NCBI RefSeq assembly: GCF_014192375.1
Contig: NZ_JACHXV010000005.1
Span: 1-64,000, forward strand
Direction: 5' to 3'
Source: Endobacter medicaginis
GTDB lineage: Bacteria > Pseudomonadota > Alphaproteobacteria > Acetobacterales > Acetobacteraceae
DNA: 64,000 nt
Below are positions 1-64,000 of this stretch, one piece after another (position 1 is the stretch's first letter; each line of letters opens with the position of its first letter). The translations under genes were made by a program, and so were the position numbers. The notes below the pieces were generated by a model. That model did not search any database and was not told the origin of the DNA. It worked only from the letters and a program-made list of their open reading frames with translations.

Positions 1-32
1 ATCTCCTCGGGCTTGTGCTTCTTCGCTGGCAT
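1..32 (-). CDS. IS3-family transposase OrfA, 5' end only
   Basis: The minus-strand ATG at 32-30 opens MPAKKHKPEE and the frame runs off the left edge after ten codons. This N-terminus is typical of IS3-group OrfA proteins, whose first helix precedes the helix-turn-helix that binds the IS ends. Only the start is visible, so function rests on the short motif and on the inverted-repeat-like sequence in front of it. Confidence 0.55.
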   Translation of the reverse strand, partial: MPAKKHKPEE

Positions 33-92
33 GCGTCGTCCCTTCCTTGGTCCAGACTGTCATAGTCGATGGACCACTCAGAAGGGGGCAGC
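1..92 (-). mobile_element. End of an IS3-family insertion sequence (rest lies outside the window)
   Basis: The first 32 bases encode, on the minus strand, the start of an IS3-type OrfA (MPAKKHKPEE). Ahead of it lies a G/C-rich end sequence, ggaccactcagaagggggca at about 71-90, that looks like a terminal inverted repeat. The exact outer end and any target duplication cannot be fixed because the element continues off the left edge. It marks the left boundary of the metal island as a transposon junction. Confidence 0.6.
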
Positions 93-204
93 TCAGAGTC
101 ACGCCCTCAATTCGCTTCCGTCGTCGTCATGTCGTGCGAGACGGAGAGCGGATTTGGCGATAGAAAACGATGACGAAACTTCCGATAAGTGTTCTGCGTC
201 AGAC

Positions 205-384
205 ATGGCAGACGCCTTGATCCGATCCTTCGGATGGAGTGGAGCGCGGAACAAAGCGCATACGCATGTCTTGCGATGTGTTGACGCGGGTCAGAGCGAC
301 AGCGCGCAATTCTGGATGAATGTACGAAATATCGTGGATCACCTCATGACGTTGGGGCCGCAGGACCGTGACTTAATTCACTGA
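205..384 (+). CDS. Small protein of unknown function
   Basis: An ATG at 205 opens 59 residues (MADALIRSFGW... to ...DRDLIH). The frame stays open upstream to about position 13, but the upstream part is low-complexity and overlaps the IS end, so the internal ATG is preferred. The protein looks soluble and mixed-charge, with no signal peptide, membrane segment or cysteine motif. It lies just upstream of a NepR-like gene in the same direction, 23 bases apart, and may share its transcript. I do not recognise a family. Confidence 0.4.
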   Translation: MADALIRSFGWSGARNKAHTHVLRCVDAGQSDSAQFWMNVRNIVDHLMTLGPQDRDLIH

Positions 385-407
385 TCGGTCATGGAAGGTA
401 TTCGGAG

Positions 408-608
408 ATGGACATCGAGTCTGAGGACCAGATCGTCAAATTCTGGATAAAACAGCATTTTCGTGCGCGGTTTGGTAGCATTATCAATGAGCCCGTTCCT
501 GATGCACTTCTAGGTCTTCTTCGTGAATCGAACGAGTGTACAGACTTTGAAATTCCTGATGATCGGCCGCATCCTAACCGACCGACATCCACCGCACAGG
601 AAGGTTAG
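408..608 (+). CDS. NepR-like anti-sigma factor (putative)
   Basis: The 66-residue acidic protein has the core of the NepR family: an amphipathic helix (HFRARFGSI) followed by the signature NEPVPDALLGLLRE at about residues 27-40. NepR proteins bind the EcfG sigma factor and are released by the PhyR response regulator in the alphaproteobacterial general stress response. The length matches the family. A GGAAGG sequence lies about nine bases before the ATG. No EcfG or PhyR gene is next to it here, so it would have to act on partners encoded elsewhere. The assignment rests on one motif. Confidence 0.5.
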   Translation: MDIESEDQIVKFWIKQHFRARFGSIINEPVPDALLGLLRESNECTDFEIPDDRPHPNRPTSTAQEG

Positions 609-683
609 TGTGGGATGCAAACGCCATGGTTGGCGGCAACGGTGAAATGAAGTAGTCACAAAAGGCTCGTATGTCCTCTGAAT

Positions 684-3600
684 TCAGCGCTTCCGAAACA
701 GGCTAGCATAAAGGGTTGGTAGAACAAGCAAAGTGAGCAGGGTCGATGTCACAAGACCTCCAATCACAACAGTCGCAAGCGGCCGCTCGACCTCCGCGCC
801 CATGCTTCCCGAAAACGCCATCGGGAAGAAGCCCAGACTAGCGACGCTTGCGGTCGCGATGACAGGCCGGAATCGGGCGCGTGCTGCCTCGAATGCCGCC
901 GTTGCCGCATCAATGCCGGCTTCCTGAAGCGCGCGGATCTGACTTACAAGAACGACGCCATTGAGAATGGCCACACCAAACAGCGCAATGAAACCGATGC
1001 TGGCAGCAATACTAAACGGCAACCCACGCAAGGTCAGTGCGAAAATTCCTCCCGTCGCTGCTATAGGGAGATTGATGAATACCAGGGAGGCCGCCCTGAA
1101 TGATCCTAATGCTGCAATCAGGAGCGCAAATATCAACAAGAGAGCGATGGGTAGAACCAGACCCAGACGTTGCATTGCCGATTTCAGGTTCTCGAACTGT
1201 CCGGCCCATTCAAGACGATAGCCTGACGGGAGTCTGACCTTCTCCGCAACCGCTTTTTGCGCCGCTGCGACAAAGGAACTGACGTCCCGCCCCCGGACAT
1301 TGGCCTGAACAATGACGCGCCTATGAATACGGTCCCGATCAATCCGGGAAGGGCCGTCTATCACCTGTAGTTTCGCAATATCCGACAGCAAGACCCACCC
1401 TTGTCCGTCCAACCTGCGCACGGGCAGATTTCCGATCATCGAAACTGACAGGGTCGAAGTCGGATCAAGGCGGATCTGAGTTGGTATGATCGCGTTGCCC
1501 ACAACAACAGGTTTTCCGATCAATCCACCGATAGCCGTGATCTGGGCAAGAGCGTCGGACACGGCCACCCCACGTCTGGCTGCGGCATCCCGATTGATGT
1601 CGATATGCATGAAGGGCACTGTTCCGTCGCCCTGTGGGGCAACATCCGCAGCCCCCGGAACCGCCGCCACGGCTGAGGTCACTTCATCGGCCAGTTTCGC
1701 CAGTTCCTTCAAGTCATCGCCATAAACGGAGATAGCTATTTGAGTGCGAACACCTGAGAGCAATTCATCCATTCGCATCTGGATCGGCTGTGACCATTCG
1801 TAATTGGCACTGGGGAGCTTCGCCTTGAGGGTGTCGGCCATCGCCTGAACCAACTGATCCTGGGTCCGCCCGGTCTTCCACTGCGAGAGGGGCTTCAGAA
1901 TGATGAAACTGTCTGACTCGTTGGGGCCCATAGGATCTGTCGGAACAGCCGGTGTGCCAATATTTGTTACCACCGTCTGAACTTCAGGGAACGAACGGAT
2001 GATTCGTTCCTGTTTCCCGATTTCATCAATGACGGTAGGCAGTGAGGCGCTCGGCCAGCGCGTGACCGTTGTCGTCAGGGAGCCTTCTTCCAGCGTCGGT
2101 ATAAACTCCCCACCCAACCGCGTGGCCAGGCCAACCGAAACGAGGAACACAGAGATCGTGACGATGATCACTGTCCTGCTATGCTTTTCGCTCCAGGCCA
2201 GCATCGGCTCGTAATAGCGTCGCACAAACTGCACGAACCTCGTCTCCTGGTGAGACTTCGGATCACGCAGGAGTACTGCTGCAAGGACGGGGATGCAAAT
2301 GAAGCAGTAAATCAGTGATGCCAGCAACGCCATGGCGACGGTCTGCGCCATGGGGCGGAACATCTTGCCCTCGATATCTTCCAGAGTGAGGATCGGCAGG
2401 TAGACCATAATGATCACGAAAATCGAAAATGTCACCGGCCTGACGACAGACTTCGCCGCTTCAATAGCTGTGTCCCGCATGGAACGCTTTGTGCCTTCAG
2501 CCTCCCTCAACGTCATGAAGTGCTCGACGACAACGAGAGAGCTGTCGACAATCATACCGAAATCAATTGCGCCGAGGCTCAGCAGGTTGGCCGAGACCCC
2601 GAAAACCCTCATGCCGATGAAGGCTGACAACAGCGCGGCGGGGATGGCGGAGGCAATGACCAGCGACGCGCGCCAGTCACCCAGAACCACGATAAGAACG
2701 ACAAGCACCAGAGCCGCGCCGATCAGGAGATTTTCCTTGACGGTGGAAATGGTTTCTCCCGTTAGCGTCGAGCGCATATAGTAGGGGTCAAGCGTCACGC
2801 CGGCTGGCAACAACTTCTGGATACCAGGAAGTGCTTTGCGGATATTTGCAAGAACGGCATTCGAGCTTGCTCCGTCCTGCATCATTACCGCGCTCAGGAC
2901 GATCTCTCCGTTTCCGTCCCGGGTCGCCGCGCCGAGGCGCGTCCGCGGACCCAGTGCGATACTCCCCACGTCCTGGACCCGGATGACATGCCCGTTCCGG
3001 CCGATTCTGACCGGGATCAGACCGAAATCATTCAGGTCGCCGACCAGGGCACGGCCAACAATCACCTGCTGCTCGGCCTGGTGGGCAATCCAGCCACCAC
3101 CAGCCGAGGCGTTATTACGGTCAACTGCCTGATAGACGTCTGTCACCGTGACTCCGTAGGTACGCAGCCGAAGCGGGTCGAGCGTGACCTGAAAGGTCTG
3201 TTCCGCGCCACCATTGATATTGACCTCGGCCACGCCCGCTAGAAGTCTCAGTTCAGGCGCGACCGTCCAGTGCATGATGCGGTTGAGGTCCATGAGCGAA
3301 TAGCCAGGTCCGCGGATCTGGAACTGCATGATCTCGCCCATGCCGGTCGTCCGCGGCCCCATCTGAACGCTGACACCCGGAACGGCGACACTCTCACGAG
3401 CGGCCGGCAGACGTTCGGCGACACGTGCGCGGTCCAAGTCGATGTCTGTCGCATCGTCGAATTGTAGATAGACCGCAGATACACCCGTCCTTGATACCGA
3501 GCGCAAATCAATGAGACCCGGAAGAGCAGTCAGACTGGTCTCGACCGGAAAGGTAATCAACTTTTCGACTTCCTCGGTCGCAAGCCCGGGAGCAGTAACC

Positions 3601-3740
3601 GTCACCATGACCTGGCGGGGTGAAATGTCGGGAACAGGCTCGACAGGAAGCCCTTCGACACAGGCCAGTCCGGTTATCAGGAGGGCAAAAATCAGACCGA
3701 AAACAAAAAAGCGTTGCTTCTGGAAGAATTCAAAGAGCAT
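684..3740 (-). CDS. czcA: Heavy-metal RND efflux pump, CzcA type
   Basis: The product is a 1018-residue inner-membrane proton/metal antiporter. The N-terminal membrane helix starts at residue 11, followed by the conserved VEPVPDISPRQVMV loop. The fourth-helix signature is DFGMIVD at residues 393-399, the acidic pattern of divalent-cation (Co/Zn/Cd/Ni) pumps rather than the GAMVD pattern of CusA. Family length is about 1020-1060, so it is complete. It is the last gene of a leftward operon: P-ATPase, TolC protein, adaptor, pump, with two bases separating it from the adaptor. It would export metal from periplasm or cytosol through the adjacent adaptor and outer-membrane channel. The exact metal cannot be read from sequence. 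Confidence 0.9.
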   Translation of the reverse strand: MLFEFFQKQRFFVFGLIFALLITGLACVEGLPVEPVPDISPRQVMVTVTAPGLATEEVEKLITFPVETSLTALPGLIDLRSVSRTGVSAVYLQFDDATDIDLDRARVAERLPAARESVAVPGVSVQMGPRTTGMGEIMQFQIRGPGYSLMDLNRIMHWTVAPELRLLAGVAEVNINGGAEQTFQVTLDPLRLRTYGVTVTDVYQAVDRNNASAGGGWIAHQAEQQVIVGRALVGDLNDFGLIPVRIGRNGHVIRVQDVGSIALGPRTRLGAATRDGNGEIVLSAVMMQDGASSNAVLANIRKALPGIQKLLPAGVTLDPYYMRSTLTGETISTVKENLLIGAALVLVVLIVVLGDWRASLVIASAIPAALLSAFIGMRVFGVSANLLSLGAIDFGMIVDSSLVVVEHFMTLREAEGTKRSMRDTAIEAAKSVVRPVTFSIFVIIMVYLPILTLEDIEGKMFRPMAQTVAMALLASLIYCFICIPVLAAVLLRDPKSHQETRFVQFVRRYYEPMLAWSEKHSRTVIIVTISVFLVSVGLATRLGGEFIPTLEEGSLTTTVTRWPSASLPTVIDEIGKQERIIRSFPEVQTVVTNIGTPAVPTDPMGPNESDSFIILKPLSQWKTGRTQDQLVQAMADTLKAKLPSANYEWSQPIQMRMDELLSGVRTQIAISVYGDDLKELAKLADEVTSAVAAVPGAADVAPQGDGTVPFMHIDINRDAAARRGVAVSDALAQITAIGGLIGKPVVVGNAIIPTQIRLDPTSTLSVSMIGNLPVRRLDGQGWVLLSDIAKLQVIDGPSRIDRDRIHRRVIVQANVRGRDVSSFVAAAQKAVAEKVRLPSGYRLEWAGQFENLKSAMQRLGLVLPIALLLIFALLIAALGSFRAASLVFINLPIAATGGIFALTLRGLPFSIAASIGFIALFGVAILNGVVLVSQIRALQEAGIDAATAAFEAARARFRPVIATASVASLGFFPMAFSGSMGAEVERPLATVVIGGLVTSTLLTLLVLPTLYASLFRKR

Positions 3741-3742
3741 TT

Positions 3743-4906
3743 TCAGTCTCCATCGAGACCGGACAGAAGCGCCATCGCCTTGAGCGTAAAGCTCCCCTTT
3801 GCGACGATAGTGTCATCAGGCTTGAGATCTCCGGACACCACGCTCTGCTCTGGCCCTTCGAGGAGCACACGAACGGGAACAGGTTGAAACGTATCGGCGC
3901 CGGTCTGCCGGTACACCACCATATGCCCGTCGACATTCTGCGGGGCGGCGGACGGCACGATCAGACCGCTGGCCTGCTCCTGCGCAGGAAGCCAGGCATT
4001 GAGCTGGGTGCCGGGCCGGAATCTCCGACGCGGATCCGAAAATGTCGCGACAACCTTCACCAGCCCAGTTTCGGGATCGGCAGTACCTTCAATGGTCTGA
4101 ACCTTTGCCATCGCGGCTTGCGCGGGATCGGCTCCCACGGGCATGAACGTCATCTCAGTGCCAATTGAAATGTCTGATGCATCTTCGGGGCGGACGTTAG
4201 CCACGACCCATACGGTTTCCAGACTCGTAATCCTGATTACGACGTCTGTGGGCGAAATATCATTATCGACAGCCGTACCGACCTGTTCGACCATGCCATC
4301 AACCGGCGCGATCAGGACCGAATTTTCGAAGTCCACGATCCGTTCCGTTGGCGAGGTGAATTCTTCCTCAAGACGATGGGTCAGGGTTTTGACCGCAGCG
4401 TCCTGAAAGTGGACAGCGTTCTGCGCCTCGTGCATCACGGCAAGGCGACGCGACACTTCGCCCGCGGAGACTGTGGCCCCGGCCAATGACTTACCACGAC
4501 GGTACGCCAGTGCAGTATCAGCGAGGTTGGCCTGGGCGCTGGCCAGACTAGCTTTCGCCTGGGCAAGCTGGAGATCGACGACATGCAATGAGTGATCAAT
4601 ATAGGAGACGAGCTTCTGGCCGACGGTGACTTGCTGGCCGGGCAGGACGTAGACCGCGCGGACTTTGCCATCGCCTGCCGGCCGTATGGACACGGAACGC
4701 GCGATGTTCTCCGTTACACTCGCCATCGCCTGAATTCGGGGTCTTACGGAGCCTTTTTTAACCTTGACGGTTTCAAGACCCTCGGCCTGCCGGGCTTCTG
4801 CATCCATGGTCACGGTCTGCTGCCACCCCTCTGTTTCTTCCGCCAAAGCCAGGTGAGGTAAAGCCACGAATAGGGCTGCGACAACGAGGATACAGGTCGA
4901 TCTCAT
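3743..4906 (-). CDS. czcB: RND periplasmic adaptor (membrane fusion protein)
   Basis: The 387-residue protein has a signal peptide ending near ALAEE at about residue 23, a lipoyl/barrel-sandwich half (VRAVYVLPGQQVTVGQKL), a helical hairpin rich in A/Q/L (LQLAQAKASLASAQANL) and a second lipoyl half (VLIAPVDGMVEQVGT). This is the standard HlyD/CzcB layout. It bridges the CzcA-type pump and the TolC-type channel. Its start overlaps the stop of the upstream channel gene by four bases, which indicates translational coupling. There is no N-terminal heavy-metal-binding extension, unlike the adaptor of the second RND operon in this window. Confidence 0.85.
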   Translation of the reverse strand: MRSTCILVVAALFVALPHLALAEETEGWQQTVTMDAEARQAEGLETVKVKKGSVRPRIQAMASVTENIARSVSIRPAGDGKVRAVYVLPGQQVTVGQKLVSYIDHSLHVVDLQLAQAKASLASAQANLADTALAYRRGKSLAGATVSAGEVSRRLAVMHEAQNAVHFQDAAVKTLTHRLEEEFTSPTERIVDFENSVLIAPVDGMVEQVGTAVDNDISPTDVVIRITSLETVWVVANVRPEDASDISIGTEMTFMPVGADPAQAAMAKVQTIEGTADPETGLVKVVATFSDPRRRFRPGTQLNAWLPAQEQASGLIVPSAAPQNVDGHMVVYRQTGADTFQPVPVRVLLEGPEQSVVSGDLKPDDTIVAKGSFTLKAMALLSGLDGD

Positions 4907-6189
4907 GGTATGTACCCCAAGGCGATAACAGTTCTGACGATCGCAATGCGATAATCGATTTCGGCCTGGCTGAAGGTCAGCAGGGCGTTATAGGCATCCA
5001 TGCGGGCACGAAGCGCCTCTATGAGTGATGTTTCACCGGATCGCCACGACCGCTCCATGGCGTCCGCGCGCGCAAGCATCTCGTGCGCGGCCTGAGCCGT
5101 ACTGACGATCGAGGCCGATGTGTTTTTCAGATGTGCCTGGACGCGCGCCATCTCGGCCCTGACGGTCCTCTGGGTGGCGATCTCCTGCCGGATGGCGGTG
5201 GAAAGCGCACTCTGAGCGGCCGTTCTCACGGGAACCGATGTGACGTCACTTGGGATCGGCATCCTGAGACTGACCCCAACCTGCGTGTCCCATGGCGAAC
5301 CGTACTGGCCCTGATTGATCACGCCGACGCCGATTTCCGGATTGGGCATATAACTGTGAGCGGCAAGATGATCCTGTTCCGTGGCGACCGTGACGCTCTG
5401 GTGAGCCGCACGCACGCGCGGGTCGTTCGCCTCGCTCCATGGCCGCGCGGTCGCTCGCAGGAATAGCGGCCAGTGCGTGTCGATTTCCGACAGACCGGCT
5501 TTCGTCGGATGGCCGGTCAGAATATCCAGATTGGCCTGGGCGGCCTCGACTTCCTCGTCGATGGCATTGCGATCGCTTTCCGAAAGAGCGATCCGCGCAT
5601 CCACCGCCTGCTGTTCCGCCGATGTGCTTTCTCCTGCATGGCTCGATGCCCGCACGGCCCTGGCCATGCGTCGCAACGCAGCCAGTGTGGAATCCATGGC
5701 AGATCGCCGTCGCTCGGCGAGCAGGACAGCCCCGATGGCATCCGTGGCACGAATGGCCACCGCCATATGGGCGACATCCTTCTGTACTACAGCGGCCTGT
5801 GCATCGGCTTCAGCCACATGCTCAGTTGCCGTTCCTTGTCCTGGCAGCCAGAGAGGAACGGAGAGACCCACCTGTGTCGTGCGGTACGCATAGTTACGGC
5901 CGCTGGGTCTGTCGTCATAATATTGAGCATCGACCGATGGCCCACCTGCGAACCAGGATTTCGCGGCACGCTGGCGTTTCTTTGCCCCAGCTTCCTGAGT
6001 CGCGAGATCATTCTGGGCAGGATCATTCGTCCATGCTGCTGCGATGACATCATGCAAGGTGGCGGGAATCGCTGTCGTATCGTCGGCTGTGGCCACGCCA
6101 CCCGACACCAAAGCCATTGCGAGGCTCGCCGCCACAGATTTCCACCGACACCGAACACAACACACGGACATTCGACTGAAAATTCTCAT
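4903..6189 (-). CDS. czcC: TolC-family outer-membrane efflux protein
   Basis: The 428-residue protein starts with a basic, hydrophobic segment (about residues 15-36, ending in VATADD) that serves as signal peptide. It then shows two long helical repeats separated by beta-barrel strands (YAYRTTQVGLSVPLWLPGQG and GSPWDTQVGVSLRMPIPSD), the internal duplication typical of TolC/CzcC proteins. It forms the exit duct for the tripartite pump. It sits six bases downstream of the P-ATPase gene and overlaps the adaptor gene by four bases. Confidence 0.85.
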   Translation of the reverse strand: MRIFSRMSVCCVRCRWKSVAASLAMALVSGGVATADDTTAIPATLHDVIAAAWTNDPAQNDLATQEAGAKKRQRAAKSWFAGGPSVDAQYYDDRPSGRNYAYRTTQVGLSVPLWLPGQGTATEHVAEADAQAAVVQKDVAHMAVAIRATDAIGAVLLAERRRSAMDSTLAALRRMARAVRASSHAGESTSAEQQAVDARIALSESDRNAIDEEVEAAQANLDILTGHPTKAGLSEIDTHWPLFLRATARPWSEANDPRVRAAHQSVTVATEQDHLAAHSYMPNPEIGVGVINQGQYGSPWDTQVGVSLRMPIPSDVTSVPVRTAAQSALSTAIRQEIATQRTVRAEMARVQAHLKNTSASIVSTAQAAHEMLARADAMERSWRSGETSLIEALRARMDAYNALLTFSQAEIDYRIAIVRTVIALGYIP

Positions 6190-6195
6190 AATATT

Positions 6196-8373
6196 TTACG
6201 ATGTTGCATCGAGGCTGCGGGAGCGCAGCAGCCTCAGCGCGTTGAGGGTGACGAGAACGGTTGCCCCGGTATCGGCCGCAATGGCGATCCAGAGCCCTGT
6301 CAGCCCCGCGATGGTGGCAATCAGGAACACTCCTTTCAGCCCAAGAGCGATCGAGACATTTTGACGAACATTTCGCATGGTCGAACGGGCGAGGCGGATC
6401 AGCGCTGGAATATCGGAGACTCTGTTCCGCAGGATGGCGGCGTCGGCTGCCTCCAGGGCAACATCGGTCCCCGAGCCGATTGCGACCCCGACAGTTGCCT
6501 GTTTGAGTGCAGGCGCGTCGTTGATGCCATCTCCGACCATCATAACACCGCCCTGCGCGGCCAGAGCCCGTATTTCGGCCAACTTCTGCTCCGGCAGCAG
6601 TTCGGCCTTGTAATGCGCCCCCAGCATTGAGGCGATCGCGGCGGCTGTCCGGCTATTGTCGCCCGTCAGGATGACCGGCGTAATACCGAGGTTGCGTAAC
6701 TGGCGCATGGCTTCTGCCGCGTCCGCGCGCGGCTCGTCACGGAGGGCAATCAACGCGAGTGCCTTGTCACCATACAAGACGGCAACGGTTTTTCCTTCCG
6801 CCTCAAGTTCGGTGGCACGTGCGGTGTCAGTAGCTGACAACGCGCCGTCGCGTACCGCCTGAAGGGGGCTGGAGATCGTGAAATCCATTCCGTCAATGCG
6901 GCCTGTCACCCCTCTTCCGGGAATTGCCCTGCTCTCCTGTGCAACGGGAATGTCGATACCCGGCCCGTTACTCTGGGCTCGGCGCAGGATAGCCTGGGCC
7001 AATGGATGGCTGGACGCGCCTTCAACGGCGGCGGCGACAGCAAGAACCTGAGTTTCGGGCAAGCTGTCCAGCACGATGATGTCGGTGACGTCAGGCCGTC
7101 CCAGTGTGAGGGTTCCAGTCTTGTCGAGTGCGACTGTCTTCACCCGCGCAGTGGCCTCGATGACCGCTCCTCCCTTGATGAGCAGCCCGTTATGTGCCCC
7201 CAGGGCCAGCGCGGACGCTATGGCTGCGGGAACCGATATGACGAGCGCGCAGGGGCAACCAATCAGCAGAAGGGACAACCCGCGATAAACCCAGACCGAC
7301 CAAGCCTGAGCAAACGCCAGTGGGGGAAGGCATACGACGACCGCCGAAAGCACGACGATCGTCGGCATGTACCAACGGCTGAAGCGGTCGATGAACCGTT
7401 GAGTCGGTGCGCGTGCCTCCTCGGCCTGCTCTACAAGATGGATGATGCGGGAGATGGTGTTGTCCGCCGCAGTGCGGGTCACGCGAACCCGCAACGCAGC
7501 TTCCGTGTTGACCGAGCCGGCGAAGACGGCATCCGTCGGCCCACGCGACACTGGCACGCTCTCACCAGTGACCGGACTTTCATCAATGCCACTTACGCCG
7601 GAAATAATCTCTCCATCCGCCGGAATGCGGTCTCCCGGCCGGACCAGGACCACATCGCCTAGTCGGAGTTCGACAGCAGGAACCTCCCGGATACCGGCAG
7701 TGTCTTCGCGCAAGGCGATTTTCGGTACCAACGCTCCGAGCGCGCGGATACCATCACGGGCATGACTGACGGCAACGCCCTCAAGGAGTTCCCCGACCGC
7801 GAAGAGGAAGACGACGAGTGCAGCCTCCTGGGCCGCGCCGATAAATAGCGCACCGATCGCCGCGATCATCATCAGGGCTTCGATGGAAAACGGCTGAGCA
7901 ACCCGGAGCGAGGCTAAGGCGCGGCGGGCAACCGGAAAAAGCCCTACCAGGCAGGCCCCGACAAATGGCCAGGGTTTCATCTCGTTTGGTGCGATCAGGC
8001 TGATACCCCAGGCCAGCACCAACAAAATACCGGTCGTGACAACAAGTCGTCCCTTTCCGGTTTTATACCAGGGCGTATCAGGCGCGGCGGCGTCATTCGT
8101 CGCATCCTGAGCAAATACAATGTCAGCTACAGTGGCAGGATTGAGGCGCCGGATACCATATCCCAGGCTCCTGACCATCTCTTCGACTTTGGTCACGGAA
8201 ATCGCATTCTCATCCATGGTCAGTCGCAGTTTCTGAGACACCAGGGAAATCTCTACATTCTGGACGCCTGCGATTTGACCAAGCGCGCCCTTCACCTTGC
8301 TGACACAAGCAGCACAGTCCATGCCCGTGACATCCCACTCGCGCCTGTCCGGCATCCGGATTCTCCTGTTCAC
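6196..8373 (-). CDS. zntA: Heavy-metal P-type ATPase, ZntA/CadA type
   Basis: The 725-residue P1B ATPase has one N-terminal HMA domain with GMDCAAC at residues 17-23, the actuator motif TGES near 272, the membrane CPC motif at 373-375 followed by ALVISVPAAI, the phosphorylation site DKTGTLT at 417-423, the SSHPLA motif and GDGINDAPAL. The CPC context and the downstream LLIKGG are those of Zn/Cd/Pb exporters (P1B-2), not copper pumps. It is the first gene of the leftward operon and is read from a MerR-type promoter in the 57-bp gap to the divergent regulator. It would move metal from cytosol to periplasm, where the RND pump can export it. Confidence 0.92.
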   Translation of the reverse strand: MNRRIRMPDRREWDVTGMDCAACVSKVKGALGQIAGVQNVEISLVSQKLRLTMDENAISVTKVEEMVRSLGYGIRRLNPATVADIVFAQDATNDAAAPDTPWYKTGKGRLVVTTGILLVLAWGISLIAPNEMKPWPFVGACLVGLFPVARRALASLRVAQPFSIEALMMIAAIGALFIGAAQEAALVVFLFAVGELLEGVAVSHARDGIRALGALVPKIALREDTAGIREVPAVELRLGDVVLVRPGDRIPADGEIISGVSGIDESPVTGESVPVSRGPTDAVFAGSVNTEAALRVRVTRTAADNTISRIIHLVEQAEEARAPTQRFIDRFSRWYMPTIVVLSAVVVCLPPLAFAQAWSVWVYRGLSLLLIGCPCALVISVPAAIASALALGAHNGLLIKGGAVIEATARVKTVALDKTGTLTLGRPDVTDIIVLDSLPETQVLAVAAAVEGASSHPLAQAILRRAQSNGPGIDIPVAQESRAIPGRGVTGRIDGMDFTISSPLQAVRDGALSATDTARATELEAEGKTVAVLYGDKALALIALRDEPRADAAEAMRQLRNLGITPVILTGDNSRTAAAIASMLGAHYKAELLPEQKLAEIRALAAQGGVMMVGDGINDAPALKQATVGVAIGSGTDVALEAADAAILRNRVSDIPALIRLARSTMRNVRQNVSIALGLKGVFLIATIAGLTGLWIAIAADTGATVLVTLNALRLLRSRSLDATS

Positions 8374-8389
8374 CCAGCAGCGAATCCGT

Positions 8390-8420
8390 TATCTACTTCC
8401 TCTAGTCGCTAGAGGTTCAA
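8390..8420 (-). promoter_or_regulatory. MerR-type promoter of the zntA-czc operon
   Basis: Read on the minus strand there is a -35 TTGAAC (8420-8415), a 19-bp spacer (8414-8396) and a -10 TAGATA (8395-8390). The spacer region holds a dyad with arms CCTCTAG and CTAGAGG at 8399-8415. The overlong 19-bp spacer is the hallmark of promoters that MerR proteins untwist for activation. The divergent MerR gene starts 10 bp away. Confidence 0.85.
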
Positions 8421-8430
8421 GGGGGCTTTT

Positions 8431-8874
8431 ATGTTCAGTATCGGAAAATTATCCGGGTCAACTGGCGTCAAGGTGCCGACCATCCGCTATTACGAGCAGA
8501 TCGGCATCCTTGAGGAGCCCGACCGAAGTGAAGGAGGGCAGCGTGTCTATGGAGAGGAAGCAAAAGAGCGCCTGAGTTTTATTCGCCATGCGCGGGAACT
8601 TGGATTTTCACTAGATGAAATCCGTGAATTACTAGATCTTGCTGACGATCCCAATCAAAACTGTATGGCCGCATATGAGATAGCAAAACGCAAATTGATC
8701 GAGGTCAGGAACCGTATTGCCCGCCTGACGGCTCTCCAGGGCGAATTGCAACGCATGTTGGATCAGTGTTCATGCAACACAATCGGGACCTGTCGGATCA
8801 TTCAGGTCCTGAGCGATCATTCTTTATGCACGTCAGAACATCTCGGCACGGAGGCAGGGTGCAAAGCGTCGTAA
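8431..8874 (+). CDS. MerR-family metal-responsive regulator
   Basis: The 147-residue protein begins with the MerR winged helix-turn-helix (IGKLSGSTGVKVPTIRYYEQIGIL), followed by the dimerisation helix and a C-terminal metal loop with several cysteines (CSCNTIGTC near 116-124). It belongs to the CadR/ZntR-like group and most likely controls the divergent zntA-czc operon through the dyad at 8399-8415. The CDF gene downstream in the same direction may be cotranscribed. Confidence 0.85.
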   Translation: MFSIGKLSGSTGVKVPTIRYYEQIGILEEPDRSEGGQRVYGEEAKERLSFIRHARELGFSLDEIRELLDLADDPNQNCMAAYEIAKRKLIEVRNRIARLTALQGELQRMLDQCSCNTIGTCRIIQVLSDHSLCTSEHLGTEAGCKAS

Positions 8875-8924
8875 ACAAATCATCGAGTATCGCAAACGGG
8901 TCGCAGCATGCAGGAGTAGTCCCC

Positions 8925-9878
8925 ATGAACCGCACCATAAAGACCGCATGGGGCACACTTGCCGTCAGTCTGGTCGTTCTGGCCCTGAAGCTTGCCGCCT
9001 ACTGGATGACGGGCAGCATCGCGCTTTACTCGGATGCGCTGGAAACAATCGTCAATGTAGCGGCCGCCGTCGGCGCGCTTATCGCCCTGTGGGTCAGCGC
9101 ACAACCCGCAGACGCAAACCATCCCTATGGCCACCAGAAAGCGGAATATCTGAGCGCGATCATCGAGGGTGGCCTCGTGCTCGCAACGGCAATTCTGATC
9201 TTCCAGGAAGCCTGGATCGGCTGGCAGCACCCGAAAGCACCGGACACGCCGCTTCTGGGCTTGGCCCTGAATGGCAGCGCCGGGGTTATAAACCTGTTCT
9301 GGGCGCTGCTACTGATCCGCAATGGCAAGCAGTGGAAGTCGCCCGCGCTCGTCGCGGGCGGCCGGCACATCCTGACGGACGTCTGGACGACCATTGCGGT
9401 CCTGATCGCTTTTGCGCTGATCCCGGTGACTGGTTGGCTCCGGCTTGACCCGGCCATCGGCGGCCTGGTCGCAGTCAATATCCTTTGGGCGGGTTATGGT
9501 GTCGTGCGGGAAGCCGTCGCCGGGCTGATGGATGAAGTCTCCGATCCCGAATTGATTTCACGCCTGGACCGGACGATCGCAGGAAATGCATCAGGGGCGC
9601 TCGAAGCCCACGACGTGCGGGCGCGTGTCGCGGGCAACACGACATTCGTTGAATTTCATCTCGTGGTCCCGACGGGGATAACCGTCGGCAGGGCGCATGA
9701 GATCTGCGACCACATCGAGCACGCACTCAGGACGCAGCTCGGGCAGGCTGTGATCAACATTCACATCGAGCCCGAGGAGAAGGCGAAGCATGGCGACGTC
9801 ATCATTCCGGACCGACACGCACACGTCAAAAATCGCGAAGAACTGATTTATCCGCAGCAGGACTTTCGCTCGGCCTGA
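8925..9878 (+). CDS. Cation diffusion facilitator (CDF) transporter
   Basis: The ATG at 8925 with a CAGGAG sequence nine bases ahead gives 317 residues. An upstream in-frame start at 8766 would overlap the regulator and adds no family sequence. The protein has about six membrane helices, the metal site SDALE in helix 2 (YSDALETIVN), HPYGHQKAEY between helices 2 and 3, HILTDVWT in helix 5, and a C-terminal cytoplasmic dimerisation domain (EAHDVRARVAGNTTFVEFHL). It exports Zn/Cd/Co/Fe-type ions by proton exchange. A decayed copy of its C-terminal domain is present at 58565-58727. Confidence 0.9.
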   Translation: MNRTIKTAWGTLAVSLVVLALKLAAYWMTGSIALYSDALETIVNVAAAVGALIALWVSAQPADANHPYGHQKAEYLSAIIEGGLVLATAILIFQEAWIGWQHPKAPDTPLLGLALNGSAGVINLFWALLLIRNGKQWKSPALVAGGRHILTDVWTTIAVLIAFALIPVTGWLRLDPAIGGLVAVNILWAGYGVVREAVAGLMDEVSDPELISRLDRTIAGNASGALEAHDVRARVAGNTTFVEFHLVVPTGITVGRAHEICDHIEHALRTQLGQAVINIHIEPEEKAKHGDVIIPDRHAHVKNREELIYPQQDFRSA

Positions 9879-10205
9879 ACCGCCGGGCGCGGAGCCGCTC
9901 CGTAATCCGCAGCGTATCCACTCCAAAGCCGCGTTTGCCAAACCTTGTGGTGTCTGCCCCGTGGCGGCATCGAACTGGCCACCTCTAAATGGGTCAATTG
10001 GATCAATAATCGTTGCCTTCTGTCATCCATTAGAAACATCCCGCCAGAAGTGGCTGAGGCACGTTTCCACGTACAACAGAAATCGCATGCATTGGCCGCT
10101 TAAACCGGATAGAAAACGTCTCCGAAAACCCGGGGCCATTCAAATGGCGGGATATGGTGATCGTGGAGTGGCTGCTTCACGATCCTGACTGGAAAGTATG
10201 TAACA
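9879..10205. other. Intergenic stretch with no supported gene
   Basis: About 330 bases between the CDF gene and the YnfA-like gene. All frames are short or low quality. I see no convincing terminator, dyad or IS end here. Confidence 0.5.
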
Positions 10206-10538
10206 GTGGGGTTTGTGCTACCTTTCATCATCTATGTCGTCGCGGGTTTTGCAGAGATCGGCGGATGCTTCGCCTTCTGGAGCTGGCTCCGGCTGGGGCG
10301 TTCGCCGCTGGTTCTCGTTCCGGGCATGGTGTCGCTGGTCCTGTTCGCCTTTCTGCTGACCCGTATCGATACGGATACGGCGGGGCGGGCCTATGCAGCC
10401 TATGGCGGCGTCTACATCACCACCTCGCTCATGTGGATGCGACTGGTCGAGGGGCGCACCCCGGACCGGTGGGAGATTGTTGGTGCCCTGGTGTGCCTCG
10501 GCGGGGCCAGCCTGATCCTGCTCGCGCCCCGGACGTAA
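10206..10538 (+). CDS. YnfA/UPF0060-family small membrane protein
   Basis: A GTG start at 10206 gives 110 residues forming four membrane helices. Family features are [19 protein letters not shown] in the first loop, [20 protein letters not shown] in the third helix and the terminal [17 protein letters not shown]. The length matches YnfA (about 108). YnfA proteins resemble small multidrug resistance transporters and often sit in metal-resistance islands, but their physiological substrate is not settled. It is convergent with the next gene. Confidence 0.85.
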
Positions 10539-10548
10539 ATTGAGGGGG

Positions 10549-11154
10549 CTATGCTGCCGCGCGGTGCTCATTGCGCGCGGCCTGCCAGACTTCGCGGGCG
10601 GCGTCGGCGTTCATCGCGGCGATACCGAGCCCGACAAGTAGGTCCGGCCATGCGGCGTGCCACAGAAAGGCCGTGACCAGGCCTGCGACGATGATCGCGA
10701 TATTGGCCAGCACGTCGTTGCGCGCCGACAGGAAGGCAGCGCGCGTCAGACTGCCTGCATGATAGCGATAGCGGGTCAGCATGAGCGCACAGGAGAAATT
10801 TACCACAAGCGCCCCCAATCCTGTCACCGACAGGACGAGCGGCTGGGGCGGTGTCGGAAGATTGAATTTTTGCCATGCGGTCCAGAGCGTCGCGAGCGCC
10901 GGAACCAGCAGGATAGCGGCAAGGGCCATTCCGACCCGCGCCCGGCTGCGCGCCGTCCAGCCGAGTGCCGCTACGATCAGGAAATTGACGGAGGCGTCTT
11001 CCAGGAAATCGACGCTATCCGCGAACAGGGAGACCGAGCCGATGGCAAGCGCTACCGTGAATTCGATGCCAAAATAGGCAAGATTCAGAAGTCCCACGAG
11101 AGAGATGACCCGTCGCAGGGTGCCGGCCATGTCGTTCGGTGGTGTGGAATTCAT
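10549..11154 (-). CDS. Short CDF-like cation transporter
   Basis: The 201-residue membrane protein has the CDF core (GSVSLFADSVDFLEDASVNFL in helix 2, with the D-x3-D pair, and SARNDVLANIAII in helix 5) but stops after the last membrane helix, so it lacks the cytoplasmic dimerisation domain. Such short forms usually accompany MerR-type regulators. It lies downstream of the MerR gene at 11216-11665 in the same direction and may be cotranscribed. Substrate unknown. Confidence 0.8.
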   Translation of the reverse strand: MNSTPPNDMAGTLRRVISLVGLLNLAYFGIEFTVALAIGSVSLFADSVDFLEDASVNFLIVAALGWTARSRARVGMALAAILLVPALATLWTAWQKFNLPTPPQPLVLSVTGLGALVVNFSCALMLTRYRYHAGSLTRAAFLSARNDVLANIAIIVAGLVTAFLWHAAWPDLLVGLGIAAMNADAAREVWQAARNEHRAAA

Positions 11155-11215
11155 CGTTTTTATCTCTTTCGTTCTATCAGGTTTCTCCCATCCGAAGATG
11201 GATTATAGGCGAAGA

Positions 11216-11665
11216 TCAGACCGCACTTTCGCAGCATGCGCGGTTCCCCGCCGGCTCGATGGTGGCAAGTTCGTCAAGAATCACGCACTCGGAGCCGGGA
11301 CCGCCGGCGCATTGTGCGTCGCAGGTCGCGACGAACCCGGCGATGCTTTTCTCGAGCGCCTTCAATTCGCGCAACTTCGCCCGGACGTCCATCAGGTGAG
11401 TATGCGCGAGGTCGCGGGCTTCCGCACAGGATCGCGTACGGTCCTGTACCAATTCGACCAATGCCCGAACCTGATCGATCGAAAAGCCAAACGCCCGGCA
11501 GCGCCGAATGAAGGTAAGCCGTCGAACATCGTCTTCAGCATAACGCCGCTGATTGCCTTCCTGTCGTTCCGGACGTGGAAGCAGGCCGATCTCTTCATAA
11601 TAGCGGATCGTGGGGGCATTGGTACGGGTGCGCTCGGCCAACTCGCCGATCTTGTATCCGGGCAT
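11216..11665 (-). CDS. MerR-family regulator with Cys-rich C-terminus
   Basis: The 149-residue protein has the N-terminal helix-turn-helix (YKIGELAERTRTNAPTIRYYEEIGLL), a coiled dimerisation helix, and a metal loop with CDAQCAGGPGSEC near residues 114-126 plus a terminal CCE. It is similar in layout to CadR/PbrR/ZntR regulators. It diverges from the operon starting at 11771, whose promoter region contains a dyad and a 19-bp spacer, so that operon is the likely target. Confidence 0.85.
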   Translation of the reverse strand: MPGYKIGELAERTRTNAPTIRYYEEIGLLPRPERQEGNQRRYAEDDVRRLTFIRRCRAFGFSIDQVRALVELVQDRTRSCAEARDLAHTHLMDVRAKLRELKALEKSIAGFVATCDAQCAGGPGSECVILDELATIEPAGNRACCESAV

Positions 11666-11691
11666 GGGGGGAAACTCGCGTAAAAAATATC

Positions 11692-11722
11692 TTGAACCTC
11701 AAGTTACTTGAACTCGTAAACA
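11692..11722 (+). promoter_or_regulatory. MerR-type promoter for the 11771-12501 operon
   Basis: TTGAAC at 11692-11697, a 19-bp spacer and TAAACA at 11717-11722. Within the spacer is a near-palindrome around CTCAAGT-T-ACTTGAA. Same architecture as the other two MerR-type promoters of the window. Confidence 0.7.
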
Positions 11723-11770
11723 AGCGCCAGACCGTCACGCGAACGGGCGGAACGGCATCGAAGTAGTATC

Positions 11771-12148
11771 GTGACGAAGCCAAACGAGCCTGCCCCACTT
11801 GCCTGCACACTGGAGAACAGCGATCTGGCGAGGCGGCTGGAGTGGATCGCCAGTCTCAACGCCAGGGCGCTTCGGTCAGCGCACCGAGATGGTCTTCATC
11901 TCGTGCTGGATTATGATCCTGCCGCACGGGACGATATCGCGCGTATGGTCGAAGGCGAACGAACCTGTTGCGCGTTCCTCGCGTTTGACATCGCTGAACG
12001 TATGGATGCGCTGACTCTGACGATTACTGCCCCGGAGTATGCGCGTGAGGCTGCGGAAACGCTGCTTGAGCAGTTTGCGTCGCGCAGTCAGCCAGCAACC
12101 GCGCCGATGAAAAAGACCTGCGGGTGCGCGGCGGAGTGCGGCGCATGA
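11771..12148 (+). CDS. Small Cys-containing protein of unknown function in a metal operon
   Basis: A GTG at 11771 opens 125 residues without signal peptide. Visible features are GERTCCAFL at about residues 62-70, followed by an alternating beta/alpha stretch and a Cys-rich tail (KKTCGCAAECGA). The two cysteine clusters suggest binding of a soft metal. The stop overlaps the ATG of the next, MerT-like gene, so the two are translated together under the MerR-type promoter at 11692. I do not recognise a named family; a cytosolic metal acceptor for the membrane partner is inference. Confidence 0.65.
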   Translation: MTKPNEPAPLACTLENSDLARRLEWIASLNARALRSAHRDGLHLVLDYDPAARDDIARMVEGERTCCAFLAFDIAERMDALTLTITAPEYAREAAETLLEQFASRSQPATAPMKKTCGCAAECGA

Positions 12149-12501
12149 GCGAGGCGAGCGCATCGGGAAACAAGGCGGCCAGCGCGGTTGCCATGACGGC
12201 GTCCAGTGCGGCGCTGGCCTGCGGCGTGTGCTGCGTCGTGCCGCTCGCGCTGCCGGCCGCGATCCTCGGGTCAGTAGGCGGTATTCTCGCCTGGTTCGCC
12301 AACGCCTATCGCTGGCTGACGCCGGTCGCGATCCTGGCGGTTGCTGTCGGTTGGTTCTGGGTGGGTTATCAGGCGTACCAGACAGGACACAGGCCTGGCT
12401 GGCAGACGCTCGGCATCATGGGGTTCGCCACGATCATGGGGTGTCTTGCATGGCTCTGGCCACGGATCGAGCCGGTGGCGATTGGGTTCTTGCGCGGGTA
12501 G
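12145..12501 (+). CDS. MerT-like small membrane transport protein
   Basis: The ATG at 12145 overlaps the preceding stop (ATGA), giving 118 residues. Three membrane helices are visible, and helix 1 holds a vicinal cysteine pair (ACGVCCVVPLALPAAILGS), the arrangement seen in MerT-type mercuric ion importers. No merA or merP is nearby, so mercury detoxification is not shown. The partner protein upstream could receive the metal. The specificity is open. Confidence 0.65.
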   Translation: MSEASASGNKAASAVAMTASSAALACGVCCVVPLALPAAILGSVGGILAWFANAYRWLTPVAILAVAVGWFWVGYQAYQTGHRPGWQTLGIMGFATIMGCLAWLWPRIEPVAIGFLRG

Positions 12502-12568
12502 CCTGCCGCGGATCGGACGCCATTATTGGACCCACGCCAAGACCTTAACCGCCTCCCGGAACGATACG

Positions 12569-12991
12569 TCACGGGTTGGGCGTGCTTCCGATCGCAGAGG
12601 CACCCAGCATATCGAGCACCGGGCAAGTCAGGGCCTCCGACTCACGGCATTGTTCGATGCTTGTTGTCAGGAGCGATGCGAGCCGTTGCAGGTCGGAGAT
12701 CTTGCTCTGGATGTCGCCCAGATGAGCTATGGCGAGTGTTCTGACCTCGTCGCAGGAGGGTAGGCCGGGTTCTGCCAAGGCGAGCAGGGTTCTGATTTCC
12801 TCGATGTCGAAACCAAGATCCCGCGCGCGTCGGACGAATGACAGGCGCCTGACATCCTCGGCCCGATAATGGCGATAGCCATTACGCGCCCTTCGCGGCG
12901 CGGGAATGAGGCCGATGCGCTCATAGTAGCGCACCGTCTCCAGATGAACGCCGGTTTCCGATGCCAGCTTGCCGATCGTGATGGCGACCAT
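12569..12991 (-). CDS. MerR-like regulator (Hg-type cysteine spacing)
   Basis: The 140-residue protein has a MerR helix-turn-helix (TIGKLASETGVHLETVRYYERIGLI). Three cysteines are placed like those of MerR: one in LPSCDEV after the second helix and a pair in IEQCRESEALTCPVLD. The pair is one residue closer than in classical MerR. It diverges from a MerT-like gene and a GDCCVxC gene, with a MerR-type promoter between them. A mercury or other soft-metal sensor is the best reading. Confidence 0.8.
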   Translation of the reverse strand: MVAITIGKLASETGVHLETVRYYERIGLIPAPRRARNGYRHYRAEDVRRLSFVRRARDLGFDIEEIRTLLALAEPGLPSCDEVRTLAIAHLGDIQSKISDLQRLASLLTTSIEQCRESEALTCPVLDMLGASAIGSTPNP

Positions 12992-13006
12992 GCGTCACTC
13001 CTGCTC

Positions 13007-13037
13007 TTGAGTCCGTAGCCACTACGGGGTGTAGCAT
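13007..13037 (+). promoter_or_regulatory. MerR-type promoter of the MerT-like/GDCCVxC operon
   Basis: TTGAGT at 13007-13012, a 19-bp spacer and TAGCAT at 13032-13037. The spacer holds a perfect dyad CCGTAG-CCA-CTACGG at 13013-13027. It lies between the divergent MerR gene and the MerT-like gene. Confidence 0.85.
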
Positions 13038-13058
13038 GAAGCGCGACGCAATGGGAAA

Positions 13059-13493
13059 GTGACGATCATGGATGAGACGGCGGACCTGCCTCAACGAACA
13101 TCACGTAGCCGCATGGGCATGGAAAGAGGTGGAGTCCTGTGTGTCGCGGGCGGTATGGCCGCCGGTGTGGGTGCGCTGATCGCGTCGTCCTGCTGCCTCA
13201 TTCCGCTCGCCTTCGCTTCTCTGGGCGCCGGTGCGGGGGTTTTCAGTGTTCTGTCGAGACTTGCGCCATGGCGCGTGCCATTGATTGCGCTGGCGGTCGC
13301 GGCGCTGGTCAGCGCCTGGGCGCTCAATCGGCGGCAGGCCAGGGTCTGTTGTGCGGGTGTGGAAAGTGGGTCTATCCGGCGACGCATCGGGGTTATCCAG
13401 ATGCTATCCTTTGCCACCGCGCTCATCGTGCTGGCGGCATTGGTGTGGCCACGCCTGGAACCCGTCCTGCTCAGGAGCCTGTCTGTAAGATGA
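13059..13493 (+). CDS. MerT-like mercuric/soft-metal transport protein
   Basis: A GTG at 13059 (or ATG at 13068) opens about 144 residues. Three membrane helices are visible, with the vicinal pair ASSCCLIPLAFASLGAG in the first, as in MerT, and a further CC pair in the cytosolic loop (ARVCCAG). It is first in an operon under the MerR-type promoter at 13007. The stop overlaps the ATG of the GDCCVxC gene. Mercury is the family substrate, but there is no merA here. Confidence 0.7.
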   Translation: MTIMDETADLPQRTSRSRMGMERGGVLCVAGGMAAGVGALIASSCCLIPLAFASLGAGAGVFSVLSRLAPWRVPLIALAVAALVSAWALNRRQARVCCAGVESGSIRRRIGVIQMLSFATALIVLAALVWPRLEPVLLRSLSVR

Positions 13494-13714
13494 TTCGGCC
13501 TGCCTCGCTTCTGACCTGTCCCGCATGTGGCCAGCAATCACTGGAAACCATGCCGACCGATGCCTGCCAGTTCTTTTACGATTGCCCGCATTGTGGCGTC
13601 GTCTTGAAACCGAAGCCGGGGGATTGCTGCGTCTTCTGCTCCTATGGCGACGTTCCTTGCCCGCCGGTTCAGGAACATGGGCGACTGGCATGCTGCGGAG
13701 ACGGTTCGACATAG
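13490..13714 (+). CDS. GDCCVxC-domain small protein
   Basis: This 74-residue cysteine-rich protein starts at the ATG that overlaps the preceding stop. It has the defining motif GDCCVFCSYGDVPCPP and an N-terminal zinc-ribbon-like pair (CPACG and CPHCG). The family is known as GDCCVxC domain-containing (seleno)proteins and is commonly found beside MerT-like transporters. Here all positions are cysteine codons; no in-frame TGA is used. A redox or metal-handling role with the adjacent transporter is inferred. Confidence 0.8.
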   Translation: MIRPASLLTCPACGQQSLETMPTDACQFFYDCPHCGVVLKPKPGDCCVFCSYGDVPCPPVQEHGRLACCGDGST

Positions 13715-13925
13715 ACCTGGGGCGGCAGCGGCGATGAAGTAATGGTGTCGTCCTGGCCAGTAATGTGACGATCGCCGTTTGACGGTGCGGTCCATGCATC
13801 GTGTATCCATTTGGAAAACCGGCACGTTATCATCAAAATCGAAGCGTAGAGCGCGGGCGGTAGTCTGCTCATCGCTTGCAGCGGGGCCCATTCTCGATTG
13901 AGCCACCGTGCGGTAGGATCGGGCC

Positions 13926-14975
13926 ATGAACCGCATTGGCATCCTTTTCGCATTATTGTCCGCGATCCTGTTTGGAGCCAGCACACCGTTCGCCAAGCTT
14001 CTCCTTGGCTCCGTCGATCCGTGGATGATGGCCGGGCTGCTCTATCTCGGTTCCGGGATCGGTCTGGCGGCGGTGCATCTGTTGCGCTGGATGCGTGGAC
14101 GCCCCGTTGCGGAAGCGCCGTTGCGGCGTGGGGACTTGCCCTGGTTGGCGTTGGTGATCCTGGCGGGTGGGATTGCCGGCCCATTGCTGTTGATGCTGGG
14201 GCTGGCGCGCACCGACGCGGCCAGCGCGTCGCTGTTGCTCAATCTCGAAGGGCTGGCGACGATGGGGATTGCCTGGATCGTATTCCGCGAGAACGTGGAC
14301 CGGCGGCTTCTGCTGGGCGCCTTCGCCATTCTCTCGGGCGCCGCGTTATTATCATGGCAGGGGCATGCGATGCTTGACCAGGGCGCCCTGTTCATCGCAG
14401 CGGCCTGCCTGTGCTGGGGGATCGACAACAACTTGACCGGCAAACTTTCTGCGGCCGATCCGATGCAGATCGCAATGCTCAAGGGGCTGGTCGCAGGGAC
14501 GGTCAATCTTCTGCTGGCGTTCGGGAGGGGCGGTGTCCTGCCGACTGTCGGGGGACTCGGCGCCGCTGGAGCCGTGGGGTTCATGGGTTACGGGGTGAGC
14601 CTTGTCCTGTTCGTGCTGGCCCTGCGCCATCTCGGTGCCGCGCGCACGGGGGCCTATTTCTCGCTTGCGCCGTTCGTCGGCGCGCTGCTGGCGGTTGTGG
14701 TGCTCCACGATCCCTTGTCGCTGAGGTTGCTGATCGCCGGCGGCCTGATGGGTTTCGGGTTGTGGCTCCACCTGTCGGAGCGCCACGATCACGAGCATGC
14801 GCACGAGGCCATGGAACATGAGCACCGGCATCGCCATGACGAACACCATCAGCATGCGCACGGGCCTGGCGATCCGACGGGCGAACCGCACACGCATCGG
14901 CACCGGCACATGCCGATGGTCCATCGGCATCCGCATTATCCCGACCTGCATCATCGGCACGGCCACGCTCACTGA
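13926..14975 (+). CDS. EamA/DMT-family transporter with His-rich C-terminal tail
   Basis: The 349-residue protein has two five-helix EamA repeats (about residues 1-140 and 145-285) typical of drug/metabolite transporters. After the last helix comes a tail of about 60 residues packed with histidine (HDHEHAHEAMEHEHRHRH and further repeats to the end). Such a tail can bind Ni, Co, Zn or Cu and is not part of the normal family fold. Together with the surrounding metal genes this suggests a metal exporter or a metal-regulated transporter. The true substrate is unknown. Confidence 0.8.
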   Translation: MNRIGILFALLSAILFGASTPFAKLLLGSVDPWMMAGLLYLGSGIGLAAVHLLRWMRGRPVAEAPLRRGDLPWLALVILAGGIAGPLLLMLGLARTDAASASLLLNLEGLATMGIAWIVFRENVDRRLLLGAFAILSGAALLSWQGHAMLDQGALFIAAACLCWGIDNNLTGKLSAADPMQIAMLKGLVAGTVNLLLAFGRGGVLPTVGGLGAAGAVGFMGYGVSLVLFVLALRHLGAARTGAYFSLAPFVGALLAVVVLHDPLSLRLLIAGGLMGFGLWLHLSERHDHEHAHEAMEHEHRHRHDEHHQHAHGPGDPTGEPHTHRHRHMPMVHRHPHYPDLHHRHGHAH

Positions 14976-15128
14976 CGCGGTGCCAACGCCTCAATGATAC
15001 GGCAGTCGGCGACGGTGCCATGGTGGCATTGCCCGATCATCGCGACCAGTTCCCGACGCAGGGCCTGCAAGTCACGCATCTTGCCGTCGATCTCCGCCAG
15101 ATGCGTGCGGGCGATGACGTCGTTCTTC
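14969..15128 (-). pseudogene. MerR-family regulator relic (C-terminal part only)
   Basis: On the minus strand an open frame ending at 14969 reads DVIARTHLAEIDGKMRDLQ, then ALRRELVAMIGQCHHGTVADC, then RIIEALAPRQ. This is the coiled dimerisation helix and metal loop of a MerR-type protein. No helix-turn-helix is encoded upstream in any frame, and no start codon fits. It faces the EamA gene tail to tail and may be the remains of its former regulator. Confidence 0.65.
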
Positions 15129-15256
15129 GCGACGTGCGGGGAACGCATCCGGGAATGCCCTTCTTGGCATTGAAAACAGTCGGGACAATGCCAACGTCGT
15201 CATGGTTCGTGCGGATCGCCATGCCGGGCCGCATCATTGCCTCATGGGAGGCCGTC

Positions 15257-15427
15257 ATGATGACAAACTGCATGCAGGGCATGGGATGGGGCATGGGCCT
15301 GTTCGGCCTGCTCACGCTGATCGTGCTCGTGCTCGCGATCGCGGCACTGGTCAAGTATCTGTGGTGCGCGGAGGGATGGAGGACGCGGATCGGCCGAGTC
15401 CCTTCCGCAGATCGGACATTCAAGTGA
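15257..15427 (+). CDS. Small one-helix membrane protein of the metal RND region
   Basis: The ATG at 15257 follows GGGAGG by a few bases and opens 56 residues: a Met-rich N-terminus (MMTNCMQGMGWGMG), one hydrophobic helix (LFGLLTLIVLVLAIAALVKYLW) and a short basic tail. Proteins of this type are frequent beside copper/silver efflux genes. The methionines and the cysteine could bind Cu(I). Function unknown. Confidence 0.6.
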   Translation: MMTNCMQGMGWGMGLFGLLTLIVLVLAIAALVKYLWCAEGWRTRIGRVPSADRTFK

Positions 15428-15538
15428 GTTGCCCGGCCTCGCGTGGCGAGGGATGTCCCAGCCCAAACGACCGGCCCAAGAGCGCGGCATGACTTCCGCT
15501 CCGTGCATAAGAGATTGCCCCCTTTGCCTGTTTGCGAG

Positions 15539-15910
15539 ATGATGGCCGGTATGCGGTGGTGCTTTCTCCGACGTCTGGTATTCGTTATCGTTGGTCTTGC
15601 CTTTATGGGCGCGGCCACCGTGCAGGCTATGCCGCCGCAGAATGCCGAGCAGGCCACGAGCCTGGATGCGGCCATGCCATGCTGTGATGGGTCGGTCTCG
15701 ATGCATCCCGCCGGAACGACCGCACCGTTCAAGGGCATGACGCCGGAGTGCCTGAAAACCATGCAGTGCCTCGGCGTGCCTGATCGCCCAACGCAGGCCG
15801 CGGCGATCGGAAGCCCGGTCCGCTACAGCATGATCGCCTATAGCCTTGCCGAACGTGTTCCTGTCGGCCGCTCGCCCGAGCCGCTTTCCTTCCCTCCCAG
15901 AACCGCCTGA
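15539..15910 (+). CDS. Small exported Cys-containing protein, unknown
   Basis: The frame is open from 15443, but the ATG at 15539 (MMAGMRWCFLRRLVFVIVGL) begins a clear signal peptide ending near VQAMP, so this start is chosen. The mature part has AMPCCDGSVSMH and two more cysteines (PECLKTMQC). It lies between a small membrane protein and the FixH-like gene at the front of the Cus-type operon, which suggests a periplasmic metal-related role. No family recognised. Confidence 0.55.
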   Translation: MMAGMRWCFLRRLVFVIVGLAFMGAATVQAMPPQNAEQATSLDAAMPCCDGSVSMHPAGTTAPFKGMTPECLKTMQCLGVPDRPTQAAAIGSPVRYSMIAYSLAERVPVGRSPEPLSFPPRTA

Positions 15911-16047
15911 TCCCACCGGCGCCGTGACGGCGTTGGTTTCCGCACGTCCTGCGTTCAGGAGCGCGCGTATTCGCGCGTCCTGACCGCAACCGGACGTCGA
16001 TCAGCGCTCTATCCCCGGATTTCCGGGGCGGGAAGGATTCCATTATC

Positions 16048-16458
16048 ATGCGTACATATCTGATCGCGGGTGCGTTGGCGCTCGCCTCCTGCGTCGTCGT
16101 GACCGGTGCCTTTGTGTCACCGACATTCGCGGCAGCGACGGATTATCGTTTCGAGGCTGCCGGCAAGCAGGCACATCTGAGCGGTGACAAGGCTGTCATG
16201 ATCGTGCGGCTTGTGCATGTGCCCGACGGCAAGCCGGTCATGGACGCCGTCATCTTCGAGAGCAAGGCCGACATGAGCCCCATGGGCATGGCGACGATGA
16301 CCTCGCCCACGACCATCGAGCCGGCGTCAGGCGATGGGCTCTATCGTATCGACCTCGATGCCGGTGCTCCCGGCCCGTGGGCGATCACGCTCGCGGCCAA
16401 GGTGCAGGGTGAAACCGAGACGGTGCGCGGTTCCGTTGTTGTCACGCTGGAGAAATAG
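16048..16458 (+). CDS. FixH-like periplasmic protein of the Cus-type operon
   Basis: The 136-residue protein has a signal peptide (to about FAAAT), then a small beta-sandwich typical of FixH/YtkA-like domains (YRFEAAGKQAHLSGDKAVMI and DGLYRIDLDAGAPGPWAITL). The methionines in KADMSPMGMATM are a possible copper site. One base separates its stop from the TolC gene, so it is part of the efflux operon. FixH-like proteins in such operons are thought to handle periplasmic copper; that role is inferred here. Confidence 0.75.
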   Translation: MRTYLIAGALALASCVVVTGAFVSPTFAAATDYRFEAAGKQAHLSGDKAVMIVRLVHVPDGKPVMDAVIFESKADMSPMGMATMTSPTTIEPASGDGLYRIDLDAGAPGPWAITLAAKVQGETETVRGSVVVTLEK

Positions 16459-16459
16459 C

Positions 16460-17716
16460 ATGGCAACCCGGCGGAACCGTGACGCGGCGGGGCGCCTGCT
16501 CCTGGCTGCGGCTGCTCTTATCGTTTCATCCGGGGCTGCTCGTGCGGCTGAAGGGCCGCCGGGTGCCACCGTAGAGAGCCTGCTCGCGCTCGGCGAGCGC
16601 CTGAACCCCGCGGTGCGGGCCGCCGGACTCGATACGACCGCCGCTGCGGCCCAGGCGGAAGCGGCCGGTGCGCTGGACGATCCGGTGCTGACGGAGAATT
16701 ACCAGAATTATCACTCCGGCGGCCTGTTCAGCATGAACTTCATCACGATCTCGCAAACTTTCCCGCTCTGGGGAAAGCGGGATCTGCGTCATCGTGCGGC
16801 GCTGTCCGAGGTGGACGCGGCGCGCGGCCGGGAGCGGGCCGCCCAGGACGAACTCGACGCGCAGATCAAAATTGCCTTCGCGCGCTATTACGCTTTTACC
16901 CGCGCGCTGGTGGTCAACCGGCAGATCCAGACGCTCGCCCGCAAGATGCGGCAGGCGACCATGGTGCGCTACGGCCAGGGCGACGGTGCCCAATCGGGCG
17001 TGATCCAGGCCCAGGAGGAGGAGACGAACACCGTCATCGAGGCGAGCCGGCTGGAGGCCGAGCGAGAGTCCGCCGCCGCCCAACTGAATGCGCTGCTGGC
17101 CCGCCCCCCGGGCGCCCCATTGGCCGAGCCCATGCGGCTACGTCCGATCCCAGCGGTTCTGCCGCGCGTGGAGAGCTTGCTCGACCGGGCGCGCAGCGGG
17201 AATGGCGCCGTCCATGCGAACAGCGCGGCAATCGACGAGGCGGAAAGCCGGAGACGGCTGGCCGAGCGGGCCTGGTATCCCGATGTGACGGTCGGCGGCG
17301 GCCCGGTCGTGCAGACCAATGCCCCGACGGGGTTCAGCGCCATGGTCTCGCTGAGCATCCCCGTGCAGTTCGGTGCCAAGCGCGCCGACGAAGACGCGCA
17401 GACCGCGCGCCTTGATGCCGCCGAGCGCCGTCGCGACGGAACGATGGCGACCATCCAGGCAGCCTTGGCCGAAGCCTTGGCCCGCCTCAAGGCGGCGCGC
17501 GATGTGGAGAGCCTCCTCCGTCGCCAGCGTATGCCGCAGGCGGACGCGCTCTCGCGGACGACGCTGGCCAGCTACAGCCAGGGGCATGGCGATCTCGCGG
17601 CAGCGATCGCGGCGGAACATCAGATGCACGACACCGAGCTGGAGCTTCTCCGGACCGAGACCGACGAACAGACGGAACTGGCCACCATCGAGCGCCTGAT
17701 CGGGGGTGATCTGTGA
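16460..17716 (+). CDS. cusC: TolC-family outer-membrane channel, CusC type
   Basis: The ATG at 16460 is preferred over upstream frames because it is followed directly by a signal peptide (RLLLAAAALIVSSGAARAAE). The 418-residue product has the two helix-strand repeats of TolC proteins (FITISQTFPLWGKRDLRHRA; FSAMVSLSIPVQFGAKRADE). It is the outer-membrane duct of the tripartite pump. Its stop overlaps the GTG start of the adaptor gene (GTGA). Confidence 0.85.
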   Translation: MATRRNRDAAGRLLLAAAALIVSSGAARAAEGPPGATVESLLALGERLNPAVRAAGLDTTAAAAQAEAAGALDDPVLTENYQNYHSGGLFSMNFITISQTFPLWGKRDLRHRAALSEVDAARGRERAAQDELDAQIKIAFARYYAFTRALVVNRQIQTLARKMRQATMVRYGQGDGAQSGVIQAQEEETNTVIEASRLEAERESAAAQLNALLARPPGAPLAEPMRLRPIPAVLPRVESLLDRARSGNGAVHANSAAIDEAESRRRLAERAWYPDVTVGGGPVVQTNAPTGFSAMVSLSIPVQFGAKRADEDAQTARLDAAERRRDGTMATIQAALAEALARLKAARDVESLLRRQRMPQADALSRTTLASYSQGHGDLAAAIAAEHQMHDTELELLRTETDEQTELATIERLIGGDL

Positions 17717-19089
17717 AGGTGCGTCTTCTGTCCCTGGTCCTGGCGTTGCTCCCGCTTTCGACCGCTACGCCAGGACCGGCGACGGCGACTGACCGAACGC
17801 CACTCTATTACCAGGATCCGGACGGCAAGCCCGCCTATTCCGCCAATCCGAAGAAGACGTCGGAGGGTCGGGATTATGTTCCGGTCTATGCTGACGGGTC
17901 ACAGGGGTCTGGTGCCGCGTCCTCGCGATCCTCCGGTCCCTCGGCCCGGTCGGCGGATCGTGGCCGGGTGCTATTTTATCGCAATCCCATGGGGCTGCCC
18001 GACACTTCGCCGGTGCCGAAGAAAGATGCCATGGGGATGGCGTACCTCCCTGTCTATGAGAACGAGATCCGGGATGCGGGAACGGTTTTTGTGCCGCCCG
18101 GTCGTTTGCAGATCCTCGGCGTGCGGACTTCCGTTGCCGCAGTGCAGCCGGTGCTGAACCGCAGCGTGCATGCCACCGGCATTGCCCAGTTCGATGAACG
18201 GCGCATCGCCTTGGTGACAAGCAGGGTCGGCGGCTGGGTCGAGCATCTCGATATCGCTGCCACAGGCGATCCTGTCTGGCGTGGCCAGGTCATGGCCGAA
18301 ATCTACGCGCCGGATCTGGTTGCATCCGAGCAGGAATATCTGATTGCCACCAGTTTGGACCCGGCTATGGCAACGGCCGCGCTGGAGCGCCTGCGCTCTC
18401 TTGGGGCGCCTGAGACCGAAATCGCGCGGCTGCGACGCACCCGGCATGCCGTGCGGCACATCCCGGTCGTTGCGCCGGCGGACGGGGTCGTGACCGAAAA
18501 GATGGCGGTGGAGGGCGCGCGCGTCGGGCCGGACCAACCGCTGTACCGGACGGCGGCGACCGCACCGATCTGGCTGATTGCCGAAGTGCAGGAGCAGGAT
18601 CTGGGCGCGGTGCGGGTCGGTCAGCAGGCGCACGCCAGCCTTGTCGCCTTTCCCGGTCGTCGCTTCGACGGAACCGTCGATTTCCTCTATCCGAGCGTCT
18701 CCACCGAGACGCGAACCGGACGTATCCGGATCGTGTTGCCGAATGCGGATAGTGTGCTGCGGGCAGGCATGTATGCCGATATCGCGATCGATGTCCCTGC
18801 GTCCATGGCGGGGCCGGTGCTGGTCGTGCCGTCCTCGTCGGTTATCGACAGCGGCACCCGTCAGGTTGTGCTGGTCGAAACGGGGGAGGGCCGTTTTGCA
18901 CCCCGTTCGGTGCGCGTCGGCGCGCGTGGCAATGACGAGGCTCAGATCCTGGATGGCCTGAAGGCGGGGGAAAGCGTGGTGGTCGGCGCCAACTTTCTGA
19001 TCGATTCCGAAAGTAATCTGCGCGCCGCCCTACAGGCCTTTACCGTGCCGGACAGCAAGCCTGCCCGGGCAGGGAGTGCCGGTCGATGA
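17713..19089 (+). CDS. cusB: CusB-type RND adaptor with two heavy-metal-binding repeats
   Basis: A GTG start gives 458 residues. After the signal peptide come two copies of the heavy-metal-binding domain found in CusB proteins: LYYQDPDGKPAYSANPKKT and LFYRNPMGLPDTSPVPKKD, each ending with YVPVY or YLPVY. Copy two keeps methionines (NPMG, DAMGMAY), while copy one has lost them. The rest is a standard adaptor with lipoyl halves (VTSRVGGWVEHL; VVAPADGVVTEKM) and a beta-barrel. It overlaps both neighbours by four bases. Family adaptors hand Cu(I)/Ag(I) to CusA. Confidence 0.88.
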   Translation: MKVRLLSLVLALLPLSTATPGPATATDRTPLYYQDPDGKPAYSANPKKTSEGRDYVPVYADGSQGSGAASSRSSGPSARSADRGRVLFYRNPMGLPDTSPVPKKDAMGMAYLPVYENEIRDAGTVFVPPGRLQILGVRTSVAAVQPVLNRSVHATGIAQFDERRIALVTSRVGGWVEHLDIAATGDPVWRGQVMAEIYAPDLVASEQEYLIATSLDPAMATAALERLRSLGAPETEIARLRRTRHAVRHIPVVAPADGVVTEKMAVEGARVGPDQPLYRTAATAPIWLIAEVQEQDLGAVRVGQQAHASLVAFPGRRFDGTVDFLYPSVSTETRTGRIRIVLPNADSVLRAGMYADIAIDVPASMAGPVLVVPSSSVIDSGTRQVVLVETGEGRFAPRSVRVGARGNDEAQILDGLKAGESVVVGANFLIDSESNLRAALQAFTVPDSKPARAGSAGR

Positions 19090-22000
19090 TTGCCAGAATC
19101 ATTGCGGTGTCGGCGCGTAACCCGCTGCTGGTGATACTGGCAACGTTGTTCCTCGTGGGGGCTGGTGTCTGGGCGGTGATGAACACGCCGCTCGATGCCA
19201 TTCCCGATCTCTCGGACACGCAGGTGATCGTCTATACCGACTATCCCGGCCAGGCGCCGCAGGTCGTCGAGGATCAGGTCACCTATCCCTTGACCACGGC
19301 GTTGCTGGCCGTGCCGCATTCGAAAGTGGTGCGCGGTTTTTCGACGTTCGGCACGTCGTTCGTCTACGTCGTCTTCGACGACGGTACCGATCTCTACTGG
19401 GCGCGTTCGCGCGTGCTGGAATATCTCAATTTCGCGCAGAAGCGCCTGCCCGCGGGTGTCACGCCGTCGCTGGGGCCGGATGCAACCGGTGTCGGCTGGG
19501 TCTACGAATATGTCGTCCAGGGTAAACAGCGCACGCTGGCGGAATTGCGCAGCCTGCAGGATTGGGTGATCCGCTTTCAATTGACCAAGGCGTCCGGCGT
19601 CGCCGAGGTGGCCGCCATTGGCGGGTTCGAACGGCAATATCAGATCGTCGTCGATCCCCGGAAGCTCCAGGCCTACGGTATCCCGCTGTCGCGCGTGGGC
19701 GATGCGGTGCGGCAGGGCAATCAGGATGTCGGCGGTCGCACCATCGAGCTGACCGAAACGGAATATATGGTGCGCGGTCGGGGCTATGTGCGCGATGTCC
19801 GCGATCTGGAGCGGATCGTGCTGAAGGTCGACGCCGTCGGAACGCCAGTCACGGTGGGAGACGTCGCGCGCGTCGAACTCGGCCCCGACGAGCGGCGCGG
19901 CATCGCGGAACTGGACGGTGTGGGAGAGGCGGTCGGCGGCATCGTCGTCAAGCGCGACGGAGCGGATGCCTTGACGACGATCCGGAGCGTCAGGCAGCGG
20001 ATCGCCGAGCTGCTGCCTAGCCTGCCGCCGGGCGTTTCCATTGTGCCGGTCTATGATCGCTCGGCCCTGATCCTGCGTGCCATCGCCACGCTCCGGCACA
20101 CGCTGATCGAGGAGAGTCTCATCGTCTCCTTCGTCTGCGTCGTCTTCCTGCTGCACGTCCGCAGTGCGCTGGTCGCGATCGTGACCCTGCCTGTCGGCGT
20201 CCTGTTCGCTTTCCTGGCCATGCACATGATCGGTGTCGGGTCGAACATCATGAGTCTGGGCGGCATCGCCATCGCGCTCGGGGCGATGGTGGATGCGGCG
20301 ATCGTGATGATCGAAAATGCGCACAAGCACGTGGAGCGGCTGGCGCCCGGTGAAGCGCGTGGCCCGGCGCTGCTGGCGGCGGCGAACGAGGTCGGGCCGT
20401 CGCTGTTCTTCAGCCTGCTGATCATCACCGTGTCCTTCCTGCCGGTGTTCGCCCTGGAGGGGCAGGAAGGACGATTGTTCAAGCCGCTCGCATACACAAA
20501 GACCTTTTCCATGGCGGGCGGCGCGCTGCTCGCGGTGACGCTGGTGCCGGTCCTGATGCTGGCCTTCGTGCGCGGCCGCATCCTTCCCGAAGCGCGTAAT
20601 CCGATCAATCGCGTGCTGATCGCGCTCTATCGTCCCGTAATCCGCGTCGTGCTGCGGGGACCGGTCCTGCTCGTCCTCCTTGCGATCGGGATTGGCGCCG
20701 GTACGATCTATCCGGCGGCCCATCTGGGCAGCGAGTTCATGCCCGATCTGAACGAGGGGACATGGCTCTACATGCCGGTCACGCCGCCAGGTCTCTCGGT
20801 CACCAAGGCGGTCGAGCTGCTGCAGGGTCAGGACCGCATCATCAAGAGCTTTCCCGAGGTCCAGTCGGTGTTCGGCAAGGCCGGGCGCGCGGCGACGGCC
20901 ACCGATCCGGCGCCCACGGAAATGTTCGAGACGGTGATCACTCTCAAGCCGCAAAGCGAATGGCCGGCCGGCATGACCCCGGACCAACTGAAGGCCGACA
21001 TGAACCGGGCGCTTGACCTGCCGGGGGTGAGCAACGCGTGGACGCAGCCGATCCGCGCCCGCATCGACATGCTCGCCACGGGGATTCGTACCCCGGTGGG
21101 GGTGAAGGTGTTCGGGCCGGATCTGGGACAGCTCGCCAGAATTGCGGAACAGGTCGAGCAGGTCGTGCGCACCATTCCCGGAACCACCAGTGCGTTTGCC
21201 GAGCGCCTGGAGGGTGGCCACTATCTGGAGATTATACCCGACCGGAACGCGATCGCGCGCTATGGCCTGTCGGTCGACGATGTGATGCAGGTGGTGGCCA
21301 CGGCGCTCGGCGGCCAGACGGTCACGACGACCGTGGAAGGGCGCGAGCGTTACGGCGTGAGCGTCCGCTACCCGCGTGACCTGCGCGATGACCCGCAGGC
21401 GATCGCCGAACAGGTGCTGCTGCCGACGCCGGGCGGGGCGATGATCCCGCTGGGGCAGGTGGCGGTGATCCGTCTCACCGGGGGACCGCCCTCGATCCGC
21501 ACCGAGGATGCCCAGCTTGTCGCCTATGTCTATGTGGACCTGAACGGACGCGATATCGGCGGCTACGTCAACGACGCGGCCCGCGCCGTGCGCGAGCGGG
21601 TTACGCTCCCGCAGGGATACCGCGTCGCGTGGAGCGGCCAGTTTGAATATATGCAGCACGCCATGGCGCGGCTGAAGCTGGTCGTGCCGGCAACGCTGGT
21701 TCTGATCTTCGTGCTGCTCTATCTCAATTTCGGACGGATCACGGAGACGCTGATCGTGCTGCTGTCGGTGCCGTTTGCGCTGGTCGGTGGGATCTGGCTG
21801 ACCTGGTGGTTGGGCTACAATGTCAGTGTCGCTGTCGTGGTGGGGTTCATCGCCCTCGCGGGTGTCGCGTCCGAGACGGGCGTGATCATGCTGATCTATC
21901 TCGACAATGCCTTGGCAGACGTCAGCGGCAGGGCCCAGGCCGAAGGGCGCGCACTGACGCGCGCGGACTTGAGGGCTGCGATCATGCACGGCGCGGTGGA

Positions 22001-22205
22001 GCGCGTGCGGCCGAAAATGATGACGGTCACGGCGATCATGGCGGGCCTTGTGCCCATCCTGTGGAGCGCCGGCACCGGGTCCGAGGTCATGCGCCGGATC
22101 GCGGCCCCCATGGTGGGCGGCATGGTCTCGTCGACCGTGCTGACCCTGCTGGTTATTCCGGCGCTCTATGCTCTCGTGAAGGGATGGCGGCTGTCGCGTG
22201 GGTAA
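19086..22205 (+). CDS. cusA: CusA-type Cu(I)/Ag(I) RND efflux pump
   Basis: The 1039-residue inner-membrane pump has the helix-4 signature GGIAIALGAMVDAAIVMIEN near residue 400, the pattern of monovalent-metal pumps, which separates it from the CzcA-type pump at 684-3740. Periplasmic porter domains flank two sets of six helices, and MMTVTAIMAGLVPILWS is conserved near the end. It is the last gene of the FixH-CusC-CusB-CusA operon, overlapping the adaptor gene by four bases. Confidence 0.9.
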   Translation: MIARIIAVSARNPLLVILATLFLVGAGVWAVMNTPLDAIPDLSDTQVIVYTDYPGQAPQVVEDQVTYPLTTALLAVPHSKVVRGFSTFGTSFVYVVFDDGTDLYWARSRVLEYLNFAQKRLPAGVTPSLGPDATGVGWVYEYVVQGKQRTLAELRSLQDWVIRFQLTKASGVAEVAAIGGFERQYQIVVDPRKLQAYGIPLSRVGDAVRQGNQDVGGRTIELTETEYMVRGRGYVRDVRDLERIVLKVDAVGTPVTVGDVARVELGPDERRGIAELDGVGEAVGGIVVKRDGADALTTIRSVRQRIAELLPSLPPGVSIVPVYDRSALILRAIATLRHTLIEESLIVSFVCVVFLLHVRSALVAIVTLPVGVLFAFLAMHMIGVGSNIMSLGGIAIALGAMVDAAIVMIENAHKHVERLAPGEARGPALLAAANEVGPSLFFSLLIITVSFLPVFALEGQEGRLFKPLAYTKTFSMAGGALLAVTLVPVLMLAFVRGRILPEARNPINRVLIALYRPVIRVVLRGPVLLVLLAIGIGAGTIYPAAHLGSEFMPDLNEGTWLYMPVTPPGLSVTKAVELLQGQDRIIKSFPEVQSVFGKAGRAATATDPAPTEMFETVITLKPQSEWPAGMTPDQLKADMNRALDLPGVSNAWTQPIRARIDMLATGIRTPVGVKVFGPDLGQLARIAEQVEQVVRTIPGTTSAFAERLEGGHYLEIIPDRNAIARYGLSVDDVMQVVATALGGQTVTTTVEGRERYGVSVRYPRDLRDDPQAIAEQVLLPTPGGAMIPLGQVAVIRLTGGPPSIRTEDAQLVAYVYVDLNGRDIGGYVNDAARAVRERVTLPQGYRVAWSGQFEYMQHAMARLKLVVPATLVLIFVLLYLNFGRITETLIVLLSVPFALVGGIWLTWWLGYNVSVAVVVGFIALAGVASETGVIMLIYLDNALADVSGRAQAEGRALTRADLRAAIMHGAVERVRPKMMTVTAIMAGLVPILWSAGTGSEVMRRIAAPMVGGMVSSTVLTLLVIPALYALVKGWRLSRG

Positions 22206-22296
22206 ACATGGCAGACGTGTCGGCATATAATAGGGCATTATCTCCATGCCGTCTTCCGCCCTCATCCTGATCATAGAATGAAGACCTTCAAGTTTT

Positions 22297-23379
22297 CTAC
22301 AAACGGACATCCTGTGTTGGCGACGCAAGCCAGGCCGCCAGTTGCCGGACCATGGATCTCGCGACACGGCCCGCCCCCAGCAGGGTGGCGCATGCGGGGC
22401 CGCACCAGGAGCCATAACCCAGCAGCCAGAGACGTGGCTCCCTGATGGCCTGCTGGCCGTCAACGCGGATCAGCCCGTCCGGCTCGATCACGTCGAGCGG
22501 CGCAAATGCACCAAGCGCGGGTCGGAAGCCGGTACACCAGATGATCGCGTCAATGGCCTCTTCCTGGCCATCGGGCCAGACGACGCCCGTAGCCGTCATC
22601 CGCACAAACGGGCGCACCGCGTGGAGCGCGCCTCGCTCCCTGGCGGCGCGCACGGGTGGTACCATGACGATATCGCCAAAGCCGCCAGTGGGCATGGCCG
22701 ACGGGCCGCCGAGAACGCGAGCGGTCGCCCGCTCGAACAGGACTCGTCCGTCCACGTCATCGGGCAGGAAGACGGGATCATGCAGCGTGACCCATGTTGC
22801 CTGGGCGACAAGCGACAGTTCCGCCATAATCTGCGCACCGGAGTTGCCCCCGCCCAGCACGAGCACACGGCGACCGGCAAAGGGTACCGCGTTGTGGTAA
22901 TGGGAGGAGTGGATTTGCGCTCCCGCAAACAACCCTTGGCCCGGATAATCGGGGATGAAGGGCGCAGACCATGTGCCGGTGGCGCCGATGACCGCGCGGC
23001 TTAGGAAATCACCCACGCTGGTGCTGACATTCAGGAATTTCTGGTCAGTGCGTTCCACACGTCCGACCATTACGGGGCGGTGGATCGGCGGCGCATAGCG
23101 CGCTTCGTAGCGGTGCAGATAGTCAAGCACCTCGTCGCGGGTGGGGTAGCTGCCATCCGGCGTGTCGGGCATCGGCCAGCCGGGGAGAGAACTGTAGGAC
23201 GCGGGCGAGAACAGATGCAGGGAGTCCCAGCCATGCACCCATGCACCACCTGCCTGGGTCCCGTTATCGAGAATGACGTAACGCAGTCCGGTCCGTCGTA
23301 GAAAATACGACGCGGCGAGGGCCGCCTGACCGCCCCCCACGATCACGACATCGAACTGCTCGCCCATTGCCCGGCTCAC
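22297..23379 (-). CDS. arsO: ArsO-like flavin-dependent monooxygenase
   Basis: The 360-residue protein has an N-terminal FAD site ([19 protein letters not shown]), a second dinucleotide site for NAD(P)H ([18 protein letters not shown]), and between them a [18 protein letters not shown] stretch typical of flavin monooxygenases. It is the last gene of the ars operon, and its start overlaps arsH by four bases. ArsO is found with arsH in several bacteria; its substrate is not well established. A near-identical but internally deleted copy lies at 62096-62384. Confidence 0.8.
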
Positions 23380-24074
23380 AGGCTTTCCGGGAGACGGAAT
23401 TCCGTCTTCCGTTCGCTATAGCGGTCCACGAGGTAGTCGGCCCGGTCGCGCAGCAGCCATGTGAACTTCATCAGTTCCTCCATGACATCTACCATCCGGT
23501 CATAGAGGGGGGACGGCTTCATGCGGTCATCGTCACCGAACTGCGTATAGGCCATTGGCACGCTGGACTGGTTGGGGATGGTGAACATCCGCATCCATCG
23601 GCCCAGAACCCGCAGGGCATTGACGGAATTGAAGCTTTGCGATCCGCCTGAGACCTGCATGACCGCCAGCGTGCGGCCCTGCGTCGGACGGATCGAGCCT
23701 TCGGACAATGGCAACCAGTCGATCTGGTTTTTGAACACAGCGGTTATGTTGCCGTGCCGTTCGGGGCTGCACCAGACCTGGCCTTCCGACCAGATCGACA
23801 GTTCCCGCAGTTCCTGCACTTTCGGATGCGTGGCAGGCACGGAATCCGCTATCGGCAGGCCGGTCGGGTCGAACACCCGTGTCTCGGCCCCCAGCACCTT
23901 CAGGATGCGTTCCGCCTCAAGCACCAGCAACCGACTGAAGGATCGGGGACGCAAAGAGCCGTAGAGCAGCAGGATACGCGGCGGATGGTCCACACGCGGT
24001 TGCGGTTCGAGCCGCGCGAGATCGACCCGTTCAAGATATTCGGGGTGCAGGGCTGGCAGGTCAGGAGCGGTCAT
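23376..24074 (-). CDS. arsH: ArsH NADPH-dependent FMN oxidoreductase
   Basis: The 232-residue flavodoxin-like protein carries the FMN phosphate loop [15 protein letters not shown] at about residues 34-48 and the ArsH-specific [20 protein letters not shown] stretch. ArsH oxidises trivalent organoarsenicals such as methylarsenite to less toxic pentavalent forms. It sits between arsB and arsO. Confidence 0.92.
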
Positions 24075-24095
24075 ATATATCGGTCCTTTCTTGTA

Positions 24096-25391
24096 TTACG
24101 GGTGGCTGATCAGGGGCAGCCACAGGGCCAGCGCCGCGAGTGTTGCCAGCAGGACGGGCGGCGTAATCGCCAGTCCAACTTTCATATACTGCCCCCATGT
24201 GACCCGATGGTTCTTGGATGCCAGCACATGCAGCCACAGCAGTGTTGCGAGACTACCAATCGGCGTGAATTTTGGCCCGAGGTCGCAGCCGATGACGTTG
24301 GCATAGATCATCAGGTCGCGTGTCAGCGGCGTGATGTCGTGAGCCTGCTGGATCGCCAGCGCCCCGACCAGCACACTCGGCATATTGTTCATGATGGACG
24401 ACAGAACAGCCGCCAGAAAGCCGGTGCCGATGGTGGCCGTGAACGTCCCTTGATGACCGAGCCAGACCAGTGCGGTCGCAAGGTAGTCAGTCAGCCCGGC
24501 ATTGCGCAGCCCGTAGACCACCAGATACATGCCCAGGGAGAAGATCACGATCTGCCACGGGGCACCCCGCAGCACCTTGCGAACAGGGATCACCCGGCCA
24601 TACCCGGCGACGAGCAACAGGGTTCCGGCGGCCAGGCAGGCTACGACACAGACCGGGATATGAAACGGCGCGGTCAGGAAATAGGCCGCCAGTACGAGGG
24701 CCAGTAGCGGAAATGCCGCCCGGAACACATGGGGGTCACGAATGGCCGTGGCAGGTGCGGGCAGTTCGGCGACGGGATAGGTCGCAGGCACCTGCCGCCG
24801 GTACCACAGCCACAAGACGGCCAGCGTTGCACCAAGTGCTACCAGATCGACAGGGACCATGATCGCGGCATAGCGATCGAACGCAATGCCAAAGAAATTG
24901 GCGCTGACGATGTTCACCAGGTTGGAGATGACGAGCGGCAGGCTGGTGGTATCCGCGACGAAGCCAGTGGCGATAATAAAGGCCAGCGCCGCAGCAGGAC
25001 TGAGGCGAAGCTGCGTGAGGATGGCGATGACGATGGGCGTCAGCAGCAGGGCCGCGCCGTCATTGGCGAACACAGCCGCAATGGCCGCTCCCAGCACCAC
25101 GATCAGCGGGAACAGCGTACGGCCTCGCCCTTTGCCCCAGCGCACGACGTGCAGGGCGGCCCAATGGAAGAATCCGGCCTCATCCAGCAACAGCGAGATG
25201 ACGATCAGCGCGATGAAGGTGAAGGTCGCGTCCCAGACGATGTGCCACACGACAGGAATGTCGTGCCAGTGGATCACACCAGCCGCCAGGGCCACGGCGG
25301 CACCTGCCATTGCGCTCCAGCCGATACCCAGCCCCCGAGGCTGCCAGATGACAAAAACGAGCGTGACAACGAAAATCAGAAGCGCCAGCAT
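24096..25391 (-). CDS. arsB: ArsB arsenite efflux transporter
   Basis: The 431-residue inner-membrane protein has about twelve helices and ArsB features: [17 protein letters not shown] near residue 110, [19 protein letters not shown] and [14 protein letters not shown] near 350, and [20 protein letters not shown] near 385. It extrudes As(III)/Sb(III) using the proton motive force or with an ArsA ATPase; no arsA is present here. It overlaps the arsC stop by one base (TGATG). Confidence 0.93.
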
Positions 25392-26320
25392 CAGACGATC
25401 CGCTTGCCGGATTCATCGACGATCTTCTCGCCGTCTTCTTTGACGAAAGCGCCTCGCTGCGGGTTGGGCAGGATGTCCAGAACTGCCTCGGACGGACGGC
25501 AGAGTGCCGCACCCAGCGGGGTGACGACGATGGGCCGGTTGATCAGGATTGGATGCGCCATCATGGCGTCGATTAGGTCGTCATCGCTCAGGGCCGGATT
25601 ATCGAGGCCAAGCTCATCATAGGGCGTGCCCTTGCGCCGCAGGAGATCGCGAACCGAGATCCCCATGCGCGTGATCAGACTGACCAGTTCGGCGCGCGAT
25701 GGCGGTGTTTTGAGATATTCGATGATGGTTGGCTCGATCCCCGCATTTCGGATCAGGGCAAGCGTATTGCGCGATGTGCCGCAATTCGGGTTATGATAGA
25801 TTGTGACGCCAGTTGGCTCGGTGCCAATGTCGCGCAATTTCGTCACCAAACTGGCAGTCTCAAGCTTGGCCAGCGGCAATGCGACAAGCAGGGAAATACG
25901 ATTCTTCAGACCCTTGAACGCCGAGACGAACGCTCGCTCCCGGTCGGCATCGGTTCCCGAAACATTACTCGGATCGGGAATGCCCCAATGGGCCGTGATG
26001 GGTTTCCCCGGCCATACCGGACAGACTTCTCCAGCAGCGTCATCGCAGACGGTAAAAACGAAATCCATAACGGGAGCGTTCGCAACAGCAAACTCATCCC
26101 AGGGCTTGGAACGCAGTCCCTCGGTCGGGTAGTCGAAGCTCGCCAGCACTTTCAAGGCGAGAGGATTGACCTGCCCCTTGGGATGGCTACCGGCGGAGAA
26201 GACCCTGAAATGGCCAGCACCATCCTTGCGAAGGATGCTCTCGGCCAAAATCGAACGTGCGGAATTACCCGTACACAGAAACAACACATTGAAGACGCGA
26301 TCGGTCATTGGGGGGTTCAC
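25391..26320 (-). CDS. arsC: Fused arsenate reductase: LMW-phosphatase-type plus glutaredoxin-type ArsC
   Basis: The 309-residue protein joins two unrelated arsenate reductase folds. Residues 1-145 form a low-molecular-weight tyrosine-phosphatase-like ArsC with the P-loop CTGNSARS near residue 16 and [16 protein letters not shown] near 85. Residues about 172-309 form a glutaredoxin-linked ArsC with [13 protein letters not shown]. Both catalytic cysteines are kept. It reduces As(V) to As(III) for ArsB. It overlaps arsR by four bases. Such fusions occur in some alphaproteobacteria, but two full active sites on one chain are unusual. Confidence 0.9.
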
Positions 26321-26658
26321 TCGGATGGGCAGCAGGACGACAGTTCTGCAACCAGTGGCTCACAAAGTTCAGGGCTTTGCCCGCAGCAGTCCTTGACGAG
26401 AAACAGCATCAGTTCCCGCAGGCGCGGTAGGCAGGCACGATAGACAATCACACGGCTATGGCGCTGCGAGGTCAGCAGGCCGGCACGGGTCAGAGTGGCG
26501 AGGTGGGCCGAGATCGTGTTCTGCGGGACATCGAGATGCCGCGCGACGTCTCCGGCCGGCAGCCCGTTCGGTTCATGGCGCACCAGCAGGCGGAATATCT
26601 CCAACCGCGTGGATTGCGACAGTGCGCTCAGGGCCAACAGGGTCGATTCGGTATCCAT
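26317..26658 (-). CDS. arsR: ArsR-family arsenic-responsive repressor
   Basis: The 113-residue winged-helix protein begins MDTESTLLALSALSQSTRLEIFRLL. The DNA-binding helix is DVPQNTISAHLATLTRAGLL. It lacks the ELCVCDL site of E. coli ArsR; instead it ends with cysteine pairs (KDCCGQSPELC and SSCCPSE), as in other ArsR subfamilies with C-terminal As(III) sites. It is the first gene of the ars operon and overlaps its operator. Confidence 0.9.
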   Translation of the reverse strand: MDTESTLLALSALSQSTRLEIFRLLVRHEPNGLPAGDVARHLDVPQNTISAHLATLTRAGLLTSQRHSRVIVYRACLPRLRELMLFLVKDCCGQSPELCEPLVAELSSCCPSE

Positions 26659-26680
26659 ATATCCTTACTCGTGGATATAT
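26657..26680. promoter_or_regulatory. ArsR operator candidate overlapping the arsR start
   Basis: A perfect inverted repeat ATATATCC-N8-GGATATAT starts within the arsR start codon and extends upstream. Read on the minus strand, the spacer-side sequence contains AAGGA four bases before the ATG, so ribosome binding and repressor binding would use the same DNA. A TTGACA -35-like hexamer lies at 26693-26688. Confidence 0.75.
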
Positions 26681-26900
26681 AGAATATTGTCAATTCCCTT
26701 TCGCCCGATGGGCCGTTCCTGTCGCCGGATTGTGCAGTGTCATTGCCGATTTCCGATTGGCTGCTTTCCCGACATATTGGCCGTGTCGGTCGTTCATCAT
26801 TCTCTATATCCACTGACGAACCGAGCGTCGGCAACTTCCTTTCCCTCGGCGGGTCTATCTTCAATCCAGGGGAATTTAACTGTCCTTATCGCCACGACGA

Positions 26901-28640
26901 CTATAGCCCGAGCCCCCGGTTCCGGGTGAAGCTCCAGTCGATCCCGCCATCGTCGCGTGCGACGCCGGAGACGTGCTGGCCCCGCTGCTTCTCCAGCGAC
27001 GGCGTCCATGGCACGAGCTGGAACTGGAGGCCGTCATCGATCATCGCATAGCGGCCGGAGGCCAGGGCCATGCGTTGCCGATACGTGCCGGTGACATACT
27101 CGCCCGATGCCGACTGACTGAACGTCCGGCCCGTCTCAGCGGCGAGCCGCTCTCCCACTTCGTGAAGCTCGCGGTCCCTGAGTTTCCCGATCAGGTTGCG
27201 CGCCAGGATCACCCCCTGCGTCCGGCGTTCGGCAAGACCCTGCTCAATCAGTTGCTCGGTCCGCCGCTCCATCGCCTCATGCACTTCGGCACCGAACCCC
27301 GCCTGCCCCAATGCAACAGGGTCGCGCGCCACTGCCTGCCGGTCGAGCCAGGTAGCCCCGCGCGCCGTCACCTGATCCTCGATCGACAGGTCGGAACGGA
27401 CGGCCAGCGCCACGCGACGCTGCCCCTTCCTGTCATCGAAGGCGCGAAGCTCCACGACCGACCCCATGCTGCCATCACCGGTCGCGTCGAGATCGGGAAA
27501 ACGGATATGATGCGTGCGGCCATCCACGCCGTCGATGACGGCGTAGGCCGTGCCTTTCAGCTCGTCGTCCAGCCCCCGATCGACCAGCCTGCCGACGACA
27601 GGAACGTCGAGGCTTTCACCCGCCAGGACGTAGCTCGATGTGCTCCGCTCGATCCCGCGCTCCGTCAGCGAGCGGTGGATACGCTTGATGATGTCGCCGC
27701 GCTCCCCGAACTCGCGGAGCGTCGCCTCGGCGGATTCATCCAGCATCCATTGTCCCTGACCGACCTGATGGGCGAGACCGAGCCCCTCCAGGTGGCGCAG
27801 GCGCCCGACCTTCAGGGCCTCGAACGGATCAGGCTGCCGATCCGGCGCTGGCGCCATGTCGATGATGCCGTTGCGGCCCGCATCGCGGGCGAGTTGCCGG
27901 TCGAGCTGGGTCCAGTGCTCGGCGCCGACCTGGCGTTCGAGGGCACGATGGATTTCGACGTCATTGCGTAGCCCGAGTTCCTGCGTCACCAGATCCTGGG
28001 CACGGGCGCGCAGGCCCTCCCGGATATAATCGCGGGAGATCACGAGGTCGCTGCCATCCTCGGCTACGCCCCGCACGAGGATGTGGACATGGGGATGCTG
28101 GGTGTTCCAGTGATCCACCCCCACCCAGTCCAGCTTCGTGCCGAGGTCTTTTTCCATCTGCCCGACCAGTTCGCGGGCATAGCCCTTGAGGTCGGCCATG
28201 TCGGGCGCGTCCTCGGGTGAGATGATGAAACGGAAATGGTGGCGATCATCCTCGCAGCGCTCGGCGAACGCCTTCGGGTCGGCATCGTCGATGCCAGGAC
28301 CGAAGAGCCGCGCCTTCTCGCCGTCCTTCGTCACCCCTTCCCGGCGCAGGTAACGCAGATGGGCGGCGAGCGGCGCCTTGCGCCCGCTGTGGCGCACGAC
28401 ACGGGCCTTGACGGTCACGCGGCGGACACGGCTGGTCAGCAGACGATTGGCCCTGGCTGCTGCGACGCGGCCACGCCCGAAGGACGAGCGGGAACCGCCG
28501 CCGCTGCGGCCCGATCGGAAGCCACCGCCTCCGGCACGCTGGGCCGAGGCGAGGGCCTGGGCGACGAAGGGCTTGAGCCGCTGGGCGCGGGGCGAGCGGA
28601 TGCGGCCCAGACGGGGCTGGAAATCATTCTCGCGGGCCAT
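26901..28640 (-). CDS. rlxS: Relaxase/mobilization nuclease, RlxS (DUF3363) type
   Basis: The frame is open to 28772, but the ATG at 28640 (MARENDFQPRLGRIRSPRAQ) is the likely start, giving 579 residues. After a Gly/Arg-rich basic region come the relaxase motifs: HHFRFIISPEDA near residue 130 and DHWNTQHPHVHILVRG near 175, the HxHxx metal-binding motif III. A long C-terminal DUF3363 region follows. It would nick the transfer origin and pilot the strand. It ends the leftward replication/transfer operon. No type IV secretion or coupling protein genes lie in the window, so the element may be mobilisable rather than self-transmissible. Confidence 0.85.
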   Translation of the reverse strand: MARENDFQPRLGRIRSPRAQRLKPFVAQALASAQRAGGGGFRSGRSGGGSRSSFGRGRVAAARANRLLTSRVRRVTVKARVVRHSGRKAPLAAHLRYLRREGVTKDGEKARLFGPGIDDADPKAFAERCEDDRHHFRFIISPEDAPDMADLKGYARELVGQMEKDLGTKLDWVGVDHWNTQHPHVHILVRGVAEDGSDLVISRDYIREGLRARAQDLVTQELGLRNDVEIHRALERQVGAEHWTQLDRQLARDAGRNGIIDMAPAPDRQPDPFEALKVGRLRHLEGLGLAHQVGQGQWMLDESAEATLREFGERGDIIKRIHRSLTERGIERSTSSYVLAGESLDVPVVGRLVDRGLDDELKGTAYAVIDGVDGRTHHIRFPDLDATGDGSMGSVVELRAFDDRKGQRRVALAVRSDLSIEDQVTARGATWLDRQAVARDPVALGQAGFGAEVHEAMERRTEQLIEQGLAERRTQGVILARNLIGKLRDRELHEVGERLAAETGRTFSQSASGEYVTGTYRQRMALASGRYAMIDDGLQFQLVPWTPSLEKQRGQHVSGVARDDGGIDWSFTRNRGLGL

Positions 28641-28934
28641 TGGCGCCCCCAATGTGCGAAAAAGACAGGTGCAACAAGGAAAAGTAGGGTCGGCAAACAT
28701 TGGCGGAGAGGGAGAAACATTGTGTAGGAAAGGAAAAAACGCTGGAAAACCAACACCCCAACCGAGGCGCAATGTGCGCCCTTTTATCTCGCCTCTCCTT
28801 TGCCCAGACCCAGTGCGGTCCCTGATCCCTGCTACGATCCGTCATGAGAAACGCTGGACCACGCCGGACCACGATTATGCGCTGACCTGCGACCGGCTGC
28901 GAATGGGCGGTAAGGAGAGGCGGATTCGGCATGG
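28641..28934. other. Spacer upstream of the relaxase; possible oriT location
   Basis: About 290 bases without a convincing gene. A short hairpin GGCGCA-ATG-TGCGCC at 28766-28780 is followed on the plus strand by CTTTT. Relaxase genes often adjoin their oriT, so this is one of two places to look; no known nic consensus is recognised. Confidence 0.35.
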
Positions 28935-29606
28935 TCATGGTGCCGACTCCCTGTCAGAAACCGTCACGAACAGGCCAGCGGAGTGCGGTGCAATAGGCAA
29001 CAGATCGCGTGCGGTGATGTTGGCAGACGCATCGTTCGCGCGTGCGAAAAAGATCGGCGCGCGTCTCCAGGCCAGGGGATCGGGACGCGCCGCCGGAAGC
29101 GGTATTGCGTCACCGTTCTGGCCGAGAAGAGGCAGAAGACCGGCGACATAGGCGAGGGTTTCGGGCGGCAGCGGACGTTGCCGATCGCGGAAGTCCTCGT
29201 AGCGTCCCGGTCCGGCATTATAGGCTGCGAGAAACCCCGGTGATCCGTAGCGATCGTGCATCTCGCGCAGATACGCGGCACCCGCGAGAATGTTGTCATG
29301 CACATCGAATGGATCACTTCCCAGCCCATAGCGGACACGCAGGTCGGCTCAGGTCGCGGGCATGATCTGCATGAGGCCGAGCGCGCCTTTCGACGAAATC
29401 GCACTGGTATCACCGCCGCTTTCAGCACGCATCACCGCCCGTATCCAGGTGGTAGGAACGTCGAAACGGCGGACTGCCTCAGCGATTTGGGCAGCAAAAG
29501 AATCGGTGTCGGCGAGTGTCGAAACCGACGCCGCCCGTGTCTGGTCGGCAGCAGCTAATACGCCGATCGCGGTGATGCCGACAGCGAGGAAGAACGCGGG
29601 TCGCAT
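28935..29606 (-). pseudogene. Lytic transglycosylase (SLT) with an in-frame TGA stop
   Basis: The first part (29606-29349) encodes a signal peptide, then ESGGDTSAISSKGALGLMQI and MPAT, the catalytic-Glu and GLMQIMPAT motifs of SLT-type murein lyases, followed by TGA at 29351-29349. Directly after the stop the same frame continues ADLRVRYGLGSDPFDVHDNI and LAGAAYLREMHDRYG...FLAAYNAGPG, the rest of the domain. The expected residue at the stop is tryptophan (MPATW), so one G-to-A change turned TGG into TGA. Such enzymes open the cell wall for conjugation machinery. It lies in the repA-rlxS operon. Confidence 0.85.
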
Positions 29607-29610
29607 CGTC

Positions 29611-29949
29611 TCAATCTCCTCTTTCGGCGCGCTTTGACGGGCGCGTCCAGTTCAGCACCCAGACCGCGCGGTCGTCGGCGGTGCGGAAGAGATTGGCCCG
29701 GATGGGCTGCGTGAAGGCGGGATCGTCGAGTGCTACGGCGACGTATTCACCGGCCCTCTCGCCGGTGCGTTTCCAGCCTGCGCCGACCTCCGGACCGTCG
29801 GCATCGGTGAGATGGATGCGATAATCCGGTGCATGTTCGGCGTCGGAAAAATCGGCCGGAATGAGGATAAGATCCTGCGTCACGGTAAGGGTGCGAATAC
29901 GCCCGGCAAAGCCGGTTTTGGTGCGGGTGAAAAGACCGATCTGTGCCAT
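29611..29949 (-). CDS. DUF736-family protein
   Basis: The ATG at 29949 (MAQIGLFTRTKTGFAGRIRT) is chosen because it starts the family domain; upstream in-frame sequence overlaps traF. The 112 residues form a small beta-rich fold with DYRIHLTDADGPEVGAGWKR and the end RTADDRAVWVLNWTRPSKR. DUF736 proteins are plasmid-borne and of unknown function. A second DUF736 gene is at 36455-36781. Confidence 0.85.
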   Translation of the reverse strand: MAQIGLFTRTKTGFAGRIRTLTVTQDLILIPADFSDAEHAPDYRIHLTDADGPEVGAGWKRTGERAGEYVAVALDDPAFTQPIRANLFRTADDRAVWVLNWTRPSKRAERGD

Positions 29950-29950
29950 C

Positions 29951-30508
29951 TTAGTGTCCTTTCGCGGATGGATTGGAGGATAAGGCGACGGCCTGGCCGC
30001 TCCCGGATGGAAGCCAGACCGGAGTGGCTCGGCCGATGACGGTGGAGAGGGGCAGCGCGCCAAAATATCGGCCATCGAGACTGCGTGGCTCGGCCGGATT
30101 CATGACGAAGACCTGGCCGGGATCGAGGTGTTGGCAACCCCGCCAGACGGGCAGCGGGCGACCACGATGATCGACGGATCGCGCGTCGCCAGCGAATTTT
30201 CCGTCGATGGTGATGCGTTGTCCGGTACGGCACACGAACTGCCCTGCGATGGCCGCTACAGGTTTGAGCAGGGGCACACCGAGAGGGAGGTAGCCGCGCG
30301 TCGCCAGCAGCATCGCCTCGCGCTCGGGCAGACGGACAGCGGCCAGATCGCCGACATGCGGCGCAGGGTCCGTGTGCAGCCGATAAAGCCCGACGGGCAC
30401 GCTCGCCGTTTCGTTCCAGATCAGCCGGGGCATAGGATGCAGGGCCAGCGAAACGCCCACACCGAGCACCGCGAAATAGGTGGCGAAGAACCAGCCACGC
30501 CGGGTCAT
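29951..30508 (-). CDS. traF: TraF-like S26 signal peptidase
   Basis: The 185-residue protein has one N-terminal membrane helix, then NETASVPVGLYRL with the catalytic serine near residue 36 and LLKPVAAIAGQ with the catalytic lysine near 82, then MNPAEPRSLDGRYFG. This is the TraF/TrhF branch of the S26 peptidases, which process or cyclise conjugative pilins. It lies in the repA-rlxS operon, overlapping the DUF2840 gene by four bases. Confidence 0.85.
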   Translation of the reverse strand: MTRRGWFFATYFAVLGVGVSLALHPMPRLIWNETASVPVGLYRLHTDPAPHVGDLAAVRLPEREAMLLATRGYLPLGVPLLKPVAAIAGQFVCRTGQRITIDGKFAGDARSVDHRGRPLPVWRGCQHLDPGQVFVMNPAEPRSLDGRYFGALPLSTVIGRATPVWLPSGSGQAVALSSNPSAKGH

Positions 30509-31005
30509 GACGTCACCTGCCGCCGCTTGAGCCAGGCTGCGTGCTGCTCGCGCGTGTAGCTGCGGGGCTCATGTCCGGCAGTGATGCGATGGTGGAGATG
30601 CCGCCAGTAATCGGGCGCGGCATCCGCCGGGTCGATGCCCAGCGCGTCAACAGCGTCGATCGCCCGAAGCACGCGCTCGACCCTCGGCCAGCTATCGACA
30701 CGCAGGAGGATTTCGCCACCGGGACGCACAAATGGCAGAGTCTGGAATGGACTTCCTGCTTCCACCGCCCGCACGATGTCCACGCGGGAGACCGTGGCTC
30801 CCAGATCGTTCGACGCCCAGCGGACGAAGGCGAAGATGCTGCCCGGCGCGAAACTGGAAATGCGGCGGCGACCATCAAGGATCTGTTCGTCAACGCGGTG
30901 GCCGAAGCGCAACCAGTGCTCGATACGCTTCTCGATCCAGGTCAGTTCGACATGGGTCAGCGACGCCGCGCGGCGATGCGGCGGCGTAGAAAATCGTCCG
31001 TTCAT
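30505..31005 (-). CDS. DUF2840-family plasmid protein
   Basis: The 166-residue protein contains THVELTWIEKRIEHWLRFG near the start and FAFVRWASNDLGATVSRVDI in the middle, characteristic of DUF2840 proteins found beside traF and parA in alphaproteobacterial plasmids. No signal peptide or membrane helix. Function unknown; position suggests a role in transfer or maintenance. It overlaps both neighbours by four bases. Confidence 0.8.
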   Translation of the reverse strand: MNGRFSTPPHRRAASLTHVELTWIEKRIEHWLRFGHRVDEQILDGRRRISSFAPGSIFAFVRWASNDLGATVSRVDIVRAVEAGSPFQTLPFVRPGGEILLRVDSWPRVERVLRAIDAVDALGIDPADAAPDYWRHLHHRITAGHEPRSYTREQHAAWLKRRQVTS

Positions 31006-31244
31006 GGCACGTCTCCGGGATTGTCAGGGAACTCACGGGCGAGCAGCGCGCGCAGCATGTCGGCGACGGTCATGCCGCGCTGGAACGCCGCGACCTTGAT
31101 GCGGGCGCGCAGCGCCGGCGTGACGTCGATGGTCAGCCGGGCGGTGAAGTGGTTGGCAGCCGCAGGCTTGTCCGGCGCCTTGACCCAGCGTTCCGGGTCG
31201 GCGGGGCGCGACGCGAAGCCGGGTAGCGTGCGACGCTCTGTCAT
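31002..31244 (-). CDS. Ribbon-helix-helix protein, putative partition partner
   Basis: The 80-residue basic protein has a flexible N-terminus and a C-terminal ribbon-helix-helix pattern (FTARLTIDVTPALRARIKVA, then RGMTVADMLRALLAREF). Small RHH proteins act as ParG-like centromere binders and repressors for ParA. Here a methyltransferase gene separates it from parA, and a full-size ParB is encoded 12 kb away, so whether it is the ParA partner is open. Confidence 0.7.
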   Translation of the reverse strand: MTERRTLPGFASRPADPERWVKAPDKPAAANHFTARLTIDVTPALRARIKVAAFQRGMTVADMLRALLAREFPDNPGDVP

Positions 31245-31984
31245 GGCGATATTCCCTCGCCGAGCGGCAGCACGGACGCGATACGGTCGCGCGCTTTCTG
31301 CGCCATGACAGGATCGATCTCGCAGCCGACATAGCGCCGACCGGCGAGCCGACAGGCGACGCCAGCAGCCCCCGAGCCGGCGAACCAGTCGCCCACCAGG
31401 CCACCCGGTGGGCAGCTCGTGCGGATCAGGATCTCCAGCAACGCCACCGGCTTCTCGGTCGGGTGGATGGCCCGGCCATGCGTATTACGGACCGGAATCA
31501 CGGAGCGCATCAGGCGCGGGCCACCGTCCTCGCTGACGTAACGACCGGCATCGATCCGACCCATGTGGGGCGGCCGGTGTTTCCGTCGTACCGTGCGTGC
31601 CCGTGCGTCGGACGTGGTCGGAACCACGTTGTAGACGGCGCGCCAGGGCGTATCGTCGCGATAGAACTGGACGATCAGTTCATGCACGCGCCGGAACCGA
31701 TCGGCATGGAAGCTGGAACCGTTCTGCTTCTCCCAGACCAGTTCCTGGGCATATTTCCAGCCCGCATTCCGAAATGCCGCGTTGGATGCAAGGAAACTCC
31801 GCAGGGAGCCGAAAACCCAGAGCGAGCCGCTGGGTTTCAGGGCAGCGAGCGCCTTGCCGGGCCAATCCGCTATGCGCCGGTCCCATGCGAGCGACGTATC
31901 GCCATAGGGGGGATCGACCAGGATCATGTCGTAGGGGCCGTGCCAGGGCATCAGGAGCGCGCTGTCGCCGGTCAGCAGGGTCAT
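31241..31984 (-). CDS. Orphan site-specific DNA methyltransferase
   Basis: The 247-residue protein carries the catalytic motif DPPYGD at about residues 24-29, near the N-terminus, and the S-adenosylmethionine motif WFAGSGAAGVACRLAGRRYV towards the C-terminus. The order with DPPY first fits the beta class of N4-cytosine or N6-adenine enzymes. No restriction enzyme is adjacent. It is embedded between parA and the RHH gene with four-base overlaps on both sides, so it is coexpressed with the replication genes and could mark the origin. Confidence 0.85.
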   Translation of the reverse strand: MTLLTGDSALLMPWHGPYDMILVDPPYGDTSLAWDRRIADWPGKALAALKPSGSLWVFGSLRSFLASNAAFRNAGWKYAQELVWEKQNGSSFHADRFRRVHELIVQFYRDDTPWRAVYNVVPTTSDARARTVRRKHRPPHMGRIDAGRYVSEDGGPRLMRSVIPVRNTHGRAIHPTEKPVALLEILIRTSCPPGGLVGDWFAGSGAAGVACRLAGRRYVGCEIDPVMAQKARDRIASVLPLGEGISP

Positions 31985-32619
31985 GACACCAGCCCCCCAA
32001 TCTCGGCTGTCAGTGCGGCGATTTCGCGGGCGGCAATCCCCTGCGGGCGCAAGTCGCAGACCAAGCGGCCGGTGCGCGCCATGTCGGCGAACGCGACCCG
32101 CTGGCCGATCCGCGCTGCCAGCGCCGCCGGCTCATGCCCCACCAGCGCCAGCCGGGTTTCGCGGGCGATCACCGTGCGCGCGGCGCAGCGGTTCAGCACG
32201 AAACGGGCCAGCAGACCGGGACGGAAGAGCCGCGCTTCCGCCAGCAGCCGCAGCATTTCGGCCGAGGCCCAGCCGTCGAACGGCGAAGGCTGCACCGGGA
32301 TCAGCACCAGATCGGCCGCCAGCAGGGCGGAGCGCAGCAGCGCCGCCACCCGAGGCGGACCGTCGATGACGACGTGATCCACCCCCTGAGCCAGTTCCGG
32401 CGCCTCGTGATGCAGCGTGTCGCGCGCCAGGCCGATCACGCCGAACAGGCGGGGCAGTCCCTCCCGTGCGCGCTGCGCCGACCAGTCCAGCGCCGAGCCC
32501 TGCGGGTCGGCATCGATGACCGTCACGCGCCGGCCTTCCCGAGCCCATTGGCCCGCGAGATGCAGCGCCAGCGTCGTCTTGCCGACGCCGCCCTTCTGGT
32601 TGAGGAGGGCCACGATCAT
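31981..32619 (-). CDS. parA: ParA-family partition ATPase
   Basis: The 212-residue ATPase has the deviant Walker A KGGVGKTT at residues 9-16, ADPQGS near 37 and DHVVIDGPP near 82. No N-terminal DNA-binding extension, so it belongs to the short ParA type. It overlaps repA upstream and the methyltransferase downstream by four bases each. Confidence 0.92.
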   Translation of the reverse strand: MIVALLNQKGGVGKTTLALHLAGQWAREGRRVTVIDADPQGSALDWSAQRAREGLPRLFGVIGLARDTLHHEAPELAQGVDHVVIDGPPRVAALLRSALLAADLVLIPVQPSPFDGWASAEMLRLLAEARLFRPGLLARFVLNRCAARTVIARETRLALVGHEPAALAARIGQRVAFADMARTGRLVCDLRPQGIAAREIAALTAEIGGLVS

Positions 32620-33707
32620 GGCCCGTCTCCGCGTGCTTTTGGGCCGGAAACGGAGGGACCAGGGCCGTTATCCGCAAGGCGGCCCGCCCCATCAACATAA
32701 GAGTTAGATTCTAAGTTAGATAAGTTAAGGGCCGGAATCGCCGTTTCAGGCCAAAGACTTAGCTGCGATTCGTGCGTGCGAAGTCCCGATAGTCCTGCGT
32801 GTGATGTCCCGATAAGGGTTGCGTGTGAAATCCCGATACCATTCACATGGTTATCCACAGGAATTGTGGATAAGTCGGCCGGTAGGATGCGGAGCAATTC
32901 GCGCGCGCCGTCGCGCTCGATGCCCAGGCGATAGCCGGGCAACGACTGGCGGGCGGCGATATGCCGGATCTGGATGGCGAAATCCGAGACACGCACCAGG
33001 CTGCCGGATTTCGCATGCAGATGGGCGATCTCGAAGGTCCAGCCCGCACGCTGGCGGCCAGCATGCTTGCGGGCGATGCGATAGAGCCAGCGTTCGATGC
33101 CGCCGGTGAGGCGGAAATAGGCCGGGTCGATGGCAAGCACGAGCGAGCGGTCGATCACGCCGCGATAGAACCATTCGGGAATGACGATCTCGACACCAGC
33201 GGCGCGGCCCGTCTGGCTGGCACAGATCTCCCATTCGGTGATCCAGGAGAACTGCTGACGGCGCCAGTTCTGGCCGTTGCGGATCGTAGTGGCGACCACG
33301 GTGGACTGGAGCCGGGTCAGTGCCGCCTTGAGTAGCCCATAATCCCGCGCTCCCGTCTGACGCCCGATACTGCTCAGAAGCTGATAGGGCGTGAAGCGCA
33401 GGAAGCGCGATGTCGTAAGACCAAGATTTTCCGCCTCGACGATCTGGCTGGCGGCCCAGATCAGCACATCGGCGTCCCAGATCGTCGCCATGCCATGGTC
33501 GGGCATGCCGAAGACTTCGACACGGACGTCACCGGCTTCATAGAAGATCGGCACCGTGCGCTTTGTCTTCGCGAGCGAGAAGAACGGTCGCTCCATCAGG
33601 TCGCGCTGATCGCGCGGGCTGGCATCCCCGCCGGAGACCACGAACGGGTCGAGCCTGTTGCGTTCGCTTGCGCGCCTGGAACGCGGAATACCCGGCGCGG
33701 CATTCAT
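32616..33707 (-). CDS. repA: Replication initiator RepA (RPA type)
   Basis: The 363-residue protein belongs to the replication initiator protein A group: DLMERPFFSLAKTKRTVPIF near residue 37, then ADVLIWAASQIVEAENLGL and a winged-helix region (RFTPYQLLSSIGRQTGARDY). The first 300 residues hold the family domain. The C-terminal 60 residues are low-complexity and coincide with DNA repeats that look like the origin (see 32699-32873). It overlaps the HTH gene upstream and parA downstream by four bases. Confidence 0.9.
   Translation of the reverse strand: MNAAPGIPRSRRASERNRLDPFVVSGGDASPRDQRDLMERPFFSLAKTKRTVPIFYEAGDVRVEVFGMPDHGMATIWDADVLIWAASQIVEAENLGLTTSRFLRFTPYQLLSSIGRQTGARDYGLLKAALTRLQSTVVATTIRNGQNWRRQQFSWITEWEICASQTGRAAGVEIVIPEWFYRGVIDRSLVLAIDPAYFRLTGGIERWLYRIARKHAGRQRAGWTFEIAHLHAKSGSLVRVSDFAIQIRHIAARQSLPGYRLGIERDGARELLRILPADLSTIPVDNHVNGIGISHATLIGTSHAGLSGLRTHESQLSLWPETAIPALNLSNLESNSYVDGAGRLADNGPGPSVSGPKARGDGP
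32699..32873. other. oriV: Probable replication origin inside the 3' end of repA
   Basis: Three 19-bp direct repeats with consensus TGCGTGTGAAGTCCCGATA lie at 32773-32791, 32796-32814 and 32820-32838. Next to them are two perfect DnaA boxes in opposite orientation, TTATCCACA at 32851-32859 and TGTGGATAA at 32865-32873. On the other side is an A/T-rich tract with three AGTTA-type repeats at 32699-32730. Iterons, DnaA boxes and a melting region in this order are typical of iteron plasmid origins. All of it is also coding sequence for the RepA tail. Confidence 0.75.
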
Positions 33708-33955
33708 CGTGGGTCATGCCCGGCGGCACGCGCCGCGTCATAATTCGGGTCGGAGGTGGATTTGCACGCACCGGCGGCTGCCCATACGTCGAGGTCATCG
33801 ATCAGATAGACGACGCGACCACCAAGCTTGCGGAACGTCGGTCCTGTACCGTGGCAGCGATATTTTTCCAGTGTGCGCGGCGAAAGTCCGAGAATTTGCG
33901 CAGCCTCATGGGTGCGCAGATAGCGCGCCGGTGAGGGCGTGGGTCTGTTGAGCAT
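33704..33955 (-). CDS. AlpA/MerR-like helix-turn-helix protein
   Basis: The 83-residue protein has a single DNA-binding domain of the excisionase/AlpA type: YLRTHEAAQILGLSPRTLEK and the wing GPTFRKLGGRVVYLIDDLDV. It heads the repA-parA-rlxS operon, overlapping repA by four bases, and most likely regulates it. Confidence 0.85.
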   Translation of the reverse strand: MLNRPTPSPARYLRTHEAAQILGLSPRTLEKYRCHGTGPTFRKLGGRVVYLIDDLDVWAAAGACKSTSDPNYDAARAAGHDPR

Positions 33956-34177
33956 GATATGCCTCCGTCCGGTTTTGAAGCGTCGCGGCGAAGTCGCGGC
34001 GGATCGGGATGACGGTGGCGAAGAAAGCAGGCGTTGGGGGTGGACGAAGATTTTTCAGACTCAGTGTCCACCTTCGGCGGACCATGACGCGCGCAAGAGT
34101 TACCGTGCGCAGCCGGGCGCAGGCCAGCGTCGAAAAAATGGAGGGAAACAGCGCAGGAGAGCGAAAAACGGCTGATG

Positions 34178-34964
34178 CTATTTGCCGTGTAAGAAATCCA
34201 GGTAACCGCCGTTTACCCGGTTCTCTGCGTCCTGAATCAGGCGATCCGCAAAGCGCCGCGCCGCAGTGTTCTTCCACTCGATGGAAGGTAAAATCGCCTG
34301 CCATGAACGGCCGGCGGCTATGGCGACCTCACGTGGGCCGCCACCAATTTCCTGAATGTCGAAGGCGATCAGAAGCTGAATCTGCCGCGCACGCTGGAGC
34401 GGCGTGAGCTGGAGCGCGCGTGGAAGCAGGGCAACGCGGCTGCCACGCAGATGCCGGAAAAAGCGCAACGCCACGTCGAGACGAAGCTCGCCGGCAGCGT
34501 CCAGCGGCAGCAGCACGGCGGGGCGTTGCAAGGCCGAAGGGTCCAGAAGCCGAAGAAAGAGATCGCCAACCGCGTCGCCGATCGTAAGCCACCCGCCATC
34601 CGCATCGTCGTGACGGGCCAGGATATTCCCCAGCATGGCGGGTTCGATCGGGGTCACCGTCGCGAAACCCGAGGGTGCCGGCGTGAGAATCAGCGTGGCC
34701 GGGGAGACCTCGGGCCTCCAGACCATGCGGCCGCGGCGGGCGGGTTCATCGGGAGCATGGACAAAAGCCCAACCCCCAGCGTTCGGCGAACGCCGCGCGC
34801 TCTGCGGCGGCGTCCGTTGCCCGGCGGGCGATGCGTCGTTGCAGGCGGGCATACTCGCGACGGTACGTCGCGTTGCGGCGCAGGAACTCGACGGCGAAAC
34901 CGGAACGGTCCAGAGTGCTGATACGGTCGCGTATTTCCTGTGAACGCCAGAAGGATGTCGGCAT
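34178..34964 (-). pseudogene. DUF6499/DUF2285 (RovC-like) regulator, frameshifted
   Basis: The ATG at 34964, behind a GGAGG, opens MPTSFWRSQEIRDRISTLDR and runs through EFLRRNATYRREY to ERWGLGF, then shifts into a stop at 34746. The second half of the family (FVHAPDEPARRGRMVWRPE... to GGYLDFLHGK) continues in another frame down to 34178. Removing one T from the TTTT run (plus-strand AAAA at 34763-34766) restores a continuous protein. The C-terminal half is a DUF2285/RovC-type DNA-binding domain. Either a recent frameshift, a sequencing error in a homopolymer, or slippage. Confidence 0.75.
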
Positions 34965-35102
34965 GGTGACCTCCCTGTCTGGCCCCTCATACGGCAAGGG
35001 GGCAGCCTCAATTAGCCGGATCGGAACCGCGAGCGCATAGACCCTGATTTTCTATTGGGGAGAGTGCCGTGGGGGACCAGCGCGTGGGCCGGCGAAGCCC
35101 GG

Positions 35103-35366
35103 CTATTGCAGGCGCGGCTCCAGCAAATGCCGGTAGCCGGCTTTGGTCATCCAGCGCGCCCGTGCAAGATGGTTGTCGTAAACAGCCCTGGCGCGCACGG
35201 GTTCACAGACAGGATCGATTTTGAACAGCACCGCAACGACTTCGCGCCAGTCGGCACCTTCCTCGTCGGCGATCAGGAGGCGGAGATAAAGGTCGAGATG
35301 CTGCTCGTCATAGGCGTTCACACGCGCCGTCAGAGGCGGGTGATCCTGGAAGGATGGGTGGGTCAT
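35103..35366 (-). CDS. DUF2285/RovC-like DNA-binding protein
   Basis: The ATG at 35366 gives 87 residues that are one domain: PPLTARVNAYDEQHLDLYLR, then EEGADWREVVAVLFKIDP and RARWMTKAGYRHLLE. This is the RovC-like DNA-binding domain (formerly DUF2285), common on alphaproteobacterial plasmids and islands where it regulates transfer genes. Upstream in-frame sequence is not family-like. Confidence 0.8.
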   Translation of the reverse strand: MTHPSFQDHPPLTARVNAYDEQHLDLYLRLLIADEEGADWREVVAVLFKIDPVCEPVRARAVYDNHLARARWMTKAGYRHLLEPRLQ

Positions 35367-35496
35367 GACGATCCCTCGTGATAGCGCTGTTGGATCGGTT
35401 CGATAACAAATTCGTGGAATGACGACCGTTCGACGGTTCCGCGCTGACGCAAAAAACAACGCGGGGCCGAGTGGGAAGGCTGCGCGGCCAGGCCGA

Positions 35497-35781
35497 TCAG
35501 GACGGCGCGCGTCTGCGACGGCCCGCATCCTGTCGCGTCTGTGGATCGGAAGTCTCGTGAAGAAACATGACACCACGCCCTTGCCCGGACTCGATGAACA
35601 GGATGCCCGCTGCTTCCAGCGCGCGGCGGACCTGGTCGATCGTGCCCTCATGGACACCAAGGCCACGCTCGGATTCAAGGCGCTTGAGCGCGGTCAATGC
35701 TACGAGGGCTTTTTCAGCGAGCCGTTCCTGTGTCCAGTTCAGGAGTGCCCGTGCCGCCCTTACCTGTCGGCCAGTGATCAT
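35497..35781 (-). CDS. XRE-family transcriptional regulator
   Basis: The 94-residue protein has an N-terminal helix-turn-helix (ITGRQVRAARALLNWTQERL, then ALVALTALKRLESERG) and a short basic tail. Two palindromes sit directly at and upstream of its start, which suggests autoregulation. Confidence 0.85.
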   Translation of the reverse strand: MITGRQVRAARALLNWTQERLAEKALVALTALKRLESERGLGVHEGTIDQVRRALEAAGILFIESGQGRGVMFLHETSDPQTRQDAGRRRRAPS

Positions 35782-35790
35782 CCATGATCA
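35775..35790. promoter_or_regulatory. Palindrome over the XRE gene start
   Basis: TGATCAT-CC-ATGATCA, perfect 7-bp arms, overlapping the start codon of the XRE gene at 35781. Possible operator or translational control site. Confidence 0.5.
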
Positions 35791-35820
35791 CATCCGACAT
35801 GCAGGGCATGCACACCAGAA

Positions 35821-35841
35821 ATACGACTATAATAGTCGTAT
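35821..35841 (-). promoter_or_regulatory. Operator/promoter of the XRE regulator
   Basis: Perfect 21-bp palindrome, arms ATACGACTAT and ATAGTCGTAT around a central A. On the minus strand a TTGAAT hexamer lies 17 bp ahead of a TATAGT inside the palindrome, so a bound repressor would cover the -10 region. Confidence 0.7.
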
Positions 35842-35961
35842 AATGGAGATTCAATATCGTTCTTTCAGTTGGATAGTGAGGAAACACCGGCGTCCTGCTT
35901 CTGATAGGACCGTCAGTGGGGTCCGCCGTCGGTACGGGCGACCAGACGAAAAGACCCCCGC

Positions 35962-36114
35962 TTACGCGGAGGCCTCCCCGTCGTGGCATTTTGCTGCGAA
36001 TTGCGCGCATACCTGGTTCAGTTCACGCTCGATTTTGGCCCGCTCACGACGGCTGAGGTGAAAGCTGGTCAGTTCGGCGCGCAGCATCTGGATCTGGTCG
36101 TGTAGCGTGGTCAT
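35962..36114 (-). CDS. Small charged helical protein
   Basis: An ATG at 36114, preceded by AAAGGAG at a good distance, opens 50 residues (MTTLHDQIQMLRAELTSFHL, then SRRERAKIERELNQVCAQFA, to GEASA). The sequence is a charged amphipathic helix with one cysteine pair and no membrane segment. It is too short to assign, but the ribosome site and the hairpin element 108 bp upstream, shared with two other genes, support it as real. Confidence 0.55.
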   Translation of the reverse strand: MTTLHDQIQMLRAELTSFHLSRRERAKIERELNQVCAQFAAKCHDGEASA

Positions 36115-36221
36115 CGTCCTGCTCCTTTCGTTTTTCGAAGACAGGCCGTCGCCTCATGCGCGCGTGAATCGGGTCAAGGATCGCCGCAGGCGACCGCCCC
36201 AGCGGCGCGCGGGGGAGCCGA

Positions 36222-36258
36222 TTTTGTCTGGTGTGCCCGTAGGGTGCGCCGGGCAAAA
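36222..36258 (+). promoter_or_regulatory. Hairpin leader element, copy 3
   Basis: Two 17-nt arms at 36222-36238 and 36242-36258 separated by GTA. On the plus strand every position pairs, twelve as Watson-Crick and five as G-U. On the minus strand the same five are C-A mismatches. The outer part reads ATTTTG...CAAAAT, like the two other copies at 36907 and 39867. It lies 108 bp upstream of the small gene ending at 35962. Could be a structured leader, an oriT stem or a terminator remnant. Confidence 0.5.
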
Positions 36259-36454
36259 TTGGGGGGACCGCGCGTCCTTGAGGCGGTTCACGCCGGGCAT
36301 GGTACAATGGGAAGGCTGAGGGAAGCCCTGTTCCCCTTTCTTGCCCACACATTGGCAGATTGGGCGCGGCGCGACTGGTGCGCCCACCCGCCGGTTCGCG
36401 ATCGGTCATGCGAAGGCCCCACCCGGACCGGCCGGGCGGGGGATCGCTGGCACC

Positions 36455-36781
36455 TCAGTCGCCGTTGCGGCGGCCGTTGGGGCGGGACCAGATCAGGCTG
36501 TAGCCCTCGCCGTCCTCGTCATCGAAGAGGTTGGCGAAGATCGGGGCGTTGAAGCTCGGATCGTCGAGCTTGAGGCTCAGATAGTCGCGCCCCTCGTTGG
36601 AGCGCCGGGACCAGGCCGCTCCGATCTCGACCCGGCCGACGAAGACGCGGTGGCTGGGGGCATTTTCGTTCAGGCGCGTGGTCTCGGGGGCGATGCGGAC
36701 GTTGGGGGTCTGGAGCGAGAGGGTGACGATCTCGCCGTTATATCCGTTGCCGACTTTCTTGAAGGTGCCGATGGTAGCCAT
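36455..36781 (-). CDS. DUF736-family protein
   Basis: This 108-residue protein (MATIGTFKKVGNGYNGEIVT) shows the typical DUF736 features: APSHRVFVGRVEIGAAWSRR and the ending EGYSLIWSRPNGRR. Longer-known family members are single-copy companions of plasmid replication and transfer genes; here it is the second copy in the window and only distantly like the first. A structured element lies 126 bp upstream. Confidence 0.88.
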   Translation of the reverse strand: MATIGTFKKVGNGYNGEIVTLSLQTPNVRIAPETTRLNENAPSHRVFVGRVEIGAAWSRRSNEGRDYLSLKLDDPSFNAPIFANLFDDEDGEGYSLIWSRPNGRRNGD

Positions 36782-37377
36782 GATACTGCTCCGTGATCTC
36801 TGTTACCGAGCCCGCACCATTGCGGCCTCGATGGCGATCGGACAGACGGAGGCGAGCGGCGGCGCATCCCGTAGGGACCGAAGCGCAGCGGAGGACGGCG
36901 GGACGGAATTTTCTTGTTTCGCGAGGAATGACGGCGCAGCCGTCAGGGGAAGAAAATTATGGACCGCTGTTGCGCCATGGCCGATCGAGGCGCAGCCGAC
37001 CTTCGGCTAGATCAGCCATCTTGAGAGGCGGCATGCGTGCGCGGCCCGACAGAGCACACATCACGGAGACTATGGCCACCCGCGCCCCACGCAAGTGTCG
37101 GCCAGGAAGGGGAAGGCATCGTCATGCCCTGCTTCCGACCCTGCACACGCCCCGTTCCGGGACTGCGTTTCGCACGGACACGCCCTGCCTTCCGGGATTC
37201 CACCGGCCGATGCTGACAGGAAGCGCTGGACGTCCACGCTCCAGGGAAAGAGCACCTTCAGCCAATATGCTGCAATCAGGGCCTCATCGATCGCTCCTGC
37301 CATACCCTCCTGACAGCGAGGCGGCCAGATGCGAAAGCCCCCGATCCTGTCCTGCCTCGCCGGTTGCCAGAGCGGTG
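36782..37377. other. Long non-coding stretch with hairpin leader element
   Basis: About 600 bases with no supported gene; long frames here are G/C-driven shadows. The only clear structure is the hairpin at 36907-36958. The stretch 37000-37377 shows nothing I can name. Confidence 0.5.
36907..36958 (-). promoter_or_regulatory. Hairpin leader element, copy 1
   Basis: Outer arms AATTTTCTT (36907-36915) and AAGAAAATT (36950-36958) enclose an inner hairpin ACGGC-GCA-GCCGT (36931-36943) and a TCGCGA motif. The flank CAGCGGAGGACGGCGGG matches that of copy 2 (CAGCGAAGGATGGCAGGG). It lies 126 bp upstream of the DUF736 gene start. Confidence 0.6.
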
Positions 37378-37818
37378 TCAGACCCGCGCGATATTGCCGC
37401 CGGACGGTCCGGGTGGGGCCACGGTTGTAAAGCGGATGAAAGCGGTGACGCCCACCGCGATCGCGCCGATGATGGAGAAAAAGAGCTGCCACGCCGGAGA
37501 CGGCATCAGCATCTGGGCGATCCCATGTGTCGTGCTGTAGCCCATGATAATGGCGGGCACCGTATAGAGCAGGACGATCAGCAGCTTGAGCCACATCCAC
37601 GGCACCAAGGCGAAGGCGACCTGGCCAATAACGAAGGTTGCAGCGCCCGCGACGAAACCGACGATGATCCCGCCGACAACACCAGCACCCGCACCATACG
37701 CCCAGAACCCGGCCATCAGACCCATGGCGCAGGGCAGGGCGAAGACTGCCACGGTAAAGAACAACCAGCACAGGAAGCCAATGCCGGCGACGAGCAGGAA
37801 GGGAGCAAGGATGAACAT
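37378..37818 (-). CDS. Multi-helix membrane protein, unknown
   Basis: The ATG at 37818 (MFILAPFLLVAGIGFLCWLF) starts 146 residues with about four membrane helices. A longer frame to 37890 adds a Trp-rich stretch of low plausibility. Small-residue-rich helices (GAGAGVVGGIIVGFVAGAAT) suggest tight packing. No family recognised; it lies near plasmid maintenance genes and may be an entry-exclusion or stress protein, which is only a guess. Confidence 0.6.
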   Translation of the reverse strand: MFILAPFLLVAGIGFLCWLFFTVAVFALPCAMGLMAGFWAYGAGAGVVGGIIVGFVAGAATFVIGQVAFALVPWMWLKLLIVLLYTVPAIIMGYSTTHGIAQMLMPSPAWQLFFSIIGAIAVGVTAFIRFTTVAPPGPSGGNIARV

Positions 37819-38059
37819 GGCGGCGGTCTCCGTGCAACCGACAATGTCGGACGGTCGCGCCTGCCACCACCACCACGGCGCAACCCGCATTATAGCGCAG
37901 ATGATACGGTGACCGGAACGAAAATCCGCGCGGCTTACGTCCCGCCGGTGACGATATCATCGAAATCTATCGCTGGTATGCGGACGTTGCGGTCAATCAG
38001 GTCGAGCGTTATTGCCTTCCCCCGTGATCCGGTGGCGTTGCGAAGAACCTTGCGATCCA

Positions 38060-38074
38060 TAGCACCTGGTGCTA
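38060..38074 (+). promoter_or_regulatory. Operator of the toxin-antitoxin operon
   Basis: Perfect palindrome TAGCACC-T-GGTGCTA ending 11 bases before the toxin ATG, just ahead of the AGGAGG ribosome site. Its place and symmetry fit autorepression by the antitoxin. Confidence 0.75.
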
Positions 38075-38085
38075 CATAGGAGGTC

Positions 38086-38472
38086 ATGACCAATGCCGAG
38101 CCATCCCAGCGGGCATTCAAGACCGCCTGGTTCGCCAGGGCGGCCCGGAAAGCTCGCATCAAAGACGATGAACTCTGCAAAGCGATCCGGGAGGTCATGA
38201 AGGGTCAGGCCGTCGATCTGGGTGGTGGTGTCTTCAAGAAGCGCCTGAACAAGAACCTGCATCGCAGCATTATTCTTGCGAAAGGCGGTCGATACTGGAT
38301 CTACGCCTATCTGTTCGCGAAGAAGGACCGGGACAATATCGATAGCGATGAACTGGAAGACTTCCGGACCCTCGCCAAAGCCTATGCCGTGCTGACCGGG
38401 GAACAGGTCGAACGGCTTTTGAAGGATCGAGACCTGACGGAGATATGCCATGGCGATGAAGAGAAAAAATAG
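38086..38472 (+). CDS. HigB/RelE-like toxin
   Basis: The 128-residue protein matches the RelE-like type II toxin family that pairs with a downstream XRE antitoxin: FKTAWFARAARKARIKDDEL, then GGGVFKKRLNKNLHRSIILA and GGRYWIYAYLFAKKDRDNI. Members cut mRNA at the ribosome. Toxin-first order, a 23-base overlap with the antitoxin gene and an upstream palindrome are typical of HigBA-type modules. It stabilises the replicon by post-segregational killing, by analogy. Confidence 0.85.
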   Translation: MTNAEPSQRAFKTAWFARAARKARIKDDELCKAIREVMKGQAVDLGGGVFKKRLNKNLHRSIILAKGGRYWIYAYLFAKKDRDNIDSDELEDFRTLAKAYAVLTGEQVERLLKDRDLTEICHGDEEKK

Positions 38473-38779
38473 CTTCCGGAGCGACATTTCCGAGGCCATT
38501 CATTCCGGGGCGGTAATGCTGCACAAGGTCGGCGCGCTCGACAAGGCGACGATGCGTGATTTTGACACGCGCCATCTGGTGGTGCCCCCTGCGATCGAGC
38601 CGATCGAGATCAAGCGTCTCCGCGAGGCGAACAATGTCAGCCAGCCGGTCTTCGCGCGGTATCTGAACACGAGCGAAAGCACGGTCGAGAAGTGGGAGAG
38701 CGGCGCCAAACGGCCGAGCGGGATGGCGCTCAAGCTGTTGAGCGTCATTCAGAAGCACGGTCTTGAGGTTCTTGCCTGA
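38450..38779 (+). CDS. HigA-like XRE antitoxin
   Basis: The 109-residue protein has a C-terminal helix-turn-helix (IKRLREANNVSQPVFARYLN, then TSESTVEKWESGAKRPSGMA) and a variable N-terminus that would bind the toxin. It overlaps the toxin gene and would repress the operon through the palindrome at 38060. Confidence 0.87.
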   Translation: MAMKRKNSFRSDISEAIHSGAVMLHKVGALDKATMRDFDTRHLVVPPAIEPIEIKRLREANNVSQPVFARYLNTSESTVEKWESGAKRPSGMALKLLSVIQKHGLEVLA

Positions 38780-38809
38780 GACGCTGGCTTGCGGGGAAGG
38801 AGAGAGCGC

Positions 38810-39739
38810 TCACGCGCCGCCTCCGAACCGCAGGACCGGGATACCGAGCCGCTTTGCCTTGTCGGCCAGATTTTCCTGGATGCCTGAACCGGGGAAGACG
38901 ATGACGCCGATCGGCATAGTGTCGAGCAGCGCATCGTTACGACGGAAGGGCGCCGCCTTGGCATGCCTGGTCCAGTCCGGCTTGAAGGCGATCTGCACGA
39001 TATCGCGGTGATCGGCCCAACGTGAGGCAATGAACTCAGCACCTTTGGGCGAGCCACCGTGGAGCAGCACCATGTCGGGATGCTTGGCCCGCACCTTATC
39101 CAGCCGGTCCCAGATCAGGATATGGTCGTCGAAGTCCAGGCCCCCGGTCACGACCACCTTGGGGCCGGGCGGGACCAGCAACTCGCCCTCGGCGCGGCGT
39201 CGGGCGTTGAGGAAATCGCGGCTGTCGATCATGGAGGCCGTCATGGTGCGACGTGACACCAGCGAGCCGGCCTTCGGACGCCACGCGCTCAGGGTCAGGC
39301 GCTCGAACTGCTCCTGCGCCTCGTCGCGGAAGATCTCGTAGGCGTTGCGGCGCTCGATCAGGGTCAGCCCTTCGGCGATCAGCCGCTCCAGTTCCACCGA
39401 GCGGATCTCGCTGCCATCCTGTTCCTGCTGGCTCCGTTTCTGCGCCTGCTCGTTGCGGTCAAGCTCACGCTCAACCTGGCCGACCATGCGGTGGAAGATG
39501 TTCACGGTGGACCAGAGCAATGCTTCGAGATCGGCTTCCAGCCGTGTGTCGGTCAGCGTCGCAGCGATGGCGTCGAAGATGTCGGCCACAGCACCCCCGA
39601 TGCGCTGCGCTTCGGGTAGCGGCCTGGGGTCCGGCTCGTCCGCGAAGGGACGGTAGCCATACATCTGGAGTTCGGTCAGCACATGCGCGGTGGATGAAGC
39701 GGCGTGCGGCGGTTCGAAATCGTCGGTCATGCGGGTCAT
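38810..39739 (-). CDS. DUF2493-domain protein
   Basis: The 309-residue protein has a helical, charged N-terminal half (VGQVERELDRNEQAQKRSQQ) and a C-terminal Rossmann-like DUF2493 domain starting KVVVTGGLDFDDHILIWDRL, with LLHGGSPKGAEFIASRWADH and IGVIVFPGSGIQENLADKAK. The domain belongs to the SLOG/YspA superfamily thought to bind nucleotide-derived ligands. Plasmid-borne members are conserved with toprim and DUF932 genes; function unknown. A hairpin leader lies 128 bp upstream. Confidence 0.85.
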   Translation of the reverse strand: MTRMTDDFEPPHAASSTAHVLTELQMYGYRPFADEPDPRPLPEAQRIGGAVADIFDAIAATLTDTRLEADLEALLWSTVNIFHRMVGQVERELDRNEQAQKRSQQEQDGSEIRSVELERLIAEGLTLIERRNAYEIFRDEAQEQFERLTLSAWRPKAGSLVSRRTMTASMIDSRDFLNARRRAEGELLVPPGPKVVVTGGLDFDDHILIWDRLDKVRAKHPDMVLLHGGSPKGAEFIASRWADHRDIVQIAFKPDWTRHAKAAPFRRNDALLDTMPIGVIVFPGSGIQENLADKAKRLGIPVLRFGGGA

Positions 39740-40059
39740 GAGGCTGTCCTCCCAGGTCTCCGGCTGCGCCCTTCGCGGCCTTTCCGGGGGCGGACAGCGG
39801 CAGACCAGGGACGGGCCGGAACCGCGCGCTGGCGCGCGGCCGCAGCACAGCGAAGGATGGCAGGGGGCCGGCTATTTTGCCTCGCGATGTAAAGCGCCCC
39901 CACAGGGCGCGACGGAAAATAGCCGGCTCACGCCATTGAAGGCCCGGCCCGGCTGACGCCCGCTCCCCACTTGAAAGGCCGGGGCGCGGACCTGCCGGAC
40001 GGGAGGCAGGACAGGCCCGCCGACAGAAGACGGCCCCCCCACTCCTCTTTCCGGCCCGC
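39740..40059. other. Non-coding leader region of the DUF2493 gene
   Basis: About 320 G/C-rich bases with no supported gene. It holds hairpin element copy 2 (39867-39927). The remainder shows only short G/C-rich repeats. Confidence 0.5.
39867..39927 (-). promoter_or_regulatory. Hairpin leader element, copy 2
   Basis: Perfect 12-bp outer arms GCCGGCTATTTT (39867-39878) and AAAATAGCCGGC (39916-39927) enclose a TCGCGA motif and an inner hairpin GCGCCC-N5-GGGCGC (39894-39910). It lies 128 bp upstream of the DUF2493 start. Architecture and flanks match copy 1. Confidence 0.65.
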
Positions 40060-41106
40060 TCAGGTATCGGCGGCCTCCAGAAAGCGTGCCACGTCCGCTG
40101 GCGCGAGTTGCGGATGCAGGATCGCCCGCAGCGCGCCGCGTCCCAGCGCACGGAGATCATCATTGAAATCGCCCAGCCGTGGCGACAGGCCGATCAGTTC
40201 GATCCCGGCGTCACCCGCGCGGGCGTGCAGCGTCGCCAGCGCCTGATCCCCGGCCGGATCGTCGTCGCGCAGGACGTAGAGACGGCGTAGCAGCGGCGGA
40301 AAGATCAGGGCAGCGAGATGTGCCGAAGACAGGCAGGCGGCCAATGGCAGATCGGGCAGAACCTGCCGCAGCGAAAGCACCGTCTCGATGCCTTCCCCGG
40401 CGGCGAGCACGTCGGATGCCACCCCGAAGCGCACGGCATGACCGAGCAGCCCGCCCAAGGCACGGCGCGGATGGTCGACCGGTGCCTTGCCACGGCCGTC
40501 CGCCGCCAGCCAGGTGCGATGCACACCGGTCAGAGTGCCGTCGAGGTCGGTGACAGCGGCGATCATGGCGGGCCAGGTCTCGGTCAGACCGTCCTCGTCC
40601 GGGCGGTAAAAGCAACGCGGATGGAAGCGCAGGGCTTCGGTTCCGTGCAAAAGCGTAATGTCGCGTCTACGGAGATACGCGTCTACGGATGTGCCTATGA
40701 TCGGCCCGGACATGGCCCAGAGCCGTCGTGCCGCTTCGGAAGAACTGGCGGAAGCACGCTCACGGGCAGGTCGGTCCTGTGACGGCGGCACTGGGTCAGG
40801 ATGCGGCAGGCTGAGGAAGGCGCGTGCCTCGTCGGCCACGTCGCGGAAATCCACCAGGCCGAGGCTTTCGCGGATCACGTCGAGCAGGTCGCCATGCTCA
40901 CCCGACTGAGCGTCCGTCCATTTTCCCGCCCTGCCGTTGGCGGTGTCGTGGAGCCGGACGAACAGCGACCGGCCGGGCGTATTGCGCACGTCACCGACCA
41001 GCCAGTAATTGCCGTGACGGCGACCGGCGGACAGATACTGCCGGCACACCGCCTCCGCGTTCTCCGCCAGCCGACGGGCGAGATCGCCTGCATCATGCAA
41101 GGTCAT
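40060..41106 (-). CDS. Toprim-domain (DUF7146-type) primase-like protein
   Basis: The 348-residue protein has an N-terminal zinc-binding-like segment (ENAEAVCRQYLSAGRRHGNY), a middle region with ALRFHPRCFYR, and a C-terminal Toprim fold with LAAGEGIETVLSLRQVLPDL near residue 235 and YVLRDDDPAGDQA near 277, supplying the Glu and DxD metal ligands. Such proteins resemble the primase part of plasmid and phage helicase-primases. It likely serves lagging-strand or transfer replication. It overlaps the upstream gene by 14 bases. Confidence 0.82.
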   Translation of the reverse strand: MTLHDAGDLARRLAENAEAVCRQYLSAGRRHGNYWLVGDVRNTPGRSLFVRLHDTANGRAGKWTDAQSGEHGDLLDVIRESLGLVDFRDVADEARAFLSLPHPDPVPPSQDRPARERASASSSEAARRLWAMSGPIIGTSVDAYLRRRDITLLHGTEALRFHPRCFYRPDEDGLTETWPAMIAAVTDLDGTLTGVHRTWLAADGRGKAPVDHPRRALGGLLGHAVRFGVASDVLAAGEGIETVLSLRQVLPDLPLAACLSSAHLAALIFPPLLRRLYVLRDDDPAGDQALATLHARAGDAGIELIGLSPRLGDFNDDLRALGRGALRAILHPQLAPADVARFLEAADT

Positions 41107-41533
41107 CGCCCTGCCCTCCTGTGTCGGGATTGCCTCCGTCCAGGGCGATCGCCAGCCAGCGATCGGTGGTCATCCATGAAATCGTTTTGCGCCTGCCAAG
41201 GTCAAGCAGATGCGCACCGCCGCTGAAGGCGCCGATCCGGGGACGTGAACAGCTATTGGCCCACTGAAACCCCCATCGGCCCCGAAGCCGGAAGGCCCGC
41301 GCACAGCGTAGCACGAATTCCACGACCTGATGCGGATCGCCAGTCACCTCATCGCGCATCCAAAGCTTGGTGCCACCATATTCCGGTTCTACAGAAAGCC
41401 GGAACCCATCAGATGGCGGGTCTTCCGCCGCCAGTTCGTCCATGAATTCATTGTAGAGATCGAGCGCCTTGGCAGCGTTTTCCACCGTACCCACATCGAG
41501 AACGCACGAGAAATGCGTGAAGAAATCAGCCAT
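41093..41533 (-). CDS. Conserved-type plasmid protein, unknown
   Basis: The 146-residue soluble protein begins MADFFTHFSCVLDVGTVENA and has LYNEFMDELAAEDPPSDGFR and a later WGFQWANSCSRPRIGAFSGG segment. The fold appears alpha/beta. It is read just ahead of the toprim gene and overlaps it by 14 bases, so the two act together or are coregulated. No family name comes to mind. Confidence 0.65.
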   Translation of the reverse strand: MADFFTHFSCVLDVGTVENAAKALDLYNEFMDELAAEDPPSDGFRLSVEPEYGGTKLWMRDEVTGDPHQVVEFVLRCARAFRLRGRWGFQWANSCSRPRIGAFSGGAHLLDLGRRKTISWMTTDRWLAIALDGGNPDTGGQGDDLA

Positions 41534-41552
41534 CGGAATGACTCCCGAAACG

Positions 41553-41578
41553 AAAAAGCCCGGCGCAGTGGCCGGGCT
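41553..41578 (-). terminator. Rho-independent terminator after the DUF932 gene
   Basis: On the minus strand AGCCCGGC-N6-GCCGGGCT is followed by five T residues. It lies about 40 bases after the DUF932 stop and separates it from the next gene. Confidence 0.85.
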
Positions 41579-41616
41579 CGTAAAAACGTCTTTACGGAAA
41601 GACAGAAAAGCGGCTT

Positions 41617-42801
41617 TCAGGAAGCACGCTCCATCAGCCTGCGGGCCTTCTCTTCCAGATCCAGCCGCGTGTCCTGGTTGGCCTTTGTCCGCGCCAGCGC
41701 CGTAATCCCCTGCACGAAATCGAACACACTCTCGGGCTTGCGGCCTTCCTCGTGCAGCACGGTTTCGATGATCTTTGCGGTTTCCGGTTTCGAGAACCCG
41801 CGACGACGCAGGAAACTTTCGCGGTCTTCATCTGTTTTCGCGACCAGCGCCCGACGCGAGGCCTGAATGCCGGAGACGAACGAGGCCGGGCTGGCAGTGG
41901 CGAAATTCCGTAGTGCTGGTGTCGCCTGATGCACGAAGCGCGAGGCCGCGAACTTACTATGCCGGATGGTGATCTGTTCGAAATTTTCCACGCCCCACAA
42001 CATCCTGTTTTGACACACCCCGCGCAGATAGAATGACGCAATGCCTAGGCTCTTGCTGCCGACTTCCGAATTCCAGGCGTAGAAACCCCGGAAATAGAGA
42101 TCGGGATCGCCATTGGGCAGGCGTCCGGCCTCGATGGGATGCGTATCATCCACGAGGAACAGGAACACGTCCCTGTCTGACGCATACAGCGTCGTAGTTT
42201 CCTTGGTGATATCGACGTAGGGATTATGGGTCATGGTGGCCCAGTCGATGACGCCCGGCACCTTCCAGTTGGTATCGCCTGTGCCGTCACCCGCGATCTT
42301 GCGCACCGCCCCGACCAATTCGTGATCCCAGATGCGGCCATAATCCGGACCGGTCACGGCGCGCAGTTCTACCCGTCCGTCTTCGGTCTCCAGCGTTTTC
42401 ACCAGTTCGGCGCGGTGCGACAGCAGCCCGTGCTGGAGATTGATCGCCGCCAGCGGTGCCGGCAGGTCGCGCAGATAGGAGGACGGCGCGCTGACCAGGC
42501 TGCACATCTGGCCGAAGGACCAATGCGTCGGCGCGATCGGCTCATGCTGTCCTGGCACGGTCAGGGTCAGACGCTCGACATTGTCGCGCGAGGCCTCGAC
42601 GCGGATGGCGCGGCTTTCCACCGTGCGGGCTGTGGCCCGGTCTGCCCGCGCCAGCGTGGCAGCATGCAGGTCGGACAGCGACAGATAGCGTTCGTCATCG
42701 GGGCGCGAGAACCATTCGGACGATACGCGGGCGCTGCGTTCGCCACGGGAGGGATCAATCCGGAAGCCCGTGCGGGCGGAAGACAGAATGGAAGCGGACA
42801 T
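41617..42801 (-). CDS. DUF932-family plasmid protein
   Basis: The ATG at 42801 (MSASILSSARTGFRIDPSRG) gives 394 residues; the frame extends to 42879 but crosses a terminator-proximal leader. The family core is seen in APTHWSFGQMCSLVSAPSSY, ELRAVTGPDYGRIWDHELVG and FYLRGVCQNRMLWGVENFEQ. DUF932 proteins resemble phage LGT-type proteins and are common on plasmids; function unknown. Confidence 0.85.
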   Translation of the reverse strand: MSASILSSARTGFRIDPSRGERSARVSSEWFSRPDDERYLSLSDLHAATLARADRATARTVESRAIRVEASRDNVERLTLTVPGQHEPIAPTHWSFGQMCSLVSAPSSYLRDLPAPLAAINLQHGLLSHRAELVKTLETEDGRVELRAVTGPDYGRIWDHELVGAVRKIAGDGTGDTNWKVPGVIDWATMTHNPYVDITKETTTLYASDRDVFLFLVDDTHPIEAGRLPNGDPDLYFRGFYAWNSEVGSKSLGIASFYLRGVCQNRMLWGVENFEQITIRHSKFAASRFVHQATPALRNFATASPASFVSGIQASRRALVAKTDEDRESFLRRRGFSKPETAKIIETVLHEEGRKPESVFDFVQGITALARTKANQDTRLDLEEKARRLMERAS

Positions 42802-42880
42802 GGGGACTCTCCTCTCTTGCCGGATATTCGGCATCAGAGGCGAAGCCGCCCTCTCACTCCTTCCCGGCCGGACCGGCACG

Positions 42881-42914
42881 AAAAAAGCGGCTTCCGGATA
42901 ACGGAAGCCGCTTT
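42881..42914 (-). terminator. Rho-independent terminator after the DUF6915-like gene
   Basis: Minus-strand stem AAAGCGGCTTCCG-N5-CGGAAGCCGCTTT (13 perfect pairs) followed by a run of six T residues. It lies 15 bases after the stop at 42929. Confidence 0.9.
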
Positions 42915-42928
42915 CTCGAAATCCCGCA

Positions 42929-43291
42929 TCAGCTCATACTGTGCGGTGTTTCATGCTCTACATCGAGAGGCCTGGCGCGTCCCATCCATGGACAGGGTCG
43001 GATTTCCTTCACCCAGTCCGCAAAGCTCGGGATAAACCCGAAATCTTCCCGGACGTGCTGTTCGCCGATCAGCCGGGTCGGCACTGCCCGCCCGGTCGAA
43101 AGCGTGAGTGTGACACCGAACAGTTTTTCGGCAAGGAAGATGCCTTCCGCATGGTGTCGCAGCGCCCGGTGCCGGAAGTCCGCCGTGATCAGTTTCGATT
43201 CATCGAACCATGTATGCAACGGCAGGTAATCCTCTACCGTACCGCCCCATTTCCGCACAGAGGAGAGGGCATGATGATAACTATGCGCCAT
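42929..43291 (-). CDS. DUF6915-like small plasmid protein
   Basis: The ATG at 43291 opens 120 residues: MAHSYHHALSSVRKWGGTVE, then LPLHTWFDESKLITADFRHR and ALRHHAEGIFLAEKLFG, ending in the conserved-looking FGFIPSFADWVKEIRPCPWM. The longer frame to 43717 is the shadow of the next gene. The first residues are His-rich and the core may be a metal-dependent hydrolase fragment. Function unknown. It overlaps the upstream gene by 11 bases. Confidence 0.7.
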   Translation of the reverse strand: MAHSYHHALSSVRKWGGTVEDYLPLHTWFDESKLITADFRHRALRHHAEGIFLAEKLFGVTLTLSTGRAVPTRLIGEQHVREDFGFIPSFADWVKEIRPCPWMGRARPLDVEHETPHSMS

Positions 43292-43778
43292 GGTGCCCTT
43301 CCTCCGTCCATTCATGGCCGTAGTTTTCGACGGCGGTGTAACGCTCGTTATACTCCAGGGCGATGGACCGTCCCGCGACGTCAAAGGTAAACTCGCCATA
43401 CGCACCATCATTGTTTTCCCAACCACCGTGCGCTTCGGAAAGCAGGTCGTAGCAGACGTTCTCAATGACATCCTTGACGCTGCAATCATCAGTTTTCGAC
43501 GTGGCACATTGCCAGTCGACAGAGATGTAAGGCATGCAGTTTTCCAGAACCGTATTATCGGTTTCCGGAGTGACCGCCATATCTTCGATCTGGCCGCTAT
43601 CTCCGCAACCATCGAAGGTGACCACCGCTGTTTCGATCCCAGCAGCATCAAGGCAATCAAACAGTGCTTTGCGATTGACTGCTCCAAATTCCTGTTGCCG
43701 TTTCCGATAGGCCTCATAATGCTCGGAAAAGGCGGTGAAGGTATCGGCCCGTTCAGGCGTATTTCCTGGATTGGTCAT
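43281..43778 (-). CDS. DUF6878-like small plasmid protein
   Basis: The 165-residue acidic protein starts MTNPGNTPERADTFTAFSEH. It has FDCLDAAGIETAVVTFDGCG and a later CYDLLSEAHGGWENNDGAYG segment, then FDVAGRSIALEYNERYTAVE. No membrane or signal segment. Found as a neighbour of ParB and DUF932 genes on related plasmids; function unknown. Confidence 0.7.
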   Translation of the reverse strand: MTNPGNTPERADTFTAFSEHYEAYRKRQQEFGAVNRKALFDCLDAAGIETAVVTFDGCGDSGQIEDMAVTPETDNTVLENCMPYISVDWQCATSKTDDCSVKDVIENVCYDLLSEAHGGWENNDGAYGEFTFDVAGRSIALEYNERYTAVENYGHEWTEEGHHGA

Positions 43779-43862
43779 GTCCTGTTTCTCCTGGATCAGC
43801 AGGACGGCCCTGACCGAAGCCAGGGCCGGTTAGGTTCGGAGTCATGAATTACGAGGCGCCCG

Positions 43863-45917
43863 TCATTCGGCCGCGATATTCGTGGCGGTTTCGATGGGGA
43901 TAACAGCGACCTGTTTCTGATGACCGTCGGTCAAACCAGCAGTTCGCAATGCTTCGGGCAGCCAGCCGGAGCCGTCCAGCAACTGCTCGGCCTCACTGGC
44001 CATGTCCATTTTCTTGAGATGCGCAATGCGGGCCGCTGCCTCATCGCCGCGTGCTTCGCGTACGGCTTCGAGGATACGCGCCTTGGTGACACGGCCGAGA
44101 TAGTTCTCCACCGTCGGCTGCCATCCCGCTTCGGCCGGATTGAGTTGGAGCACTGTCGCCAGCCGGCCGGCTCGCGCCAGGCGCTCCCTGACGCTACGTG
44201 CCAGAGACGGACCATGGGACGATTCATGCAGCGCGTTGACGCCAAAAGACAGGCAATGCGCCAGTAGGGCCAGGCGACTGGTATCATCCAACCCGTCGAG
44301 CCACTGCCAGAGTGCATCCTCGTCATCGGGAAGATCATGCTTCCAGCCCTCGTTGCGCTGGCGAAGTTCATGAGCGGGAACACTGCCCGGCATGTCTGGC
44401 GAATGCACCCGCAGCGGGATTTCCCGGACATAGGCTTCCAGGCAATCCGCGCCCGACACCTGCCAGTAGAGATCGCGCACCAGCGTGTGGAGCAGTTCGG
44501 TCAACGCGATGTGCGGATTGCCGGCGAACGCGTCACGCAGGGCCAGCGTGCGCCAGGCCGTCAACTCTGTCAGCAGGCGGTCGGGCAGCGGCTTCAGCCC
44601 ATCTTCCTCTTCGGGCTCGGTGCCGGGGGCGCCTTCCGTCCCAGTTCCTTCGACGTCATCACCCGCGCCGTGATGGACGACCGCGTCATCATCACCCTCG
44701 GGTGTATCCGGGCCGTCCTCGGGCTCCGCCGGCACATCTTCAGGGCGGACGAAGCCCCGTTCGACCAGCAGCGTGGCATCAGTATCCAGGCTGATAAAGG
44801 CCCCTGCCCGGACCACCTCCGCCGGATCGAAGGACACAGGGCGTTCTTCCAGCGCCTCAATAGCCTGTTCGATCTCCCCCAGCCGGGTATCGACGTCGTC
44901 GGGGAACTCATCGGCCTGTGCGTATTCCGCCTCGATGGCTTCCTGCTCGCTGTGCAGAGCGGTTAGACGGGCGGCTTCTTCTTCCGAGAGCACAACCGGC
45001 GAGCCTTCAATCCTCGCGAAGCCCCGCGTGTGTCCCCACGGGAAGGACAGCGCCGTCTCGACCCACTTCCAGCCTTCGGCGCGGATGTCATCGGCCGCCC
45101 CAGCCAATTTGTCCATCACCAGCCGGTCGAGGAGGGTCGGATCCTGCAGCCAGCCGCCGTCATCGGCCTCGAACAGGTCACGCATGACATGGCCACCGGC
45201 AGCGAGATAGGCATCCAGCCCGACGAAGCGCACGCGGCGATCCGATGCGCGCACGGTTTTTTCCGTCAGCATGCGGCGGATCAGATAGGGCTCGCGGTTA
45301 TGGCTCTGGGCGATAATCTCCCAGACCTGCTCCTGACGGGCATGGTCATCACTGATGGAAAACGCCATGAGCTGATCGAGCTTCATGCCGTCCTGCTCGT
45401 AAATCTCGAGCAGTTTGTCGGACACGGTCATCAGGCGCAGGCGCTGTTTGACCACGGTGGGCACGACGAAGAACGCGGCGGCGATCTCGTCCTCGGACAT
45501 GCCCTTCTCCAGCATGTCCCGAAAGGCACGAAACTGGTCCAGCGGATGCAGCGCCACGCGCTGCACGTTCTCGGCCAGGGAATCATCCTCGGCGAGAATG
45601 GCCGATCCGGCCTCGCGCACGACACAGGGCACCGGGGCAGTCTTGGCCAGTTTCTTCTGCTTGACCAGCAGTTCGAGCGCGCGGAAGCGACGGCCGCCAG
45701 CCGGCACCTCGTAGGAACCTGTCTCCGTCCCATCATCGTTCAGAACAGGGCGTACGTTGAGGCTCTGGAGCAGCCCGCGACGTTCGATGTCGCGGGCCAG
45801 TTCCTCGATCGACAGGCCGGCCTTCACACGCCGCACATTGGACTGCGACAGCACCAGTTTGTTGAAAGGGATATCACGGGACGCATTGAGAGCGATTTTC
45901 TGGATGGCGCTCGCCAT
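43863..45917 (-). CDS. parB: ParB/RepB/Spo0J-family partition protein
   Basis: The 684-residue protein has the ParB nuclease-like N-domain (PFNKLVLSQSNVRRVKAGLS; EVPAGGRRFRALELL; LAEDDSLAENVQRVALHPLD) and the helix-turn-helix (MSEDEIAAAFFVVPTVVKQR). A long acidic middle (EPEDGPDTPEGDDDAVVHH) and a helical C-terminal half follow, making it about twice the length of a simple ParB. It may bind a centromere or act as a nuclease. It is 11 kb from parA. A hairpin GGCCCTG-N8-CAGGGCC at 43806-43827 follows the stop but has no T-run. Confidence 0.85.
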   Translation of the reverse strand: MASAIQKIALNASRDIPFNKLVLSQSNVRRVKAGLSIEELARDIERRGLLQSLNVRPVLNDDGTETGSYEVPAGGRRFRALELLVKQKKLAKTAPVPCVVREAGSAILAEDDSLAENVQRVALHPLDQFRAFRDMLEKGMSEDEIAAAFFVVPTVVKQRLRLMTVSDKLLEIYEQDGMKLDQLMAFSISDDHARQEQVWEIIAQSHNREPYLIRRMLTEKTVRASDRRVRFVGLDAYLAAGGHVMRDLFEADDGGWLQDPTLLDRLVMDKLAGAADDIRAEGWKWVETALSFPWGHTRGFARIEGSPVVLSEEEAARLTALHSEQEAIEAEYAQADEFPDDVDTRLGEIEQAIEALEERPVSFDPAEVVRAGAFISLDTDATLLVERGFVRPEDVPAEPEDGPDTPEGDDDAVVHHGAGDDVEGTGTEGAPGTEPEEEDGLKPLPDRLLTELTAWRTLALRDAFAGNPHIALTELLHTLVRDLYWQVSGADCLEAYVREIPLRVHSPDMPGSVPAHELRQRNEGWKHDLPDDEDALWQWLDGLDDTSRLALLAHCLSFGVNALHESSHGPSLARSVRERLARAGRLATVLQLNPAEAGWQPTVENYLGRVTKARILEAVREARGDEAAARIAHLKKMDMASEAEQLLDGSGWLPEALRTAGLTDGHQKQVAVIPIETATNIAAE

Positions 45918-46342
45918 GGCGGAACACTCCGTGACGGACGGGCGGAAGCCTCTCTCCCACCCCTGAATCCGTCATGAAATCACTCCCACCCTCTGACTTT
46001 TCATGAAAAACCCGAGGCCGATTAAGTCGCTAACCGTCCTCTTGTCGGTCGTCCAGCCTGTGTTATCTGCTCCCCGAAACTGGACATGTGTACTCGCAGT
46101 ATACATCACAAAAGATGCGATGTCCGATCTGTATCCGAGTCAGAACACCAACATGAACCGCACCGTCGACAGAATATGTTAGACCACCCGTAATCCACAG
46201 AAAAAGCTACCGAATGTCTCAAACAAAAACGACGCCTCACCATTCGGCGCTTCTGACTCAAGCCGGATCGCGACATCATGACACCTATTAATTATATAAT
46301 GATATACACAAACGATGTTTCACAACATAATAAACGGCGTAT
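45918..46342. other. Promoter region of parB and non-coding spacer
   Basis: About 425 bases with no supported gene. A perfect 12-bp palindrome TTTTCATGAAAA at 45998-46009 and a related TCATGAAAT at 45972-45980, 29 bp apart, could be ParB or regulator sites in front of parB. The rest is A/T-rich compared with the surrounding genes. Confidence 0.45.
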
Positions 46343-46600
46343 TCAGGGCAATCTTGTGCAGTCCAGCGATGCATCGTGATGTTCGCCCCACCCCTTTTGC
46401 CGGGAAGTGGCACACCTTCTGGCATTTAAATCCGCCAGACAGTTCTTGAACTCAGCCGTTCCCGGAGTATGCCCCATGCTCCGGCAACTTTGTTCGTCCT
46501 CAGTGAGTCGACGATCTGTCGTCGTGCCACATGCAGAAAGCAAAGCGATCAAAGAGATACACGTCGTTATTTTAAACGAATTCCTCAAGTATGCGATCAT
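46343..46600 (-). CDS. Small outer-membrane-type lipoprotein
   Basis: The 85-residue protein has a lipoprotein signal peptide ending in LSAC, so Cys near residue 24 would be lipidated. Three further cysteines (EQSCRSMG, FKNCLADLNARRC, LDCTRLP) could form disulfides. GGAGGAA lies four bases before the ATG. No family recognised. It is placed between the plasmid backbone and the copper/cytochrome genes. Confidence 0.7.
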   Translation of the reverse strand: MIAYLRNSFKITTCISLIALLSACGTTTDRRLTEDEQSCRSMGHTPGTAEFKNCLADLNARRCATSRQKGWGEHHDASLDCTRLP

Positions 46601-46914
46601 AACGTTCCTCCGCCATCATCAATGGTAAGCATATAGTAAAGCCTGAACCCTTCTAGGAGTGTCCTAATAATTATAGATTTTTTTGAAGAAATGTCAATTT
46701 TTCTATCTAGCCGTAACCTGGAAATAACCCTATTCGGGCCAGAGTAAGCCAACTGCTTTCTTCAAAGGTTTACGACGTGCGAAATAATCATACGTAACGT
46801 TCGATATATTTTCTGATTTACAATATCTTTTTTGGGCAATGTCGCCGCTTCTAGTGATTTCATCATCACACACGCGCGTTAAATGGCGATATTCTGACGC
46901 AAATTTCGTAAGAT
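46601..46914. other. A/T-rich intergenic region
   Basis: About 310 bases clearly richer in A/T than the rest of the window. It separates the backbone from the copper island. I see no gene, no convincing terminator and no IS end. Confidence 0.5.
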
Positions 46915-47697
46915 TTAATGGTGCTTATACCATCCATACCCTCGAATATTGTTCCATGCATCGGTGGTATGGCAGGCATAGCAATGCTCCACCGGGGCAT
47001 CCTGATGCGCGACGTGCTGCGAAATCATTTTGAAATGCATCATGTAATGGCTGGGCGGCGCCTTGTGACAGGCGTTGCAATCCGTCGATATCTGATCGGC
47101 GGGATGTTCGAACGCGGCGATCAGCCATGTCTTGGTGGAGTGACAACTCGCGCAATCAGGACCAAAGCGGGCGCGATGAGGATCCACGTTGGAGTGACAG
47201 CTTGCGCAATTCAGATGGAGAACGGCATCACGGTCAAGTCGATGATCAGTCGGAATAGCCGCAGCGCTTCCCGGAATCGGCGACGCTCCAACCAGCCCGG
47301 CCGAGCGAAGTTGCGCAACGGTGTCTGACCAGAAATCCGCCCTCGTCAATGCACTATGATCCATCACGGTCATATGTGGCCGCTCACCGTGCTCCACATG
47401 ACAGGACGTACATTGCGTCGCCGCGACATGAAACCGGGTGGATTGCTTGTCGGCGAACGACGCCAGAGAATGACAGGTCACGCAGTTATTGGTCACCACA
47501 CCTGTGAAAGGCCTGTGACATGTCTCGCACTGGCCCGCGATAAACTGGTGCGCTTTCGAGATCGGTCCGGGATTCACCAACCCTTCCCAACCAGGAACTG
47601 CGTTACTGCCGGAACGATGCACGGCAAGGGGCACAACCAGTCCGACGATCAGAGCCGCAAGCGCAAAGACCGTATAGAGTATGACAGCGGGCTTCAT
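46915..47697 (-). CDS. Seven-haem c-type cytochrome, membrane-anchored
   Basis: The ATG at 47697 (MKPAVILYTVFALAALIVGL) starts a single N-terminal anchor. The 260-residue product then has seven CxxCH sites: CETCH, CVTCH, CTSCH, CASCH, CASCH, CNACH and CYACH. Additional histidines (HVEHGERPH, HPADQ, HYMMHFK) can serve as distal ligands. It resembles multihaem electron-transfer proteins of the NapC/cytochrome c3-like kind in being a periplasmic wire. It is the last gene of the reductase operon, overlapping the preceding gene by four bases. Confidence 0.88.
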   Translation of the reverse strand: MKPAVILYTVFALAALIVGLVVPLAVHRSGSNAVPGWEGLVNPGPISKAHQFIAGQCETCHRPFTGVVTNNCVTCHSLASFADKQSTRFHVAATQCTSCHVEHGERPHMTVMDHSALTRADFWSDTVAQLRSAGLVGASPIPGSAAAIPTDHRLDRDAVLHLNCASCHSNVDPHRARFGPDCASCHSTKTWLIAAFEHPADQISTDCNACHKAPPSHYMMHFKMISQHVAHQDAPVEHCYACHTTDAWNNIRGYGWYKHH

Positions 47698-48425
47698 AGC
47701 CACCTCAGCCCGTAATACAGGCCTGACCAGATATGCAGAATCAGCAGAAAATAGAGGATGACCACAAGGATGACGTGAATCTTGCGCCAACGCCCGAACA
47801 GTGCGTTCGCCACCCTCTCCGACCTGACCGCATACTCAACATCGGCCAGCGCCGAGGCAATCGTGGCCTCGCGATCCGATGTACCCCGCGTACCGGGATA
47901 GGCCGAGGTCAGAAAAAGGCGCTGGACGATATTATGGGGCACATCCGGCGTCTCGGGCATCAGATGCGCCACCCCGGCATCTGCCAGAGACGTGCGCAGT
48001 TGGGCCAGTTCCTGGGTGCGACCGCGCAATCCGCGCCCGATCTGGATCAACATGTAGCGCCCGACATAGCCACTAATAGCGAGGACGAGCATGATGCCGG
48101 TTAGCGAGATCCCCATCGGGCTATCGAATTTATGGGCGGCGTGGATCAGGCCCAAAATGGGTGCAAGGACGCCAGCATAGATATGCACCGACAGAAGGGT
48201 TCGGCTCTCGACACGCGGCGCGAAATAACGATGCACGACGGGAATGCGTTTGCCCGCTACGTAAATCAGCGGCACCAGCATCAGGATGGCGGCGCAAATG
48301 CCAATCAGGCTGCCAGCCAGACTCCCAGGAAAGCGTGGCGCGACATGCACCAGAAAGCCCAGCGGGAACAGCACCAGCAGGACGACCAGGGCGCCGACAA
48401 TGATTTCGCTGCGCTCCTGCATCAC
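47694..48425 (-). CDS. b-type cytochrome-like integral membrane protein
   Basis: The 243-residue protein has about five membrane helices. Histidines sit in the helices where haem b ligands are expected: H in SVHIYAGVLAPILGLIHAAH and in KIHVILVVILYFLLILHIWS. A cytosolic loop lies between helices 4 and 5 (about residues 130-210). It would pass electrons between the reductase at 48422 and the periplasmic multihaem cytochrome. No named family is certain; ferric-reductase-like or cytochrome b561-like is the best comparison. Confidence 0.7.
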   Translation of the reverse strand: MMQERSEIIVGALVVLLVLFPLGFLVHVAPRFPGSLAGSLIGICAAILMLVPLIYVAGKRIPVVHRYFAPRVESRTLLSVHIYAGVLAPILGLIHAAHKFDSPMGISLTGIMLVLAISGYVGRYMLIQIGRGLRGRTQELAQLRTSLADAGVAHLMPETPDVPHNIVQRLFLTSAYPGTRGTSDREATIASALADVEYAVRSERVANALFGRWRKIHVILVVILYFLLILHIWSGLYYGLRWL

Positions 48426-50557
48426 GCCTCCACGACCAGCGGACCACCCGTGGTCTTCGCCTGACAGGCCAGGATGAAACCCTTGGCCTTGTCAGCCGGA
48501 TCGAGCCCATCCTCGACCGCCATCGTCACCTCACCTTGCTGCAGGTGAGTCGTACACATGCCGCAGATACCGGATCGACAGGAGGATGGAATATTGACAC
48601 CTGCCGCATCAGCCGCGTCGAGAACCGTTTCATCCAGTTGCAACGGAGCCGATTTCCCTGAAGTGGAAAACGTAATGGTCGTTGCGGCAGGCGTAACGGC
48701 CGGGGATGAGGGGGCCGCCACAGGCCCGACCGCAGGTTCGGCCTTCATCGCGGCTGGTCCGAATGCCTCGCTATGAACATTGGCTTCCGGCACAGCGAGA
48801 TCCGTCAATAACGCTCTCATGCTTGCCATCATCCCGGGTGGGCCGCAGACATGGATACGCCGGTTTGTGAGATCTGGCACCGATTGCTGAAGCAGTTCCT
48901 TCGTGATGCGCCCTTCCGGCCCCGACCACTCTGTCCCCGGCGACCGCCGCATGGTGGCAATAACGTGCAGTTTGTCATTGCGACGTTCCAGCCACTCGAT
49001 TTCCTGGCGAAACACATAGTCGATGCTGGCATGAGCGGAATAGACGAAGTAGATCTCGCCAGGCCAGACGATATCGGTCAGGTATCTCAGGACCGCCATC
49101 ATCGGTGTGATGCCTACGCCGCCGGACAGCAGGACGATCGAGTCTGCCTCGTCACCCGTAAAGGTGAACATACCCGATGGACCCGCGATCTTTAAAAGAT
49201 CACCCTCTTTGACCGTGTCGTGCAGGTAGCGCGAGACCAACCCATGTTCCTCGCGTTTGATCGTTAGTTCGAGATGTTCGACCTGCCCCGGCGACGATGC
49301 GATCGTATAGGACCGGCTCGCGGGCTTGCCAGACGTCGGCTCGATGGTGAGTTGCACGAACTGGCCGGGTTTGAAGTCAAAGGGAATCCGCCCCCCATCG
49401 GCCGGAACTAGATAGAACGTCACGATCGCCGGTGTCTCCCGAATGATCCGGGCCACTTTCAGACCGCCACGCCAGAGGCCGTGTCGAGGTGCGCCGACGA
49501 TCGGAGTGGCCGTTCCACCGCCTGGTCCCGGTACAGGGGGAGGCGGCGGAACAGGAGGTGTTGGACCGCCGCCGGTCGACGATGGTGGCGTGGGCGGGAC
49601 CGTTGGTTTCGGTGCGAATGCCGTGGTGGTCCTGAGAATCTCTTGCACGCGATGCAACCGCAGGACCTGCAAGATCAGCAGAGCGATCGATACCAGGATC
49701 AGGATCGTCATGAACACCAGGTGGGCCGGCGTCAATCCGAAAAACAGGCCGTTCTGCTGGCTCGCCGCGACTGTCGGCAGACCCATCTGTGCCGTGAACC
49801 AGTTGAATGCCACCATTTGAGGATTCACGAGGCCGGTCGCGGCCGCGCGCGCGGCCATTCCGCTATCGAGCAACGCAACGCCTTCATGGAGATGCTGGCT
49901 GGATCGACGCATCGTCTCCCACGACAGGGACTGAGCGGCATCGACCGATGCGGCGCCGACTTCGCGAAGACCGTCCTGAAGCCTCTGTGCCGCAATATCG
50001 GCCAGCATCTGACGTTCGGCGTCGGTCAGCTTCGGATGCGTCATCATGAAAGTATAAAGCGGCGTGCGACCGCGCGCTCCGCAACAACCCGCGTCGGCCT
50101 TGTCTGCTCCGGGAACCGCACTCAATGCCTGCCCAGCCTGAGGCAGCATGCGGCTCATCATATCGCCCTGCACCGCCGGCCCGGATGGTGGCGCACCGGG
50201 GTTCCCCGCCGCGCCCATGCCAGGGTGATGGCTTGCATGCTCGTCACCACCCATCGACATCATGCCGTCCATGTCGGACATACTTGAGTCGGGTCGAGCG
50301 GTGGTCGTCTCCATTCCGCCGGACGACTCGGCGCCATGACCGGCATCCCGGGGCGCTGCCATCGGCCCATCGTCTTCCGGCTGATCCCGCCGCAGCGCCA
50401 GCGAAGGTGGCGGGCTGCCTGTCGTAGGCCCCGTCATAGTGCCGCTGGACATGGCCGGAACGGCGGGAGACTCACCCGGTGCCTGAGCGAATCCCTCGGA
50501 CATGCTGACGAGCAGCGTCATGATCACGACACTCACGCTCAAAAAGACACGCCTCAT
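48422..50557 (-). CDS. Membrane-anchored FAD/NAD(P)H reductase with 2Fe-2S ferredoxin domain
   Basis: The 711-residue protein has a signal sequence, a periplasmic Met/His/Cys-rich region (SSMSDMDGMMSMGGDEHASH; GCCGARGRTPLYTFMMTHPK) to about residue 275, one membrane helix (LVFMTILILVSIALLIL), a Pro/Gly-rich linker, a ferredoxin-NADP reductase module (RSYTIASSP for FAD, GGVGITPMM and CGPPGMM for NAD(P)H) and a C-terminal plant-type ferredoxin with CRSGICGMC plus a fourth Cys in LACQAK. It takes electrons from cytosolic NAD(P)H and offers a metal-binding sensor or acceptor domain in the periplasm. It leads an operon with the b-type and seven-haem cytochromes. Confidence 0.82.
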   Translation of the reverse strand: MRRVFLSVSVVIMTLLVSMSEGFAQAPGESPAVPAMSSGTMTGPTTGSPPPSLALRRDQPEDDGPMAAPRDAGHGAESSGGMETTTARPDSSMSDMDGMMSMGGDEHASHHPGMGAAGNPGAPPSGPAVQGDMMSRMLPQAGQALSAVPGADKADAGCCGARGRTPLYTFMMTHPKLTDAERQMLADIAAQRLQDGLREVGAASVDAAQSLSWETMRRSSQHLHEGVALLDSGMAARAAATGLVNPQMVAFNWFTAQMGLPTVAASQQNGLFFGLTPAHLVFMTILILVSIALLILQVLRLHRVQEILRTTTAFAPKPTVPPTPPSSTGGGPTPPVPPPPPVPGPGGGTATPIVGAPRHGLWRGGLKVARIIRETPAIVTFYLVPADGGRIPFDFKPGQFVQLTIEPTSGKPASRSYTIASSPGQVEHLELTIKREEHGLVSRYLHDTVKEGDLLKIAGPSGMFTFTGDEADSIVLLSGGVGITPMMAVLRYLTDIVWPGEIYFVYSAHASIDYVFRQEIEWLERRNDKLHVIATMRRSPGTEWSGPEGRITKELLQQSVPDLTNRRIHVCGPPGMMASMRALLTDLAVPEANVHSEAFGPAAMKAEPAVGPVAAPSSPAVTPAATTITFSTSGKSAPLQLDETVLDAADAAGVNIPSSCRSGICGMCTTHLQQGEVTMAVEDGLDPADKAKGFILACQAKTTGGPLVVEA

Positions 50558-50634
50558 GGTTTCTCCAACACGCCATCATCCTCGGCAAAGCCCATACCGG
50601 CCCGCTTTCCGGATGTCGTCAGGGCACGGGTTAT

Positions 50635-50649
50635 TACCCTACAGGGGTA
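50635..50649 (-). promoter_or_regulatory. CsoR-like operator upstream of the reductase operon
   Basis: TACCCTACAGGGGTA. It shares the core ACCCTACAGGGG exactly with the site between csoR and the copper ATPase, and has the ACCC...GGGG symmetry of CsoR-type operators. It sits 78 bp upstream of the reductase ATG. Confidence 0.7.
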
Positions 50650-50662
50650 TGGCATATTTTCC

Positions 50663-50676
50663 TTGATCTCGATCAA
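50663..50676 (-). promoter_or_regulatory. FNR/FixK-type box
   Basis: Perfect TTGAT-CTCG-ATCAA, the FNR/Anr/FixK consensus. On the minus strand it lies about 45 bp upstream of a plausible start site after TAATAA (50636-50631), the usual place for FNR-type activation, and next to the CsoR-like site. Confidence 0.65.
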
Positions 50677-50691
50677 TTATCCCAGCGGCAT

Positions 50692-51255
50692 CTATTGTCG
50701 GGGCATCGGCATATCCATGTCGTGATGCATATGATGTCCGCCAGCTGCTCCTGCCTGGGCGACCAGCGCCTGGTAGTCGGAACTGTTCATTCCCGGAAGC
50801 TTTTTGAGAAACGCGACAATGTTCCAGAGATCATCATCACCATGATCCGCCCAGGACGGCATGCCCGACATCTTGATGCCATGCTTGAGGATCCAGAACA
50901 GTTCGCCTTGCGTATAGCGTTGCGCCACATCATTCAAAACCGGCGGCTTCGGATACATCCCCTCCGCCATATCCTCGGCCTCGACGCCCGGCGCGGAATG
51001 ACAGGAGGCGCAATGCGTCGAAAAATGCGATGCACCGCCGACGAGCCGTGCCTGCGTCTCAAGATCGACAGGTGTGGTAATGCCCTCGGCGTGATGCCGG
51101 ATTGAATGGAAGCGTGCCGTTTCCAGAACACGATAGGTCAGCCGCCAATGCGGCGAGGTGGCGCCTACATCATACAGACCACCGAAAACGACGGCCGTTC
51201 CCGCGCCGATCCCGACCAGCAGAATGCCGGCGAGACTCCAGGCTAATCTTTTCAT
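50692..51255 (-). CDS. Mono-haem cytochrome c with His/Met tail
   Basis: The ATG at 51255 (MKRLAWSLAGILLVGIGAGT) gives 187 residues with an N-terminal signal/anchor, one CASCH haem site near residue 83 and a distal-type methionine in GIKMSGMPSWADHGDDDLWN. The C-terminus (GGHHMHHDMDMPMPRQ) is a copper-like His/Met cluster. It lies between the Met-rich protein and the reductase operon. It may link the multicopper oxidase or the reductase chain to periplasmic copper, which is inference. Confidence 0.82.
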   Translation of the reverse strand: MKRLAWSLAGILLVGIGAGTAVVFGGLYDVGATSPHWRLTYRVLETARFHSIRHHAEGITTPVDLETQARLVGGASHFSTHCASCHSAPGVEAEDMAEGMYPKPPVLNDVAQRYTQGELFWILKHGIKMSGMPSWADHGDDDLWNIVAFLKKLPGMNSSDYQALVAQAGAAGGHHMHHDMDMPMPRQ

Positions 51256-51320
51256 GCGTGCCTCCCTGGGCATGTCCAGGGGCGACGCTTATGACGCCGC
51301 CCCGCTCCATCAGGAACCGA

Positions 51321-51731
51321 TCAGCGCTGATGAACCGCGTCGGGCATGCTCTGCGGGCCCATCGGCATTTTCATGCCGTCGCCCATGTCGCCGCAGCCCA
51401 TTTTCATCTTTTTATCCGATGGTGCCATTGCCTGACCGTTCGGCATGGCCATGCCCTTCATCTTCATACATCCCCCCATCTTTCCTTTCATTTTCATGCC
51501 TTTCTCTGCCCCCTTCATGCCGGATCCGGGCATGCCGTCCATTTTCATCTTGTCGTGGTCCATTCCTGACATGCCTGACATACCCTGCATTCCGGACATA
51601 TCCTGGCCCTGCGGCTGGGCTGGTGCCGGAACCGGTGTCTGGGCATGCGCAACTGAGACCGTGGCCAGGAGTGCTACCAGAAGGGCCGATGATCTGAAAT
51701 TAATGGTCAGCATTGGTCTTTTCCTCATCAT
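51321..51731 (-). CDS. Met-rich periplasmic copper-binding-like protein
   Basis: The 136-residue protein has a signal peptide ending in AHA, then a mature part in which about two dozen of roughly 105 residues are methionine (SGMQGMSGMSGMDH; KGMKMKGKMGGCMKMKGM), with two cysteines and few other hydrophobics. Such sequences bind Cu(I) in bulk like CopC/PcoE or CopM-type sponges. It lies between copB and the cytochrome c in the copper operon. Confidence 0.75.
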   Translation of the reverse strand: MMRKRPMLTINFRSSALLVALLATVSVAHAQTPVPAPAQPQGQDMSGMQGMSGMSGMDHDKMKMDGMPGSGMKGAEKGMKMKGKMGGCMKMKGMAMPNGQAMAPSDKKMKMGCGDMGDGMKMPMGPQSMPDAVHQR

Positions 51732-51793
51732 TGGTTATCGGATGCGAAGGCGCACAATGCGCCCCGCGACGATTTCACATCGGGCAGGAATAG

Positions 51794-52600
51794 TCAGAAC
51801 CACGTCCTGATCCCGAAGGTGAAATTCAGGTCATGGACACGCTCATTCCTTGAACGCGCCATGTCGGCGGCCTGACCGAACGTGCCGGAGTAACTCACGC
51901 CGATATAAGGCGCGAATTTCCGATGCCATTCGTAGCGAAGCCGCAATCCCGTATCGATATCGGACAGCCCGGTTCCGACCCCGCGCGCACGATCGGACGC
52001 GGAATAGAAGTTCATCTCTACCTGGGGTTGGAGGATCAGGCGATTGGTCAGCAGAATGTCGTAGGAACCTTGCAGACGCCCCGCAGCGCCTCGGTCACTG
52101 AAATAGGCCGTGGCCTCCACATTGAAGAAATATAGCGCCAGTCCCTCGACCCCGATCGCGCCCCAGGCCCGTGTGGGGCCGTTGTCAATATCGAGACGCA
52201 CGCCAGTCTGGACATCGAAATACCGGGAGATGGCACGATCATAGAGGGCCTCATGATCTCCATCACCGAACTTGCCGTTTGTGCCGACCGTGCCTTCGGA
52301 TTTCAGCCAGAGCTTGTCGTAGTCGGTGCCGAACCAAGCCTGCCCATCGTAACGGAACTGCCCGCCATCGGCACCAAAGCGCGCCTCGAACTGGTCGAGC
52401 AGCGCATGCACATAGATGTTATGGTCCATGACCGGCTGGATGCCGTTGACATAGACCACGGGCGCGGGAGCCGAGGCGGTCTGCGCTTCCTGGGTTCCTT
52501 CGCTCTGGCGTGCCGGGACTGACTGGGCGCGTCCCGTGCCAGGTACCGCGGTAGCCAGTCCAGCGGCAAGGACCGTGCCACCTATCAGACCCCGGATCAC
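51794..52600 (-). CDS. copB: Copper resistance protein B (outer membrane)
   Basis: A GTG start at 52600 overlaps the copA stop (GTGA) and gives 268 residues; the upstream in-frame ATG lies inside copA. A signal peptide (to about GRAQS) is followed by a CopB beta-barrel: VMDHNIYVHALLDQFEARFG, GTDYDKLWLKSEG and the C-terminal strand LNFTFGIRTWF ending in Phe. CopB is thought to sequester or export copper at the outer membrane with CopA. Confidence 0.88.
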   Translation of the reverse strand: MIRGLIGGTVLAAGLATAVPGTGRAQSVPARQSEGTQEAQTASAPAPVVYVNGIQPVMDHNIYVHALLDQFEARFGADGGQFRYDGQAWFGTDYDKLWLKSEGTVGTNGKFGDGDHEALYDRAISRYFDVQTGVRLDIDNGPTRAWGAIGVEGLALYFFNVEATAYFSDRGAAGRLQGSYDILLTNRLILQPQVEMNFYSASDRARGVGTGLSDIDTGLRLRYEWHRKFAPYIGVSYSGTFGQAADMARSRNERVHDLNFTFGIRTWF

Positions 52601-54420
52601 GACACCACCACCGTGCGGAACATGCCCACCTCCATGTGGTAGAGCAGGTGGCAGTGATACGCCCACAGCCCGGGTTCGTCCGCCGTGACCAGGTAACTCA
52701 GCCGCTCACCCGGCTTGACGGTAATCGTGTGCTTGTAGGGTCGGCAGTCACCCTGCCCATTTTCCAGTTCGCTCCACAATCCATGCAGATGGATTGGGTG
52801 CTCCATCATCGTGTCGTTGATCAGGACGAAGCGCACCCGCTCGCCCAAAGTCAGACGAATCGGTTCCGCTTCCGAGAACTTCTTGCCGTCAAATCCCCAG
52901 ATGAAGCGTTCCATGCTGCCGGTCAGGTGCAGGGTGATCTCGCGCGACGGCGGGCGTGGGTCCGCGCCCGGGATCGTGGCCCGCAGATCGGCATAGGTCA
53001 GAACGCGGCGACCATTATTCTCCAGCCCGTCGCCCGGCTCCGCCAGCCGGTTGATCGGCATCATGGCGACACTCTGCACCGCGACGCCGGGCTTCAGCTC
53101 TGTTTTATGCCGCGGCGCAGCCGCCGTGCCCGGCATATCCATCGCGGCGGCTCCGGGCCTGTTGGCCTGCTTCATATCCATGTGATCCTTGTCCATGCCG
53201 CCGCTGGCAGGGGCATCACCGGGCTTCCCCGGCGGACTCCCCATCTCCATGCCTGCCATGCCGCCCTTCATGTCCATATTCCCCATGCCCATGTCGGTCA
53301 TGGTGCGCAGCGGGCGCGGGTCCATGGGGGGAACCGGCCCGGCAAGGCCCGGACGGGTGGCGAGTGTGCCGCGCGCGTATCCGGTGCGATCCTCGGCCTG
53401 CGCAAAGACCGTGTACGGTCCATCGGCGGTGGGCTCGACAATCACATCGTAGGTTTCTGCAGGTCCGATGCGGAATTCATCGACAGGGATGGGCTCCACG
53501 TCATTGCCGTCGGCCTGAACGACGGTCATCGTCAGGCCGGGAACCCGCACGTCGAACAGCGTCATCGCCGACGCATTGATGAAGCGCAGGCGTATGCGCT
53601 CGCCCGGTCGGAACAGGCCAGTCCAGTTTGCCCCGGGAGACTGGCCGTTGATCAGGTAGGTGTAGATGATGCCCGACACATCCAGAATGTCGGTCGGTGC
53701 CATGTTCATGGCACCCCATTGCAGGCGATCCCGGATCGTCGCACCCAGCCCTTGCCGATGCGCGTCACGGAAGAACGTGCCCACCGTACGCTGGCGGAAA
53801 TTGTAGTAATCGCTCTGGAATTTGAGATTTGAGACGATGTCCTCGGGATCGACGTCGGTCCAGTCGGACAATACCATCACATAATCGCGGTCGAAATGCT
53901 GCGCGTAACCGTCTCTCGGGTCGATGATCAGAGCCCCATACAGGCCCGTCTGCTCCTGGAAGCCGGAATGGCTGTGATACCAGTAAGTGCCGCTCTGATG
54001 CAGCGGGAAGCGATAGGTGAACGTGTCACCCGGCGCGATCCCGCCAAAGCTCAGACCGGGCACGCCATCCATGTGGGCCGGCACCCGGAGGCCGTGCCAG
54101 TGGATCGAACTGGGCTCATCCAACCGGTTGGTGACGTTCAGTTCGACCGTGTCATCCTGACGCCAGCGCAGGATCGGCGCGGGCGTGGAGCCGTTCACAC
54201 CCACCGCGTGCATGCGCGCACCGGTGATATTGATCGGTACAGAACCGATCGTAAGGTCGAAACGGGTACCAGGCAGCGGGTCGGGCCGCCCCGACGCCGG
54301 TGTATAGACCGAAGCGTAGGCGCTCGCGCTGCCCTGCGGGAGGGCCAGCGCCGCTCCCCACAGGCCCGTCCCGACGACGAAACGGCGGCGCGTGATCGCG
54401 CTCCGTCCCGCAAGGGATCG
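52597..54420 (-). CDS. copA: CopA multicopper oxidase; signal peptide present but no canonical start codon
   Basis: The oxidase domains are intact: IHWHGLRVPAHMDGVPG, TYWYHSHSGFQEQTGLYG, a Met-rich loop (GMGNMDMKGGMAGMEMG), HPIHLHGLWSEL and WAYHCHLLYHMEVGMF supply the type 1, 2 and 3 copper ligands. Upstream of the first ATG (54213) the same frame encodes a Tat signal peptide (ITRRRFVVGTGLWGAALALP, then a SASA-type cleavage region) but holds no ATG, GTG or TTG back to the in-frame stop at 54468-54466. The end given here includes the signal. Translation may start at ATA/ATC codons near 54421-54429, or the gene is damaged. Confidence 0.8.
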   Translation of the reverse strand, partial: RSLAGRSAITRRRFVVGTGLWGAALALPQGSASAYASVYTPASGRPDPLPGTRFDLTIGSVPINITGARMHAVGVNGSTPAPILRWRQDDTVELNVTNRLDEPSSIHWHGLRVPAHMDGVPGLSFGGIAPGDTFTYRFPLHQSGTYWYHSHSGFQEQTGLYGALIIDPRDGYAQHFDRDYVMVLSDWTDVDPEDIVSNLKFQSDYYNFRQRTVGTFFRDAHRQGLGATIRDRLQWGAMNMAPTDILDVSGIIYTYLINGQSPGANWTGLFRPGERIRLRFINASAMTLFDVRVPGLTMTVVQADGNDVEPIPVDEFRIGPAETYDVIVEPTADGPYTVFAQAEDRTGYARGTLATRPGLAGPVPPMDPRPLRTMTDMGMGNMDMKGGMAGMEMGSPPGKPGDAPASGGMDKDHMDMKQANRPGAAAMDMPGTAAAPRHKTELKPGVAVQSVAMMPINRLAEPGDGLENNGRRVLTYADLRATIPGADPRPPSREITLHLTGSMERFIWGFDGKKFSEAEPIRLTLGERVRFVLINDTMMEHPIHLHGLWSELENGQGDCRPYKHTITVKPGERLSYLVTADEPGLWAYHCHLLYHMEVGMFRTVVVS

Positions 54421-54505
54421 TATTGAGATGAATAATAGTCCGCAAAAGAGAGAAGGCGGAGCCGGTCATAGGTCCATGACCAGCCCTGAGACTGTCAGAA
54501 CAGAA

Positions 54506-54913
54506 TCAGGCCATCTCTCTGGGCGGTGGCAGGGCCGGCGCGAACCCATGACCGACGATGCGATCCGAACGAGACAGGCCGAAAGGTGCCGTAACACCTG
54601 AGTAATCAAACGCCCTGGTCACGGAGGGCGGCATCAGCCAATTGGCGACGCAGGCACCCTGGGCGCAGCAATCGCCGCAATGATGAGATGGATGATGGTC
54701 GTGGCACGGTTCATGATTGCAATGTGCGGTCGTCGCATCCGTATGGGATGGCATCTGCATCCCTGGCATGTCAACCATCGGTTGGGTAACCAAAGCAACT
54801 GTAGAAGACAACGTGGCGGCATGACCCGGCATGACGGACGCCAGCATCAGTCCCACCTGCAGAAGCAGGCAGGCCAGCAACCGTCCCAACCGTGTCGCGC
54901 CGATTTCTTGCAC
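54506..54913 (-). CDS. Small exported Cys/His protein of the copper operon
   Basis: A GTG at 54913, three bases after the csoR stop, opens 135 residues. After a signal peptide (RLLACLLLQVGLMLASVMPG) come Met and His pairs (DMPGMQMPSHTD) and a metal-binding-like cluster HCNHEPCHDHHPSHHCGDCC plus AQGAC. The CxxC-type end resembles DUF2946-like copper-operon proteins, but that match is uncertain. It lies between csoR and copA and may deliver or sense copper in the periplasm. Confidence 0.6.
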   Translation of the reverse strand: MQEIGATRLGRLLACLLLQVGLMLASVMPGHAATLSSTVALVTQPMVDMPGMQMPSHTDATTAHCNHEPCHDHHPSHHCGDCCAQGACVANWLMPPSVTRAFDYSGVTAPFGLSRSDRIVGHGFAPALPPPREMA

Positions 54914-54915
54914 AT

Positions 54916-55188
54916 CTACCCCGTCATCTTGCTGACCGTTTCGATCAGTTCCCCGATCTTTTCCTGACGTTCCACCGGATCGCCGGATTCGATCGCCTCC
55001 ACGACGCAGCCCGCGATATGTTCGCGCAGAACAAGCCCCTCGAGCCGATGCAACGCCGCCTTGGCGGCCCGAAGCTGAAGCAGAACATCCACGCAATAGC
55101 GGTCTTCGTCCACCATTTTCTGGATGCCACGCACCTGACCTTCGACCCGTTTCAGGCCCTGCGAAATCTTTACCCGTGACTGCCTCAT
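54916..55188 (-). CDS. csoR: CsoR-type copper-sensing repressor
   Basis: The ATG at 55188 gives 90 residues; the longer frame is the shadow of the ATPase gene. The all-helical fold starts [20 protein letters not shown] and has the copper ligand set Cys-His-Cys: [10 protein letters not shown], then LREHIAGC. This is the CsoR signature, not the FrmR one. Cu(I) binding releases the operator. It faces the copper ATPase across the site at 55194. Confidence 0.9.
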
Positions 55189-55193
55189 TGCAC

Positions 55194-55212
55194 TATACCC
55201 TACAGGGGCATA
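55194..55212. promoter_or_regulatory. CsoR-like operator between csoR and the copper ATPase
   Basis: TATACCCTACAGGGGCATA with the core ACCCTACAGGGG identical to the site at 50636-50647. It directly precedes the csoR start and lies 65-83 bp upstream of the ATPase start, allowing one repressor to control both directions. Confidence 0.75.
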
Positions 55213-55276
55213 CCATGGAGCGCAAGCGATTATGGCATGTCTGGCGCCGCGTGGCGGCCACAAACAAGGGGACCTC

Positions 55277-57655
55277 ATGACGAACGACAATACAGCAGCT
55301 TGCGCGTCCCATCTCCATGGAGAGGGTCCCACCCCGGCAGCGACCGGAGTTAAGACGCGCCCGGTCAAGGATCCCGTGTGTGGCATGACAGTCGACCCCG
55401 CGACGGCGACGCATCATGCCGACCATGATGGCCAGACCTGGTATTTCTGCAGCGCGCACTGTCAGACAAAGTTCGAAGCCGACCCCTGTCATTACCTGCA
55501 CAAGGCGGACACGACGCCCATCAAGTCTCAGCCCAAACGGGTCGGGGTGATCTGGACCTGCCCGATGCACCCTCAGATCCGACAGGATCACCCCGGCTCC
55601 TGCCCCATCTGCGGCATGGCGCTGGAACCGGAGGAGCCATCCGACGCCGACACGCCTAACCCGGAACTCGTGGATTTCAGCAAGCGCCTGTGGGGGGCGA
55701 GCATATTGGCGGTCCCGCTCGTTATCATCGCCATGGCGGCGGATATGGGAGGGCTGGCATTTCTCGATGGCGGCCTGACGAACTGGATTCAGTTGGCGCT
55801 CACGGCGCCAATCGTGCTGTGGGCCGGCTGGCCGTTCCTCGAACGCGGCTGGATGTCGCTCCGCACCCGGCATCTGAACATGTTTACGTTGATTATGCTG
55901 GGCGTCGGCGCAGGCTTTCTCTATAGCATCGCCGCGACAGTGGCCCCTGGCCTGTTCCCTGCTGCCTTCCGCATGCATGACGGGTCGGTCCCGGTCTATT
56001 ACGAAGCCGCCGGTGTTATCGTGGCCCTGGTGTTGGCCGGGCAAGTCCTGGAACTGCGCGCCCGCGCCCGTACCAGTCGCGCCATTCGCGCGCTGCTGGA
56101 TCTCGCACCGAAAATCGCACACCGGGTCGGCGCGCTGGATCGGGAGGACGACGTACCGCTGGCCCAGATCGTGCCCGGCAATCGGCTCCGCATCCGGCCG
56201 GGGGAAAGCATCCCGGTGGACGGCACCGTCATGGACGGGCGCTCCAGCGTGGACGAAGCCATGCTGACAGGAGAGCCAGCACCTGTCGCCAAGGGACCGG
56301 GTGACAAGGTGACGGGTGGAACCATCAACGGCACCGGCAGCCTGCTGATGACAGCCGAGGCCGTTGGCTCGGACACGATGCTGGCCCGGATCGTCAGCAT
56401 GGTGGCGGCTGCCCAGCGTACGCGCGCACCGATCCAGGCGGTGGCGGACCGGGTCTCCGGCTGGTTCGTGCCGCTGGTCGTGCTTGTGTCCCTTCTGACC
56501 TTCGTCGTCTGGCTTCTGGTCGGTCCGCAACCGCGCTTCGGACACGCACTGCTGAACGCCATTGCGGTCCTGGTGATCGCCTGCCCGTGCGCGCTGGGCC
56601 TGGCCACTCCGATGTCGATCATGGTGGGCATGGGGCGCGGGGCGCGGGCCGGCGTGCTGGTTCGCAACGCCGAAGCCCTGCAGGCGCTGGATACGGTCGA
56701 TACGCTGGTGATCGACAAGACCGGCACCGTAACCGAAGGCAAGCCCCGGCTGATCGCGACCGAAACATCAGGTGCATGGGATTCCAACGTCGTCCTGCGG
56801 CTGGCGGCATCACTGGAAACACAATCTGAGCATCCGCTGGCCCAGGCACTGGTCGCCGCGATGACGGCGCAGGGCCTTCAGGCCGCGCCGGTCGGGGATT
56901 TCGCGTCTCAGACCGGCCTGGGCGTGACCGGCACCGTCGACGGCCATGCCGTCGTCGTCGGAAACCAAGCCCAGATGCGGCAGCAGGGCATCGATGCGTC
57001 GGCATTGATCCCTGTCGCGGATTCCCACCGGGCGGAGGGCGCGGGCGTCATGTTCGTCGGCGTCGACGGACAGGCCGCTGGGCTGCTGGTCGTGGCCGAT
57101 CCGCTGAAGACCGACGCGAAGGAGACCATCGCGGCACTGCACGCAGCCGGCATGCGGATCGTGATGCTGACGGGCGACAATGCCCGGACTGCGGAAGTCG
57201 TCGCCCGGCAGGCGGGAATCGACGAGGTACATGCCGACCTCAAGCCTGAGGACAAGGCCGCGATCATTCGTGACATGCAACAGAAGGGAGCCCGTGTCGC
57301 CATGGCGGGCGACGGAGTCAACGACGCGCCGGCCCTGGCCACCGCCGATATCGGAATCGCCATGGGCACAGGCACCGATGTCGCAATCGAAAGCGCCGGG
57401 ATGACACTGGCACAAGGCAGCCTCGCCGGATTGGTACGCGCCCGCCGCCTGGCACAGGCGACGATGCGCAACATCCGGCAGAATCTGGCATTTTCTTTCC
57501 TGTTCAATGGGATCGGCATCCCACTTGCCGCAGGCGTACTGTATCCTGTCTTTGGCCTTACGCTGTCGCCCATGTTCGCGGGAGGCGCGATGGCCCTGTC
57601 CTCCCTGGCCGTCGTGACAAACGCACTGCGGCTCAATGCCCTGAGACTTCGGTGA
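55277..57655 (+). CDS. copA: Copper P-type ATPase with YHS and heavy-metal-binding domains
   Basis: The ATG at 55277, behind AGGGGACC, gives 792 residues; the earlier ATG at 55232 is less likely. No HMA domain is present. Instead the N-terminus has a YHS-type domain ([20 protein letters not shown], then [15 protein letters not shown]) and a heavy-metal-binding domain ([20 protein letters not shown]). Then come TGEP in the actuator, the CPC motif in [33 protein letters not shown] and [10 protein letters not shown]. This is the P1B-1 copper-exporting type. It diverges from csoR. Symbol follows ATPase usage and is distinct from the oxidase copA. Confidence 0.92.
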
Positions 57656-57788
57656 AAGCAGATTGCCTATTTCGTTCGGAAGGTATGCCTATCCGCGACA
57701 GGAACCCACACGAAGCGAAGACCCGTTCATTACAGGAGCATAGATTTTCATGCAGGAGTCGCCAGATGGGATATAGCTTGAATTGGTT

Positions 57789-58241
57789 TTATACCCTGCC
57801 CAAAGCGCTCAATGGCCTTACGATCCTTCTCAAGCGCCCGTAAGGCAGATACCGGACTTTCAGGTCAGCAATCCTACTGAAAGCCGGCCGCCACAGTTGT
57901 TCCCGTACATCGGCTTCCCGCTTATCCGGCGCGACAAGGAGCAGTCCCTCCAAAGCCTGCGCCTCTGACCCGCGAGCAAGATCCAGCATCCGCACGATGC
58001 CGGAATAGATGGTCGTTGAATGCTCAACCTCGAAGGCTGCGACAACCCTGTGGCTTTCCCGATCAAGCCACAGAACATCGATCAGACGCACGGATTCCGC
58101 TCCCTGCGTTTCCGTCGTGAACCCAGGCAACACCGACAGGCAGCCACCCAGATCATTGGAAAGCCGCGAACGATAGGTCGCATTCAGTTTCAGGATGCCC
58201 TGCCGCATGGCAAGATATTCCTCCCATCGCCCCAGCTTCAC
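57789..58241 (-). CDS. Putative PD-(D/E)XK-like nuclease, possibly truncated
   Basis: The 150-residue frame contains LIDVLWLDRESHRVVAAFEV, then EHSTTIYSGIVRMLDLARGS. The D-x(n)-ExE arrangement (IDV then FEVE) is that of PD-(D/E)XK nucleases, and FEVEHSTTIYSG is a motif of a family of restriction-like proteins. The start is a GTG without good ribosome site, and the family is usually longer at the N-terminus, so this may be the remaining C-terminal part of a larger gene. It sits in a debris zone between copper and IS remnants. Confidence 0.55.
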   Translation of the reverse strand: MKLGRWEEYLAMRQGILKLNATYRSRLSNDLGGCLSVLPGFTTETQGAESVRLIDVLWLDRESHRVVAAFEVEHSTTIYSGIVRMLDLARGSEAQALEGLLLVAPDKREADVREQLWRPAFSRIADLKVRYLPYGRLRRIVRPLSALGRV

Positions 58242-58564
58242 CTTTGATCCGGTCAGGGCATTATATGGATGTTCGCGACGGCGGCCATTGCGCTGAACAA
58301 CTCGCTCCGTTTTTCCTCAAGACGAAAGCAGGGCAGCAGGTGCGCCACGATACGTTTGAGCTTTGCATTAACGGGGACGCGAATCATCGCCGGCCGGTGG
58401 CCGCGTGCAATCTCATTGGGGATGACAAGGCGTCGTCCGACAAGGAGAGCCACCCGTAAAGAAAGACATCGGGAGAGACTGTCTAATCACCATTCAATGA
58501 CTGGTCTGCTTTCTATTCTTGTAAACTCAAAGCCGATGCAATCTGCAACAGCCATGAATACGAT

Positions 58565-58727
58565 GTCGTGCAGGAAGCCGTCACAGGATGGATAGACGAT
58601 CGCACAGAGTGCATCGTGAATGATCGAAGCCCACGACGTGCGAGCACATATCGCGACCAATATGACATTTATTGAATTTCACCTCCCGGTCCTAATCAGG
58701 GTAACCGTCGACAGACCGCGACGCTGA
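58565..58727 (+). pseudogene. Relic of a CDF transporter (C-terminal domain)
   Basis: The plus-strand frame reads MIEAHDVRAHIATNMTFIEF, then HLPVLIRVTVDRPRR and a stop at 58727. It is clearly similar to EAHDVRARVAGNTTFVEFHL of the CDF gene at 8925. DNA just upstream (from about 58565, GTCGTGCAGGAAGCCGTC) also matches the CDF gene, so this is a decayed duplicate or a remnant of a related copy. No membrane part remains. 58442-58858 otherwise shows no gene. Confidence 0.7.
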
Positions 58728-58858
58728 ATCTCATTATTTGGGCGGATAAGCTCTCGAACAGTCTAATTCGCGCGTCAATTAATTAGTTCACCTAATGAGA
58801 GTATTCACATTATAGCATCTAATCAATGTCGAGACGCGTGATGTAGGCTCCCGGGAGC

Positions 58859-59371
58859 TTAAAATTCTGTTTCGGCGCGGTGCTCGGAAGCCTGGCCATA
58901 CAAGTCGGCTGTTTTCAGGATGATGAGACGCCCCATTGCGGTGCGGACTTCGGCGATGTCGATATGAAAATAGCCGACCGGATAAGTCTTGAACTTCGAG
59001 CGCCTGGGCTTGTCGCCCTTGGTGTCGGGCAGACGGCTGATTCCATGGCGCTGAAGACAACGATGCAATGAAGAGCGCGTCAGATGCGGGATCGTCGCCT
59101 GTAGCGCGTAAAGGCAGTCGTCCAGGGGCAATAATGTATGGCGGCGGAACGCCACGACGATGCCCTCCTCCTCGATCGACAGGACCGTCGAAAGAGGAGC
59201 CTTCGGGCCAGTGCGTCGATCCGCTGTATCGGGCCGTCCCTTCGATTTGGCGACTGTCTTCGGGTTGACCCCGTGGCGTTCCGCCAGAGCTCTCAGGCTC
59301 TCTTGACTATGCTGTATCGCTCGACGGACTGCCGTTGTCGTCGTGGCGCATCCGTGGTGAACCTGGCCCAT
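58859..59371 (-). pseudogene. IS481-type transposase, truncated before the catalytic core
   Basis: The ATG at 59371 (MGQVHHGCATTTTAVRRAIQ) starts a transposase with helix-turn-helix (LRALAERHGVNPKTVAKSKG) and the conserved AFRRHTLLPLDDCLYALQAT and YPVGYFHIDIAEVRTAMGRL. The last piece (IILKTADLYGQASEHRAETEF) no longer follows the family, and the rest of the DDE domain is missing. It is therefore a broken insertion element. An upstream end sequence is seen at about 59440. Confidence 0.75.
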
Positions 59372-59445
59372 AGCGCATCCTTCCACTCTCGTGAAAATAA
59401 TGCACCATCAAAACCCGGGACTAAACATCTAGGAAACCGCCTGCC
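58859..59445 (-). mobile_element. Remnant of an IS481-type insertion sequence
   Basis: The truncated transposase plus upstream sequence containing TAGTCCCGGGTTTTGATGGT (minus strand), which looks like the left terminal repeat of this group. The right end is absent; the break lies near 58860. Confidence 0.5.
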
Positions 59446-59516
59446 CTGTTCCCCCATCCGTCGGCTGCGCGTATGCTGGGTGTGTCCGCCCCTACCGTGT
59501 TGAAAGCCTGACGCTC

Positions 59517-62018
59517 ATGAGCGGCCCTCTCCCTTTTCCCTCGCGCCAACCTAGCCAGAAAGCTCACCCCACCCGCGCCCGCGCGGGCAGGAGATGGCAG
59601 GGCGCGCTGGGCAAGGGGCTGGCAGGGCTGCTGGCGTGCGCGGGGCTCCCTCCCCTTGCTGCCGCCTGGGGGGCGGAAAGCGCGCCCGCCATCAGCGCGC
59701 ACAGCACGGCCAGCCTGATAAGCGCGTCCGATACCGCCAGCCCCGGCTCGTCCCTCCATGTGGCCCTGCGCCTGCGGCTCAAGCCCGGCTGGCACACATA
59801 CTGGCTCAACCCCGGTGATGCGGGAGACCCCGCGACCCTGCGCATAACCGCAACGGGCGCGTTAAGGGGCGAGGCGCAAACCATTGTCTGGCCCACGCCG
59901 CAGCGGATCAGGGACGCCTCCCTGATGTCCTATGCCTATACGGGCGATGTGGTGCTGCCAGTGGTGCTCCCAATGGTGCGCCCTGTGGAACCTTCAGCGG
60001 GACGTCCACCGGCGGCCCAGCCGGGGCAAACGCCCGACGGCCTGGGCGCGCAAGGGCTGACAACCCTTAGCGCCCACGCCAACTGGCTGGTGTGCGCACA
60101 GAGCTGTATTCCCGAGGAAGGAACATTCACGCTTACCCTGCCCGTGGGCGCGCCTCGCCCGTCCGCGCAGGTGGGGCTGTTTACACAGGCGGAGCAGCAT
60201 ACGCCCGTGCCCTCGCCCTACCCGGTGAGCATCAGCCCCACAGGGGTACTTGGCGTTCAGGGCAGGGAGTTGAACCGCCAGTCCGTCGCGCAAGCCTGGT
60301 TCATGCCGCAAGAGCGCGGGCGGATTGGGGAAGCCGCACCGCAAGCCCTGCTCTTTGGCCCCGAGGGCCTTGCCCTGCGCCTTGACCCCACGGCTGACTT
60401 TACGCCTGCAAAGCCGTTGTCGGGTATTCTGGTGCTCAAGGCCCCCGATGGGACGGAGCGCGCGCTGAGCGTGCGGGCCACCCCGCTGCCCCCCCCAATG
60501 GCCAGTGAGCCCTCCATTGCGCCATCGGCCCGGCCTGCCACCGAGCCCAACACAGGAACCACCTCCGGGACCGCTGCCGAAGCCGCCGCTGGAACCGCCA
60601 CAGGAGGGACCACAGCGGGGACCGCAACGGGAACCGCCATGGGGGCGACCAGCCCAGACCCGGCAGGGGACTATCCGGCAGGGGAGCAGCCGATGGCGGG
60701 CCATCTGGCAGCGCTCGGCAATGGCGTGCCGGGGCCGCCCCATGGCGGGGGGGAAAGTGCGTCTGGCCTGTTCCGCCTTGTTGTACTGGGGTTCCTGGGT
60801 GGGCTGGTGCTGAACCTGATGCCCTGTGTTTTTCCCATTCTGGCCATGAAGGCGCTGGCCGTCGCCCGCATGGGCCAGAGTGAGCGCCTGCACCAAAAGC
60901 AAAGCGCCATCAGCTATGCCGCAGGGGTTATTCTGGGCTTTACCGCCCTTGGCGCGCTGGTCATGGCGCTGCGCCTGGGCGGGGCCGCCACTGGCTGGGG
61001 GTTCCAGTTCCAGTCCACGATGTTCGTGGGCATGATCACATGGCTGATCTTCGCCATGGCGCTTAACCTGCTGGGGGTGTTTGTCTTCCTGCCGCCCGCC
61101 TTCGCCCTATCCTCCTCCCCCCGGCACGGGCTGGTGCATGACCTGCTGACCGGGCTGCTGGCCGTGGCCGTGGCCTCGCCCTGCACCGCGCCGTTCATGG
61201 GGGTGGCCATTGCCGGGGCGCTGGCCGGTCCCCCGGCAACCGGACTGGTCATTTTCGCAGCACTTGGCATCGGGCTTGCCGCCCCTTACGTGCTGCTGGC
61301 CTTTTGCCCCGCGCTGGCCAAAAGCCTGCCCCGCCCCGGCGCATGGATGGACTACCTGCGCCAGTTTCTGGCTTTTCCGTTACTGGGCACCTGCGTGTGG
61401 CTGCTGTGGGTCGCAGCGGTGGAGGGTGGGGTCACAACGGTTTTGCTTGTATCATCGGGCATGGTGTTCCTGGCCTTTGCGGCATGGGTTTACGGCATTA
61501 CCCAAAGGCGCCCGCTCCATGCGGGCCATGACCGGGACTGCACGGCCCTGTATGGCGTGGCCCTGCTGGGGCTTTTGGCGGCCATGGCGCTGCTGCCCGC
61601 CCTGCTAGAGCAGGCGCCGCAGGCTGGCGCCAACCCGCCCTCCGCCTCGGGTCCGGGCCTTTCAGCCCTCCCCTCCGGCACGGAGGCTTTTTCCGAGGAG
61701 CGACTGCGCGCCCTGCACAATGCGGGCAAACCCGTGTTTGTGGACATGACGGCGGCATGGTGCATCACCTGCCTTGTCAATGAGCGCATGGCGCTCAACA
61801 CACAGGCGACACAGGCAGCCATGGCACGCTATGGCGTAATAACGCTCCGGGGGGACTGGACACAGCGCAACCCCGCCATAACCGCGTTTTTGCGCAAACA
61901 TGGGCGCGATGGCGTGCCATTCTACCTGTTTGTGCCCGCACATGGCGCGGCAGTGGTGTTGCCACAGATACTGACGCCCGGACTGGTCATAGGCACCATA
62001 ACGCCCCACGACAAATAA
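59517..62018 (+). CDS. DsbD/ScsB-like thiol-disulfide transmembrane reductase
   Basis: The 833-residue protein has a signal segment, a large periplasmic N-domain (LKPGWHTYWLNPGDAGDPAT; NWLVCAQSCIPEEGTF), an Ala/Thr/Gly-rich linker (GTATGGTTAGTATGTAM), eight membrane helices with the cysteines NLMPCVFPILAMK and VAVASPCTAPFMG, and a C-terminal thioredoxin domain with AAWCITCL near residue 752. It carries electrons from cytosolic thioredoxin to the periplasm. The layout fits the ScsB branch linked to copper tolerance. Its base composition is richer in G/C than the neighbours. Confidence 0.85.
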   Translation: MSGPLPFPSRQPSQKAHPTRARAGRRWQGALGKGLAGLLACAGLPPLAAAWGAESAPAISAHSTASLISASDTASPGSSLHVALRLRLKPGWHTYWLNPGDAGDPATLRITATGALRGEAQTIVWPTPQRIRDASLMSYAYTGDVVLPVVLPMVRPVEPSAGRPPAAQPGQTPDGLGAQGLTTLSAHANWLVCAQSCIPEEGTFTLTLPVGAPRPSAQVGLFTQAEQHTPVPSPYPVSISPTGVLGVQGRELNRQSVAQAWFMPQERGRIGEAAPQALLFGPEGLALRLDPTADFTPAKPLSGILVLKAPDGTERALSVRATPLPPPMASEPSIAPSARPATEPNTGTTSGTAAEAAAGTATGGTTAGTATGTAMGATSPDPAGDYPAGEQPMAGHLAALGNGVPGPPHGGGESASGLFRLVVLGFLGGLVLNLMPCVFPILAMKALAVARMGQSERLHQKQSAISYAAGVILGFTALGALVMALRLGGAATGWGFQFQSTMFVGMITWLIFAMALNLLGVFVFLPPAFALSSSPRHGLVHDLLTGLLAVAVASPCTAPFMGVAIAGALAGPPATGLVIFAALGIGLAAPYVLLAFCPALAKSLPRPGAWMDYLRQFLAFPLLGTCVWLLWVAAVEGGVTTVLLVSSGMVFLAFAAWVYGITQRRPLHAGHDRDCTALYGVALLGLLAAMALLPALLEQAPQAGANPPSASGPGLSALPSGTEAFSEERLRALHNAGKPVFVDMTAAWCITCLVNERMALNTQATQAAMARYGVITLRGDWTQRNPAITAFLRKHGRDGVPFYLFVPAHGAAVVLPQILTPGLVIGTITPHDK

Positions 62019-62095
62019 CCGGGCGCTGGCTGTACCAGCCCCGGCTCGGCCCGGGCAGGGTGTAAACGGCCCCAAAAGCTCCGGGGCAGTTCAAC

Positions 62096-62384
62096 CTGCT
62101 GCCCGTTAACGCGGATCAGCCCGTCCGGCTCGATCACGTCGAGCGGCGCAAATGCGGAGAGCGCGGGTCGGAATGGGAGGAGTGGATTTGCGTTCTGGCA
62201 AACAATTCGCGGCCCGGATAATCGGGGATGAAGGGCGCAGACCATGTGCCGGTGGCGCCGATGACCGCGCGGCTTAGGAAATCACCCACGCTGGTGCTGA
62301 CATTCAGGAATTTCTGGTCAGTGCGTTCCACACGTCCGACCATTACGGGGCGGTGGATCGGCGGCGCATAGCGCGCCTCGTAGA
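62096..62384 (-). pseudogene. Internally deleted copy of arsO
   Basis: Two blocks match the arsO gene at 22297-23379 almost base for base: 62096-62171 equals about 22448-22528 and 62172-62384 equals about 22899-23111. About 370 bp between them are missing and both ends of the gene are gone. The visible protein part reads [20 protein letters not shown] and [17 protein letters not shown]. Non-functional. It gives a direct repeat 39 kb from the intact gene. Confidence 0.9.
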
Positions 62385-62391
62385 GGCGCCA

Positions 62392-63039
62392 TCAAGCAAC
62401 CCCCGTGGGTGGAGCAATCGCTATTAGCGCTCCGTCCGGCAATGCCTGCTGCACCTGCAAGGCCTCAGGTGCCGGCGCTGTCATCCACAGATCCATATCT
62501 TCCTGCTGCGTCAGGATAACTGGCATGGCCCAAGGATGAATAGCACCGACCTCCCGGTTGGCTTCAGTGGTCAGGAATCCATACAGGTTATTTGTCGTCT
62601 CGCCGTCAGCCAGTTTCCTGACCGACGTCCACCGGCACCACAGACCGGCGAAGAAGGCCAGCGGCTCGCCATCCGCTCTGGCGAACCAGACCTGACGACT
62701 TCCACCTTCGGGCAGATGTTCGGGCTCGGCAAACGCCGTCAGCGGCACCAGGCAGCGATGTTCCACGCCTTCCCATCGCCGCCACCAGGACGATTCCATA
62801 TGCCGGATATTGGTTATGCCCCGATCCACCTTCCTGCCCTTGAGCATGCCGGGTGGCGTCGGCATTCCCCAGCGGGCCATGACCAGTTCCCTGCCGCCCT
62901 CGGCATTGCGGATGATTGGGGCCATTGTATTCGGCCACACCTCGGGCAACGGTTGCAGGTTGCCGATATGATCGATCATGACCCTGGCGATCATCCTGAT
63001 CGCCTCCTGGTTCGTCATTACGGAGTAGAGGTTGCACAT
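62392..63039 (-). CDS. yedK: YedK/HMCES (SRAP) abasic-site protein
   Basis: The 215-residue protein begins MCNLYSV; after Met removal Cys2 is the catalytic residue that crosslinks to abasic sites in single-stranded DNA. It has the conserved RWGMPTPPG, NIRHMESSWW, RCLVPLTAFAEPEH and AIHPWAMPVIL stretches. Length matches the family. It stands divergent from imuA, in keeping with a DNA-damage island. Confidence 0.9.
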   Translation of the reverse strand: MCNLYSVMTNQEAIRMIARVMIDHIGNLQPLPEVWPNTMAPIIRNAEGGRELVMARWGMPTPPGMLKGRKVDRGITNIRHMESSWWRRWEGVEHRCLVPLTAFAEPEHLPEGGSRQVWFARADGEPLAFFAGLWCRWTSVRKLADGETTNNLYGFLTTEANREVGAIHPWAMPVILTQQEDMDLWMTAPAPEALQVQQALPDGALIAIAPPTGVA

Positions 63040-63182
63040 CGGTGCCGTCCTTCCGTCGTCGGCCAGAAAAAATCCCTGAGACTCAAAGCTTTACAGATAT
63101 CAGAGACATAGCTGGGCCTCAGCTATTCCCTGCACTGTGTCACACCTCCGGTAATCGTGCCTTGACTCTTATCGCGCGTTAG

Positions 63183-63197
63183 GAACAAACCATGAAC
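63183..63197 (-). promoter_or_regulatory. LexA (SOS) box of alphaproteobacterial type
   Basis: GAAC-N7-GAAC on the plus strand, i.e. GTTC-N7-GTTC on the minus strand, the LexA consensus of this class. It lies 40 bp ahead of the imuA start. Confidence 0.75.
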
Positions 63198-63236
63198 ATA
63201 TAGCTACTGACGCCGCCAGCATCGGACGGATTCGAG

Positions 63237-64000
63237 ATGACCACGAAAGGGAGCCCAGCCCGGAAGAAGCCCGCCCTGGAAGCGCTTCAGGCGACCATTG
63301 CCCGGCTCGAAGGACACAAAAGCCATAAACGCGCCGTCCTGCCATTCGGCGTGAAGGAGATCGACGCGAGGTTACCGGGTGGCGGCCTGGTCCTGGGCGC
63401 GCTTCATGAGGTGGCCGGTGGCGGGACTGACGCCCTCAACGCCACGGCTGCGGCCCTGTTCGCCGCAGGGATTGCCGGCCGGACCAGAGGCAAGGTGCTG
63501 TGGATCGTCACCCGGCAGGACATCTTCGCGCCGGCTCTCGATCAGGCCGGACTGGCCGCTCGCCGGGTCATCCACGTTGAAGCATCCTCGGACAACGACG
63601 CCCTGGCCTGCTTCGAGGAAGGTCTGCGACATGGCGGGCTGGGGTCCGTGGTCGCCGAGGTCGGGCGACTGACGATGACGGCCTCGCGGCGCTTGCAGAT
63701 CGCGGCCGAGGGAACCGGGACCATCGGCCTGGCTGTCCGGAGATGGCGCCGCCAGACGGAAGCCGCCGATTTCGGGCAGCCGACAGCCAGCACCACACGC
63801 TGGCGGGTCTCGGTCCTGCCATTCGCGTCGCTTCCCGTGCCAGGTGTGGAACGGCCCCGGTGGATGCTGGAACTGCTACGCGCGCGATCGGGGGAATGCG
63901 CGGATTTCGAGGTGGAGGGGTGCGATGCCAACGGGAGGATCGAATCGTGTGGTGTCGCTCTACCTGCCGCTCTGGCCGACGGAACGCATCAGGAAGAAGC
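63237..64000 (+). CDS. imuA: ImuA (SOS mutagenesis, RecA-like), runs off the window
   Basis: The ATG at 63237 opens MTTKGSPARKKPALEALQAT. The RecA-like core is seen in LPFGVKEIDARLPGGGLVLG near residue 35 and VLWIVTRQDIFAPALDQAGL near 85. The frame is open to the end at 64000 without a stop. ImuA works with ImuB and DnaE2 in damage-induced mutagenesis. A LexA-type box lies directly upstream. Confidence 0.85.
   Translation, partial: MTTKGSPARKKPALEALQATIARLEGHKSHKRAVLPFGVKEIDARLPGGGLVLGALHEVAGGGTDALNATAAALFAAGIAGRTRGKVLWIVTRQDIFAPALDQAGLAARRVIHVEASSDNDALACFEEGLRHGGLGSVVAEVGRLTMTASRRLQIAAEGTGTIGLAVRRWRRQTEAADFGQPTASTTRWRVSVLPFASLPVPGVERPRWMLELLRARSGECADFEVEGCDANGRIESCGVALPAALADGTHQEE
63925..64000 (+). 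CDS. imuB: ImuB (Y-family polymerase-like), 5' end only
   Basis: The ATG at 63925, behind GGAGGGG, opens MPTGGSNRVVSLYLPLWPTE and RIRKK, the typical start of ImuB. It overlaps the imuA frame and runs off the right edge. The pair forms the front of the imuA-imuB-dnaE2 cassette. Confidence 0.75.
   Translation, partial: MPTGGSNRVVSLYLPLWPTERIRKK

Follow-up and report, generated by a model that had tools for sequence, protein, structure and literature searches.

Results

Organization of the three-gene unit

The window, a 64-kb stretch of the Endobacter medicaginis genome, carries three overlapping genes, RED, CYB and CYC7, on the minus strand at 46915–50557 within a cluster of copper genes (Table 1). 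The initial annotation had placed such genes here. Annotations in current use for the three genes are 'hypothetical', '2Fe-2S protein' and 'cytochrome c3 family'.

Table 1. Positions of the genes and promoter elements discussed in the text
Feature	Position	Strand	Remarks
CYC7	46915..47697	(-)	260 aa; exactly seven CXXCH; predicted N-terminally anchored periplasmic heptahaem cytochrome c
CYB	47694..48425	(-)	243 aa, GTG start; membrane protein with five helices
RED	48422..50557	(-)	711 aa; reductase with FAD/NAD(P)/2Fe-2S domains
CsoR-type operator	50635..50655	(.)	TACCCTACAGGGGTATGGCAT; overlaps the putative −10
Putative −10	50636..50641	(-)	TAGGGT; TATAGT in most sister copies (promoter alignment)
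Perfect FNR box, TTGAT-N4-ATCAA	50663..50676	(.)	TTGATCTCGATCAA; centre about −40.5 from inferred start
Mono-haem cytochrome c	50692..51273	(-)	upstream of the unit, same strand; Pfam Cytochrome_CBB3 1.6e-12
Met-rich secreted small protein	51321..51731	(-)	from sequence; no family match
copB	51794..52666	(-)	Pfam CopB 6.3e-81
copA multicopper oxidase	52597..54213	(-)	listed from first internal ATG; TIGR01480 1e-243, profile positions 4-592
CopL-like small metal-binding protein	54506..54913	(-)	NF033807 E 2.4e-4, weak, below cut-off
csoR	54916..55188	(-)	PF02583 2.7e-26; RicR model 5e-20; C...HxxxC copper ligands present
Second CsoR-type operator	55196..55210	(.)	between csoR and P-ATPase
Cu(I) P-type ATPase	55232..57655	(+)	TIGR01511 3e-170

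RED is composed of a signal peptide, a Met/His-rich periplasmic segment with a helical domain (~26-275), one transmembrane helix (~277-300) and a cytosolic FAD/NAD(P)/2Fe-2S reductase. The reductase assignment made earlier was confirmed by Pfam matches to NAD_binding_1 (3.4e-17), Fer2 (2.4e-15) and FAD_binding_6 (6.8e-13), all above cut-off. No 4Fe-4S family match was detected in RED, CYB or CYC7, and a plant-type 2Fe-2S domain was found instead. The periplasmic domain had been described as Met/His/Cys-rich, but only the Met/His part of this description holds: the motif H-x2-HH is present in 81 of 81 complete relatives and MMxxM in 74 of 81, while the Cys residues are not conserved.

For CYB, alignment of 24 diverse sequences indicated invariant H81/H95 and H217/H231, forming two H-x13-H pairs. 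By alignments and the AF2 model (pLDDT 80; five long helices), these pairs sit in helices 3 and 5, fitting two bis-His sites for putative haem. H27 and H98 are also invariant, and are predicted in periplasm-side loops. The b-type assignment of CYB is supported by the histidine pairs, but not by any curated family match. Among the relatives, DUF4405, Ferric_reduct and Ni_hydr_CYTB were matched weakly; PF01794 was matched by 9 of 24 (best E 0.014), with no match for the CYB of the window itself. Fold search with the AF2 model gave no significant match (NOX5 at rank 39, E 1.6), comparison by hhalign of the CYB profile with FRD/MsrQ-like proteins of the same genome was negative, and PDB sequence search with CYB and CYC7 returned nothing useful.

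The seven-haem cytochrome of the initial annotation was recovered as CYC7, which also holds the motif PPSHYMMHFKM. Since the CYB stop and the CYC7 ATG at 47697 overlap, a longer open reading frame from a TTG start to 47790 is unlikely. The AF2 model of CYC7 (pLDDT 50) was left out of structural reading.

Further upstream, the mono-haem cytochrome c is conserved in every acetic-acid-bacterium copy. Coding similarity of copA continues upstream in frame, but ATC stands where the start codon is expected; a frameshift suspected from the ORF list was rejected, the difference being limited to the start codon.

Conservation and linkage to copper genes

As proposed for a check, the three genes were searched as a set, and a single conserved unit was found in 89 loci of Alpha-, Beta- and Gammaproteobacteria and Planctomycetota. 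The order RED>CYB>CYC7 is kept in all 89 loci, the 4-nt overlap of CYB and CYC7 in 85, and the seven CXXCH of CYC7 in all, indicating that the arrangement is more than chance. Because the unit is conserved throughout, these loci do not display the independent occurrence of the genes that had been named as evidence against an operon. The unit is carried on plasmids, and a block of 20.7 kb is shared across genera at 99.9% identity or more.

The placement in a copper cluster extends well beyond the window. The unit has copper genes at a distance of up to about 10 kb (~20-kb locus) in 85 of the 89 loci, in 30 of 33 non-redundant loci and in 17 of 22 of a more distant set. Among generic relatives, i.e. 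more distant loci with CYB plus a multihaem c and sometimes RED, the count was 0 of 9 (Fisher p against this group 4.5e-10, 4.9e-7 and 9.9e-5, respectively, for loci that are not fully independent). Loci without a copper gene nearby include L038, L039 and L091. Co-mobilisation on metal islands could account for the proximity to copper genes. The CYC7 motif PPSHxMxHFxM follows a similar distribution, being present in 89/89 loci and 20/22 distant copper-clade loci, and in 0/11 generic loci.

Promoter organization

The CsoR-like operator and the perfect FNR/FixK box reported upstream of RED were both found. The CsoR-like site TACCCTACAGGGGTAT starts at 50635. Its 16-mer TACCCTACAGGGGYAT occurs in exactly two copies in the 4.7-Mb genome, both in the copper cluster: one in the RED promoter and the other in the divergent promoter of csoR and the P-ATPase. 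Such a palindrome, common to the operon and csoR promoters, points to membership in the CsoR regulon.

The window contains no other perfect FNR box, and the genome has four in all. The genome's own FNR has an N-terminal Cys cluster and an ETVSR recognition helix; with a box near −41.5 and an FNR of this type (Cys cluster, E..SR helix), the operon would belong to the FNR regulon. In the promoter alignment of acetic-acid bacteria, the box is kept in divergent copies with class-II FNR spacing. A mismatch, one in number, was observed solely in the A. aceti plasmid copy, of which RED is broken; in locus L048, the promoter block is kept although the flanks diverge. Perfect boxes also stand at the head of the operon in Variovorax, Enterovirga and Glaciecola, and in loci outside the acetic-acid bacteria 7 FNR boxes were counted over 1.01 Mb, where simulation gave 0.65.

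Another perfect FNR box of the genome is located directly upstream of an ompW-like gene.

The proposed dual control by copper and oxygen is thus probable from the CsoR-type operator and the FNR sites backed by comparison. Oxygen control is not universal, however, because the sphingomonad units lack an FNR box and are located behind a MerR-family gene. Simple pattern search detected no MerR-type dyads upstream of these units, and the MerR-family neighbour was not assignable to CueR, ZntR or MerR.

Discussion

Proposed pathway of electron transfer

We propose that RED, CYB and CYC7 form one transmembrane complex, copper-induced and activated at low oxygen, for electron transfer from NAD(P)H to periplasmic copper; the chance of this reading being correct is, in our estimation, about even. 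As judged from the motifs, RED would take electrons from cytosolic NAD(P)H via FAD and then the 2Fe-2S cluster, and the two b-haems of CYB would carry them across the membrane, where the single helix of RED may stand in for the last helix of one-piece ferric reductases. Electrons would then enter the anchored seven-haem CYC7 on the periplasmic side.

Copper as the electron acceptor is suggested less strongly than this route. Its reduction might take place on Met/His sites, namely the EHxxHHP/MMxxM segment of RED and SHxMxHFxM of CYC7, most likely from Cu(II) to Cu(I), which would supply Cu(I)-specific sinks (the Csp1-like protein, pumps for Cu(I) and Met-rich proteins, for example); Cu(0) as the final product is a further possibility. 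Because toxicity is higher for Cu(I) than for Cu(II), the reaction would be useful only with Cu(I) capture or export. At high copper CsoR would leave the promoter, and at low oxygen, a condition poorly suited to the O2-dependent copper oxidase CopA, FNR would activate it.

Other roles considered

The chain might instead feed a periplasmic protein or repair under copper stress (oxidised copper protein, peroxidase, or methionine/disulfide repair) in a manner similar in principle to MsrPQ. Met-rich copper proteins are oxidation targets, and the conserved upstream cytochrome c of the acetic-acid-bacterium cluster fits this role. Across clades, however, no reductase or peroxidase gene lies constantly beside the unit; the genes around it are for copper sinks, pumps and regulators, with a Csp1-like protein (weak match) encoded nearby. 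A single partner, moreover, would not require a seven-haem wire. This role is plausible but unlikely.

It is quite unlikely that the unit takes no part in copper handling and simply travels with copper islands, serving as a general outlet for electrons (periplasmic or extracellular) or as a respiratory branch at low oxygen. The generic relatives without copper genes, the FNR boxes, the mobile plasmids and the DUF3141 and alcohol-dehydrogenase genes that neighbour the unit all agree with such an outlet. Against it, the operon's own promoter bears a copper operator, and HxMxHxxM of CYC7 is limited to the copper-associated clade, as is, as far as RED is readable, the Met/His domain, which is absent from both generic relatives with detectable RED (L184 and L185). 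The earlier suggestion that the chain feeds an oxidase found no genomic support.

An inward chain, from a periplasmic donor (H2 via hydrogenase, or Cu(I)) to NAD(P)+, is improbable. One Glaciecola plasmid carries the unit next to a [NiFe]-hydrogenase operon and has no copper gene closer than 10 kb, and other partners are therefore possible; hydrogenase genes also occur in a plasmid copper-island region of Alteromonas (PMC8478169). Nevertheless, the hydrogenase linkage was seen in one sampled locus, as opposed to copper genes in 85 of 89. By textbook potentials, transfer from Cu(I) to NAD(P)+ is strongly uphill. Copper oxidation, the other direction allowed in the initial annotation, is thermodynamically unlikely if NAD(P)+ stands at the other end, and oxidation of Cu(I) by NAD+ was rejected on energetics.

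A NOX-like role in making superoxide or peroxide, or O2 scavenging protecting Cu(I), is very improbable. In its favour, helices 3 and 5 of CYB carry the two H-x13-H pairs, as in NOX/FRE proteins (PMC3591440); a heptahaem partner, however, is foreign to NOX, and the FNR boxes should direct expression to low oxygen.

Comparison with known systems

Returning to copper reduction, we tentatively suggest, at somewhat below even chance, that the unit is a bacterial copper-handling enzyme without earlier description. NAD(P)H would drive this periplasmic reductase, haems would conduct the electrons, and copper would be reduced to Cu(I) or perhaps Cu(0). Copper and low oxygen would induce it, plasmids and islands would have spread it in Proteobacteria and Planctomycetota, and it would serve as the low-oxygen counterpart of CopA. 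Searches of the open literature gave no description of the RED-CYB-CYC7 set. A widespread, mobile and probably copper-inducible unit able to pass electrons from NAD(P)H to the periplasm would raise the question of how bacteria manage the redox state of copper at oxygen levels insufficient for copper oxidases. Annotators also gain a name and clear sequence signatures for the three genes.

In Geobacter, CbcL-type inner-membrane modules likewise join a b-type membrane part to a multihaem c, but are quinol-fed and are not known to include an NAD(P)H reductase. CcoG, an Fe-S protein, is the one specific bacterial cupric reductase listed in a 2020 review; it has two tetranuclear Fe-S clusters and is part of cbb3-oxidase assembly (PMC7558416). 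CcoG resembles the unit as a membrane-bound Fe-S protein with proposed copper reduction, but has no sequence feature in common with RED, CYB or CYC7. CrpH of Bordetella pertussis, a single PepSY_TM protein, was added in 2026 as a candidate haem-mediated periplasmic cupric reductase supporting haem-copper oxidases (PMC13038864); it is not a three-gene copper-resistance unit.

MsrPQ differs in that no gene for the molybdoenzyme MsrP lies beside the unit. Elsewhere in the genome (contig C27), an MsrQ-like protein is encoded next to a molybdoenzyme-like protein.

The C-terminal half of RED resembles GbcB/Hcr-type FAD-2Fe-2S reductases; the GbcB model matched with E 3.8e-70, its score falling well short of the cut-off. 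In RED, this half is joined to a signal peptide, a periplasmic domain and a transmembrane helix. PcoAB/CopAB is represented in the same gene cluster by bona fide copA and copB, with RED, CYB and CYC7 outside the described operon. FRD-type ferric reductases, a superfamily to which CYB may belong, share the route proposed for the unit, from NAD(P)H through flavin and two stacked b-haems to an outside metal, with four histidines on two helices. The unit differs from them in the split into RED and CYB, with five helices plus one from RED, and in the extra 2Fe-2S cluster, Met/His periplasmic domain and seven-haem cytochrome.

Conservation of the unit and its setting

The three overlapping genes, the FAD and 2Fe-2S reductase and the seven-haem cytochrome proposed in the initial annotation were all recovered, the cytochrome at the motif level: genes for the reductase (RED), a membrane protein (CYB) and the cytochrome c (CYC7) overlap or abut. 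The operon also proved to lie in a copper cluster, as had been stated; on the same strand it follows csoR, a CopL-like gene, copA, copB and genes for a Met-rich protein and a cytochrome c, with a Cu(I) P-ATPase gene divergent to csoR. Where copA would be expected to start, the window and Acidomonas methanolica (L044) have ATC and ten sister copies have ATG; CopA translation may be reduced in the Endobacter medicaginis genome.

Features of the window and of related loci
Feature	Position	Strand	Description
RED–CYB–CYC7	46915-50557	minus	three-gene unit
RED		minus	711 aa; signal peptide, Met/His-rich stretch, helical domain, one membrane helix, then FAD, NAD(P), 2Fe-2S domains
CYB		minus	243 aa; membrane protein
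CYC7	ATG at 47697	minus	260 aa; N-terminal anchor, seven CXXCH
Gap 5' of RED	50558-50691		134 bp
FNR box	50663-50676		perfect; upstream of RED
CsoR-type site	from 50635		upstream of RED
copA start region	54213-54470		ATC
IS481-type transposase fragment, ParB-like gene	58859-59386 and 43863-45917		flank copper cluster
DsbD/CcdA-like gene	59517-62018		thiol-disulfide or cytochrome biogenesis, read from sequence only; just past copper cluster
Acetobacter aceti plasmid copy	L033 10723-14000		RED in separate frames; CYB, CYC7 open
Glaciecola plasmid region	L042 3915-19325		three-gene unit immediately 5' of [NiFe]-hydrogenase operon, behind FNR box
DUF1622 or DUF3141 gene	L034 13438-13881		example beside unit
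DUF3141 gene	L038 15390-17144		example beside unit

Scanning of a GTDB genome collection gave 293 CYB relatives, the best 80 of which were kept as 79 loci; with ten plasmid loci, these 89 span Acetobacteraceae, Sphingomonadales, Caulobacterales, Hyphomicrobiales, Beta- and Gammaproteobacteria and Planctomycetota. The expected conservation as a set was observed, with the order RED>CYB>CYC7 and seven CXXCH in CYC7 in 89/89 loci and a 4-nt CYB/CYC7 overlap in 85/89. Among 399 genomes sampled phylum-wide, strong matches to CYB (E < 1e-60) and CYC7 (E < 1e-80) were found in the identical seven. The spread is patchy (16/299 family genomes), and one Acetobacteraceae genome, G165, carries about five diverged copies (L154, L159, L162, L169, L019). 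DUF1622 recurs beside the unit in 17/33 non-redundant loci, and DUF3141 proteins in a distant clade; both are of unknown function.

Linkage to copper genes

At least one copper gene (copA, copB, csoR, Cu-ATPase, Csp1-like or DUF411) was detected within the approximately 20-kb locus for 85 of the 89 loci, 30/33 non-redundant loci (CYB clustered at 90%) and 17/22 loci of a more distant set. The TIGR01480 CopA family exceeded its cut-off in only 30/142 sampled alphaproteobacterial genomes, and would therefore be rare in random 20-kb windows. Stronger evidence came from an internal control, more distant ('generic') relatives with CYB-like and multihaem genes (L176, L177, L179-L182, L184-L186), in which copper genes were found in 0/9 loci (Fisher p 4.9e-7 versus 30/33, the loci being not fully independent). 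The CYC7 motif PPSHxMxHFxM was present in 89/89 loci and 20/22 of the distant set, and in 0/11 generic loci, and the Met/His domain was absent from both readable generic REDs (L184, L185). As generic relatives without copper genes also lack the motif, it goes together with copper context, and so, as far as readable, does the RED domain. Five generic CYB relatives (L176, L177, L180, L181, L186) adjoin large multihaem cytochromes, L177 also a probable outer-membrane barrel; such clusters may serve extracellular electron transfer in non-classical hosts.

The copper link calls for caution mainly because islands collect genes together. Recent transfer is clear from a 20.7-kb block around the unit, at least 99.9% identical in the window, Brytella acorum, Acidomonas methanolica and Asaia bogorensis, and from a related copy carried by a conjugative Acetobacter aceti plasmid; this plasmid copy has an FNR box with one mismatch. 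The transposase fragment and ParB-like gene at the flanks are in line with a mobile island. We argue that the copper link is functional, since the generic control gave 0/9 and the operon carries a copper operator of its own.

Promoter organization

The gap 5' of RED contains both the perfect FNR box and the CsoR-type site claimed for it. Exactly two copies of the CsoR 16-mer TACCCTACAGGGGYAT exist in the 4.7-Mb genome, this one and another that separates csoR from the P-ATPase gene; the perfect FNR box is found at four places. One of the other three boxes closely precedes an ompW-like gene, near fnr itself; in E. coli, ompW is a well-known target of FNR. In an alignment of the window, ten relatives and the plasmid copy of A. 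aceti, a divergent Komagataeibacter copy with changes in both flanks retained the block TTGATyGAGATCAA..aAAAT.ATGCCATACCCC.GTA..GTAA. In most copies the putative −10 reads TATAGT, so that the CsoR site overlaps it and the FNR box falls at −40.5/−41.5. Several sister copies preserve the second half of the CsoR palindrome less well. Perfect FNR boxes numbered 7 against 0.65 expected in 53 loci outside acetic acid bacteria, and in Variovorax, Enterovirga and Glaciecola one lies 70-85 bp 5' of the first gene in a co-directional run including RED. None was found in sphingomonad loci, in which a MerR-family gene is present instead.

Proposed electron path and comparison with known systems

Judged from domains and invariant ligands in the three proteins, electrons would pass from NAD(P)H through FAD, 2Fe-2S and two b-haems to seven c-haems. 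In our reading, based on the positive-inside rule, CYB H81/H217 would be close to the cytosolic side of the membrane and H95/H231 close to the periplasmic side, with H27 and H98 in periplasmic loops. Copper is the inferred electron acceptor, in view of how the operon is controlled, which genes adjoin it and the Met/His motifs of its products.

The arrangement of CYB is similar to that of FRE/NOX proteins, with a sixth helix that would come from RED; fold search, family matches and profile comparison failed to place CYB in the ferric-reductase-domain superfamily. The initial annotation knew of no described counterpart, and the open literature searched likewise gave no description of the three-gene set. 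A published Alteromonas copper island contains hydrogenase genes, and its report mentions neither cytochromes nor ferredoxin (PMC8478169). In the Glaciecola plasmid locus, CYC7 may be common to the hydrogenase and the NAD(P)H module. The known bacterial copper reductase CcoG and the candidate CrpH are both different proteins from RED, CYB and CYC7.
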